Virus record (IMG/VR): IMGVR_UViG_3300042465_005689
Span: 1 to 30,972 of that record
Strand: one strand, 5' to 3'
Origin: a virus
DNA length: 30,972 nucleotides
Shown here: positions 1 through 30,972 of the stretch, in pieces
Layout: the number at the start of each line of letters is the position of its first letter
Position numbering within the stretch: position 1 is the first letter of the stretch
Notes under the pieces: generated by a model
What the model saw: the letters and a program-made list of their open reading frames with translations, nothing else
Told to the model about the DNA's origin: nothing
Databases searched by the model: none
Made by a program: the position numbers and the translations under genes

Positions 1-1
1 G

Positions 2-70
2 TCTGTAAACGGGTTGTGGTCTGCAAGGTTGGGTACACCATTCGGAAACTGTTGGTTGGGTGTAGGGTGA
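2..70 (+). CDS. 3' end of an upstream gene, cut by window edge
   Basis: A reading frame open from base 2 runs to a TGA at 68-70. It encodes about 22 residues ending in GNCWLGVG. The stop overlaps a GTG at 67 in the arrangement GTGA, the same junction used by the next two gene pairs (405 and 1062). That suggests a real gene end. Too little is visible to assign a function. Confidence 0.35.
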   Translation, partial: SVNGLWSARLGTPFGNCWLGVG

Positions 71-408
71 GTGTTATGGATACTGATTTCGTGTTGAAAC
101 TGGTTGTTGCTGCGGGTTTTGTGACGGTCGGGACTGTTGTTGCGATGTGTTGTCTGGTGTTGGCTATGGGGTTTGTTGTGGAACGGGTGGCGAATCTGGT
201 GTTGTTGCGGGCTATGGAATTGGCTGTGATTCCTGACCCGAACGCCCCGCATCGGGTGGCGGATTCCCCGGTGTGGGGCGAACCAGATCCGGTTGATGAC
301 ACGGTTGGGGAGTTTCGTTCTTATGATCCGACTGACTGGTCGATCCCTGAGGAGGGCCGCCCGCAAGTTGTTGGGGTCCGGCCGGGTGAAAGCCTGGTGC
401 CACGGTGA
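67..408 (+). CDS. Small single-pass membrane protein, unknown function
   Basis: Encodes 113 residues from GTG 67; ATG 76 is an alternative in-frame start. I chose 67 because it makes a GTGA overlap with the preceding frame. Residues about 12-38 are a continuous hydrophobic Val/Ala/Gly/Leu stretch with two adjacent Cys, which predicts one transmembrane helix. The C-terminal two thirds is soluble, Pro- and Asp-rich, and ends in PGESLVPR. The stop overlaps the next GTG as GTGA. The position ahead of the terminase suggests a late gene, but I recognise no family. Codons are strikingly GTT/GTG-rich. Confidence 0.6.
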   Translation: MSVMDTDFVLKLVVAAGFVTVGTVVAMCCLVLAMGFVVERVANLVLLRAMELAVIPDPNAPHRVADSPVWGEPDPVDDTVGEFRSYDPTDWSIPEEGRPQVVGVRPGESLVPR

Positions 409-671
409 GTATGCCTGCGGGTATTCCGGGTTTGCCTGAACCGGAGTTGGAGTTGCATGCGGAGTTCGACGCGTTTTTTAAGTCGTTCTCTTCGGGTAAC
501 CGTGACGGGAATCTGATTCTCAATTTTGGTGTCCCACCGGATCAGAAACATTTGGCGTTCCCTGTAACGGATCTGGAGGGTCAGCTTGTTGTGGTGCGGG
601 TTATGGCACGCAATTTTGGTGATTTGGATTTGACGTTTTTGGGTGGCGACCGGGTTTCTGATGGTGGCTAA
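405..671 (+). CDS. Hypothetical protein, 88 aa
   Basis: GTG start at 405 overlaps the upstream TGA (GTGA). The N terminus, MSMPAGIPGLPEPELELHAE, is Pro/Glu-rich and is followed by a mixed alpha/beta region ending in GGDRVSDGG. No signal peptide or membrane segment is seen. The 3' end overlaps the next gene by 11 bases in a different frame, consistent with translational coupling in the terminase-proximal cluster. I do not recognise the family. Confidence 0.6.
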   Translation: MSMPAGIPGLPEPELELHAEFDAFFKSFSSGNRDGNLILNFGVPPDQKHLAFPVTDLEGQLVVVRVMARNFGDLDLTFLGGDRVSDGG

Positions 672-1065
672 GAAGGGTGCGAAGAAACCTGTCGAACCCG
701 TTGAGCCGGTGGCGCTCGAGCCTGATCCGGTGCTGGTGGTGCCTGGGGTGTCACTCCACGATGGGGTTCAAAGTGATGTCCTTGGCAGGTTGACCGCACG
801 GATTCTGTTGGAAGTTGAATGGCAGTTGAATCACGCGCCGCCGGCCGCACGCCGGGAGTTGTTGAAGTCTGTGATCCCCGCCTTGTTCCGGTCTAACACC
901 GAGCGTGACGCTGATCTCGAGTTGGAAGAACTACGCGCCCAGGTTGCTGCGAACAATGAGCAGACCCGCATGTTGTTGTATTCGATGCCCGCTCAGGTTG
1001 TTGAAGTGAAGGGTGTGCCGTTGTCGCCGGGTGGGTTCCCTGTGATTGACGGGCCGGACCGGTGA
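661..1065 (+). CDS. Hypothetical protein, candidate small terminase subunit
   Basis: Encodes 134 residues from ATG 661; an in-frame GTG at 643 exists but would overlap the upstream gene further. The N-terminal tail is Lys/Pro/Glu-rich (VAKKGAKKPVEPVEP). A central helical part around residues 45-85 contains LTARILLEVEWQLN, and a coiled-coil-like segment follows around 85-105. It lies immediately upstream of the large terminase and joins it by a GTGA overlap at 1062-1065. In tailed phages this slot commonly encodes the small terminase that recognises DNA for packaging. Size, position and helical content fit, but I do not see a clear HTH, so the call is positional inference. Confidence 0.45.
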   Translation: MVAKKGAKKPVEPVEPVALEPDPVLVVPGVSLHDGVQSDVLGRLTARILLEVEWQLNHAPPAARRELLKSVIPALFRSNTERDADLELEELRAQVAANNEQTRMLLYSMPAQVVEVKGVPLSPGGFPVIDGPDR

Positions 1066-2690
1066 GTGTCCTCGGGCCGATCCTGTCCCAGTTGAAGATC
1101 CAGACTAAGGATTTGGGTTTGGTTGATTTGGAACCGAACTGGGCGCAAGAACGGTTCCTGCTGCTGGCGGAAGAGCAGATGGCTTCTACGGGCCGTGTGC
1201 GGATCATTGTGTTGAAAGCCCGCCAGTTAGGGATATCAACTATCTCCGAAGCCCTGTTATTCCATATGTCGTTTATCCATGAGGGTTACCGGGGGCTGGT
1301 CATCGCCCATGAGATCCCCGCGTCGCAGAACCTGCTGGCTATGACCCGCCGCTACTGGGATACCTACCCGTTGAAACGCCTGTACACACCGAAGTCGCTT
1401 TCGAAGAATGATATTGGGTGGGTTGAAACAGGGTCGAACATCAAGGTTGCTACCGCTGGGAATAAGGGTGTGGGGCGTTCGTCAACAATCCACTTCTTGC
1501 ATGCGAGCGAACTGGGGTTCTGGCCGGAACCTGAGATCGCTATGTTGGCGTTACGTCAGGCCATTCCGAACGTCCCCGGTTCTGTGATCATCCTCGAGTC
1601 GACCGCTAACGGGGTTGGTAACTATTTCCACCGGGAATGGAAAGCGGCCGTGGATGGCGAATCGGAGTTCAAAGCACTCTTTTTGCCATGGTGGGAACAT
1701 CACGAGTACCGGGCATCACATATCGGTTTGCCGTTCAAGACGATGGGCCGTCTCGACTCGGAAGAGAAGGTGTTGCGCCGGATGGGCCTGTCGGATGATC
1801 AGCTTGTCTGGCGGCGTTGGGCGGTCAGGAACCTCGCCGGGTCGGATGTCCGCAGGTTTGACCAGGAGTACCCGTCTACACCGGAGCATGCTTTCCTCGC
1901 GTCGGGGTCGAATATCTTTCCTGCTGCTGCGTTGAAAGAGACGTACATGCCGGAGGGTGGCTACCGGGGGTTCCTCATGCGCGAAGGCGACCGTGTCGAT
2001 TTCCAGCCTCACGAGGATGGGAACTTGACGGTGTTTAAGGCACCGTCTTCGGATTCTGATTTCGGCCGGTACATCGTCGCCGGCGATCCGACGCACACAA
2101 CCCGCGGGGATTATGCGGTTGCGCAGGTGTTGAACCGGCGGAACATGGAACAGGTTGCCGTGTGGCGCGGCCGGATTGATCCTGCGTCGTTTGGTGAGGA
2201 ATTGTACAAACTTGGGGTGTATTACAACGAGGCTTTGGTCACTTCGGAGATCGAAGGCCCCGGTTACGCAACTATCGGAAAACTGTTGGGTATGAACTAC
2301 CCGAACTTGTACCGGCGGGCTAGACCCGATTCGACTCCCGGTAAAGTCACGGGGGATCTGCATGGCTGGTCGACGACGGTACGGTCGAAACATCTGGCTA
2401 TCGGCTGGTTGTTGAAAGCCGTGGTCGATAACAGCCTCGTGTTGCACCATTCGAAAACGTACGACGAGATGGGCAACTATGTTTCCTCGGAGAACGGTGG
2501 GTATGAGAACGCTGCTGAGGAAGCGCATGATGACACGGTGATGGCTATGGCTATCGCCGTGACATGCCACATTTTGGACGGGCCGCTGATGGCGTACGGG
2601 CAGAACATGAGCGCAAAGAAACGGTTCTTCGATCCGCATGAACCCCCCGAACCCGACTTTGGGTACGGGAACAGCGACGGCGACTTCTAA
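1062..2690 (+). CDS. terL: Terminase large subunit (packaging ATPase/nuclease)
   Basis: This 542-residue protein is the DNA-packaging motor that docks on the portal, pumps DNA into the prohead and cuts it. The N-terminal ATPase carries a Walker A-like KARQLGIST (residues 52-60), typical of terminases that lack the classical GKT loop. The Walker B-like IHFLHASE ends at Glu150. The C-terminal RNase H-like nuclease shows YIVAGDPTH with Asp342, a middle acidic TSEIEGPGY, and a late HDDTVMA with Asp490/Asp491. Length is normal for a complete large terminase. Start is GTG 1062, in GTGA overlap with the upstream gene. Confidence 0.95.
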   Translation: MSVLGPILSQLKIQTKDLGLVDLEPNWAQERFLLLAEEQMASTGRVRIIVLKARQLGISTISEALLFHMSFIHEGYRGLVIAHEIPASQNLLAMTRRYWDTYPLKRLYTPKSLSKNDIGWVETGSNIKVATAGNKGVGRSSTIHFLHASELGFWPEPEIAMLALRQAIPNVPGSVIILESTANGVGNYFHREWKAAVDGESEFKALFLPWWEHHEYRASHIGLPFKTMGRLDSEEKVLRRMGLSDDQLVWRRWAVRNLAGSDVRRFDQEYPSTPEHAFLASGSNIFPAAALKETYMPEGGYRGFLMREGDRVDFQPHEDGNLTVFKAPSSDSDFGRYIVAGDPTHTTRGDYAVAQVLNRRNMEQVAVWRGRIDPASFGEELYKLGVYYNEALVTSEIEGPGYATIGKLLGMNYPNLYRRARPDSTPGKVTGDLHGWSTTVRSKHLAIGWLLKAVVDNSLVLHHSKTYDEMGNYVSSENGGYENAAEEAHDDTVMAMAIAVTCHILDGPLMAYGQNMSAKKRFFDPHEPPEPDFGYGNSDGDF

Positions 2691-2698
2691 GGAGAAAT

Positions 2699-3037
2699 AT
2701 GGCTTTATACACTTACAGGTGCAAAAATTGTGGGATTAGGGAAACGGTTGTCGAACTGATCGCCGTTTACGGTGACGGGGCGGACCGGCCGTCGTGTTCG
2801 TGTGGGGACCAGGCGGGTATGGTTCGCGACTATCGGACTGACAAACCGCAGCCCGCACCGATGTGGCCCGAGCATTTCAACCCGTCGTCGGGGACTGTCG
2901 TGCGGACACGCCAGCAGTTGCAGTCCGATATGTCCCGCAATGATGACAAACTGTTCGAACGGACAGGTATCGAGCAGCGGTCCGTAGTTGTCGACTATTC
3001 GGATGCGAAACAGGCGCAGCAAACATCTTCAGAGTAA
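2699..3037 (+). CDS. Small zinc-ribbon protein (FmdB-like N terminus)
   Basis: Encodes 112 residues with a strong Shine-Dalgarno (AAGGAGA) just before ATG 2699. The N terminus, MALYTYRCKNCGIRE, followed by CSC near residue 33, gives a CxxC...CxC pattern. This matches the FmdB-type zinc ribbon, whose proteins usually begin with a Met-Pro/Ala-x-Tyr-x-Tyr-x-Cys motif. The rest is polar and ends Gln/Ser-rich. It lies between terminase and portal, so a packaging or head-assembly accessory role is possible. That role is inference; the metal-binding call rests on the cysteines. Confidence 0.7.
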   Translation: MALYTYRCKNCGIRETVVELIAVYGDGADRPSCSCGDQAGMVRDYRTDKPQPAPMWPEHFNPSSGTVVRTRQQLQSDMSRNDDKLFERTGIEQRSVVVDYSDAKQAQQTSSE

Positions 3038-3042
3038 CCCTC

Positions 3043-3069
3043 TACTAACAGTGCCGCTACGGGTAGACT
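3043..3069 (+). promoter_or_regulatory. Putative promoter/leaderless start signal before portal
   Basis: The gap before the portal contains TACTAACAGTGCCGCTAC and a -10-like TAGACT (3064-3069), 7 nt before the GTG at 3077. No good Shine-Dalgarno precedes that GTG. The spacing places a likely transcription start at or next to the start codon, as in leaderless actinobacterial mRNAs. The upstream TACT...CCG.TAC block resembles the one before the gene at 14649. Confidence 0.35.
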
Positions 3070-3076
3070 CCGGCAG

Positions 3077-5197
3077 GTGGATAAGCCGTCACCATATTCC
3101 CCGCCGTCGGACAGCCCACCTTCTAAAGGGCCGACCGAAGATTGGGAAAAAGCCGCCCATGTGAAAGACCTGTTTCGTAAAGCACGGCAAGCTAAACGGC
3201 CGCTGCTCGAACGGTGGGTCGCCGAGTACGAGATTTTGCATAACCGTGTCTGGCAGGCCGGCCGTCCGGCGTGGATGCCGTCACCGAAAGTCGCTGAGAT
3301 ATATCCGACGGTATCGGCGATTGTCGCATGGGAATCGGATACACCACCGACGTTTGATGTGACAGCGTTCGCCGAGCCGAACTCCCCCTATCACAAAGAG
3401 TTAACTGCTAAGGGGAATGATCTTCGGATTGCCCTGCAAGCAGCGTGGACTATCAACGATTACGGCACCGAGATTGTCAAAGTGTTATGGGATGGGAATG
3501 TGTTCGGCACGGGTATCACGAAAGCCGTGTGGGATCCCCAAGCGCATTCGGGTATGGGCGACGCGATCCTGAAACGTGTTGACCCGTTCTGGTTTTACCC
3601 TGACCCTGACGCGACCTCAATGAAAGACGCACGGTACGTTGTTGAGTCGTACGAACTTTCCGATGATGCGCTCGAGGAGCGGTTCCCCGGTGCGGGTAAG
3701 AAGGTTGGTGCGGGGACAACAGAAGATTTGGATCGTTCGCCGACTCAGACGGGTGATTCGCGTGGGGGGCCTGCTAAGGCGAACACTTCGCCGATTAGTC
3801 CTGGTACGTCTACCCAGTTTTCTCGGCCGGGTGAGACACGCTCGTACGGTGATAGCAACATGGATTCGAACCGGCACACAATTCTCGAATGCTGGTATTT
3901 GTGTTCGTGTGGGGAATCGGCTCACGATGAGGCTTTGAAAGCAGGTGACCTTCTCCGCTCGCAAGCTGAGAAAGGTGGGCTGGATATTGAAGCGTTGAAA
4001 GTTTTGAAGAAAGAGTTTTCGAAGGATGTCCGGTTGGATGATGAGCCTGTTGAGGGGGCTGATCCTGCGGGCGACCCGATGGCAGCGATGGCCGATCCTA
4101 TGGGCGGTCCTGTGCCTCCTGCTGGCCCTGTGCAACCCGGACCGGTAGCTGCCACCCCGACCGACCCGGCGGCTAATCCGATGGCTGACGCGTTCGCAGC
4201 GGACATGGAACAATCCGAGCAGGGGCAGATGCCCGGTGAGCCATCCCCCGCTGACCCTTCCGAACATTTCACACCGACCCCCCACTGGCATGTCACAGTC
4301 GTATCCGGTGATGTTGTGCTGATGGACGCACCTGTCGACAAAATCTGGGCGCATGGATGCCACCCGTACGACCGGTTTGTTCCCGTCGAGGAAGGCGAGT
4401 TCTGGGGTCAGTCAATGGTCGAGCTTCTCGCCCCAGCCCAAAAAAGTATCAACTGGCTGCTCGCCGCGATCGAACAAAACATTTGGCTCGCAGGCAACCC
4501 CGTGTTCGTTGAAGATAACCGTTCGGGTTTGCAACGCACAAAGATCACAAACAAACCCGGTCAGAGGATCACCACAAACTCCGGTTCTCGAGCCGAGTGG
4601 ATGAACCCACCGCAGATCCACCCCCAACTGGCGATGCAACTCATCCAGTTTTATGTCGGCGAAATCGAACGCATATCCGGTCTGTCAGCGATCGTGCGGG
4701 GTGCTACCCCAACGGGGCGTAACTCCCAGGGTGTGTTGGACTCGGTGCAAGAAGCGGCGTTTATTCGGATCAGGATGGCGTTACGCGGTTTGGAAACAAT
4801 GTTGCAATCAGCGGGCCAGAAGTGCGGTGGGCTGATCACCGAGTTTTATGACACCCCAAGGATTGTTGCGATGGTCGGACCTGCCGGTGAGGAAACCGTC
4901 GCGAGTTTAACGGGCAAACATTTTTACACACCGGATCCGGGTGCGGACGATCCGACACCAATGCGGTTCAGGTTGAACATCCAGGCCGGTTCAACCCTGT
5001 CGACATCGAGGTCCGCTCGGATCGCTGAGGCGGACACCTTGTTCGCTATGGGCGCTATCGACGGTGAAGCCGTCCTAGCGGCACACGACTTTCCGGGGTG
5101 GCCGACCGTGACAGCAAGACTGAGAGAAGTGCAAGCGGCGCAAGGCACCCTCGGGCAACCACCATCAGCTAGAACAGCCGCAGGGAGAACACAATGA
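3077..5197 (+). CDS. Portal protein
   Basis: This 706-residue protein is the likely portal, the dodecameric ring at the capsid vertex through which DNA enters and leaves. Support comes from its place after terL, its length, and portal-like segments. These are an N-terminal helical region around VAEYEILHNRVWQ, the GTGITKAVWDP and VDPFWFYPDPDAT region near residues 145-180, and a later helical region containing YVGEIERISGLSAIVRG. The segment from about 325 to 400 is an unusual low-complexity insertion rich in Pro, Ala, Gly, Met and Asp (ADPMAAMADPMGGPVPP). Start is GTG 3077 with no clear Shine-Dalgarno. The end overlaps the next gene by 4 bases. Confidence 0.85.
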   Translation: MDKPSPYSPPSDSPPSKGPTEDWEKAAHVKDLFRKARQAKRPLLERWVAEYEILHNRVWQAGRPAWMPSPKVAEIYPTVSAIVAWESDTPPTFDVTAFAEPNSPYHKELTAKGNDLRIALQAAWTINDYGTEIVKVLWDGNVFGTGITKAVWDPQAHSGMGDAILKRVDPFWFYPDPDATSMKDARYVVESYELSDDALEERFPGAGKKVGAGTTEDLDRSPTQTGDSRGGPAKANTSPISPGTSTQFSRPGETRSYGDSNMDSNRHTILECWYLCSCGESAHDEALKAGDLLRSQAEKGGLDIEALKVLKKEFSKDVRLDDEPVEGADPAGDPMAAMADPMGGPVPPAGPVQPGPVAATPTDPAANPMADAFAADMEQSEQGQMPGEPSPADPSEHFTPTPHWHVTVVSGDVVLMDAPVDKIWAHGCHPYDRFVPVEEGEFWGQSMVELLAPAQKSINWLLAAIEQNIWLAGNPVFVEDNRSGLQRTKITNKPGQRITTNSGSRAEWMNPPQIHPQLAMQLIQFYVGEIERISGLSAIVRGATPTGRNSQGVLDSVQEAAFIRIRMALRGLETMLQSAGQKCGGLITEFYDTPRIVAMVGPAGEETVASLTGKHFYTPDPGADDPTPMRFRLNIQAGSTLSTSRSARIAEADTLFAMGAIDGEAVLAAHDFPGWPTVTARLREVQAAQGTLGQPPSARTAAGRTQ

Positions 5198-5454
5198 AAT
5201 CTCGAGCTTTAACGGTTGGCACAACCGCCGCCCAGATCGCTACCGGTGGGAACGTAACAATCCCAGAGTCGGTGCTGGTACAAAACCCTGTTGGGGCTAC
5301 CGCGACCGTGTACCTGGGCGGGTCGGACGTAACAACAGCGAACGGTGTCGCTGTGATCGCAGGTGCTTCTATCTCGGTTGATATGGTCGCAGATAGTTTG
5401 TGGGCTGTTGTCGGGACCGGCACCCAGGAGATCCGTACTTTAGAACGGACCTGA
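5194..5454 (+). CDS. Small beta-rich virion-type protein, unknown
   Basis: Encodes 86 residues from ATG 5194, overlapping the portal stop as ATGA, with GGGAGA upstream as Shine-Dalgarno. The sequence alternates Val/Thr/Ala with Gly-rich turns (TVGTTAAQIATGGNVTIPES, then VYLGGSDVTTANGV), typical of a small beta-sandwich. It has no signal peptide or membrane segment. Small beta proteins in this slot are often head decoration or fibre-base components, but no specific family is recognised. It is followed after one base by the LamG-like fibre protein, so the two may assemble together. Confidence 0.6.
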   Translation: MKSRALTVGTTAAQIATGGNVTIPESVLVQNPVGATATVYLGGSDVTTANGVAVIAGASISVDMVADSLWAVVGTGTQEIRTLERT

Positions 5455-5455
5455 C

Positions 5456-6730
5456 ATGCCGCGTATCTTGTACACAAACCCCGTAGATGGGGGCGGTGGC
5501 GGGGGTTCTGGTGGTGTTGGTACAGGCAGCACCGGGCTAAACCCGACGCAAACATATAACGGGCCGGACGGGCTAGTCGGCCAAGGGTTAAACAACGGCA
5601 CCTACGCGTCCGTTCCTGACAGTGCCGTGCTGGACGTTGTTGGTGATCTTGAGATCACAGCCCGGTTGCAGCCGACAAACTGGTTCGGGGCGTACAACCA
5701 GGGGGTCGTTGGGAAACGAAACTTCGTACCAAACTACGCGTACTGGTTAGCGTTGTATGGGGGGAATCAGTCGTTGCAATGGTCCCCCGATGGCACAACT
5801 GTTCTCACCGCATCATGTTTGACTGATGTCCCGTTTACGACCGAATGCGGTTGGATACGGGTCACTCTTGACGTTGACAACGGGTTAGGCGGATGGACTG
5901 CCACGTTTTACACGGCACCTGATTCTGCGACCGAACCGACATTGGCATCGTGGACTCAAACGGGGTCGCCGGTCACAGGGGTAGGTGTCACCTCAATTGT
6001 CGCTTCAACATCAATCGTCGAGTTCGGGTCGAACCTTCTCGGCGGGAACCAGATCAGAGGGGTTCTGAAACGGGCGATTATCCGCGATTGGAGTACCGGG
6101 AGCGGGATTGTTGTTTGTGACGCAGATTTTGATGCCGCACAGGAAGACTGTTTGGCGTTCGTAGAGTCAGCGAACTCTGCGCCGGTTACGTTCACGGGTA
6201 ACAGGTACACGTTGGGTGTTCCAAACATCCAGTTTGGATCGGTTGCCACCCAGTCAATGTCGGGCAATCAGACGCATTACATGCCGTTCGAGGTGTCCGC
6301 CCCGATCAGTGTCGACCTGTTTGCTGTTGAAGCGACAACAGCGCCGGGTGTTGCCGGGACTTTGCGTGTCGGCGTGTTTGCTGCTGACAGCAATTTGCAA
6401 CCGACCGGTACTTGTGTCGCTCAGGGGGCTATCCCGTACACGACCGCTACCGGTGTGTACACGAAACAGATTCTCCCTGTGATACTCCCGGCGGGTATGT
6501 ACCTCATGGCTTTCAATTCGACATCCTCGGTCACCTGGAGGCGTTTCAATGGGGGTATCACACCGATACCGTTGGCTATTGGTGCCAGCCCGTTCGCTTC
6601 ACGCATCTACGCCACAGGGGTAACCATGTCAGGCGATTACACGACCGGTCCGCTCTGGCCGCTTGTACCGGGCGTGTACACGGCAACCCCGATGATCCAC
6701 TGTGCGCTTCTACGCTGGAAGGCTGTCTGA
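5456..6730 (+). CDS. LamG-like fibre/adhesin structural protein
   Basis: Encodes 424 residues. After a Gly-rich linker (VDGGGGGGSGGVGTGSTG), residues about 35-225 resemble a concanavalin/LamG jelly roll. Visible cues are ASVPDSAVLDVVGDLEITAR, GVVGKRNFVPNYAYWLAL and WIRVTLDVDNG. A second beta-rich domain (about 260-424) includes HYMPFEVSAPISVDLFAVEA and ends CALLRWKAV. LamG folds often bind glycans, so this may be a head fibre or receptor-binding protein. Its position between portal and scaffold, rather than after the tail genes, is unusual. The stop overlaps the next start (TGATG). Confidence 0.65.
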   Translation: MPRILYTNPVDGGGGGGSGGVGTGSTGLNPTQTYNGPDGLVGQGLNNGTYASVPDSAVLDVVGDLEITARLQPTNWFGAYNQGVVGKRNFVPNYAYWLALYGGNQSLQWSPDGTTVLTASCLTDVPFTTECGWIRVTLDVDNGLGGWTATFYTAPDSATEPTLASWTQTGSPVTGVGVTSIVASTSIVEFGSNLLGGNQIRGVLKRAIIRDWSTGSGIVVCDADFDAAQEDCLAFVESANSAPVTFTGNRYTLGVPNIQFGSVATQSMSGNQTHYMPFEVSAPISVDLFAVEATTAPGVAGTLRVGVFAADSNLQPTGTCVAQGAIPYTTATGVYTKQILPVILPAGMYLMAFNSTSSVTWRRFNGGITPIPLAIGASPFASRIYATGVTMSGDYTTGPLWPLVPGVYTATPMIHCALLRWKAV

Positions 6731-7020
6731 TGGGACTCATCACACATATCGGTGTTAACGGCGAGATCATCGTTATCGAAACACCCGACATTCCCGTAGA
6801 CCCCCCGGTTGACGTTGTTGTGACCGAACCGGACCCAGCACTGCCCGATAACACAATCGGACTCGAGTCGACGTTTGTGGATAACGGTGACGGGACCGGG
6901 TCGATCACCTGGACAAGGGACGGGCAAGTCGTGTCCGTTGAGGGTGTGGAGGGTTTGCCGGTCACCGCTGAACCCCCGCCGGAACCTTCCGGTGGCTGGT
7001 TCTCCAACCTGTTCAACTGA
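6730..7020 (+). CDS. Pro/Asp-rich small structural protein, unknown
   Basis: Encodes 96 residues from ATG 6730, which overlaps the fibre gene stop (TGATG). The frame is open further upstream, but that part lies in the fibre gene and is an unlikely N terminus. The middle is acidic and Pro-rich (IPVDPPVDVVVTEPDPALPD) and is followed by a short beta-like DGTGSITWTRDGQVV. The C terminus, PSGGWFSNLFN, is a short aromatic/amphipathic tail that could anchor the protein to a partner. It probably works with the LamG protein. No family is recognised. Confidence 0.6.
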   Translation: MGLITHIGVNGEIIVIETPDIPVDPPVDVVVTEPDPALPDNTIGLESTFVDNGDGTGSITWTRDGQVVSVEGVEGLPVTAEPPPEPSGGWFSNLFN

Positions 7021-7023
7021 ACG

Positions 7024-7056
7024 GTCCTACCGTTACTATCCCCGAACCGCTATGCT
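7024..7056 (+). promoter_or_regulatory. Putative late-promoter motif
   Basis: The gap before the 45-residue gene contains TACCGTTACT (7028-7037), which is identical to 14626-14635 upstream of the gene at 14649. A -10-like TATGCT follows at 7051-7056. The preceding GTCC and GTCTG are also similar at the two sites. This suggests a shared phage transcription signal; the exact -35/-10 assignment is uncertain. Confidence 0.35.
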
Positions 7057-7091
7057 TTCCTTCAAGTAACCCTACTCACTCGGAGGAAACC

Positions 7092-7229
7092 ATGACTGAG
7101 GGACACAAAGCCAAAACAGGTTCAGCACCAATCCGCAAGGTTGGACACACCACCGGCGCACGCTACGGGCAGAACGCCTCAGCGAAGCCTAAGGGCAACA
7201 CCGGTGGCTCTGAGCAGTCTTACAAGTAG
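7092..7229 (+). CDS. 45-aa basic small protein
   Basis: ATG 7092 is preceded by a strong Shine-Dalgarno (GGAGGAAACC). The 45-residue product begins MTEGHKAKTGSAPIRKVGHT and ends TGGSEQSYK. It is rich in Lys, Gly, Ser and Thr, has no hydrophobic core, and is probably disordered. The gene is isolated: a motif-containing gap lies upstream and a strong inverted repeat lies 17 bases downstream, so it may form its own transcription unit. Its place just before the scaffold/capsid genes suggests a minor head role, perhaps DNA or scaffold binding. That is inference. Confidence 0.65.
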   Translation: MTEGHKAKTGSAPIRKVGHTTGARYGQNASAKPKGNTGGSEQSYK

Positions 7230-7246
7230 TCAAAACCCTCTGGTTA

Positions 7247-7285
7247 GTTAACCGGCCCGGAGGCCCCATCAACGGGCCGGTTAAC
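7247..7285 (+). terminator. Strong inverted repeat, likely terminator or RNA hairpin
   Basis: A perfect 13-bp inverted repeat, GTTAACCGGCCCG at 7247-7259 and its complement at 7273-7285, has a 13-nt loop. It lies between the stop at 7229 and the ATG at 7313. The downstream sequence AAACTTTGTTG has only a weak U-tract, so an mRNA-stabilising or processing hairpin is also possible. Confidence 0.65.
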
Positions 7286-7312
7286 AAACTTTGTTGATCC
7301 GAAAGGGATGTC

Positions 7313-7711
7313 ATGGCATCAGGAACCCGTCAAACAAACACGATGGAAGAGAAACTACGAAAGCTTCTCCCCCAGATTGCCGACATGAAACTCGCTGAAG
7401 ACGCAGACCAAGAGTTTATCGGCGGACTCGAAACACGCCTCATTGGGAAGCTACGCGAACCGATCGATCGTATGGCAGCTATGCAACAAACAGCGGCCGA
7501 CCCTATGGCAGCGATGCAACCATCACCCGAGATGGCCGGCGTGCAAGGCGACACAGGTGCCGGTGGGATCCCCCCGCAGATCCTCGCAGCGATGATGCAA
7601 GCCCAACAGCAACAGCAAGGCCCACCTACTGGTATGCAACAGCGTGGCCTTTCACCTTCCCCGAATATGGCCCCCGGTGTCGACGAACTGCGCCGGGTGC
7701 TTCAACAGTAA
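7313..7711 (+). CDS. Helical PMAAM-containing head-assembly protein, unknown
   Basis: Encodes 132 residues with GAAAGGG before ATG 7313. The N-terminal half is charged and helical (METs and EEKLRKLLPQIADMKLAE). The middle contains DPMAAMQ, a motif shared at protein and DNA level with the portal insertion. The C-terminal half is Gln/Met/Pro-rich with a polyglutamine run near residue 99. It sits 12 bases before the scaffold gene. The shared low-complexity motif and location suggest a scaffold/portal-interacting assembly factor; no family is recognised. Confidence 0.6.
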   Translation: MASGTRQTNTMEEKLRKLLPQIADMKLAEDADQEFIGGLETRLIGKLREPIDRMAAMQQTAADPMAAMQPSPEMAGVQGDTGAGGIPPQILAAMMQAQQQQQGPPTGMQQRGLSPSPNMAPGVDELRRVLQQ

Positions 7712-7723
7712 AGGCAGTGAACA

Positions 7724-8737
7724 ATGTCAGACCCTTCCCTAAGTGACGACGTAGAAGAAGAAGAAGAAGTAGTTGTTGAGGAATCCGATCCGGGTGCTTT
7801 GCAACCATTTTTTTCTGATGATCAGATGGCCGACGCGTTTAACGACCTCGGACCGGACGACTCCGATGAAACAGTCGAACCTGATGTTGACCCCGACGAC
7901 GACGGATTCGACGACGATGATGACGATGACGGGTTTGATGATGATGAGCCTGTTGCGGATCCGACACCTGAGCCTGTAGCGGCAACAACCGGTGATGTCC
8001 TCGAGTTCGGTGGGCGTTCCTACCTGCGGTCAGATGTTGAAGCACAGTTGGCGTGGGCATCGGGGCTGACACCGGAGCAGGTAGCGCGTATCGCTCAGGC
8101 TATCGAGTACGACCAACAGGCACCCCAACAACAGCAGCAGCAGGCACCCCAGCCGCAGCCGCAACCTGTCCAAGGTTTCGATATCGAAGACACTGTTGAC
8201 CCCGATCTCGCCCGGTACATGGAAGGCCAGTTCGCGACCCAGCAAGCAGAGATCGAACAACTCAAAGCGCAGCAGTACGCCGTGTACCAGCAGGAACAAG
8301 CACGCGAAGAACAAGTCCTCACAGAGTCGTTCATGGTGAAACGCCAGGAGATCGCCGACAGATACCAACTGTCCGAACTTGAAGTTCAGGCGCTAACGAC
8401 AACGATGGAAAACTCGAACATCATTACGTTCCTCGCCGAACAGATGGGGATCGCGAACCCGGACGCGTTGTTTGATCGTGCGTACGAACAAACGTACTGG
8501 ACGGTCCCGGCGTTCCGTGACAGGACTATCCAGTCTGAAACTGCGCACGCTGTTGAAGCCGAACGGGAACAAACCCAAAAGGTCGCTGATCGTAAAGCTC
8601 GTGCCGGCGCTCTGACAGGTGGTGGCGGTGGGACACCATCATCGTTGAAGCCCGCAGCGCCGGTTCCGGCTACTGCCGCTGACCGCCAAAAAATGTTGGT
8701 CGACGGGTTCGCCAAAGCTATGGCCGAAGGCCGTTGA
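7724..8737 (+). CDS. Capsid scaffolding protein
   Basis: Encodes 337 residues immediately upstream of the major capsid gene. The N terminus (about residues 9-80) is extremely acidic with Glu and Asp runs. A Gln/Pro-rich linker occupies about 130-148. A long helical, coiled-coil-prone section follows (around 165-215, for example EQLKAQQYAVYQQEQAREEQ). The C terminus is basic and Gly/Ala-rich, ending KMLVDGFAKAMAEGR. This acidic/helical/basic-tail layout is typical of scaffolding proteins that template the prohead and then leave or are digested. No protease motif is seen in it or beside it. Confidence 0.8.
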   Translation: MSDPSLSDDVEEEEEVVVEESDPGALQPFFSDDQMADAFNDLGPDDSDETVEPDVDPDDDGFDDDDDDDGFDDDEPVADPTPEPVAATTGDVLEFGGRSYLRSDVEAQLAWASGLTPEQVARIAQAIEYDQQAPQQQQQQAPQPQPQPVQGFDIEDTVDPDLARYMEGQFATQQAEIEQLKAQQYAVYQQEQAREEQVLTESFMVKRQEIADRYQLSELEVQALTTTMENSNIITFLAEQMGIANPDALFDRAYEQTYWTVPAFRDRTIQSETAHAVEAEREQTQKVADRKARAGALTGGGGGTPSSLKPAAPVPATAADRQKMLVDGFAKAMAEGR

Positions 8738-8839
8738 AACAATCCGTCCACCTAATACACCACATTCGTGTGTGAACGTATTACGCTTCTATCAACCTTG
8801 ATATTTGAACCTCCCTTCCCTGGGGTACCAACAATCTAA

Positions 8840-8856
8840 AACCGGGTTTTCCGGTT
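8840..8856 (+). promoter_or_regulatory. Leader hairpin before the capsid gene
   Basis: The 140-base gap 8738-8877 ahead of the capsid gene holds a 6-bp hairpin, AACCGG / CCGGTT with a GTTTT loop. A strong Shine-Dalgarno (CAGGGAGGAAAATA) lies before ATG 8878. A TTACGCT-containing block near 8783-8790 could be part of a promoter, but no convincing -35/-10 pair is visible. Confidence 0.3.
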
Positions 8857-8877
8857 GTATCCTCAGGGAGGAAAATA

Positions 8878-9864
8878 ATGCCAAGCGCTATCGGCACAAG
8901 CACAGTTTCATCTTTGTCTCGTCAGACAATCATGCCGGAGATCGTGGATGCCACCTACGACAGCAACATCTTGTTCTACCGTCTTGTACGGGCCAACAAG
9001 AAGGTTGTTCAGGGCGGAACTCACATCGAGGTTCCAATCCAGTATGCACGCCCGAATAACGCTCAGGCGTATTCCGGTTTCGACCCGTTGAACAGCGCAC
9101 CGTTCGACGTTGTGAAGAACGCACGTTTCGATTGGAAGCAGTACGGTGCTTTGGTCACGATCGATGGTCTAACCATGATCAAGACTGACACCCCTGAGGC
9201 GATCGCTAACTTTGTTAAAACACAGTTCGAGTTAACGAAAACCGATTTCTGTCACGTTCTCGGAACCGACTTGTATGCGGGTAACGCATCGGACCCGGAT
9301 CGTCTTACCGGACTCGCCCAGGCTGTAGCAGCTTCTGGTACTTACGGTGATATCAGCCACACGAACACTTACTGGCAATCAAAGATTGATTCCACTACGA
9401 ACCTTGCCGGTTTGTCGTTTGATCTTCTTCAAACAGTGTTCTCGAACCTGACTGTCGGCCGTGAGGCACCAACGCTGATGATCGGCCGTAGGGCCGTTTA
9501 CAACAAGCTCTGGTCGCTGATTTACGGGACCGCTGGCGGCAACGTGCAGATCACTGTTCCTGCCGGTGGTGCGGACGAGATTCTCGCTTCCGGTGGTTTC
9601 ACGAACATCTTGTTCAACAATGTTCCTGTTGTTGTTGACTCGCAGGTTGATGTTTCTTCCGGTTCCGGTAGTACCGCTGCTAACGGCAAGTTGTACATGC
9701 TGAACGAGAACTGGTTCGAACTTGCTGTGTCCCCTCGGGCTGATATGGCACTCGAAGATTTCGTTACCCCACACGATCAGGACGCTATGACAGCGAAGAT
9801 CCTTTGGGCCGGCGAGCTTATCTGCAAGAACCCACGCCTACAGGGCGCTTTCACAGCCCTGTAA
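8878..9864 (+). CDS. Major capsid protein
   Basis: Encodes 328 residues, translated from an excellent Shine-Dalgarno (GGGAGGAAAATA). It begins MPSAIGTSTVSSLSRQTIMP and carries an early YDSNILFYRLVR segment. A central region follows with FDWKQYGALVTIDGL, and the C terminus contains ALEDFVTPHDQDAMTAKILW. Length, position after the scaffold and this layout fit an HK97-fold capsid subunit of the P22/coat type, without an obvious N-terminal delta-domain. The gene has its own leader and is followed 30 bases later by a decoration-type gene. Confidence 0.9.
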   Translation: MPSAIGTSTVSSLSRQTIMPEIVDATYDSNILFYRLVRANKKVVQGGTHIEVPIQYARPNNAQAYSGFDPLNSAPFDVVKNARFDWKQYGALVTIDGLTMIKTDTPEAIANFVKTQFELTKTDFCHVLGTDLYAGNASDPDRLTGLAQAVAASGTYGDISHTNTYWQSKIDSTTNLAGLSFDLLQTVFSNLTVGREAPTLMIGRRAVYNKLWSLIYGTAGGNVQITVPAGGADEILASGGFTNILFNNVPVVVDSQVDVSSGSGSTAANGKLYMLNENWFELAVSPRADMALEDFVTPHDQDAMTAKILWAGELICKNPRLQGAFTAL

Positions 9865-9894
9865 ACCGAAACCAAGATTGAAAGGACCAGGCTT

Positions 9895-10347
9895 ATGCCT
9901 TCACAACTTACAAACCCTAGAGGCAGTTTTGACCAGTTGGCTGTCGCAGGCCCTACCGGTCAGACCGTCCAGCAGTATGTTGCCGGTGCGGCAATCCCAG
10001 CGAACACCATTGTCGCTGTTGAGTACAACACGACTACCCAGGCGCTTCAAGTTGTTGCCGCTATTGCAGCCTCCAAAACCATTATCGGAGTTGTCGAGCG
10101 GGCTGTTGCCGCCGACGAGATCGCACTGGTTGTCACTGAAGGCCCTGCGAAGGTTCGTAACAACGCAACGGGAACAGCAATGACTCTTCCTAATCACGTT
10201 GCGGCTGGCGCAGCCGGCGGTGTCGTAGCGTTCGCTGCTACAGCAGGTAACCGTATAGTTGGGTTTGGCCTTGAAGCAATCCTTTCGGGTGACGCAACAG
10301 GCGCTCTGAAGCAGATTTACGTTTCACCGGGTATCGTCCCAACCTGA
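9895..10347 (+). CDS. Head decoration/stabilisation protein (DUF2190-like)
   Basis: Encodes 150 residues with AAAGGA upstream of ATG 9895. The sequence is almost free of charge clusters and is rich in Ala, Val, Gly and Thr. It has a repeated pattern of short beta strands (AGAAIPANTIVAVEYNTTTQ, then IIGVVERAVAADEIALVVTE, then GNRIVGFGLEAILSG). This resembles the small capsid-cement proteins that bind the outside of HK97-type heads and often directly follow the capsid gene. Family assignment is by pattern only. Confidence 0.65.
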   Translation: MPSQLTNPRGSFDQLAVAGPTGQTVQQYVAGAAIPANTIVAVEYNTTTQALQVVAAIAASKTIIGVVERAVAADEIALVVTEGPAKVRNNATGTAMTLPNHVAAGAAGGVVAFAATAGNRIVGFGLEAILSGDATGALKQIYVSPGIVPT

Positions 10348-10362
10348 TCGGGCTGACACCCG

Positions 10363-10380
10363 GACAGTAAACGTACTGTC
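10363..10380 (+). repeat. Short inverted repeat with TACTGTCT motif
   Basis: A perfect 7-bp inverted repeat, GACAGTA and TACTGTC, is separated by AACG. It lies 15 bases after the decoration gene stop. The right arm continues into TACTGTCTACC (10374-10384), the intergenic motif also found at 14617 and 21494. It could be an operator, a promoter element or a small RNA hairpin. Confidence 0.5.
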
Positions 10381-10416
10381 TACCAACACTCCCCCCATGG
10401 TGGGCCTCGTAGTACA

Positions 10417-10450
10417 ATCAGGTTCGGAACCTTCCGGTTCCGAACCTGAT
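10417..10450 (+). terminator. Perfect 15-bp hairpin with 4-nt loop
   Basis: ATCAGGTTCGGAACC (10417-10431), loop TTCC, and the exact complement (10436-10450) form a very stable hairpin. CACGTTTTC follows. It lies between the capsid/decoration unit and the tail-connector unit, so a factor-independent terminator or 5' mRNA-protecting hairpin is likely. A TACAAT at 10413-10418 overlaps the stem and is probably incidental. Confidence 0.7.
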
Positions 10451-10487
10451 CACGTTTTCAGGCACCTTCCCCAATTTGGAGTTTCAC

Positions 10488-11081
10488 ATGGATTCAGGAC
10501 AATCAATTCGTATTGTTAACAGCGGTGACCGGTTGTTTTCGCACCCGTACGCTGGGAACATTATTGAGATCCCTGCGGGCAAAGACCGGTTTGTTCCGTT
10601 TGATTGCATGGTCGCTTGGATGGGTCACCCGAATGTGCGTAACACGGGTTACGACGCGTGGCGTGATGAGACGTATTCGAACCTTTGCCTGTTCTACGGG
10701 GTGACCAGTGTTGAAGGCGTGGATGTTGACAGGTTGCCGAAAATTGAGGCTTGGGATATGGACGGGAACCGGTTGTCTACCGTGTTGGACGATCCGTCGG
10801 GTGAGCGGATCAAAGTCAGTGCGGAACCGCAGTCTGATACTGCGTTGATGGCCGCCGAGCTGGCCCGTATGCGTACCGCGTTGACCACCGCAGGTATTGA
10901 CGTTGATGGTGACAGCGAGCCTGATGTGACACCGGTGGTGTTATCCCCTGAGGCTGAGGTTGGGAACTCGAGGTCACCGTTTGGTGTTGACGCAGGATCA
11001 AACCTTGGTGCTACCGGCCCCGTAACCGATGGGCTTCCACCGGTTGATGAGCCTAACCAGGTGAAAGTTGGGAAACGGTGA
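10488..11081 (+). CDS. Hypothetical structural protein, head-tail region
   Basis: Encodes 197 residues from ATG 10488, with GGAG 7 bases before it; the in-frame TTG at 10476 is less likely. The first 90 residues look globular and beta-rich (SIRIVNSGDRLFSHPYAGNI, then VPFDCMVAWMGHPNVRNTGY). Residues about 110-135 are helical. The last 70 residues are Pro/Asp/Gly-rich and probably disordered. The stop overlaps the next GTG as GTGA. Position after the decoration protein suggests a head-tail junction role. No family is recognised. Confidence 0.55.
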   Translation: MDSGQSIRIVNSGDRLFSHPYAGNIIEIPAGKDRFVPFDCMVAWMGHPNVRNTGYDAWRDETYSNLCLFYGVTSVEGVDVDRLPKIEAWDMDGNRLSTVLDDPSGERIKVSAEPQSDTALMAAELARMRTALTTAGIDVDGDSEPDVTPVVLSPEAEVGNSRSPFGVDAGSNLGATGPVTDGLPPVDEPNQVKVGKR

Positions 11082-11386
11082 CAGATACCGGTGTCCCGTC
11101 TTTCGGATCGGAACAGTTTGAGCGGCTCACACTTGTGAACGGGCAGTTGACTGTGAAACTTCGGGAGATAGGGGCGCTTGCGTCCGCTGAGAAAGAAGGC
11201 CGGGTGACGACCCATTTTCGGTCGCAGGAGTCGTCTGTTTCGGCGCGTGACAGGGACGCAGATTTGCAAGTGTTGGGTTTATCCACCGACATTATCCGCC
11301 TCAAAAACGAGGTTGCAGCGTTACAGAACGAGCAACAGTTTTTGTTTGAATGGTTAGCGTATGAGCGTGACCGGAGGTACATCTGA
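11078..11386 (+). CDS. Coiled-coil small protein, unknown
   Basis: Encodes 102 residues from GTG 11078, overlapping the upstream stop (GTGA). Most of the protein is predicted helical with heptad-like spacing, notably residues about 65-95 (LSTDIIRLKNEVAALQNEQQ). It ends FEWLAYERDRRYI. The stop overlaps the next ATG as TGATG, indicating strict coupling with the tail protein that follows. It could be a small chaperone or bridging component of the tail. No family is recognised. Confidence 0.55.
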   Translation: MTDTGVPSFGSEQFERLTLVNGQLTVKLREIGALASAEKEGRVTTHFRSQESSVSARDRDADLQVLGLSTDIIRLKNEVAALQNEQQFLFEWLAYERDRRYI

Positions 11387-13359
11387 TGCCGGCACCCGAT
11401 CAGGGTTCTACCGAATGGGTTGATATCTCAGATTTTACGCCGGGTGTGATGGCAAGTTATGCGTCTGCTGGTGCGAACCCTGCGCGTGTAGATCCGCAAA
11501 CACAATCTTCGTACGCACAGGTTGAAGACACCTGGGGTTGTTACGGTCATCCCGGTGGGGGTTTGCACCCGTTACCGGGGGTGGTGCAAACGATCACGGA
11601 TTCGATGTACTCGCTGGGCGCAGGGTACACGGGTACGGACACCTATCTGATGTCAACGCATTGCCTGTCACCGGTAACAAAAACTGCTAACGCGGACCCT
11701 TTTGCGCTTACCGGGATCACGGATTCTGAGACACCCGACTTGTTGCAGATCATGTTTCAAGCGTTGCGTCAGAACACGGGATCAGGGGCGAGGTATCGGG
11801 CGTTTCAGGCTGTCCAGTACCGGCTGGCTTCTTCTGCTGGTGTGAACAGGGTTCTGATCGGCACGCATTCCGATTCCCCACCGGGGCGTGGCAGGTTCCG
11901 GTTGCAACCTGCTCATATAACGCAGGTCACTTCCGGTACTTACTACAATTTCAACGCAGGTTTGGAAGGCGGTATCGGGTACAAGGGGTGGACGACAACC
12001 GATTTGCGGACCCGTCCGGGTCACAAACCTGGTCGCGTCGGGTTCCTGTACACGATGGACGGTTACGGTTCGGGATTGGGTTACGCTCGCGCCCGAATCT
12101 GGCCGAGAATGTTGTACGTCAACGCGTCGGACACCTATACCAACCAGGGGATGTTCGTTGACACCTGGTTCCAATTCGCTAGTACGAGTGTTATCGCTTC
12201 GCAAACAAACGAGTCGAGGTTCGTTGGGTATCTGGCGTTAACACATCAGAACCGTTATGTGTACTGTCAGAAAGCATTCCACCCCGCAACCGAATTGCCG
12301 TGGGGTGACACAGGTGTCGCTCTTGGCGGTGCCGGCTCGGGTGCGAGTTACGTTCCCGAAGGTTCGTACATTCTGGGGTCCGGGGACTTTTGGAAGTTCA
12401 CCCCACCGAACGATCTCGCCGGGAACGTAGGGACCACAGTAAACGGGACGTTGCCGGGGGCTTCATCATCATATGTGTACCCGTATGTGGAAACGACCCC
12501 ATCAAGGTTCGGTGGGGCAACCCTGGGGTTCGGTGCCGCAGCATCAATGAACGCTAACGAACTCATGTTGATCAAACATGATGGCGGTGGGACTGTTGTG
12601 CGTGGCCCGTTGGACGCACCCCAGGTCACTGACTATCCGGGTATCCCCTCGACTCGAGGTGCGACAAACATCCCTGTGCCGACACCTCTCGGACTGGTGT
12701 ACGGCACCCGTAACGGCGTGTACGCGTGGGCGGGTGGCGATCAGGTCACACCCCTGTCGCCGCAACTCGAAGGCTGGTTTTGGAAACCTGAAGACGATTC
12801 AACTGCTATCAACGAGTTGAACACCCCGCACGGCAAGTTCGCTTACCAGCATCCGTTTGTTCTAGCTCCGAACAACTGGGTGTTTGATACTCGTACCAAC
12901 GGGTGGTTCCGCCTGTCCGACCCGTCTGTGCGTGTGTATAAGGATTACAACCCTTCGTCCGGCGGGTACTTCTGGGCGCACCCCGGTAAGATCACGGGTG
13001 ATAGTCAGGTTGTTGCTGAACGGTTCGATCCGGCTGTCGGGGCGCACAGCTTTTCGTGGCGATCCCAGCCGTTGGAACGCACCAGGAACCGTTCCCACGA
13101 TTTCCGTGAAGTACAGATCGTCGCCCAGGGTGTCGGCACGGTAACCGTGAAGGTCAAGGGTTTGGGTGTAACCGAGTCCGTAGCTACGTTCACAATTAAC
13201 TCTGACCGCCCCGTCGCACAGTTCGCAGCGGTCAACACACGCGGGCATGACATCGAACTTGTGATCACTTCAACAGGTGACGCAGCATCAGCAACATCAC
13301 CCGCACCTATCGTGTACCGGACCTCGTTGGGTTACCAGACCGGCGCGGCGGTTAACTAA
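11386..13359 (+). CDS. Large tail ring/nozzle-like protein
   Basis: Encodes 657 residues beginning with an EWVDISDFTPGVMASYA motif, a type of opening seen in podovirus tail tubular B/nozzle proteins. The body is beta-rich with repeated aromatic-Gly strands, including a blade-like GTRNGVYAWAGGDQVTPLSP around residue 445. It ends with a beta-sandwich segment (VQIVAQGVGTVTVKVKGLGV). These features suggest a beta-propeller-containing tail component that contacts the connector. It is clustered with the adaptor gene at 13904. The exact role is inferred from context. Confidence 0.6.
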   Translation: MPAPDQGSTEWVDISDFTPGVMASYASAGANPARVDPQTQSSYAQVEDTWGCYGHPGGGLHPLPGVVQTITDSMYSLGAGYTGTDTYLMSTHCLSPVTKTANADPFALTGITDSETPDLLQIMFQALRQNTGSGARYRAFQAVQYRLASSAGVNRVLIGTHSDSPPGRGRFRLQPAHITQVTSGTYYNFNAGLEGGIGYKGWTTTDLRTRPGHKPGRVGFLYTMDGYGSGLGYARARIWPRMLYVNASDTYTNQGMFVDTWFQFASTSVIASQTNESRFVGYLALTHQNRYVYCQKAFHPATELPWGDTGVALGGAGSGASYVPEGSYILGSGDFWKFTPPNDLAGNVGTTVNGTLPGASSSYVYPYVETTPSRFGGATLGFGAAASMNANELMLIKHDGGGTVVRGPLDAPQVTDYPGIPSTRGATNIPVPTPLGLVYGTRNGVYAWAGGDQVTPLSPQLEGWFWKPEDDSTAINELNTPHGKFAYQHPFVLAPNNWVFDTRTNGWFRLSDPSVRVYKDYNPSSGGYFWAHPGKITGDSQVVAERFDPAVGAHSFSWRSQPLERTRNRSHDFREVQIVAQGVGTVTVKVKGLGVTESVATFTINSDRPVAQFAAVNTRGHDIELVITSTGDAASATSPAPIVYRTSLGYQTGAAVN

Positions 13360-13901
13360 TGGCAATCCCCGAACAAGCCCGTTTCACAACACCCGTACGG
13401 TCACCCAAAACCGAAACGGACCACTCCCAGAACTGGTCGGGGTTAGAACAAAAATGGGATCGCCTACCCGTCTTCCACGAATACTTGATGATCGACGATA
13501 ACGGTATCCCAGCGTTCTCGACAGCAACACCAGTTGACACAACCCTACGGATCGACACGTTTCAAAAGTTTGCTGACTGGACTGATATCACGTTCCGGTT
13601 AACCGTCGGAATGTACTCGACTGCGGTGAGCGCGATCGCCCGGTTCGAGGCGTACGTTTACGGGTTGAACGACAACACGACCCTCGTTGCGACAATCCCG
13701 CTGATCCGTTTCTATTTCAACCAGGCGGGCATTCACGTTTCGGTGTCGGGTGCGGGCAGGCAAACAACTCTCCCCGCAGGCCCGTACCGGATTGTACTCA
13801 TGGCGTACAACAGTGGGGCCGGGACCGTCACCTCGGATGCCAATGATCGCACCGTTTTTTCCGCTCAGGAAACTATCCCAGTGCCACCCAGATTGGACTG
13901 A
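13359..13901 (+). CDS. Hypothetical tail-associated protein
   Basis: Encodes 180 residues; ATG 13359 overlaps the stop of the preceding gene (TAATG). The first 45 residues are polar (MAIPEQARFTTPVRSPKTET), then a beta-rich domain follows. Cues are TFRLTVGMYSTAVSAIARFE, RFYFNQAGIHVSVSGAG and AGPYRIVLMAYNSGAGTVTS, typical of a jelly-roll or immunoglobulin-like virion module. It lies two bases before the connector gene. It may decorate the tail or serve as a small fibre; no specific family is recognised. Confidence 0.55.
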   Translation: MAIPEQARFTTPVRSPKTETDHSQNWSGLEQKWDRLPVFHEYLMIDDNGIPAFSTATPVDTTLRIDTFQKFADWTDITFRLTVGMYSTAVSAIARFEAYVYGLNDNTTLVATIPLIRFYFNQAGIHVSVSGAGRQTTLPAGPYRIVLMAYNSGAGTVTSDANDRTVFSAQETIPVPPRLD

Positions 13902-13903
13902 CA

Positions 13904-14599
13904 ATGACTACCCAAGCAGAGTTTCTTACCAAAGTACGGCAAACATTGAAAGAACCGGTAGCTGTCGCATGGTCCGATGTTGAGCTACGCGATTACATCA
14001 ACCAGGGTGCAGCGGATATCGCACGCCGGACCGAAACTTTGCAAACCATGGGAACTGTCGCGGCGGTTGAGGGGACACGCGAATACACGCTCCCTGCGAA
14101 CGTGTTGCGGGTCCATAAAGTTGAGTACAAACCTGATGGGTCCGAGCGGATCTACCCGATGGAATATCAGGATCTGCACGCGATGGACGCAATGTGGTAC
14201 ACGCAGCAGTCGATCTCGAAGGGGACATGTCAGGCGTACACCCTGTGGGGTTACCCGCCGGCGCTTAAACTTGTTGTCTACCCGACACCGTCGCTACCCG
14301 GTGTGTTTCGGGTTCATTACTATGCGATGCCCGCATCTGTCGCTACGGACGGCACGGGGTCCGGTTCGACGGTTACTGTCCCATCGGGGTGGGATGATCT
14401 AGTTGTTGAGTATGCGGTGTATCTTGCGTTCCGCCGGGATGTGTCGCCACGCTGGCAGGAACACAAATCTGCGTACGAGGAACACGTTGACGACATGCTG
14501 TCAAGGACGAGACGGTGGTCTGATCAGGGTGGAAGTATCGTCCCGAACACCGGGCAGATGCTCCCCTCGTGGCTAGTCGACGGCGGGTACGGGTTCTAA
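13904..14599 (+). CDS. Head-tail connector/adaptor protein (tail tubular A-like)
   Basis: Encodes 231 residues with the layout of podovirus head-tail adaptors that dock under the portal. An N-terminal helical segment, EFLTKVRQTLKEPVAVAWSD, is followed by LRDYINQGAADIARRTETLQ. A beta hairpin EGTREYTLPANVLRVHKVEY comes next, then a strand pair around PPALKLVVYPTPSLPG. A C-terminal helix contains WDDLVVEYAVYLAFRRDVSP. This matches the gp6/tail-tubular-A pattern of helical bundle plus beta insertion. It ends with a loose tail. Together with the gene at 11386 it supports a short-tailed virion. Confidence 0.75.
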   Translation: MTTQAEFLTKVRQTLKEPVAVAWSDVELRDYINQGAADIARRTETLQTMGTVAAVEGTREYTLPANVLRVHKVEYKPDGSERIYPMEYQDLHAMDAMWYTQQSISKGTCQAYTLWGYPPALKLVVYPTPSLPGVFRVHYYAMPASVATDGTGSGSTVTVPSGWDDLVVEYAVYLAFRRDVSPRWQEHKSAYEEHVDDMLSRTRRWSDQGGSIVPNTGQMLPSWLVDGGYGF

Positions 14600-14616
14600 C
14601 CGTTTTTGTAACCGTG

Positions 14617-14642
14617 TACTGTCTGTACCGTTACTGTAAGAT
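14617..14642 (+). promoter_or_regulatory. Putative promoter giving a leaderless mRNA
   Basis: The 49-base gap before 14649 contains TACTGTCT (14617-14624), TACCGTTACT (14626-14635) and a -10-like TAAGAT (14637-14642). That hexamer ends 6 bases before ATG 14649, and the ATG has no Shine-Dalgarno. The motifs recur in other late intergenic gaps, so a phage late promoter with a leaderless transcript is plausible. Confidence 0.4.
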
Positions 14643-14648
14643 TCTGCT

Positions 14649-15899
14649 ATGTCGATCTTGTCTCAGATCGCGGCGGGTGCCGCTAAACGCAACACGGGTG
14701 GCGGCCGGCAGGGTGGCTCCGGCGGGTCGTGGGGTGCGACAAGTGATATCCCCCGCCCGAAATCCAATGTTCAGCGTGTTCAGAGTGGTGTTGGCAGCGC
14801 CCTAGGTTGGCTTGGAAACAACGCAAACTTTTCGGCCGGTGTGATGGCACCGACTTTGAGTCCGGTAAACCCCGGTAACGCTAGCTTCGGAAACCTACGT
14901 TCACCGCAACCGTTCAACATTGGTCAACCCTTGTTGAACAACGCACGGCCAGGGTGGCCGTTCACTACACCTATGAAGATGCCACCTTTCAAACCGGCTA
15001 CCCCGTTTAAGGTTCCCGGTTTGCCGGGGTCGGGTACACCGTTGCCGTATGTGAACCCGAACGCAGCGTACAACGCGGGGTTAAACGTGTTCACCCAAAA
15101 CCAGATTGGTAATTACGATGCGGCGTTGCAACGCTCCCAAACAGGGTTCGCGTTGCGGGGCGCAGGGTACGACGGTGTCCAGAACGCTATTAACCAGTCG
15201 TTGGGTACAGACCTTCAAGGCGTTGGTTTGAACCGGATGACAACCGAAGTGAACCGGCAGTCCAACGTCGGCGACATCCAAGATATCAACGCGCAGCGTC
15301 GCATCAACGCAGGTATGAACGAAACCGAATTGGGGAAGCTACTCACCCAAGAAAATATGCTCAAAGATTTGTACGGGCAAGCAGGTTTGACTTCCGGGCG
15401 TGAACAGGCGCGTGTGAAACAGTTGGAACTTGACGAGATGCAGCGTTCCATTTCGGAGCAGTCGTCTTTGGGTGCGACATCAACTGTCGCAGCCCGCACA
15501 AACGCGAGGCTTGCCGGTCAGCAGTCCGATGATGAGATCGCACAAATCAAGGAAGGGTATACCGCTGAAGGAACCCGTTTCCGTGCGTCGATCGCTGATA
15601 TCAACTCGGGTCGAGATTCCCTGAACTGGGATCTGAAAAACTCGAATCTGAGTCTCGATCAGCAGGCAAGACACCTGTACGACCGGGACAAACTCCTCGC
15701 TATCGAAGCGGCAAACCACAACGTGTCGGAACAACAGTTGCGGAACGCTGCGAACGAACGGCTCGCGCAACTCGGATTGGATCGTGCTGTGAGTTTCGGG
15801 CAGCTAATGGAAGCGCAAAGTTCGCATGACATCAACGTAGCTAACGCCGCGACCCAACTCTTCCAGGGTATCGCAGCATACGCCGCGTCCCACCCTTAA
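14649..15899 (+). CDS. Internal virion/ejection-type protein 1
   Basis: Encodes 416 residues. The N terminus is Gly/Ser/Arg-rich and flexible, and residues about 65-140 are Pro/Asn-rich. From about 150 onward the protein is long-helical and Gln/Glu/Arg-rich (for example ARVKQLELDEMQRSISEQSS and DQQARHLYDRDKLLAIEAAN). It ends in LFQGIAAYAASHP. This resembles podovirus internal-core or ejection proteins, which sit inside the head and form a conduit at infection. Gene order supports that reading, but sequence similarity to a known family is not recognised. Confidence 0.5.
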   Translation: MSILSQIAAGAAKRNTGGGRQGGSGGSWGATSDIPRPKSNVQRVQSGVGSALGWLGNNANFSAGVMAPTLSPVNPGNASFGNLRSPQPFNIGQPLLNNARPGWPFTTPMKMPPFKPATPFKVPGLPGSGTPLPYVNPNAAYNAGLNVFTQNQIGNYDAALQRSQTGFALRGAGYDGVQNAINQSLGTDLQGVGLNRMTTEVNRQSNVGDIQDINAQRRINAGMNETELGKLLTQENMLKDLYGQAGLTSGREQARVKQLELDEMQRSISEQSSLGATSTVAARTNARLAGQQSDDEIAQIKEGYTAEGTRFRASIADINSGRDSLNWDLKNSNLSLDQQARHLYDRDKLLAIEAANHNVSEQQLRNAANERLAQLGLDRAVSFGQLMEAQSSHDINVANAATQLFQGIAAYAASHP

Positions 15900-15926
15900 A
15901 CCGCCGAGCAGATCGAAGGAAACGTC

Positions 15927-17672
15927 ATGGCAGAAACACGATCTAAGAAACGGCCAAAGAAAAAGAAGTCAAACAACGGGCCGGGGTTGAAGGAAACTGT
16001 TGCGATTCTTGGCGGCGGTGCCGCTGCTGCGGCCGGGTTAGGTGCTGCATCACATTTTGTTATCGAAGAACCGGGTTTGCGTCGGGCTGCTCAGGCGGCA
16101 GCTAACGCACGCCAAGCGACTGCTGGGCGTGCCGCTACGGAGGCTGTCCGGCAGGCGGGTTCCGGGCGGGTCATGTCAGGCGCTCCTACCGGGACGACAA
16201 GACGGTCGGGTGGGATCAGGTATCCGAAGTCGACGTACACACCACCGGCAACACCAACACAACAGACTTTGTTGCCTGCTGCCCGCCCCGCTCCGGTGAT
16301 CCCCGAAACTCCTGTGACTCTCGGGAACCGTCCGGTGCCATCTACTGAACTTGTTCCTTTCAGGGGTCAGAACTTTGAGTTTGCTCCAAGACAATCCGGG
16401 TTTACCGGTGGGAATCCCGGTGCGATGTCGGGTCAGCCTCTCGGGGTGAGAAGGTCAGGCGATCCGCTACTTTTCGGTGGTCGCCCGCCTCGGGCTGTGA
16501 GCGCAGCACAAAGCGCGGGTGGTATCCCTGAGACACCTGTGAGCCTCGTGAACCGGGTTCCTGAGACACCTGTGAGTTTGTCGAACCGGATCCCTGAGAC
16601 ACCGGTGAGTATCCGGCCGACACCGGCACGCGTTCCGGGTACTGACCTTGTTCCTTACAAGGGTCAGCCGAACTGGGAGTTCGGTTCGAAGGCTGGTCCT
16701 CCCCCATCGGGTGGCGCTGCACCAGTTGGGTCAGCAGCATCAATCGCTGACGATGTAGCCGCGGGTGCAGGCGGTGAAGTTGCAAAGAATGGTGTCTGGC
16801 AGGCGATGAAAGCGGGTGGTGTGAAACCTATGCTTCTTAAAGCTGGGATGGGCGCAGGTGCCGCTGGGGCGTTAACGATGGCTGGTGGAGTAGGAGCCGG
16901 TTTGGTCACCCAGTACGGTGTTGACAAGATCAACATTGGTGGCGAGGACTCGTACCTTGATAAAGGTTTGAGTAGTGCTGCCGGTGGCGCAGCGTCGGGT
17001 GCTGTGTTCGGCGGCGGGTACGGTGCGCTCGCAGGTGGCCTCATCGGTGGCGCTTTGGGTGTTGGATCCAAATACTTCGGTGATAAGGCCGTCCCAGAAG
17101 GGCCGGTCGGAACGTACCAGGATTATGCGGCGTTCGGCGCACAGTACGGTGTCCCCGCTGACACGATGAACCAGTTAGGGCAGCAGTACCAGGCTGCTCT
17201 TGATCTCGGATTAATAGCGAACGGTTCCGACGAAGCCGGTATGGAAGCATCGCAAGCCGCTGCTTTAGGTTCGTACGGTGAGGCTGTCGCAGGTGCTGTC
17301 CAGTCGCAGTTGTCCGGGGCATCGTCGCAGGCTGCGGGTGACGCTAACAACGCCGCCCTGCAAGCGGTGATGACCCAGTACATTCAGCCGTACGCCGATC
17401 AGCAGATCGGGTCGTCGATGGCGTACGCAGATCAGCTCGAAAAGTACGCCGGTCAGAACCCGTCGCTCTCCGGGATTCTCCGCAACCAGGCTGCGGCTGA
17501 ACGCGCGAACGGGACACGCATGGCAGCATCTTTGATGACGGCAGCTCGGATCGAACCGTACATGCAAGCCGCACAAAACCAGCAGTCAACTCTCGCACAG
17601 CAATCGCAGCAGATCGCCGCCCAGGCAATGCAACCGACGGCCGCTACGGATGCGTCCCCGGCGACGATGTGA
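15927..17672 (+). CDS. Internal virion/ejection-type protein 2, repeats and Gly/Ala core
   Basis: Encodes 581 residues with AAGGAAAC before ATG 15927. The N terminus is highly basic (KKRPKKKKSNNGPG) and is followed by a hydrophobic Gly/Ala segment (about 25-45). Residues about 120-250 contain repeats of IPETPVSL.NR and two copies of a longer unit ending LVP(F/Y)(R/K)GQ. Residues about 285-385 are a long Gly/Ala hydrophobic tract (for example AGGAASGAVFGGGYGALAGG) that could insert in membranes. The C-terminal 170 residues are helical and Gln-rich. This fits a pilot/ejection protein. No enzymatic motif is seen. Confidence 0.5.
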   Translation: MAETRSKKRPKKKKSNNGPGLKETVAILGGGAAAAAGLGAASHFVIEEPGLRRAAQAAANARQATAGRAATEAVRQAGSGRVMSGAPTGTTRRSGGIRYPKSTYTPPATPTQQTLLPAARPAPVIPETPVTLGNRPVPSTELVPFRGQNFEFAPRQSGFTGGNPGAMSGQPLGVRRSGDPLLFGGRPPRAVSAAQSAGGIPETPVSLVNRVPETPVSLSNRIPETPVSIRPTPARVPGTDLVPYKGQPNWEFGSKAGPPPSGGAAPVGSAASIADDVAAGAGGEVAKNGVWQAMKAGGVKPMLLKAGMGAGAAGALTMAGGVGAGLVTQYGVDKINIGGEDSYLDKGLSSAAGGAASGAVFGGGYGALAGGLIGGALGVGSKYFGDKAVPEGPVGTYQDYAAFGAQYGVPADTMNQLGQQYQAALDLGLIANGSDEAGMEASQAAALGSYGEAVAGAVQSQLSGASSQAAGDANNAALQAVMTQYIQPYADQQIGSSMAYADQLEKYAGQNPSLSGILRNQAAAERANGTRMAASLMTAARIEPYMQAAQNQQSTLAQQSQQIAAQAMQPTAATDASPATM

Positions 17673-17677
17673 TCTGA

Positions 17678-20600
17678 ATGTCTACCGACTATCTGGATCG
17701 GATGGCCGCAACAGCCGAGGCGACCCAACAGTTCGGTGCGACCCAACAGGTTGAAGATCCGACAGGTGGCGCAGGGTACGGGAACAACACCCCCGTGTTG
17801 CAACAGTTACCGGGCGCTCTTAAAGCGATTGATAACAAGTATTCGAACCCGGAGTTCCTTCGAAGTTTCCAGCAGTTACCACCCGCGATTCAACAGTTAA
17901 CCCAACAGTTAGATATGGCACGCGCCCGCAAAGGGCAGATGCCTGTGTCGGCTTTGTCGTCAATGAAAGCGGGGCAAGCCGCGATGACACACGAGGCTGT
18001 CACCCCGGAGAAACCGATATCTGCTTCGCCGACGGCGATCCCAAACAACGCCGTATCGGACCTCAAGATCCTTGCGAAAGCTTTGCCGCACATCCCGAAA
18101 GGGTTGTTCAACGAAGTAATCGACACGTTCGACGGGTTAGAAGACGATCTTCAGCAGGCGCGCGACGAAGGCAAAAATAGTGTCCAACAGTTTTTGAATC
18201 TGCCGGTCATCAGGATGATCCCAGGTGCGTTCACCGCGTCGAACCTTGCAGGCGGTGACATCGATGAGATAGTCCGCCACCCCCTGTTCACAGCGTTAGA
18301 TGTTCTGCCCTATGCGAACAAGGTGGCTAGAACGTCGCCGGTGTTCAAAGCCGCGCAAGAAGAAGTCGCAGCGTTGAACAAGGCAGGGTTGGCGGTTAAC
18401 AAACCGCGGCCGATAACGACCGCACTGTTACGCAAAATTGATGACTCGCCCGAAGCGCAACTGTTGGCTGAACCCCGTGTGATACCGAACCGTGCCGGCG
18501 AGTTCGTCGACGACAACATCAAAACTTTGGCACCTGTTGCGAAACTGTCGGATCTGATGGGCGGGCAAGCACGGCAAGTATCACGGATTATTGAGGGTGG
18601 GAACCAGCAGCTAAAAGACTGGACATCAGGCACGGTTCGGGTGAACGCACCAACCCAGGCGCTCGAGGATGTCGCGACACTCACCCGGTATCAGGCGAAA
18701 CTTGGTGCGGACGACACACTCCTGATGGACGATTTTGGGTTGACTCGTGCGCGTGAAGCGGAACTGAAACTTATCGGCACGCAAGGCGCTGTCGCTGATC
18801 GTGCTTCGTTCCTACCGAACGAGCAAGCGTACGTCGCACAATGGGAAGCTGCGAACAACACGATGCGAACCCACTTGGTGAAAGAGGGATTGTTGGGCGA
18901 ATGGAAAGGCGAGGTTTTCACAACCGATCAGACCAAAAACTTTGTGTCGAAACAGACCGGAATCAACGACGCGAAGGCTGCGATCCTTGGTGGTGTCACC
19001 TCGAAAGGTGCAGACAAGATCGGGATGATGCACAAGTTTGATCTGCTCCGCCAGGATGTACGATTCGAAGCCGCGTATCAGGATGTTATCGCCGGGGATT
19101 TCCGTTCCGCAGCGGGCCGGTTGAACCGCAAGCAGAACTATCCGATGCCAAAAATTGCTGGTGTTACTGACCGTCAGATCGGAAAGATTATTGACGGTGT
19201 TGAGAAGGTAGCGGCCCGCGAGAAACGGCTGTTCACGATTGAACGCAAAACACCCCCAGCACGGTTCGCTGACATGATTAACGATAAGGCCGCAGCGAAC
19301 TATGTGAACCAGTTGGAAACGCGTGGTGTTCTCGGTGATCGTGGGCAGGCCGAAGTGTGGTTGCGTGAAGGCCAGGTGGATCGCATCCCCGGTTGGGACG
19401 GCAAAGAGTTCCGGGTGCATCAGGATGGGATTAGGAAAACGTGGCAGCAGCTAGCAGCAGCGGGTGAAGACCCGATTTACCTGCCGCGTGTGACGATCTC
19501 TCAGGCGAAACAAGTTGGTCATGGTGGGATCTCTGATCGGATCCCAACGGTTCGTGCAACAAAGGAACGGATGGGTGACATCTCGCCGTCTGTTGATTCC
19601 CCGTCGATCGCACTGTCGCACGAGGGTTTCAACATTATGGCCCGCCATATTTCAACGGAGATCACAACTGAGATCGGGTTGAAGTTTGGTATCCCCGAGG
19701 AGCAGTTGCGGGCGATGTTCGCCGAGCATGCTGTTGTGAAGTCTGCTGGGGTGGATTCGATTCGCGCTCTCGCGAAACAAGAGCAGTTGATGAAGCAGTG
19801 GGGTATGCCGTACAACCCGGAGACGATGGGTGTGTTCGGTGGTGGGGTGATGGGTTCGTCCGCATCAAAAGAAGCAGTCTGGTTACCGAGGTCTATTGGT
19901 AAAACTCTGGAAGCGTTCAACAAAGAATCGTCAACATCAATCAAACGTCTTGTTGATCCGATCACCGGTCTGATGCGCGTGTCGCTGCTACCCCTGTCTC
20001 CACGCTGGCATCTGTACAACATTATTGGTGGGGCGATGATGCTGATGTCGGAGGCGGGGCCTGGGGCGTTCCGACCGGCGAACATCGCGAAGACCCGGAT
20101 GTTGTTGAACGCAGCGAAAACCGGTAAACAAATATCACCTGATGTTGCTTCCGAGGTGACCCGACTGCTCGGGTATACGTCGCGTGATGAGATGCGGTTG
20201 GCGTTCGAGATGGGCGGTGTGAAGCAGCGTCTGTTTACCGAGTCTTGGGTCGGCCGGCACGCGAAGATGGGGATCAAAAAGAGTTTTGATTTCAACCAGC
20301 ATTTCGATGACATGTACAGGGTGATGGGTTACCTGTACGGGCAAGACAAAGCTTTGGCGAAGGGGTTGTCTCGGGGTGAAGCCCAGGCTGAGGGTGTTGC
20401 TATCGCCCGTAAAGTGTTGCAGGACTCGGCGGCTATGACCCCGTTCGAACGTAACGTCCTGCGGTCGGTGTTCCCGTTCTACAGTTGGCTGTCGCATGTG
20501 ATGCGGTTCACGATGGCGTACCCGTTGGATCACCCGTGGCGTGCCGCACTCGTAGCGGGTTTCGGCCGGCAAGTGTTCGAGGATCTGGGCGAGGGTGGCA

Positions 20601-21235
20601 CCATCGACATGTTGAACAACATTGAATACGGTGGCGTTGACGAGGACGGGAACCGTAAGAGTTTGCGGATCGGGCCGATGAACCCGTTTAACGACGTAGG
20701 TAACTTGTTCACTCTGGCCGGTTGGGCCGGTGCGTTAAACCCGTTGGGGTCGACAGTGTTGCAACAGTTGGGTTACGACTCCCAGCAGGGCGGGCCGGAA
20801 CTATTCCCGCAGATGTCGTATGACCCTTCGACGGGGCGGTTGAAGTCAACGGCGGGGAACCCGTTGCAGAACTTGTTGTTCAACACGATCCCCCAGGCGC
20901 AGGTCGCGTTTCGAGCGTCCGGGTTGGACAAAGATTTTAACAAGATGCGTGCCGACCCAGAATCGCAAGGTGCTGCGCGGGCGATGCTGTTATCGGGGAT
21001 GGGTTTGCCATCCCTCAACAAGGCATCGAATACCGGCAAAAAGTATTATCAGGCTGAAACGCAACGTCAGAAAGCTAGGACGATGCGGATAGCGGAGCTG
21101 ATCAAACGGGGTGACATCGAGGGTCTTGTCGGTGAGGGTGTCTCACCGGAGAATATTCGTGCGATCGTTCAGCAGCAGGAGTCCGGTGAGTACAACCCGG
21201 CGATGTTGGATGTTCCTGAGGAGGCTGCGGGATGA
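17678..21235 (+). CDS. Large internal virion-like protein (1185 aa)
   Basis: The largest gene of the window, starting 5 bases after the preceding stop. It is mostly alpha-helical. The C-terminal half includes MRVSLLPLSPRWHLYNIIGG (about residue 765) and a hydrophobic NVLRSVFPFYSWLSHVMRF (about residue 925). Similar aromatic YSW segments occur in large phage internal or injected proteins. No clear lysozyme, transglycosylase or polymerase motif is visible. With the two preceding genes it forms a three-gene set like the T7-type internal core. It is coupled to the HTH gene by an ATGA overlap. Confidence 0.55.
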   Translation: MSTDYLDRMAATAEATQQFGATQQVEDPTGGAGYGNNTPVLQQLPGALKAIDNKYSNPEFLRSFQQLPPAIQQLTQQLDMARARKGQMPVSALSSMKAGQAAMTHEAVTPEKPISASPTAIPNNAVSDLKILAKALPHIPKGLFNEVIDTFDGLEDDLQQARDEGKNSVQQFLNLPVIRMIPGAFTASNLAGGDIDEIVRHPLFTALDVLPYANKVARTSPVFKAAQEEVAALNKAGLAVNKPRPITTALLRKIDDSPEAQLLAEPRVIPNRAGEFVDDNIKTLAPVAKLSDLMGGQARQVSRIIEGGNQQLKDWTSGTVRVNAPTQALEDVATLTRYQAKLGADDTLLMDDFGLTRAREAELKLIGTQGAVADRASFLPNEQAYVAQWEAANNTMRTHLVKEGLLGEWKGEVFTTDQTKNFVSKQTGINDAKAAILGGVTSKGADKIGMMHKFDLLRQDVRFEAAYQDVIAGDFRSAAGRLNRKQNYPMPKIAGVTDRQIGKIIDGVEKVAAREKRLFTIERKTPPARFADMINDKAAANYVNQLETRGVLGDRGQAEVWLREGQVDRIPGWDGKEFRVHQDGIRKTWQQLAAAGEDPIYLPRVTISQAKQVGHGGISDRIPTVRATKERMGDISPSVDSPSIALSHEGFNIMARHISTEITTEIGLKFGIPEEQLRAMFAEHAVVKSAGVDSIRALAKQEQLMKQWGMPYNPETMGVFGGGVMGSSASKEAVWLPRSIGKTLEAFNKESSTSIKRLVDPITGLMRVSLLPLSPRWHLYNIIGGAMMLMSEAGPGAFRPANIAKTRMLLNAAKTGKQISPDVASEVTRLLGYTSRDEMRLAFEMGGVKQRLFTESWVGRHAKMGIKKSFDFNQHFDDMYRVMGYLYGQDKALAKGLSRGEAQAEGVAIARKVLQDSAAMTPFERNVLRSVFPFYSWLSHVMRFTMAYPLDHPWRAALVAGFGRQVFEDLGEGGTIDMLNNIEYGGVDEDGNRKSLRIGPMNPFNDVGNLFTLAGWAGALNPLGSTVLQQLGYDSQQGGPELFPQMSYDPSTGRLKSTAGNPLQNLLFNTIPQAQVAFRASGLDKDFNKMRADPESQGAARAMLLSGMGLPSLNKASNTGKKYYQAETQRQKARTMRIAELIKRGDIEGLVGEGVSPENIRAIVQQQESGEYNPAMLDVPEEAAG

Positions 21236-21477
21236 AACTCGGTGTGAATGGTGGCCGCCCGTACAACGTGACTACGAACCTGGGGAAACTCATGTTGTTT
21301 CACGGGTGGCGTGTAGCGGGTCTGTCCGCCGAAACGGGGATCAACTCGAGAACAATCTGCGAGTATTTGGCGGGCCGTAAACGGATCAGTGTTGGTCACC
21401 TTGCGATCCTGTCAACACTGTTCAGGGTGCCACCTGAGGTGCTTTCGGTGCGGCAGGTAGATCAACCTGTTGGGTGA
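21232..21477 (+). CDS. Small XRE-like HTH DNA-binding protein
   Basis: Encodes 81 residues; ATG 21232 overlaps the preceding stop (ATGA). Residues about 17-65 match an XRE/Cro-type helix-turn-helix. GKLMLFHGWRVAGLSAETGI gives helices 1-2, INSRTICEYLAGRKRISVGH gives the recognition helix and the following helix, and LAILSTLFRVPPEVL closes the domain. Such proteins usually bind operators as dimers. Its place at the end of a late virion operon and just before the motif-rich gap of the lysis cassette suggests control of late or lysis transcription, or lysogeny control. That role is inference. Confidence 0.75.
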   Translation: MKLGVNGGRPYNVTTNLGKLMLFHGWRVAGLSAETGINSRTICEYLAGRKRISVGHLAILSTLFRVPPEVLSVRQVDQPVG

Positions 21478-21482
21478 CAACG

Positions 21483-21516
21483 GACTGTAGGCTTACTGTC
21501 TAGTAACAGCTACCGG
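21483..21516 (+). promoter_or_regulatory. Intergenic motif ahead of lysis cassette
   Basis: The 176-base gap 21478-21653 begins with CTGTAGGCTTACTGTCTAG, which contains TACTGTCT (21494-21501) and a 5-bp inverted repeat TTACT / AGTAA around it. AACAGCTACCGG follows. The block resembles those at 3043, 10374 and 14617 and is the likely control element of the lysis genes or the target of the adjacent HTH protein. Confidence 0.4.
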
Positions 21517-21538
21517 AACTTGACCCCAAAACGTGTTG

Positions 21539-21570
21539 TGGTCGCCCAGCAGAACAGAACTGGGCGACCA
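21539..21570 (+). terminator. 11-bp hairpin in the lysis leader
   Basis: TGGTCGCCCAG (21539-21549) and its exact complement (21560-21570) flank a 10-nt loop. No U-tract follows, so a leader or mRNA-processing hairpin is as likely as a terminator. It lies about 45 bases after the TACTGTCT motif, the same order and spacing as at 10374/10417. Confidence 0.5.
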
Positions 21571-21653
21571 TCAAACAAGCCTTGTCATTATACGCACATG
21601 TCTTCGCTTGGTGCAAACCAATGTGTCTACGGGTTGTTTGAAAGGGTTTGTTT

Positions 21654-22196
21654 ATGACTGTAACGATGCTCGAAAATGGTTACGTTCTGGTGCCTCGCGC
21701 TGACTGGGGTGCGAAGTATCGTGCTGGGAACATCGCTATGCGACCGCTGCGGTCCAAGGTGTTTATCCATCACACTGTGACCCCCGCTACCGACGACCCG
21801 TGCGGCGATATGCGGCTCGTTGAGAAGGTGTTGCACAGCCGGAAACTTGCACCCGGATACAGCTTTACGGTTCACCCGACGGGGGCGATCCTCGAGGGCG
21901 CGGGGAAGATGGTTGGGGCGCACACCGCCGGCCATAACTCTGAGGGGTACGCGTTTAGTTTCATAGGCAACATGGACCAGGAGCATCCGACGATGCCCGC
22001 TTTGGTGAATGTTGCTAGGACGATCAACATTATGCGGATGACCGGGCAGCTTGTCCCGGATCTTGCGCAGATTCAGATTCTGCCGCATCGGGCTGTGAAG
22101 CCGACTGCTTGCCCAGGGTCAAACATGCTCACCCAAAATATTAATGGGAAGTCGGCGTTGGATTGGATCCGCTGGTTTGCCGAGCAGGGTGCCTGA
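21654..22196 (+). CDS. Endolysin, N-acetylmuramoyl-L-alanine amidase
   Basis: Encodes 180 residues from ATG 21654, with AAAGGG 7 bases upstream; the in-frame TTG at 21648 is less likely. It is an Amidase_2/PGRP-type zinc amidase that cuts the bond between muramic acid and the stem peptide. VFIHHTVTP supplies the first zinc His (His39). GAHTAGHN (about 88-95) is the family's central motif. LPHRAVKPTACPG supplies His145 and Cys153. An N-terminal PRADWGAKY motif is typical. The protein ends right after the catalytic domain, so no separate wall-binding domain is visible. It opens the lysis cassette. Confidence 0.92.
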   Translation: MTVTMLENGYVLVPRADWGAKYRAGNIAMRPLRSKVFIHHTVTPATDDPCGDMRLVEKVLHSRKLAPGYSFTVHPTGAILEGAGKMVGAHTAGHNSEGYAFSFIGNMDQEHPTMPALVNVARTINIMRMTGQLVPDLAQIQILPHRAVKPTACPGSNMLTQNINGKSALDWIRWFAEQGA

Positions 22197-22549
22197 TGTC
22201 CGCTGCTGTAACCCTGTTTACCGAGGCCCGAGATTTTCTGTTGGCGGCCGCAGGTCTGGTCGCTTCGGTGACTGTTGTTGTTGCTGGTTCGCGTGCGTGG
22301 TTTGTGAACCCGTTGTTGAAAGGTATTGATCTGCGGGCTGAGAAGCGGATCAATCTTGCGTTGGCCCCGTTGGAAGCAAAGCTTGATGATCTGAGTGTGG
22401 ACATTTTGGATATCCGCCATGAGGTCAACACGAACCGGGGCAAAAGTTTGAAAGACACTGTGATGTCGACAAGGGAAGAGGTGCGGGTTTTGTCCGCACA
22501 GTTCCACGAGTATAAGGATGGTAGAGATGTCCGAGATGGGCGAGTTTGA
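22196..22549 (+). CDS. Membrane protein with coiled coil, lysis cassette
   Basis: Encodes 117 residues; ATG 22196 overlaps the endolysin stop (TGATG). Residues about 14-38 are one hydrophobic segment (FLLAAAGLVASVTVVVAGSR). A charged helical, coiled-coil-like region follows (RAEKRINLALAPLEAKLDDL onward), with a hydrophilic C terminus. The layout of one TM plus a long coil resembles accessory holins or spanin-like proteins of phage lysis cassettes. Its 3' end overlaps the holin gene. It could be a holin itself or a regulator of the one downstream. Confidence 0.65.
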   Translation: MSAAVTLFTEARDFLLAAAGLVASVTVVVAGSRAWFVNPLLKGIDLRAEKRINLALAPLEAKLDDLSVDILDIRHEVNTNRGKSLKDTVMSTREEVRVLSAQFHEYKDGRDVRDGRV

Positions 22550-22796
22550 TGATGTTGGCGCGGTCGGTGACGATCACGCTGATTGTTGTGTGGGTGGTGC
22601 TGGTAGTGGCCGTGTTGTGCCGTGGTTGACTGAGCAGCGGCGTGCGTGGTTGTACCGGCTGGTTACTCCGGTTACGGTGCTGTTGGTTGCGTATGGTGCT
22701 GTGGATGAGGCGACTGCGGCTTTGTGGGTTGGGGTTGTGACGGCTGCTTTGACGGGTGGTTTGGCTATCAGGAATACGTCGACGAAACCCGCCTAA
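22527..22796 (+). CDS. Holin, two-TM
   Basis: Encodes 89 residues from ATG 22527, with AAGG 9 bases upstream; ATG 22518 is also possible. An acidic N terminus with paired Cys (DDHADCCVGG) precedes the basic EQRRAWLYR. Two hydrophobic segments follow (LVTPVTVLLVAYGAVDEATA, then WVGVVTAALTGGLAI), and a short polar tail ends in STKPA. Small two-TM proteins of this size downstream of an endolysin are typically holins, which open the cytoplasmic membrane at lysis time. The stop is followed by the attP-like palindrome. Confidence 0.75.
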   Translation: MSEMGEFDDVGAVGDDHADCCVGGAGSGRVVPWLTEQRRAWLYRLVTPVTVLLVAYGAVDEATAALWVGVVTAALTGGLAIRNTSTKPA

Positions 22797-22800
22797 CAAA

Positions 22801-22856
22801 CATGGTTGCGAAACCTAGACTTACACCCCCGTGTAGGTGTAGTTTTCGCAACCATG
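22801..22856 (+). other. attP: Candidate attP: 56-bp near-perfect palindrome at integrase start
   Basis: Arms of 26 bp (22801-22826 and 22831-22856) match at 23 of 26 positions around a central CCCC. The outer 13 bases, CATGGTTGCGAAA, are perfect. The right arm ends in the integrase ATG (22854-22856). Large serine integrases use attP sites of about 40-56 bp made of two imperfect inverted half-sites, often beside int. Alternatives are an autoregulatory operator or a terminator after holin. Confidence 0.6.
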
Positions 22857-24230
22857 AAAGTTGTTTACGCGAGAGTCTCATCCGACCCCGACGGCACATC
22901 GCTATCCCCCGAAGCCCAGATAGCCGAATGCGTTGAGTTCGCAAAGAAACACGGGTGGGACCACATCCAAGAACATGTCGACCGGGACATCAGCGCGTGG
23001 TCCCGCAAAGTCGCACGCCCCGCATGGAACCACATCCTCGACGGGATACGCAACGGGACAATAACCGGAGTCATCGTCCACCATCTCGACCGGCTCATCC
23101 GGCAGGTACGCGACCTCGAAACCCTCATCGACGCGTTAGAAGACCGACCAGGGACCACCCGCGCGTTTCCCATCTACTCAGTCCACGGCGACATCGACCT
23201 ATCCCGCCCCGACGGCCGGGCCATGGCACGCATCCTTGTCACGATCGCCCAGAAAGAATCCGACGACAAATCCCGGCGACTCAAACTTGTTCTCGGCGCA
23301 CAGGCAGCACAGGGTTTATCGCACGGCGGCCGCCAACCATACGGGTGGAACCCCGACAGGGTCACACTTCACCCCGTTCACTCGCAGAATGTTCGGCAGC
23401 TTGTCGACTGGGCGTTCCAAGGGGTCAGCCTGTCGGAGATGGCACGCAGGTTTAACACCGAGAAGATCCCCGGCCCGCAGTCCCCAAGGTGGGATGGAAG
23501 CCCTATCGGCCGGATGCTAACCAACCCGAGGCTCGCAGGGTTACGCCGGCATAACGGCAAAATTGTTGCGACCGGCAACTGGGAAACGATTATCACCCTC
23601 GAGGAACACACCAAACTTGTTGGCCTGTTCAACCGACCCCAGAACACCCCGCACGGCAACCAACTCAGATGGTGGGCCACAGGGGTAACTGTCTGCGGGC
23701 GTTGCGGGGGTCGCATGTCATCAATCCCCCACCAGAACGGGCGACGCTACCAGTGCCAGAAACGGTATCAGGGGTGCGGCAACGGGATCCTCGCCGAACC
23801 CGTCGACCAGATCATCGAAACGATCATCACGCACACCCTTCGGGAAGGGTGGGAAACCCCAGCCGCACCCCCTGTCGATGTGACCCTGCTTACTGCCAGC
23901 CTGGAAACTGCACGGGCCAGCATGGACCGCCTCACCACCGACTACTACGTCAACAACCTCATACCCGAACACGCTTTCAAAGCGGCGTTCGAACCGTTAC
24001 AAACGCGTGTTGAGCAACTCGAGGCGGAACTCGCCGACACCCAAACCCAAACACCCGTCCTTGATTTTGATATTCCCGGCACGTTCGCGTCTTGCACACC
24101 CGAACAAAAACGGGGTATCTGCCGGACCCTGATCCCCTGTGTGAAGATCGGGCCGGCAGGACCGGGGTTCAGGGGGTTCGATTCGACGCGAATCGAAGTT
24201 TGGTTAACCGACCCTCCACCACCGCTTTAA
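22854..24230 (+). CDS. int: Large serine recombinase (phage integrase)
   Basis: Encodes 458 residues from ATG 22854. The N-terminal resolvase domain begins MKVVYARVSS with Tyr5, Arg7 and catalytic Ser9. It continues through HHLDRLIRQVRDLETLID and ESDDKSRRLKLV. A recombinase domain follows (GWNPDRV onward). Then comes a zinc ribbon with Cys281/Cys284 (CGRCGG) and a later QKRYQGCGNG, and a C-terminal coiled-coil part (ETARASMDRLTTDYYVNNLI). This is the normal large-serine-integrase layout and length; the enzyme inserts phage DNA between attP and attB. No Shine-Dalgarno precedes the ATG. The coding strand switches to C/A-rich codons compared with the G/T-rich holin upstream. Confidence 0.93.
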   Translation: MKVVYARVSSDPDGTSLSPEAQIAECVEFAKKHGWDHIQEHVDRDISAWSRKVARPAWNHILDGIRNGTITGVIVHHLDRLIRQVRDLETLIDALEDRPGTTRAFPIYSVHGDIDLSRPDGRAMARILVTIAQKESDDKSRRLKLVLGAQAAQGLSHGGRQPYGWNPDRVTLHPVHSQNVRQLVDWAFQGVSLSEMARRFNTEKIPGPQSPRWDGSPIGRMLTNPRLAGLRRHNGKIVATGNWETIITLEEHTKLVGLFNRPQNTPHGNQLRWWATGVTVCGRCGGRMSSIPHQNGRRYQCQKRYQGCGNGILAEPVDQIIETIITHTLREGWETPAAPPVDVTLLTASLETARASMDRLTTDYYVNNLIPEHAFKAAFEPLQTRVEQLEAELADTQTQTPVLDFDIPGTFASCTPEQKRGICRTLIPCVKIGPAGPGFRGFDSTRIEVWLTDPPPPL

Positions 24231-24273
24231 CTAACTGCTGCTGGGCTAGTACCCGCCGCTGTTCATCCACTAC

Positions 24274-24300
24274 ACCGATGACACGAAACCCTGTGTCGGT
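24274..24300. terminator. Possible bidirectional hairpin between convergent genes
   Basis: The 69-base gap between int (stop at 24230) and the convergent minus-strand operon contains ACCGATGACAC (24274-24284) and GTGTCGGT (24293-24300). They can pair with a two-base bulge around an 8-nt loop. There is no strong U-tract on either side. Its place at a convergent junction makes a terminator plausible. Confidence 0.35.
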
Positions 24301-25136
24301 CATACCCCGCACACCCCTGCGCACTCGTCACCCCAGAGTGTCCCTTGGCCTGCGTCCTCGGCGTTATCAAAGTTGATTTCGCCGAGAGGTTTCCCTGAAC
24401 TATGAAGGTAAACGGGTTTGGTGATTCTTCCGAATTGGCCGTTGGATCTCAGATCGAGGTCAAGGTCGATCGCTTTCTGAAACGCTTCCGGTTCCTCGTT
24501 ACGCAAGTAACGCCATTCTTCGTTCGAGTGGAACGGGCAATGCCAGCACGCCGATCGCACAGGATCCGGGAAACGGTCATCGGCTTTCATCGCTGCGATG
24601 CAGTCGTAGCGGGTGAGCCGCAGATCAACCAGGGGGTACACGTTTTTGACCCACGGGTACGGGTGGTCTTTCATCCGTTGAACCTCATCCCATGAGATAC
24701 CCATTGTCTGCTCAACAAGGGTGTCCGTGATGTGCATGTGCCGCTTCTTGTGCAGCCCGGTGAGATCCCGTAGGGAACGCAATATCGGTTCAATCTTGTA
24801 ATCAGCGGTGCATGTCCTGCGGATAATCCCAGTTGAGCCATCCTCGTTCAGTGTGAACAAAGGCGGATTCGAGGATCGGGTTTTCTCACCCGATACCACC
24901 GCCCGGAGATCATCAGAGATTGATGTTCCCCGGCCAACCTGATGAAACGCCACGCCTTCATCAGTGAACCGTTTCTCCCACCATCGCATGTTCTCGTAAA
25001 CCGATTCGGGTTCGTCCCCGGTATCAGCAAAGATCACATGATGAAACGGTGGAAGCTCCCCGATGATTGACATTCTGGCAACAGCCGACGATTGAACGCC
25101 GGCCCCGAAACTTAGAACTCTCATCGGTTCGGTCAT
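24300..25136 (-). CDS. PAPS-reductase-like PP-loop ATPase
   Basis: Encodes 278 residues from ATG 25136. It overlaps the upstream reading frame as ATGA and has GGAAGAAGAGA before the start. The N-terminal LSFGAGVQSSAVARMS is the PP-loop that adenylates a substrate. RRTCTADYKIEPI and ACWHCPFHSNEEW supply a Cys and a CxxC that could bind a metal, Fe-S cluster or sulfur. These features fit the phage PAPS-reductase-like family, relatives of the DndC and sulfur-transfer enzymes. True sulfate reduction is unlikely in isolation. Placement right after a cytosine methyltransferase suggests a base or backbone DNA modification. It is the last gene of the early operon. Confidence 0.8.
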   Translation of the reverse strand: MTEPMRVLSFGAGVQSSAVARMSIIGELPPFHHVIFADTGDEPESVYENMRWWEKRFTDEGVAFHQVGRGTSISDDLRAVVSGEKTRSSNPPLFTLNEDGSTGIIRRTCTADYKIEPILRSLRDLTGLHKKRHMHITDTLVEQTMGISWDEVQRMKDHPYPWVKNVYPLVDLRLTRYDCIAAMKADDRFPDPVRSACWHCPFHSNEEWRYLRNEEPEAFQKAIDLDLDLRSNGQFGRITKPVYLHSSGKPLGEINFDNAEDAGQGTLWGDECAGVCGV

Positions 25137-26011
25137 CGGATCTCTTCTTCCGCTATCGCGGACATGATGCAGCATTCGGGGGGTCGATTCTTTTGGGTAG
25201 TCACTGCGCCCTCATTCACTGAGCCTGTCGAGTAGTTCAACGAATGCTGCTGCTGCCACTGCTGGTACGAGTCCGTTCCCACCGAGGTGCAAGGATTCAA
25301 CCAATTCCGGGGGAGTCCCATTAGTTGTTCTACGAATCGCGGGTTTAGGTCCACCTTGGGCGATGTACTCGGGCCAGTCCCCTTCTCTATTTGGCGGCCA
25401 CTGGCCGTATGTATCGCCGCAGCTACCGGTAGCATTTGCGAGTTTCGGTGTAGTTGTGACGGCGAGGCCGCTAGGTCTTTCGGGTCGTGGGCGGTCGGTG
25501 TCGGCCAATAGCCAGAACCGTTCCCGTTTGTGCGGCGCGCCAACCTCGGCCGCTGAGTGCAAACCCCATTCCGCATCGAACCCGAGGTCGGCAAGGTCAG
25601 CGAGGACAAAAGGCAAACCTCCCCGAACAAGTTCGGGGACGTTTTCCAAGAACACAAATCTCGGTCCCACTTCACGAACGATTCGTTTGATGGCAGGCCA
25701 GAGCCAGCGTTCGTCGTCAATGCCACGCTGTGATCCTGCGAGACTGAAAGGCTGACAGGGGAAACCGGCAGTGATGCAATCCACTCGGCCGCGCCACGCT
25801 CCGCTATCAAAGGTTGTGAGATCGTCCCAGATAGGAGCCGGATCCAAGTGCGCCTCTTCCATCCTGGCCACAAGAGCGGCCGCCGCGTAGCTGTCCCGCT
25901 CAACGTGAGCCACGGTTCGTGCATCAATTCCGGCGAGTCGGAGTCCGAGTTCGAAGCCCCCGTACCCTGAGCAGAGATGCAAACATCTAAGTTCGGTATG
26001 TGTAGCCACAT
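25133..26011 (-). CDS. Overlapping-frame protein nested with the C5-methyltransferase
   Basis: A 292-residue frame on the same strand as the methyltransferase but in another phase. It starts at ATG 26011, overlapping the lipoprotein stop (TGATG), and ends at TGA 25133, overlapping the next start (ATGA). Both junctions are typical of real genes in this operon. It contains SGSMRNGVCTQRPRLA (about 145-160), GSGYWPTPTAHD (about 165-177), a SPSQLHRN stretch (about 180-190) and LNPRFVEQLMGLPRNW (about 220-236). These resemble, from memory, phage proteins and target-recognition segments associated with Dcm-type enzymes. A conserved phase-shifted shadow of the methyltransferase is the main alternative. 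Function is unknown. Confidence 0.55.
   Translation of the reverse strand: MWLHIPNLDVCISAQGTGASNSDSDSPELMHEPWLTLSGTATRRPLLWPGWKRRTWIRLLSGTISQPLIAERGAAEWIASLPVSPVSLSVSQDHSVALTTNAGSGLPSNESFVKWDRDLCSWKTSPNLFGEVCLLSSLTLPTSGSMRNGVCTQRPRLARRTNGNGSGYWPTPTAHDPKDLAASPSQLHRNSQMLPVAAAIHTASGRQIEKGTGPSTSPKVDLNPRFVEQLMGLPRNWLNPCTSVGTDSYQQWQQQHSLNYSTGSVNEGAVTTQKNRPPECCIMSAIAEEEIR
25212..26009 (-). CDS. DNA cytosine-C5 methyltransferase
   Basis: Encodes 265 residues from GTG 26009, two bases inside the ATG of the overlapping frame, so both would share the GGAAG ribosome site. Motif I is LHLCSGYGGFE (10-20) for SAM. Motif IV is AGFPCQPFS with catalytic Cys85. Motif VI is FLENVP with Glu122. Motif VIII is RERFWLLA (162-169), and motif X is GGNGLVPAV (243-251). 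The region between VIII and X, which chooses the target, is only about 75 residues, so the enzyme is short for a Dcm. It likely protects phage DNA or regulates it by 5-methylcytosine. It ends 76 bases before the next gene start. Confidence 0.9.
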   Translation of the reverse strand: MATHTELRCLHLCSGYGGFELGLRLAGIDARTVAHVERDSYAAAALVARMEEAHLDPAPIWDDLTTFDSGAWRGRVDCITAGFPCQPFSLAGSQRGIDDERWLWPAIKRIVREVGPRFVFLENVPELVRGGLPFVLADLADLGFDAEWGLHSAAEVGAPHKRERFWLLADTDRPRPERPSGLAVTTTPKLANATGSCGDTYGQWPPNREGDWPEYIAQGGPKPAIRRTTNGTPPELVESLHLGGNGLVPAVAAAAFVELLDRLSE

Positions 26012-26313
26012 CACAAACACTTCCGTGTTAGGAACTGTGTGGTCCCTGCGAGGGTGAGCGACCCGACGGTATCGCCGGTGATAACAACCCCAGCCGATTC
26101 TTCTGCCCCGTTGATTATCACGGCCGCACAAATCTCTGTCTGATCAGACAAAGACATCTGGTTCCAGACTGTCCCGAGGAGTACCTGTTCGTCGTCAACG
26201 GCCGGGTAACCACCCGTGTATTCGCCTGACCCTGCCGGTGCGGTGTACCCGGACGAACACCCCGACACGATCCCCAACATGACAACGGCCCCAGCAACGA
26301 TCAGCCGGTTCAC
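26011..26313 (-). CDS. Small lipoprotein in the early operon
   Basis: Encodes 100 residues from GTG 26313, overlapping the upstream stop (GTGA). Residues 1-19 are a classic signal peptide (MNRLIVAGAVVMLGIVSGC). The lipobox VSGC has the lipidated Cys at residue 19, followed by SSGYTAPAGSGEYTGG as a flexible linker. The mature domain is about 80 residues with Cys62 and Cys99 that could form a disulfide. A secreted lipoprotein expressed with recombination and modification genes is unusual. Known phage lipoproteins of this size can block receptors and exclude superinfecting phages, but that role is inference. Confidence 0.75.
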   Translation of the reverse strand: MNRLIVAGAVVMLGIVSGCSSGYTAPAGSGEYTGGYPAVDDEQVLLGTVWNQMSLSDQTEICAAVIINGAEESAGVVITGDTVGSLTLAGTTQFLTRKCL

Positions 26314-26618
26314 AACTCCACCTCAGTGAGTTGCGTTTGGGCGATACTGACCGCGTCGGTGATCGTGCTGATCCCCTCAGCAGCCAAGCCAAGCTGATCC
26401 AACTCGTCGGCCGTAACCCACATTTTCAGAAGGACTGTTTCCTCCTGCGGCACAGGGGCCACAAGGCCGAACTCTTCGAGAATCCCCACAGGGAGACTGA
26501 ACAGTGTGTGAGGTGCGCGCACCCCGACACCCTGACGCATCGCCGAACAGATCACCCGTTCACCGGGAAGACCCGGATCCCATTCAACTTTGACTTCCAT
26601 TGTCTGCCATTCACTCAT
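26310..26618 (-). CDS. Hypothetical early protein, 102 aa
   Basis: Starts at ATG 26618, overlapping the 3' end of the ERCC4-like gene by 8 bases; GTG 26630 is an alternative in-frame start. The sequence opens MSEWQTMEVKVEWDPGLPGE and has a central beta-rich part. A helical C-terminal segment follows (VTADELDQLGLAAEGISTIT), and the protein is acidic overall. No signal peptide, membrane segment or known motif is seen. Its tight overlap on both sides places it in the early operon. Confidence 0.6.
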   Translation of the reverse strand: MSEWQTMEVKVEWDPGLPGERVICSAMRQGVGVRAPHTLFSLPVGILEEFGLVAPVPQEETVLLKMWVTADELDQLGLAAEGISTITDAVSIAQTQLTEVEL

Positions 26619-27294
26619 CTTGAACACCACTTTCGTTTGATAGGAAACTGTTTTTGAATACTGCTGTTATTGCCGCAACACGTTTCGGGCCAAGCCCTGA
26701 CACGGACAGAAGATCCGACTGGGGGTCCAACATCATTGGCATCCCAACCTGATCCAAAATCTTCGCGGCGAGTTCGGGGCCAACACCCGGCAGACCTTGC
26801 AACAGGTGAACCTGGTAGTCCCTCGAGTTCACTGTCCCCCACTGCGAGCGGACCGCCGGCCGACCCGAGAGGGAACGGTGAACATCCTTTTTGCACCACT
26901 CCTCAAACGTCTCGAGAAGGCGGACCGTGTCATCAAGGCTGTCCGAAAAGTCGACCCACAAGCCGTTCGCCCGTGCAGTCCACAAAATCTTTCTCAACGA
27001 CTGCCGGGTGACCCCCCCGCCGTACCTGCCGACCAGATCACCCGACATAGTCCACTTAGCTGAACCCTCAACAACGACCATCCGGTAACACAAACCGGGG
27101 TCGGACATCTTCGCGATCTGCTCGCCGAGCCTTCCGTCCCTGATACTTGAGATCAGATCCTTAAACTCTTTGCGTTGCACACCCGCCCACCTGCCGTTCG
27201 CTGCGAACAACAGGTCGCACCCGAAAGTCTCGGGGAGCATCGACACTGTCCCCAGGTTTCGTAGCGCAACGGGTTCTGTCGGCGAGATGATCAC
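26611..27294 (-). CDS. ERCC4/XPF-like nuclease with helix-hairpin-helix
   Basis: Encodes 227 residues from GTG 27294 (GTGA overlap). Residues about 20-60 resemble an ERCC4 nuclease core: LPETFGCDLLFAANG, then GVQRKEFKDL (QRKEFKD at 40-46, the counterpart of the ERKxxxD catalytic motif), then SSIRDGRLGEQ. Two C-terminal helix-hairpin-helix-like motifs are present, LLQGLPGVGPELAAKILDQV and LLSVSGLGPKRVAAI. XPF/Mus81-type enzymes cut branched or flap DNA, so this is probably a structure-specific endonuclease for phage recombination or repair. The family call is firm for the HhH part and good for the nuclease. Confidence 0.8.
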   Translation of the reverse strand: MIISPTEPVALRNLGTVSMLPETFGCDLLFAANGRWAGVQRKEFKDLISSIRDGRLGEQIAKMSDPGLCYRMVVVEGSAKWTMSGDLVGRYGGGVTRQSLRKILWTARANGLWVDFSDSLDDTVRLLETFEEWCKKDVHRSLSGRPAVRSQWGTVNSRDYQVHLLQGLPGVGPELAAKILDQVGMPMMLDPQSDLLSVSGLGPKRVAAITAVFKNSFLSNESGVQDE

Positions 27295-27599
27295 AAGGTT
27301 CTGCTTGTCCCTGTGTGCGCAGCGTGAAGGATGATGATCTGCTCGGCCAAGCGTTTCGCTTCGTCGACACCCAACGCGATCCCAAGCACCAGAGTCTCAT
27401 CTTCGACTTGCATCGCATAGTCAAACGTGAGGACCGTTGACACACCCGCGTCGGTTGGTGCGGCACCCGCACCGATCCGAACCTTGTCAGGCAGAAGGTA
27501 CGTTTCGTTGTCAAGGGTTAGCGTGTCGAACCCAAACTCGTTGACCCTTTTCAGACCAGCCCAGTTGTTACCGTCAGCAAGGTCGCCCATATCACCCAT
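27291..27599 (-). CDS. Hypothetical early protein, 102 aa
   Basis: Starts at ATG 27599, two bases after the ATPase gene stop; ATG 27590 is also possible. The N terminus is MGDMGDLADGNNWAGLKRVN. A beta-rich middle follows (VNEFGFDTLTLDNETYLLPD). A C-terminal helix, VDEAKRLAEQIIILHAAHTG, resembles the end of small DNA-metabolism accessory proteins. It lies between the Sak4-like ATPase and the ERCC4 nuclease and overlaps the latter (GTGA). It may be a partner of one of them. No family is recognised. Confidence 0.6.
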   Translation of the reverse strand: MGDMGDLADGNNWAGLKRVNEFGFDTLTLDNETYLLPDKVRIGAGAAPTDAGVSTVLTFDYAMQVEDETLVLGIALGVDEAKRLAEQIIILHAAHTGTSRTL

Positions 27600-27600
27600 A

Positions 27601-28365
27601 TCAGCCCGCTTTCTTTGGTCGCCAGCCGGCGATCTTCATCAGATAGTCGCGACCGAAATCGGCGACGGTTACGTTTTCGATCTCTTCGCGTTCACGATCC
27701 TTGATCGTTGTCATACGAAACTCACCGGTCCGCGCTTTCGACATGAACAGCACCGTGTGCGGGGTGTACGCCAACGTCTTCTGACCCTTAGGTTTAAACC
27801 CGATCGTCGAATACAACGACCGGACTTTGCGGTCATCCCTGTCCCCGACAGCGTCAGCTTCAGCAGTCAACAACAAGTTCCCTTTGCAGGTGAACAATGC
27901 GTCGTACATTTTGGCGAACTCGCCGTTCACTGCCTGCCAGTTGATATCGGCATCAGTTTTGTCGTTGTCTTTCGACCCGTTCGTAGCGAAGAAATCGAAG
28001 AAATCGTCGCCGTGTTTCATCGTGATGTACAAGGTTTGGATTGCTTGCCAGCAGGGTGTCGCCGAGTCGAGGACAAGCCAGTCGCCTTCAACTGTTCCCG
28101 CTGCTGCGTCCCTGACGGCTTTCAACTGGCCTTTCCAATCCGCCGGTCCAACTACTTCAACCTGGACCCGGTCTGCGAACTCTGCGTGGTTCGGCGAGGC
28201 AAGCGAACGGAACCAACTAGCGGAGTAGTCGGTGTCAACGACTCGCATAGTTTCCGTTGCGCCCATTGTGTGAGCGATCGTTAACGCCGCCGTCGACTTA
28301 CCCGACCCTGCGTCACCGTAGAGAAGGATCCTCTCCGGTGCTTTAGATGGTGGTTGCAAAATCAT
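27601..28365 (-). CDS. Sak4/RecA-like phage ATPase
   Basis: Encodes 254 residues from ATG 28365, overlapping the upstream HTH gene as ATGA; the frame is open further upstream but that part is not a likely protein. Walker A is GDAGSGKST (17-25) and Walker B is DWLVLDS with Asp100. The central part contains VNGEFAKMYDALF, and the C-terminal part has FKPKGQKTLAYTPHTVLFMS and TTIKDREREEIENV. This is the layout of phage Sak4-type, RecA-related single-strand annealing/strand-exchange ATPases, which usually travel with an SSB and a nuclease. It is the likely motor of the early recombination module. Confidence 0.8.
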   Translation of the reverse strand: MILQPPSKAPERILLYGDAGSGKSTAALTIAHTMGATETMRVVDTDYSASWFRSLASPNHAEFADRVQVEVVGPADWKGQLKAVRDAAAGTVEGDWLVLDSATPCWQAIQTLYITMKHGDDFFDFFATNGSKDNDKTDADINWQAVNGEFAKMYDALFTCKGNLLLTAEADAVGDRDDRKVRSLYSTIGFKPKGQKTLAYTPHTVLFMSKARTGEFRMTTIKDREREEIENVTVADFGRDYLMKIAGWRPKKAG

Positions 28366-28568
28366 GGTTGTTCTTCCTGTTCTTCTGGTTGTATGCGAAT
28401 GAACTCTGCGAGCCTTACGATCAGCCCTTTTTCGAATAGCGGCATCCCCGACTTCGTGATCTCCACGGGAACGATGATCTCTTCTCGGATCCACCGGTTC
28501 ACTGTGAACCGGTCAACGCCGAGGATGTTTGAAACTTCTTTTCGTGTGACCAGCTCGGGGCTAGACAC
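28362..28568 (-). CDS. Small MerR/Xis-like HTH protein
   Basis: From GTG 28568 this encodes 68 residues, overlapping the end of the nuclease gene; an upstream ATG at 28652 would add 28 residues inside that gene. The sequence begins PELVTRKEVSNILGVDRFTV and continues NRWIREEIIVP, a winged-helix/helix-turn-helix of the MerR/excisionase (helix-turn-helix domain 17) type. It ends in an acidic IQPEEQEEQP tail. It could be an excisionase partner of the serine integrase (recombination directionality factor) or a regulator. The start is uncertain. Confidence 0.65.
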   Translation of the reverse strand: MSSPELVTRKEVSNILGVDRFTVNRWIREEIIVPVEITKSGMPLFEKGLIVRLAEFIRIQPEEQEEQP

Positions 28569-29598
28569 CTGTACCTGTCCCAGCCCAGTCGTCACCCTCA
28601 CCCGTTCCGGCGACGATTTTGCGGCGACCAAGTTTCGGGAACTCCCGGACATGCGCCTTCACTGTTCGGGTTGATAGTTCGATCTGCGAACGAACCCACA
28701 CGAGTGTTTGGCCGTCGTACTGGAGACGTTTCCCGTGTTTCGCAACTAGCTGCTGCGTTAGTTCTTTCGCCTCAGACTTGGCTGTTTTGGCTTGCTGTTC
28801 GAACAGTTTTGCGTCGTCGAGGAGGCCGGCGGCTCGGATGAACACAGCCTGGTCGGCGGGGTCTTCCATCCCCGTGTACTCGACAGGGTCGTGAACCTGC
28901 GGGTAACCACACCCCCAGAGGGAACTCGGCGGGCAGTCGGGCCATTCGCCCTGTGTTTCACCCAGACCGACCGCCCGTTCCACCCGGCGGATCTTGTCAA
29001 ACACCGATTCGATATCAACATCCTCGAGGGTCAGCCAGTGGTAATCGATCTGGTTGTCGGGGCCTACGGTCCCATCCTCAGATTTGAGCGCCACAGGTAG
29101 GACAGCGGTTTTCGCTCCGGTTGCTTCCATGTACACCGCCATCTGAGACAGGTAGTACGGGAACGCCTTAATCCCCTTTGACTGCAACTGTTTCCAGAAC
29201 GAAGGGCCGAACGCTTTAGCGTCAACCACGACAGCGAACCCCGTCGCAGGATCTACCGCCAGCCCATCAAGATGGCCGCGGATAACAACCTGGGTTTCCT
29301 GATAGTGGTTACCCCACCGTACGGTCCGCTCGAGTTCAACCTCGATCTGCTCGTCGTCGTTGTCGGGGATATTGATAGCGAACCCTGGGTGGTCCTTAGC
29401 GAACCGTTCCATGATCGTGTGTTCCGCTGCGTGTCCCTCATCAAACTTCACCTGAAGAGAAGCAGGCGGGGGCACTTTGTCGAGTTCTTTGCGTGCCGCT
29501 ATAAGCGCACGCTCACAACCACCCACAGCCGACGCACGGTAAACCCAGATGTCATGGTCGGGTTCGATCCGGTACACGCTCGCACGATCGTCACCCAT
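28561..29598 (-). CDS. Cas4/RecB-like PD-(D/E)XK exonuclease
   Basis: Encodes 345 residues from ATG 29598 with GGGG upstream. The N terminus has RASAVGGCERALIAARKEL (Cys28), resembling the first Cys region of Cas4/AddB-type nucleases. GHAAEHTIMERF follows. IRGHLDGL supplies Asp111, and VVVDAKAFG supplies Asp126 and Lys128 of the PD-(D/E)XK core. WPDCPPSSLWGCGYP holds two more cysteines that could complete an Fe-S cluster. The C terminus is helical and coiled-coil-like. This fits a phage Cas4/RecB-type exonuclease that makes single-strand ends for the Sak4-like partner. Confidence 0.8.
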   Translation of the reverse strand: MGDDRASVYRIEPDHDIWVYRASAVGGCERALIAARKELDKVPPPASLQVKFDEGHAAEHTIMERFAKDHPGFAINIPDNDDEQIEVELERTVRWGNHYQETQVVIRGHLDGLAVDPATGFAVVVDAKAFGPSFWKQLQSKGIKAFPYYLSQMAVYMEATGAKTAVLPVALKSEDGTVGPDNQIDYHWLTLEDVDIESVFDKIRRVERAVGLGETQGEWPDCPPSSLWGCGYPQVHDPVEYTGMEDPADQAVFIRAAGLLDDAKLFEQQAKTAKSEAKELTQQLVAKHGKRLQYDGQTLVWVRSQIELSTRTVKAHVREFPKLGRRKIVAGTGEGDDWAGTGTGV

Positions 29599-29710
29599 GT
29601 TTGCCCCGCATTTTTAGTGGGGGTGGGGTGAAGTCAACGGTCTGCGGGGTTTGCCTGTAGCGGGGAGCGGGCCGGTTGAACCACACCCAAAACTTTTTGA
29701 GCAGGTTCAC
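29591..29710 (-). CDS. 39-aa basic small protein
   Basis: A short frame from GTG 29710 to TGA 29591. It overlaps the upstream gene as GTGA and the nuclease ATG (29598) by 8 bases. The product begins MNLLKKFWVWFNRPAPRYRQ and ends KMRGKHG: a short aromatic/basic amphipathic N terminus, then a Pro-rich middle. The exact tiling at both ends supports a real gene although it is too small for family assignment. It could be a peptide partner of the neighbouring nuclease or a membrane-active peptide. Confidence 0.5.
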   Translation of the reverse strand: MNLLKKFWVWFNRPAPRYRQTPQTVDFTPPPLKMRGKHG

Positions 29711-30012
29711 CGGTCAGCCCATTCGGTGTGGTAACGGGCGTACAGTTCGGACTCGGTTCCGTCTTCCTTGCCTTCCGATACCGCACGGTATTCCCACGAG
29801 TTAGGCGAAGGCGTATCGATCTCACCGTTCCTAATCCGTTTGAGTGCGTCACGCGCCCCGGTGGCTGCGGTGTAACTAGCGAGAAGGATCCACAAGTCAT
29901 GCGAATCGTTGTCGCCGATAATCGTGTTCAGAGCGTCGGTGTACTGCGATTTGCGGCCACGCTGCTTCTGATCGGGTGGTTCACCCGGCTCGATAACAAA
30001 CTTTCTAGACAT
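29707..30012 (-). CDS. Small early protein, unknown (101 aa)
   Basis: Encodes 101 residues from ATG 30012, with AAAGG about 5 bases upstream; the adjacent ATG 30015 is nearly equivalent. The N-terminal part is basic (MSRKFVIEPGEPPDQKQRGR). Two helical segments follow, around DALNTIIGDNDSHDLWILLA and ASYTAATGARDALKRIRNGE, and the C terminus is acidic. It is not recognised. Its place as the second gene of the early operon, after a hairpin, suggests replication or recombination support. Confidence 0.6.
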   Translation of the reverse strand: MSRKFVIEPGEPPDQKQRGRKSQYTDALNTIIGDNDSHDLWILLASYTAATGARDALKRIRNGEIDTPSPNSWEYRAVSEGKEDGTESELYARYHTEWADR

Positions 30013-30034
30013 CATTGCCTTTCAAAACTGTTGT

Positions 30035-30087
30035 TGCCCGTGCCGGCCACCCAGGAGTGAGGAGAGGGTTTGTGACCGGCACGGGCA
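30035..30087. repeat. 12-bp inverted repeat between early genes
   Basis: TGCCCGTGCCGG (30035-30046) and its exact complement (30076-30087) are separated by 29 bases. They lie in the 102-base gap between the first and second early genes. On the minus strand the second arm is followed by ACAACAGTTTTG, so no classic terminator U-tract is present. It may be a partial terminator or mRNA-processing hairpin that lowers expression after the first gene. Confidence 0.5.
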
Positions 30088-30114
30088 GAATGGGTACAAA
30101 AGGGGGTGCTGCTG

Positions 30115-30810
30115 TTAGCCCTTAAGAGCGTTGAACAGGTCAGCGTTGTTAACGACCGCGTTCTCGATGTCCTCGGACAGTTCGAAACTCGCGGTGAATA
30201 CCTTCTCAATGAACTCGTCGTTGTTCGAGCATCCCGCTGCGACAGCTTTGAGTTTCCCGCGGGTCGCAGGTTGGATCGAAGAGAGGTCAAACCCGGTGCC
30301 AGTAGCAACCTCAGCGTCAGCCACTGCTGCTGCCGGTGCGGGGCTGGAACCGTTGTTCAGACCGGTGGGAAGCATCCTCGAGTACGAACGCTCTTCCTTC
30401 GTCTTACGGTCCGTGTAAGTGAACTCCTTGTTCTCGAACCGGAGGTTCAGTCCTTCCCACAGTTTTGCTTCGAACGGGGTCATGCCACGGTCGCGGAGCA
30501 TGTCGGTGAGTCCTGCGTCTGCCGCAGCAGCGAGGAGGAGGCCAACACCGGACTGGTGGTTGAAGTTGCGTGCGTTACCACTGTTGTGACGGACGCGAGC
30601 GCCGTTCTCGTAGGGTTCCCAGTTGTCACCGCACGGGTACAGGAGGGTTTGTTCGCCGATGACTGGGTCTGCGATCTTGAGTTTGAGGATCGCGGTGTTG
30701 CCGGCGTTGTACATGTTGTCGAACGTGAACCATGCCTCGGTGATTTCGCCGGACATTTCGGTTGCGAGGCCGGTGCCTAGCGCAAACGGGTCGAATGCTG
30801 CTTCTGCCAT
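30115..30810 (-). CDS. First early-operon protein, possible ssDNA-binding protein
   Basis: Encodes 231 residues from ATG 30810 with AGGAA 7 bases upstream. The N-terminal 145 residues are beta-rich (ITEAWFTFDNMYNAGNTAIL, then DNWEPYENGARVRHNSG). A linker of Gly/Ser/Pro/Ala follows (around 150-175). A helical C-terminal domain then contains GKLKAVAAGCSNNDEFIEKV. A beta domain plus flexible linker, first in an operon with a Sak4-like ATPase and an exonuclease, would suit an ssDNA-binding protein. I cannot identify an OB fold with certainty, so this stays a hypothesis. Confidence 0.55.
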   Translation of the reverse strand: MAEAAFDPFALGTGLATEMSGEITEAWFTFDNMYNAGNTAILKLKIADPVIGEQTLLYPCGDNWEPYENGARVRHNSGNARNFNHQSGVGLLLAAAADAGLTDMLRDRGMTPFEAKLWEGLNLRFENKEFTYTDRKTKEERSYSRMLPTGLNNGSSPAPAAAVADAEVATGTGFDLSSIQPATRGKLKAVAAGCSNNDEFIEKVFTASFELSEDIENAVVNNADLFNALKG

Positions 30811-30862
30811 TGTCTGTTCCTGCTTTCAGTGGGGTTTCTTGTACCCCGTTTGGGAAAACATG

Positions 30863-30892
30863 AAACTAGACGGTAGGTAGATGGTAAGTCAA
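30863..30892 (-). promoter_or_regulatory. Putative early promoter, proximal
   Basis: On the minus strand TTGACT (30892-30887) and TAGTTT (30868-30863) are spaced 18 bp, about 50 bp before ATG 30810. The -35 is close to consensus and the -10 is weaker. Short repeats (GGTAGGTAGATGGTAAG on the plus strand) lie in the spacer and could be an operator. Confidence 0.5.
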
Positions 30893-30909
30893 GACTATTT
30901 ACAAAGATT

Positions 30910-30939
30910 ATTGTAGACACAGGGTTGGGGGTGAGTCAA
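30910..30939 (-). promoter_or_regulatory. Putative early promoter, distal and stronger
   Basis: On the minus strand TTGACT (30939-30934) and TACAAT (30915-30910) are spaced 18 bp, a near-consensus sigma70-type promoter. It is about 100 bp upstream of ATG 30810 and points into the early operon. The arrangement copies the proximal promoter in -35 sequence and spacing. Confidence 0.6.
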
Positions 30940-30972
30940 AAGTCACAAACAAACCATCCACCCCGGGGGGGC

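Follow-up and report, generated by a model that had tools for sequence, protein, structure and literature searches.

The viral DNA analyzed here, a stretch of 30,972 nucleotides from the IMG/VR record IMGVR_UViG_3300042465_005689 (the window), carries a 56-bp imperfect palindrome that runs into the start codon of an integrase gene, and this arrangement raises the question of whether the palindrome serves integration, as the attachment site (attP) of the phage, or the expression of the flanking genes. The attP sites of serine integrases are typically inverted repeats of ~45-50 bp adjacent to the integrase gene, as reported for phiJoe (PMC5311408). An inverted-repeat search recovers the two arms and the spacer given in the preliminary description: 26 nt each (22801-22826 and 22831-22856), 88% complementary (23/26), on either side of the 4-nt spacer CCCC. 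The spacer lies inside a run of five C (ACACCCCCGTGT), and the centre, between 22828 and 22829, is set by symmetry, not by the C run. Counted over positions 3-28 from the centre, the palindrome matches at 23 of 26 positions, while the best score across 40 Markov-shuffled whole windows is 18/26; over positions 1-26 it reaches 21/26, against 16/26 for the runner-up within the window. None of 300 local shuffles equals its score. With a symmetry so far above that of shuffles, the 56-bp palindrome is a real feature. It also sits exactly where it had been placed: the right arm terminates in the integrase ATG (22854-22856), a start backed by alignment to relatives, and no gene separates holin and integrase, the holin-like ORF ending at 22796, 4 nt before the palindrome.

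Table 1. Coordinates of the palindrome, its proposed parts and the flanking genes in the window.
Feature	Position	Strand	Remarks
Imperfect palindrome, proposed attP	22801..22856	.	56 bp; inverted repeat 23/26 and shuffle tests
Left half-site positions 16-24, proposed zinc-ribbon motif GTTGCGAAA	22805..22813	.	9/9 identical to right; register from PMC3783163
Right half-site positions 16-24, proposed zinc-ribbon motif TTTCGCAAC	22844..22852	.	9/9 identical to left; register from PMC3783163; TCGCAACCATG in common with L006
Proposed central (crossover) dinucleotide CC	22828..22829	.	centre of symmetry; same CC central in L006; crossover predicted
Large serine integrase, 458 aa	22854..24230	+	Resolvase, Recombinase and Zn_ribbon_recom Pfam domains; PHROG integrase
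Holin-like gene directly upstream of the palindrome	22518..22796	+	Phage_holin_9 (Pfam); PHROG holin
Amidase-type endolysin, lysis block ending at the palindrome	21648..22196	+	Amidase_2; PHROG endolysin

The integrase ORF displays the domain order of the large serine recombinases, a Resolvase domain followed by Recombinase and zinc-ribbon domains, with all three Pfam models over their cut-offs, and it matches the PHROG integrase family with an E value of 1e-84. A profile built from four related integrases matches a 500-aa integrase (9iu2), the A118 integrase (4kis) and the phiC31 integrase. On the strength of this domain order and of this kinship to solved serine integrases, the ORF at 22854-24230 is a complete large serine recombinase. 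Beyond it, a PAPS-reductase-like gene and a C5 cytosine methylase gene (24300-25175 and 25212-26009, both on the minus strand) face the integrase gene from the early region.

The structure of the A118 (LI) integrase indicates that the zinc-ribbon motif occupies positions 16-24 of each 25-bp attP half-site (PMC3783163). In the window, these nine positions are identical in the two half-sites, so that the symmetric motif falls in the same register as in the A118 attP, which likewise has 25-bp half-sites and differs in the letters of the motif and in its Listeria host. The palindrome thus combines an imperfect inverted repeat in the range of ~45-56 bp adjoining the integrase gene, a non-palindromic central dinucleotide and a 16-24 motif present in both half-sites.

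For comparison with established sites, we located the known attP sequences of Bxb1 and phiC31 in the sequence records of these phages. The Bxb1 attP covers 943-990 of locus L027 and the integrase starts at 992, which puts the centre at -26, as in the window and in a related viral contig, L006. Bxb1 further resembles the window in that its attP immediately precedes a large serine integrase gene and that an inverted outer motif abuts the ATG; it differs in symmetry (15/26 versus 23/26), in its core dinucleotide (GT versus CC) and in belonging to a different phage family. The Streptomyces phages phiJoe, phiC31 and phiBT1 also carry an inverted-repeat attP of ~50 bp just upstream of the integrase gene, but in these phages the site does not overlap the start codon. 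The centre is at -60 in phiC31, and in the phiBT1 record the annotated attP ends 34 nt before the integrase gene, with the best palindrome inside it at -81, versus -26 in the window. In the Streptomyces phage Dexers (L023), a 20/26 palindrome at ~597-653, whose centre precedes a serine integrase by 61 nt, is probably an unannotated attP. The known sites examined match at 15-17 of 26 positions (15/26 in both Bxb1 and phiC31). The layout of integrase and attP in the window is therefore Bxb1-like and ordinary, but unusually symmetric.

A palindrome overlapping a gene start could also be an operator that a repressor, or the integrase in autoregulation, would recognize, and a protein bound there would also block integrase expression. 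We consider it very unlikely that the palindrome is such an operator and not a recombination site: its size of ~50 bp, its non-palindromic centre and its zinc-ribbon register fit attP, no repressor gene was recognized adjoining the palindrome, and the position equals that of the proven attP of Bxb1.

Relatives of the phage were identified through a 1185-aa tail-region protein (window 17678-21235), which matches five viral contigs, L003, L004, L006, L009 and L010, and is without a counterpart in Pfam, in PHROGs and among 50,697 phage records. The window and these five contigs, all of which encode this protein, look like an undescribed phage lineage. The integrases of three of them are well diverged, with identities to that of the window of 47% (L003), 44% (L006) and 43% (L004); no other integrase found exceeds 47%, and scans in which the L003 or the L006 integrase served as the single query protein revealed no nearer relatives. 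Both L006 and L003 carry a palindrome that, as in the window, follows directly on the lysis genes and overlaps the integrase start, with 18/26 matches centred at -26 from the ATG and 21/26 centred at -23, respectively; in each case, 0/300 shuffles reach the score. The L006 site has TCGCAACCATG and the CC core in common with the window site, while the L003 arms are unrelated to those of the window in letters. Across the three sites, as far as their sequences tell, placement and symmetry are conserved and the letters change.

This change in letters appears to follow the DNA-binding part of the integrase. The zinc-ribbon core is 62% identical between the window and L006 versus 47% between the window and L003, whereas the catalytic domain shows the reverse ranking (54% versus 67%). 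The outer motifs of the right halves match at 7/9 positions between the window and L006 versus 2/9 between the window and L003, and the pentamer CGCAA, at positions 19-23, is present in all four half-sites of the window and L006. The L003 half-sites are also identical to each other at positions 16-24 (TAGGCACAT). These comparisons, drawn from three phages, suggest that the outer motif co-varies with the zinc-ribbon domain and not with the catalytic domain.

The other contigs show a less uniform picture. Upstream of the L004 integrase gene, no significant palindrome was detected, and by eye we spotted a weak TGGTAC...GTACCA frame at 9949-9994; the weight of this case is tempered by the fact that known attP sites can be weakly symmetric, as in Bxb1 and phiC31 (15/26). 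No notable palindrome is found near the more distant integrases (25-36% identity) of L005, L012 and L016, and L013 and L015 contain weak palindromes (17/28 at -56 and 18/28 at -286, respectively). A metallophosphoesterase-like gene with a PHROG match lies after the lysis genes of L004 (9184-9996), directly before the integrase gene; a similar ORF follows the lysis genes of L009 (15227-16024), where no integrase gene was found, and in Kumao a phosphoesterase gene likewise precedes the integrase gene.

The strong hairpin immediately past the holin stop could alternatively act as an intrinsic transcription terminator, either between the lysis operon and the integrase gene or for leftward early transcription, and one weak terminator-like match is indeed present on the + strand at 22819-22838. 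Such matches are not above shuffles, however (1 versus a mean of 0.4), the full stem is not followed by a T run, and the right arm extends into the integrase start codon. Furthermore, L009 and L010, related phages whose examined sequence yielded no integrase, have no comparable palindrome after their lysis genes. A terminator is the least probable of the explanations considered here.

Taken together, size, inverted half-sites, the non-palindromic CC and the location immediately ahead of a genuine large serine integrase gene, along with the recurrence of this layout in Bxb1 and two diverged relatives and the co-variation of outer motif and zinc ribbon, uphold the earlier proposal: the palindrome is very probably the attP on which the integrase encoded next to it, on the downstream side, acts.

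A symmetry exceeding that of the known sites examined (23/26 versus 15-17/26) nevertheless leaves room for an added role of this attP. In read-through transcripts of the lysis genes, the palindrome might fold so that the integrase start codon is buried in a hairpin, and integration, by removing the left arm, might free integrase translation. The predicted hairpin is stable in the window (-36.6 kcal/mol, z -7.0) and in L003 (-42.4, z -8.2), with the AUG in the stem, while the right half alone with the integrase start folds no better than shuffles (z -0.6). There is also no promoter-like site upstream, a promoter scan giving nothing above shuffles. However, the start codon of L006 lies outside the main stem, the Bxb1 site folds on par with shuffles (z -0.8), and any DNA palindrome yields an RNA hairpin. 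As L006 and Bxb1 do not share the AUG-covering hairpin, this RNA switch is retained as a side hypothesis only, and an unlikely one. Slightly less likely still is the full form of the idea, an attP doubling as a riboregulator that hides the integrase AUG in the mRNA of the free phage until integration swaps the left arm for host DNA and the integrase is translated.

As an attP, the palindrome would be bound by an integrase dimer, one subunit per half-site; in each subunit, the recombinase domain would contact the inner portion of the half-site and the zinc ribbon the outer motif (GTTGCGAAA/TTTCGCAAC). The bound site would synapse with a host attB and be cut at the central CC, joining the phage to the chromosome. 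By the 5-bp shift rule for the zinc ribbon (PMC3783163), this attB is expected to read approximately GTTGCGAAA-N9-CC-N9-TTTCGCAAC, with only a loose match to the pattern. One terminus of the prophage would then consist of the right half-site and the integrase gene, the opposite one of the lysis genes and the left half-site. The crossover at 22828-22829, which would cut the integrase gene off from all upstream phage DNA but the right half-site, as the preliminary description had proposed, is a prediction, because neither 84,980 species genomes (GTDB) nor viral contigs yielded an integrated copy, an attB or attL/attR. The alignment scans of these genomes, one with the integrase and one with the 1185-aa tail-region protein, each detected no related prophage. 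The exact DNA pattern of the left half-site has no match in viral contigs, and the spaced outer-motif pattern GGTTGCGA-N34-TCGCAACC has one, in L034; this match lies inside a terminase-like gene, has no convincing integrase match and was discarded as due to chance.

The arrangement itself is already known, and the predicted attP of the window leaves the understanding of serine integrases unchanged. The case shows that sequence alone can suffice to predict an attP. The window, L006 and L003 provide three diverged, predicted integrase-attP pairs from a metagenomic phage group that is as yet undescribed, and these pairs may find use as orthogonal recombination tools.

What the first reader, a model, noticed from the sequence alone, without database searches (positions are those of the whole stretch)
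25133..26011. Two overlapping reading frames at the C5-methyltransferase locus, both gene-like
Seen: the methyltransferase frame (GTG 26009 to 25212) has motifs I, IV, VI, VIII and X intact. A second same-strand frame (ATG 26011 to TGA 25133) is open for 292 codons. It begins in a TGATG junction with the upstream gene and ends in an ATGA junction with the downstream gene, whereas the methyltransferase leaves a 76-base gap. Known family patterns, recalled without a search: GSG-WPTPTA-D, a SPSQ..RN stretch and LNP.FVE.LMG.P..W occur in phage proteins and target-recognition parts of Dcm-type enzymes. Inference: DNA here may encode two proteins, perhaps a methyltransferase and a companion specificity or anti-restriction factor, from overlapping frames sharing one ribosome site.
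Basis: partly seen in the sequence, partly recalled or inferred. Interest (0 to 1): 0.85.

Follow-up and report, generated by a model that had tools for sequence, protein, structure and literature searches.

The report
Split methyltransferase in overlapping frames
The same stretch of phage DNA is read in two overlapping frames to make two proteins, a DNA-methylating enzyme lacking its recognition part and, most likely, the partner that supplies that part; the pairing is conserved across many phages, usually with only one of the two proteins annotated.

Summary
Frame A (26009-25212, -) is a C5-cytosine methyltransferase with motifs I-VIII and X. Frame B (26011-25133, -) is open, matches phage family phrog_1008 (E 3.7e-20), and is a real gene at family level. 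Across 76 non-redundant relatives found with A alone, B holds 1 stop where synonymous shuffling of A predicts 443. Purifying selection acts on both frames (B 0.34, A 0.21, control frame 0.87). Classical HhaI-type enzymes show no such depletion (107 stops, 105 expected).

The constrained frame switches within the gene: A over motifs I-VIII, B over the target-recognition region. B's repeated W-P-T-P modules and its LNP.WVE.LMG.P.GW segment (motif IX-like) also occur in single-chain methyltransferases, between motifs VIII and X. A has no motif IX.

Best reading: one two-chain C5-methyltransferase, A catalytic and B recognition. M.EcoHK31I is a known two-polypeptide precedent with motif IX on the small chain, so this is a variant of a known kind. 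The breadth, near-coincident starts and exchangeable second-frame modules were not described in the papers I could search.

Methylation by A+B is untested. Evidence specific to this window is thin (one close relative), and both structure predictions were too weak to help.

The parts
25212..26009 (-). Frame A: C5-cytosine methyltransferase catalytic chain (motifs I-VIII and X, no motif IX), GTG start
   Evidence: PF00145 E 8.3e-33 over residues 8-169, phrog_363 E 1.3e-57; profile matches M.HhaI over motifs I-VIII only
25133..26011 (-). Frame B: overlapping gene, +1 frame, proposed recognition/motif-IX chain, ATG start
   Evidence: phrog_1008 E 3.7e-20; open and conserved in relatives
25944..25982 (-). 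A motif I (SAM binding, LHLCSGYGGFELG)
   Evidence: sequence
25743..25766 (-). A motif IV (GFPCQPFS, catalytic Cys)
   Evidence: sequence
25503..25541 (-). A motif VIII (GAPHKRERFWLLA)
   Evidence: sequence
25242..25283 (-). A motif X (GGNGLVPAVAAAAF)
   Evidence: sequence
25559..25666 (-). B conserved stretch DRDLCSWKTSP...TLPTSGSMRNGVC, overlapping A motifs VI-VIII
   Evidence: conserved in alignment A1; several four-fold A sites here are nearly fixed in relatives
25481..25507 (-). Start of the B recognition module (WPTPTAHDP)
   Evidence: module families; sequence
25301..25348 (-). B motif-IX-like segment LNPRFVEQLMGLPRNW
   Evidence: same segment lies between the recognition region and motif X in single-chain enzymes
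26007..26013 (-). Start cluster: upstream stop TGA overlapping B ATG 26011-26009, then A GTG 26009-26007
   Evidence: sequence
25133..25136 (-). ATGA junction: B stop overlaps start of the downstream PAPS-reductase-like gene
   Evidence: sequence

Best explanation
The locus encodes the two chains of one C5-cytosine DNA methyltransferase in overlapping frames. A carries the SAM-binding and catalytic core (motifs I-VIII) and motif X. B, started almost at the same place, carries the target-recognition modules and the motif-IX-like segment. A and B would associate into the active enzyme that methylates phage DNA, presumably against host restriction. Shown: both frames exist, B is under protein-level purifying selection at family level, and the constrained frame changes from A to B at the recognition region. 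Inferred: that B is translated, binds A, and sets the target sequence. The biological purpose is inference.
For: B openness: 79 of 80 loci retrieved with an A profile have an uninterrupted B; 1 stop against 443 expected in 76 non-redundant loci; negative control of six classical enzymes 107 against 105.1. Four-fold A sites: homozygosity 0.66 against 0.31 expected, about 0.97 over the B motif-IX region. dSN/dSS for B 0.34, dNS/dSS for A 0.21, control frame 0.87. First ~60 codons: dSN 0.25 against dSS 1.0, so B's N-terminus is constrained too. Frame switch: divergence at B codon positions 1/2/3 is 0.155/0.194/0.404 in the recognition region but 0.121/0.375/0.202 over motifs V-VIII, with pairs chosen by nucleotide match, blind to frame. 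B start: NTGAATGAG in most relatives, which puts a TGA in B's frame just before B's ATG. Recognition function: the same WPTP modules and LNPDWVECLMGFPIGWT-like segment lie in frame between motifs VIII and X in single-chain enzymes L263 and L268; in L248, L261, L264, L266 A holds only I-VIII while B continues into motif X. B C-terminus aligns with those tails (hhalign 98.4%). Module types recur at different positions in different loci. Precedent: M.EcoHK31I, motif IX on a separate small chain (PMC3404938).
Against: No expression, complex or activity data. The motif-IX identity against M.HhaI-type enzymes is not statistically significant alone (best place is exactly motif IX, P 0.06 against full length). 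AlphaFold models are weak (B mean pLDDT 56, no PDB match at Z 2 or more; L263 recognition region unmodelled). The window has one close relative (L001): dSN/dSS 0.48 on six SS sites, and B identity exceeds the null no more than the control frame does. The role of B's N-terminal ~160 residues is unexplained.
Confidence: 0.75

Rival explanations
1. B is a real overlapping gene but not an enzyme subunit: a regulator, anti-restriction protein or other factor that happens to be overprinted on the methyltransferase.
For: B is constrained along its whole length, including ~160 N-terminal residues with no known fold or family.
Against: B's modules and motif-IX-like segment occur within single-chain methyltransferases; A lacks motif IX and its own recognition region evolves almost freely; no B was found without an A-type gene.
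Confidence: 0.14
2. A programmed ribosomal frameshift from A into B near motif VIII makes a fusion with recognition region and motif IX.
For: The constrained frame switches at that point; L010 has a natural in-frame A-to-B fusion.
Against: B has a conserved start codon beside A's start and a constrained N-terminus, both pointless for a frameshift product; a fusion would lose motif X, which stays in frame A. A conserved slippery site was not searched for.
Confidence: 0.06
3. B is an open frame kept open by the composition and codon usage of A and is not translated.
For: For this window alone the lack of stops is only P 0.016, and GC is 58%.
Against: 1 stop against 443 expected in relatives, including genes with GC below 50%; control frame and control enzymes show no such depletion; selection tests.
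Confidence: 0.02
4. The family pair is real, but in this particular phage B has decayed or lost its role.
For: The window and L001 are outliers (26-30% B identity to the rest); window-specific selection signal is weak.
Against: B is full length, keeps the start cluster, WPTPTA module and motif-IX-like segment, and ends in a coupling-type ATGA junction.
Confidence: 0.03

Closest known systems
M.EcoHK31I (YGGCCR), two-polypeptide C5-methyltransferase
   Same: Large chain with motifs I-VIII and X, motif IX on a separate small chain; two proteins needed for methylation (PMC3404938, citing Lee, Kam and Shaw 1995). From memory, not read here: its small-chain gene lies inside the large-chain gene in another frame.
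   Different: There the predicted recognition domain is assigned to the large chain; here the modules under selection are in the second frame. B here is nearly as long as A and starts within a few bases of it. Sequence relation to M.EcoHK31I not tested.
M.AquI, split C5-methyltransferase
   Same: Catalytic motifs I-VIII on one chain, motif IX on the other (PMC3404938). L248-type relatives (A with I-VIII, B with recognition region, IX and X) resemble it most.
   Different: Motif X is on the small chain in M.AquI; in the window it is on A.
phrog_1008, 'DNA methyltransferase'
   Same: All 10 members of B alignment A1 match it (best 5.1e-32).
   Different: The window's A protein does not match it, so its name appears to describe the neighbour frame: B has none of the catalytic motifs.
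M.HhaI and other single-chain C5-methyltransferases
   Same: A matches motifs I-VIII; same motif order overall.
   Different: Motif IX and recognition region are not in A; classical genes keep normal numbers of stops in the +1 frame.

Membership tests
C5-cytosine DNA methyltransferase (PF00145), frame A | Motifs I, IV, VI, VIII in order | tested here: met
   PF00145 114.6 bits, cut-off 22; aligned to M.HhaI
C5-cytosine DNA methyltransferase (PF00145), frame A | Motif X | tested here: met
   GNGLVPAVAAAAF, aligned with the conserved GNGQVPAVAATAW of relatives
C5-cytosine DNA methyltransferase (PF00145), frame A | Motif IX and recognition domain on the same chain | tested here: not met
   No motif IX candidate in A (inspection); A recognition region near neutral in relatives
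M.EcoHK31I-type two-polypeptide enzyme | Large chain with I-VIII and X, lacking IX | tested here: met
M.EcoHK31I-type two-polypeptide enzyme | Second polypeptide carrying motif IX | tested here: inconclusive
   LNP.WVE.LMG.P.GW fits by position and by L263-type chains, but the profile match to classical motif IX is not significant alone
M.EcoHK31I-type two-polypeptide enzyme | Both chains required for methylation | not testable with these tools
   needs expression and assay
M.EcoHK31I-type two-polypeptide enzyme | Sequence homology to M.EcoHK31I chains | not tested
phrog_1008 | Profile match of frame B | tested here: met
   E 3.7e-20
Long overlapping gene (overprinted pair) | Both frames open and under purifying selection in relatives | tested here: met
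Long overlapping gene (overprinted pair) | Both products detected | not testable with these tools
   no ribosome profiling or proteomics available

The most novel reading that the evidence does not exclude
Phages hold an exchangeable set of DNA-recognition modules in a second reading frame across a methyltransferase gene. Recombination of WPTP modules would change the target of the enzyme through frame B, while frame A only has to stay open as filler until motif X. A large class of 'DNA cytosine methyltransferase' genes with odd recognition regions would really be such overlapping pairs.
Probability: 0.4. Interest if true: 0.82.

Novelty: new variant of a known kind. Interest (0 to 1): 0.68.

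Why it matters
If right, many phage and prophage methyltransferases annotated as one protein are two, and the part that chooses the DNA target is in the frame usually left out. Expressing the annotated chain alone would then give no or wrong activity, and methylome assignments to these genes would need redoing. It would also be a rare, broadly conserved, nearly full-length same-strand overlap in double-stranded DNA phages, in which selection visibly moves from one frame to the other along one gene. It gives a direct, cheap test in a methylation-free laboratory strain.

Tried and rejected
Structure: AlphaFold of B family member L038 (81-row alignment) gave mean pLDDT 56, pTM 0.25; of single-chain L263 gave a good catalytic core but an unmodelled recognition region; VIA-align found no PDB match for B. 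Pfam, NCBIfam and PDB sequence searches give no family for B. Pairwise identity of frame B against shuffled codons does not discriminate, because the control frame rises too; I rely on the four-class substitution counts instead. Module pairs picked by B protein similarity favour B by construction, so the test was repeated with frame-blind nucleotide matches. Literature: no paper on overlapping phage C5-methyltransferases in the searches made; the Paenibacillus larvae phage paper lists the two genes, and the passages found do not comment on their overlap; PMC306636 and PMC2836561 are not held. B-only loci were looked for and none found. Considered and rejected: chance open frame; frameshift fusion as sole product. 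The genome search class search for phrog_1008 was not possible from a virus record.

Full report
What was checked. The window is an IMG/VR virus record of 30,972 bases. On the minus strand, frame A (GTG 26009 to 25212, 265 aa) and frame B (ATG 26011 to TGA 25133, 292 aa) overlap almost completely, B being +1 relative to A. A is a C5-cytosine methyltransferase (PF00145 E 8.3e-33; phrog_363 E 1.3e-57). B has no Pfam match but hits phrog_1008 at 3.7e-20, a family A does not hit. B begins in a TGATG junction with the gene upstream and ends in an ATGA junction with the gene downstream.

Is B more than chance? In the window alone, 0 stops against 3.0 expected from synonymous shuffles of A (P 0.016): suggestive only. 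In relatives the case is strong. Scans with B and with A profiles of this family gave about 170 viral loci, some repeated, and 52 bacterial or archaeal ones; a scan with a divergent Paenibacillus-phage B gave 39 more. Loci found with B are biased towards open B, so the A-profile set is the fair one: 79 of 80 have one uninterrupted B, and in 76 non-redundant ones there is 1 stop in the B span where 443 are expected. That A profile was itself built from loci found through B, so the statement applies to this clade of A. Six classical HhaI-type phage enzymes show 107 stops against 105.1 expected. The third frame is not depleted (1967 observed, 1650 expected).

Selection. In 136 non-redundant A genes, four-fold degenerate A sites, which are second positions of B codons, have homozygosity 0.66 against 0.31 expected, near 0.97 over B's C-terminal motif. 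With substitutions sorted by effect in each frame, dSN/dSS for B is 0.34 and dNS/dSS for A is 0.21; the same test on the third frame gives 0.87 (independent-pair resampling for B 0.32 +/- 0.01). SS sites are few and near saturation, so the ratios are approximate. B's first 60 codons are constrained (dSN 0.25, dSS 1.0).

The frame switch. With pairs chosen by frame-blind nucleotide match, divergence at B codon positions 1, 2, 3 is 0.155, 0.194, 0.404 in the recognition region, the pattern of a gene read in B. Over motifs V-VIII it is 0.121, 0.375, 0.202, the pattern of a gene read in A. Within modules matched by B similarity the contrast is larger (A-changing B-silent 0.61, A-silent B-changing 0.13), but that set is selected on B.

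What B carries. Its C-terminal half is one to six modules of about 30-50 residues, each opening with W-P-T-P or similar, then LNP.WVE.LMG.P.GW. Module types recur in different loci and at different ordinal positions. In L263 and L268 such modules and that segment sit in frame inside one chain, after motif VIII and before motif X, where the recognition domain and motif IX belong. In L248, L261, L264 and L266 A stops after motif VIII and B runs on into motif X. A in the window has no motif IX. B's C-terminus matches the L263-type tails (98.4%). Against classical enzymes its best place is exactly motif IX, but not significantly (P 0.06).

Start sites. Most relatives have NTGAATGAG, A's start four bases before B's ATG, with TGA directly before B's ATG in B's frame. 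In the window B's ATG lies two bases before A's GTG. Both could be served by the GGAAG about ten bases upstream (sequence; inference).

Mechanism. I infer that A (catalysis, I-VIII and X) and B (recognition, IX) form one enzyme. A must keep its filler region open to reach motif X, while the filler's content is set by B. M.EcoHK31I is the nearest precedent: two polypeptides, motif IX on the small one (PMC3404938). That its small gene is nested in another frame is my recollection; the original paper was not held.

Limits. No expression data. Weak structure models. One close relative for the window; the pair window-L001 alone cannot separate B from the control frame. Metagenomic contigs may hold sequencing errors: L045/L170 has a stop in B; L028, L103, L104 and L280 have one in A; L008 and L010 look like single indels that swap frames. 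I did not search for slippery sites.

Distribution. Relatives occur in phages of Acinetobacter, Pseudomonas, Salmonella, Stenotrophomonas, Microcystis, Synechococcus, Paenibacillus and Mycobacterium. In 369 sampled genomes of one bacterial class, 14 had a match.

Noticed in passing
L152 1440-2510 and 1642-2346 (Paenibacillus phage Tadhana gp54, gp55): Both overlapping frames are already annotated in a public record, each called DNA methyltransferase; other P. larvae phage records list the same pair.
   Followed up: partly
L013 2441-2941 (Stenotrophomonas phage SOVA965); L148 1501-2229 (Pseudomonas phage phPA-G): The annotated gene is frame B while the catalytic frame A is not annotated; in SOVA965 the B frame is named DNA-cytosine methyltransferase.
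   Followed up: yes
L303 352-771 (Streptococcus phage P0095): A classical methyltransferase gene carries an annotated nested +1-frame CDS of 139 aa, also called DNA methyltransferase, in a 41% GC gene; overall stop count in that frame is 11 against 13.9 expected.
   Followed up: partly
L290 102-2129: A methyltransferase frame of 676 codons has what looks like an intein inserted at the catalytic PCQ of motif IV (SCPC-FPEGT...VHN-CQPFS).
   Followed up: no
L001 601-1623: The window's closest relative has a further WPTPTAHD module in B after the motif-IX-like segment.
   Followed up: no
L034 3001-4431; L062 969-2381: B runs into a second copy of an A-type C-terminal segment, as if the 3' part of the gene had been duplicated out of frame.
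   Followed up: no
window 22806-24230: Large serine recombinase (phrog_95 E 9.2e-85) on the plus strand, convergent with the methyltransferase operon, suggesting a temperate phage.
   Followed up: no
window 24300-25136, 26611-27294, 27601-28494, 28561-29598: Same operon: PAPS-reductase-like protein, ERCC4 plus helix-hairpin-helix nuclease, AAA/Sak4-like ATPase and Cas4-like exonuclease.
   Followed up: no
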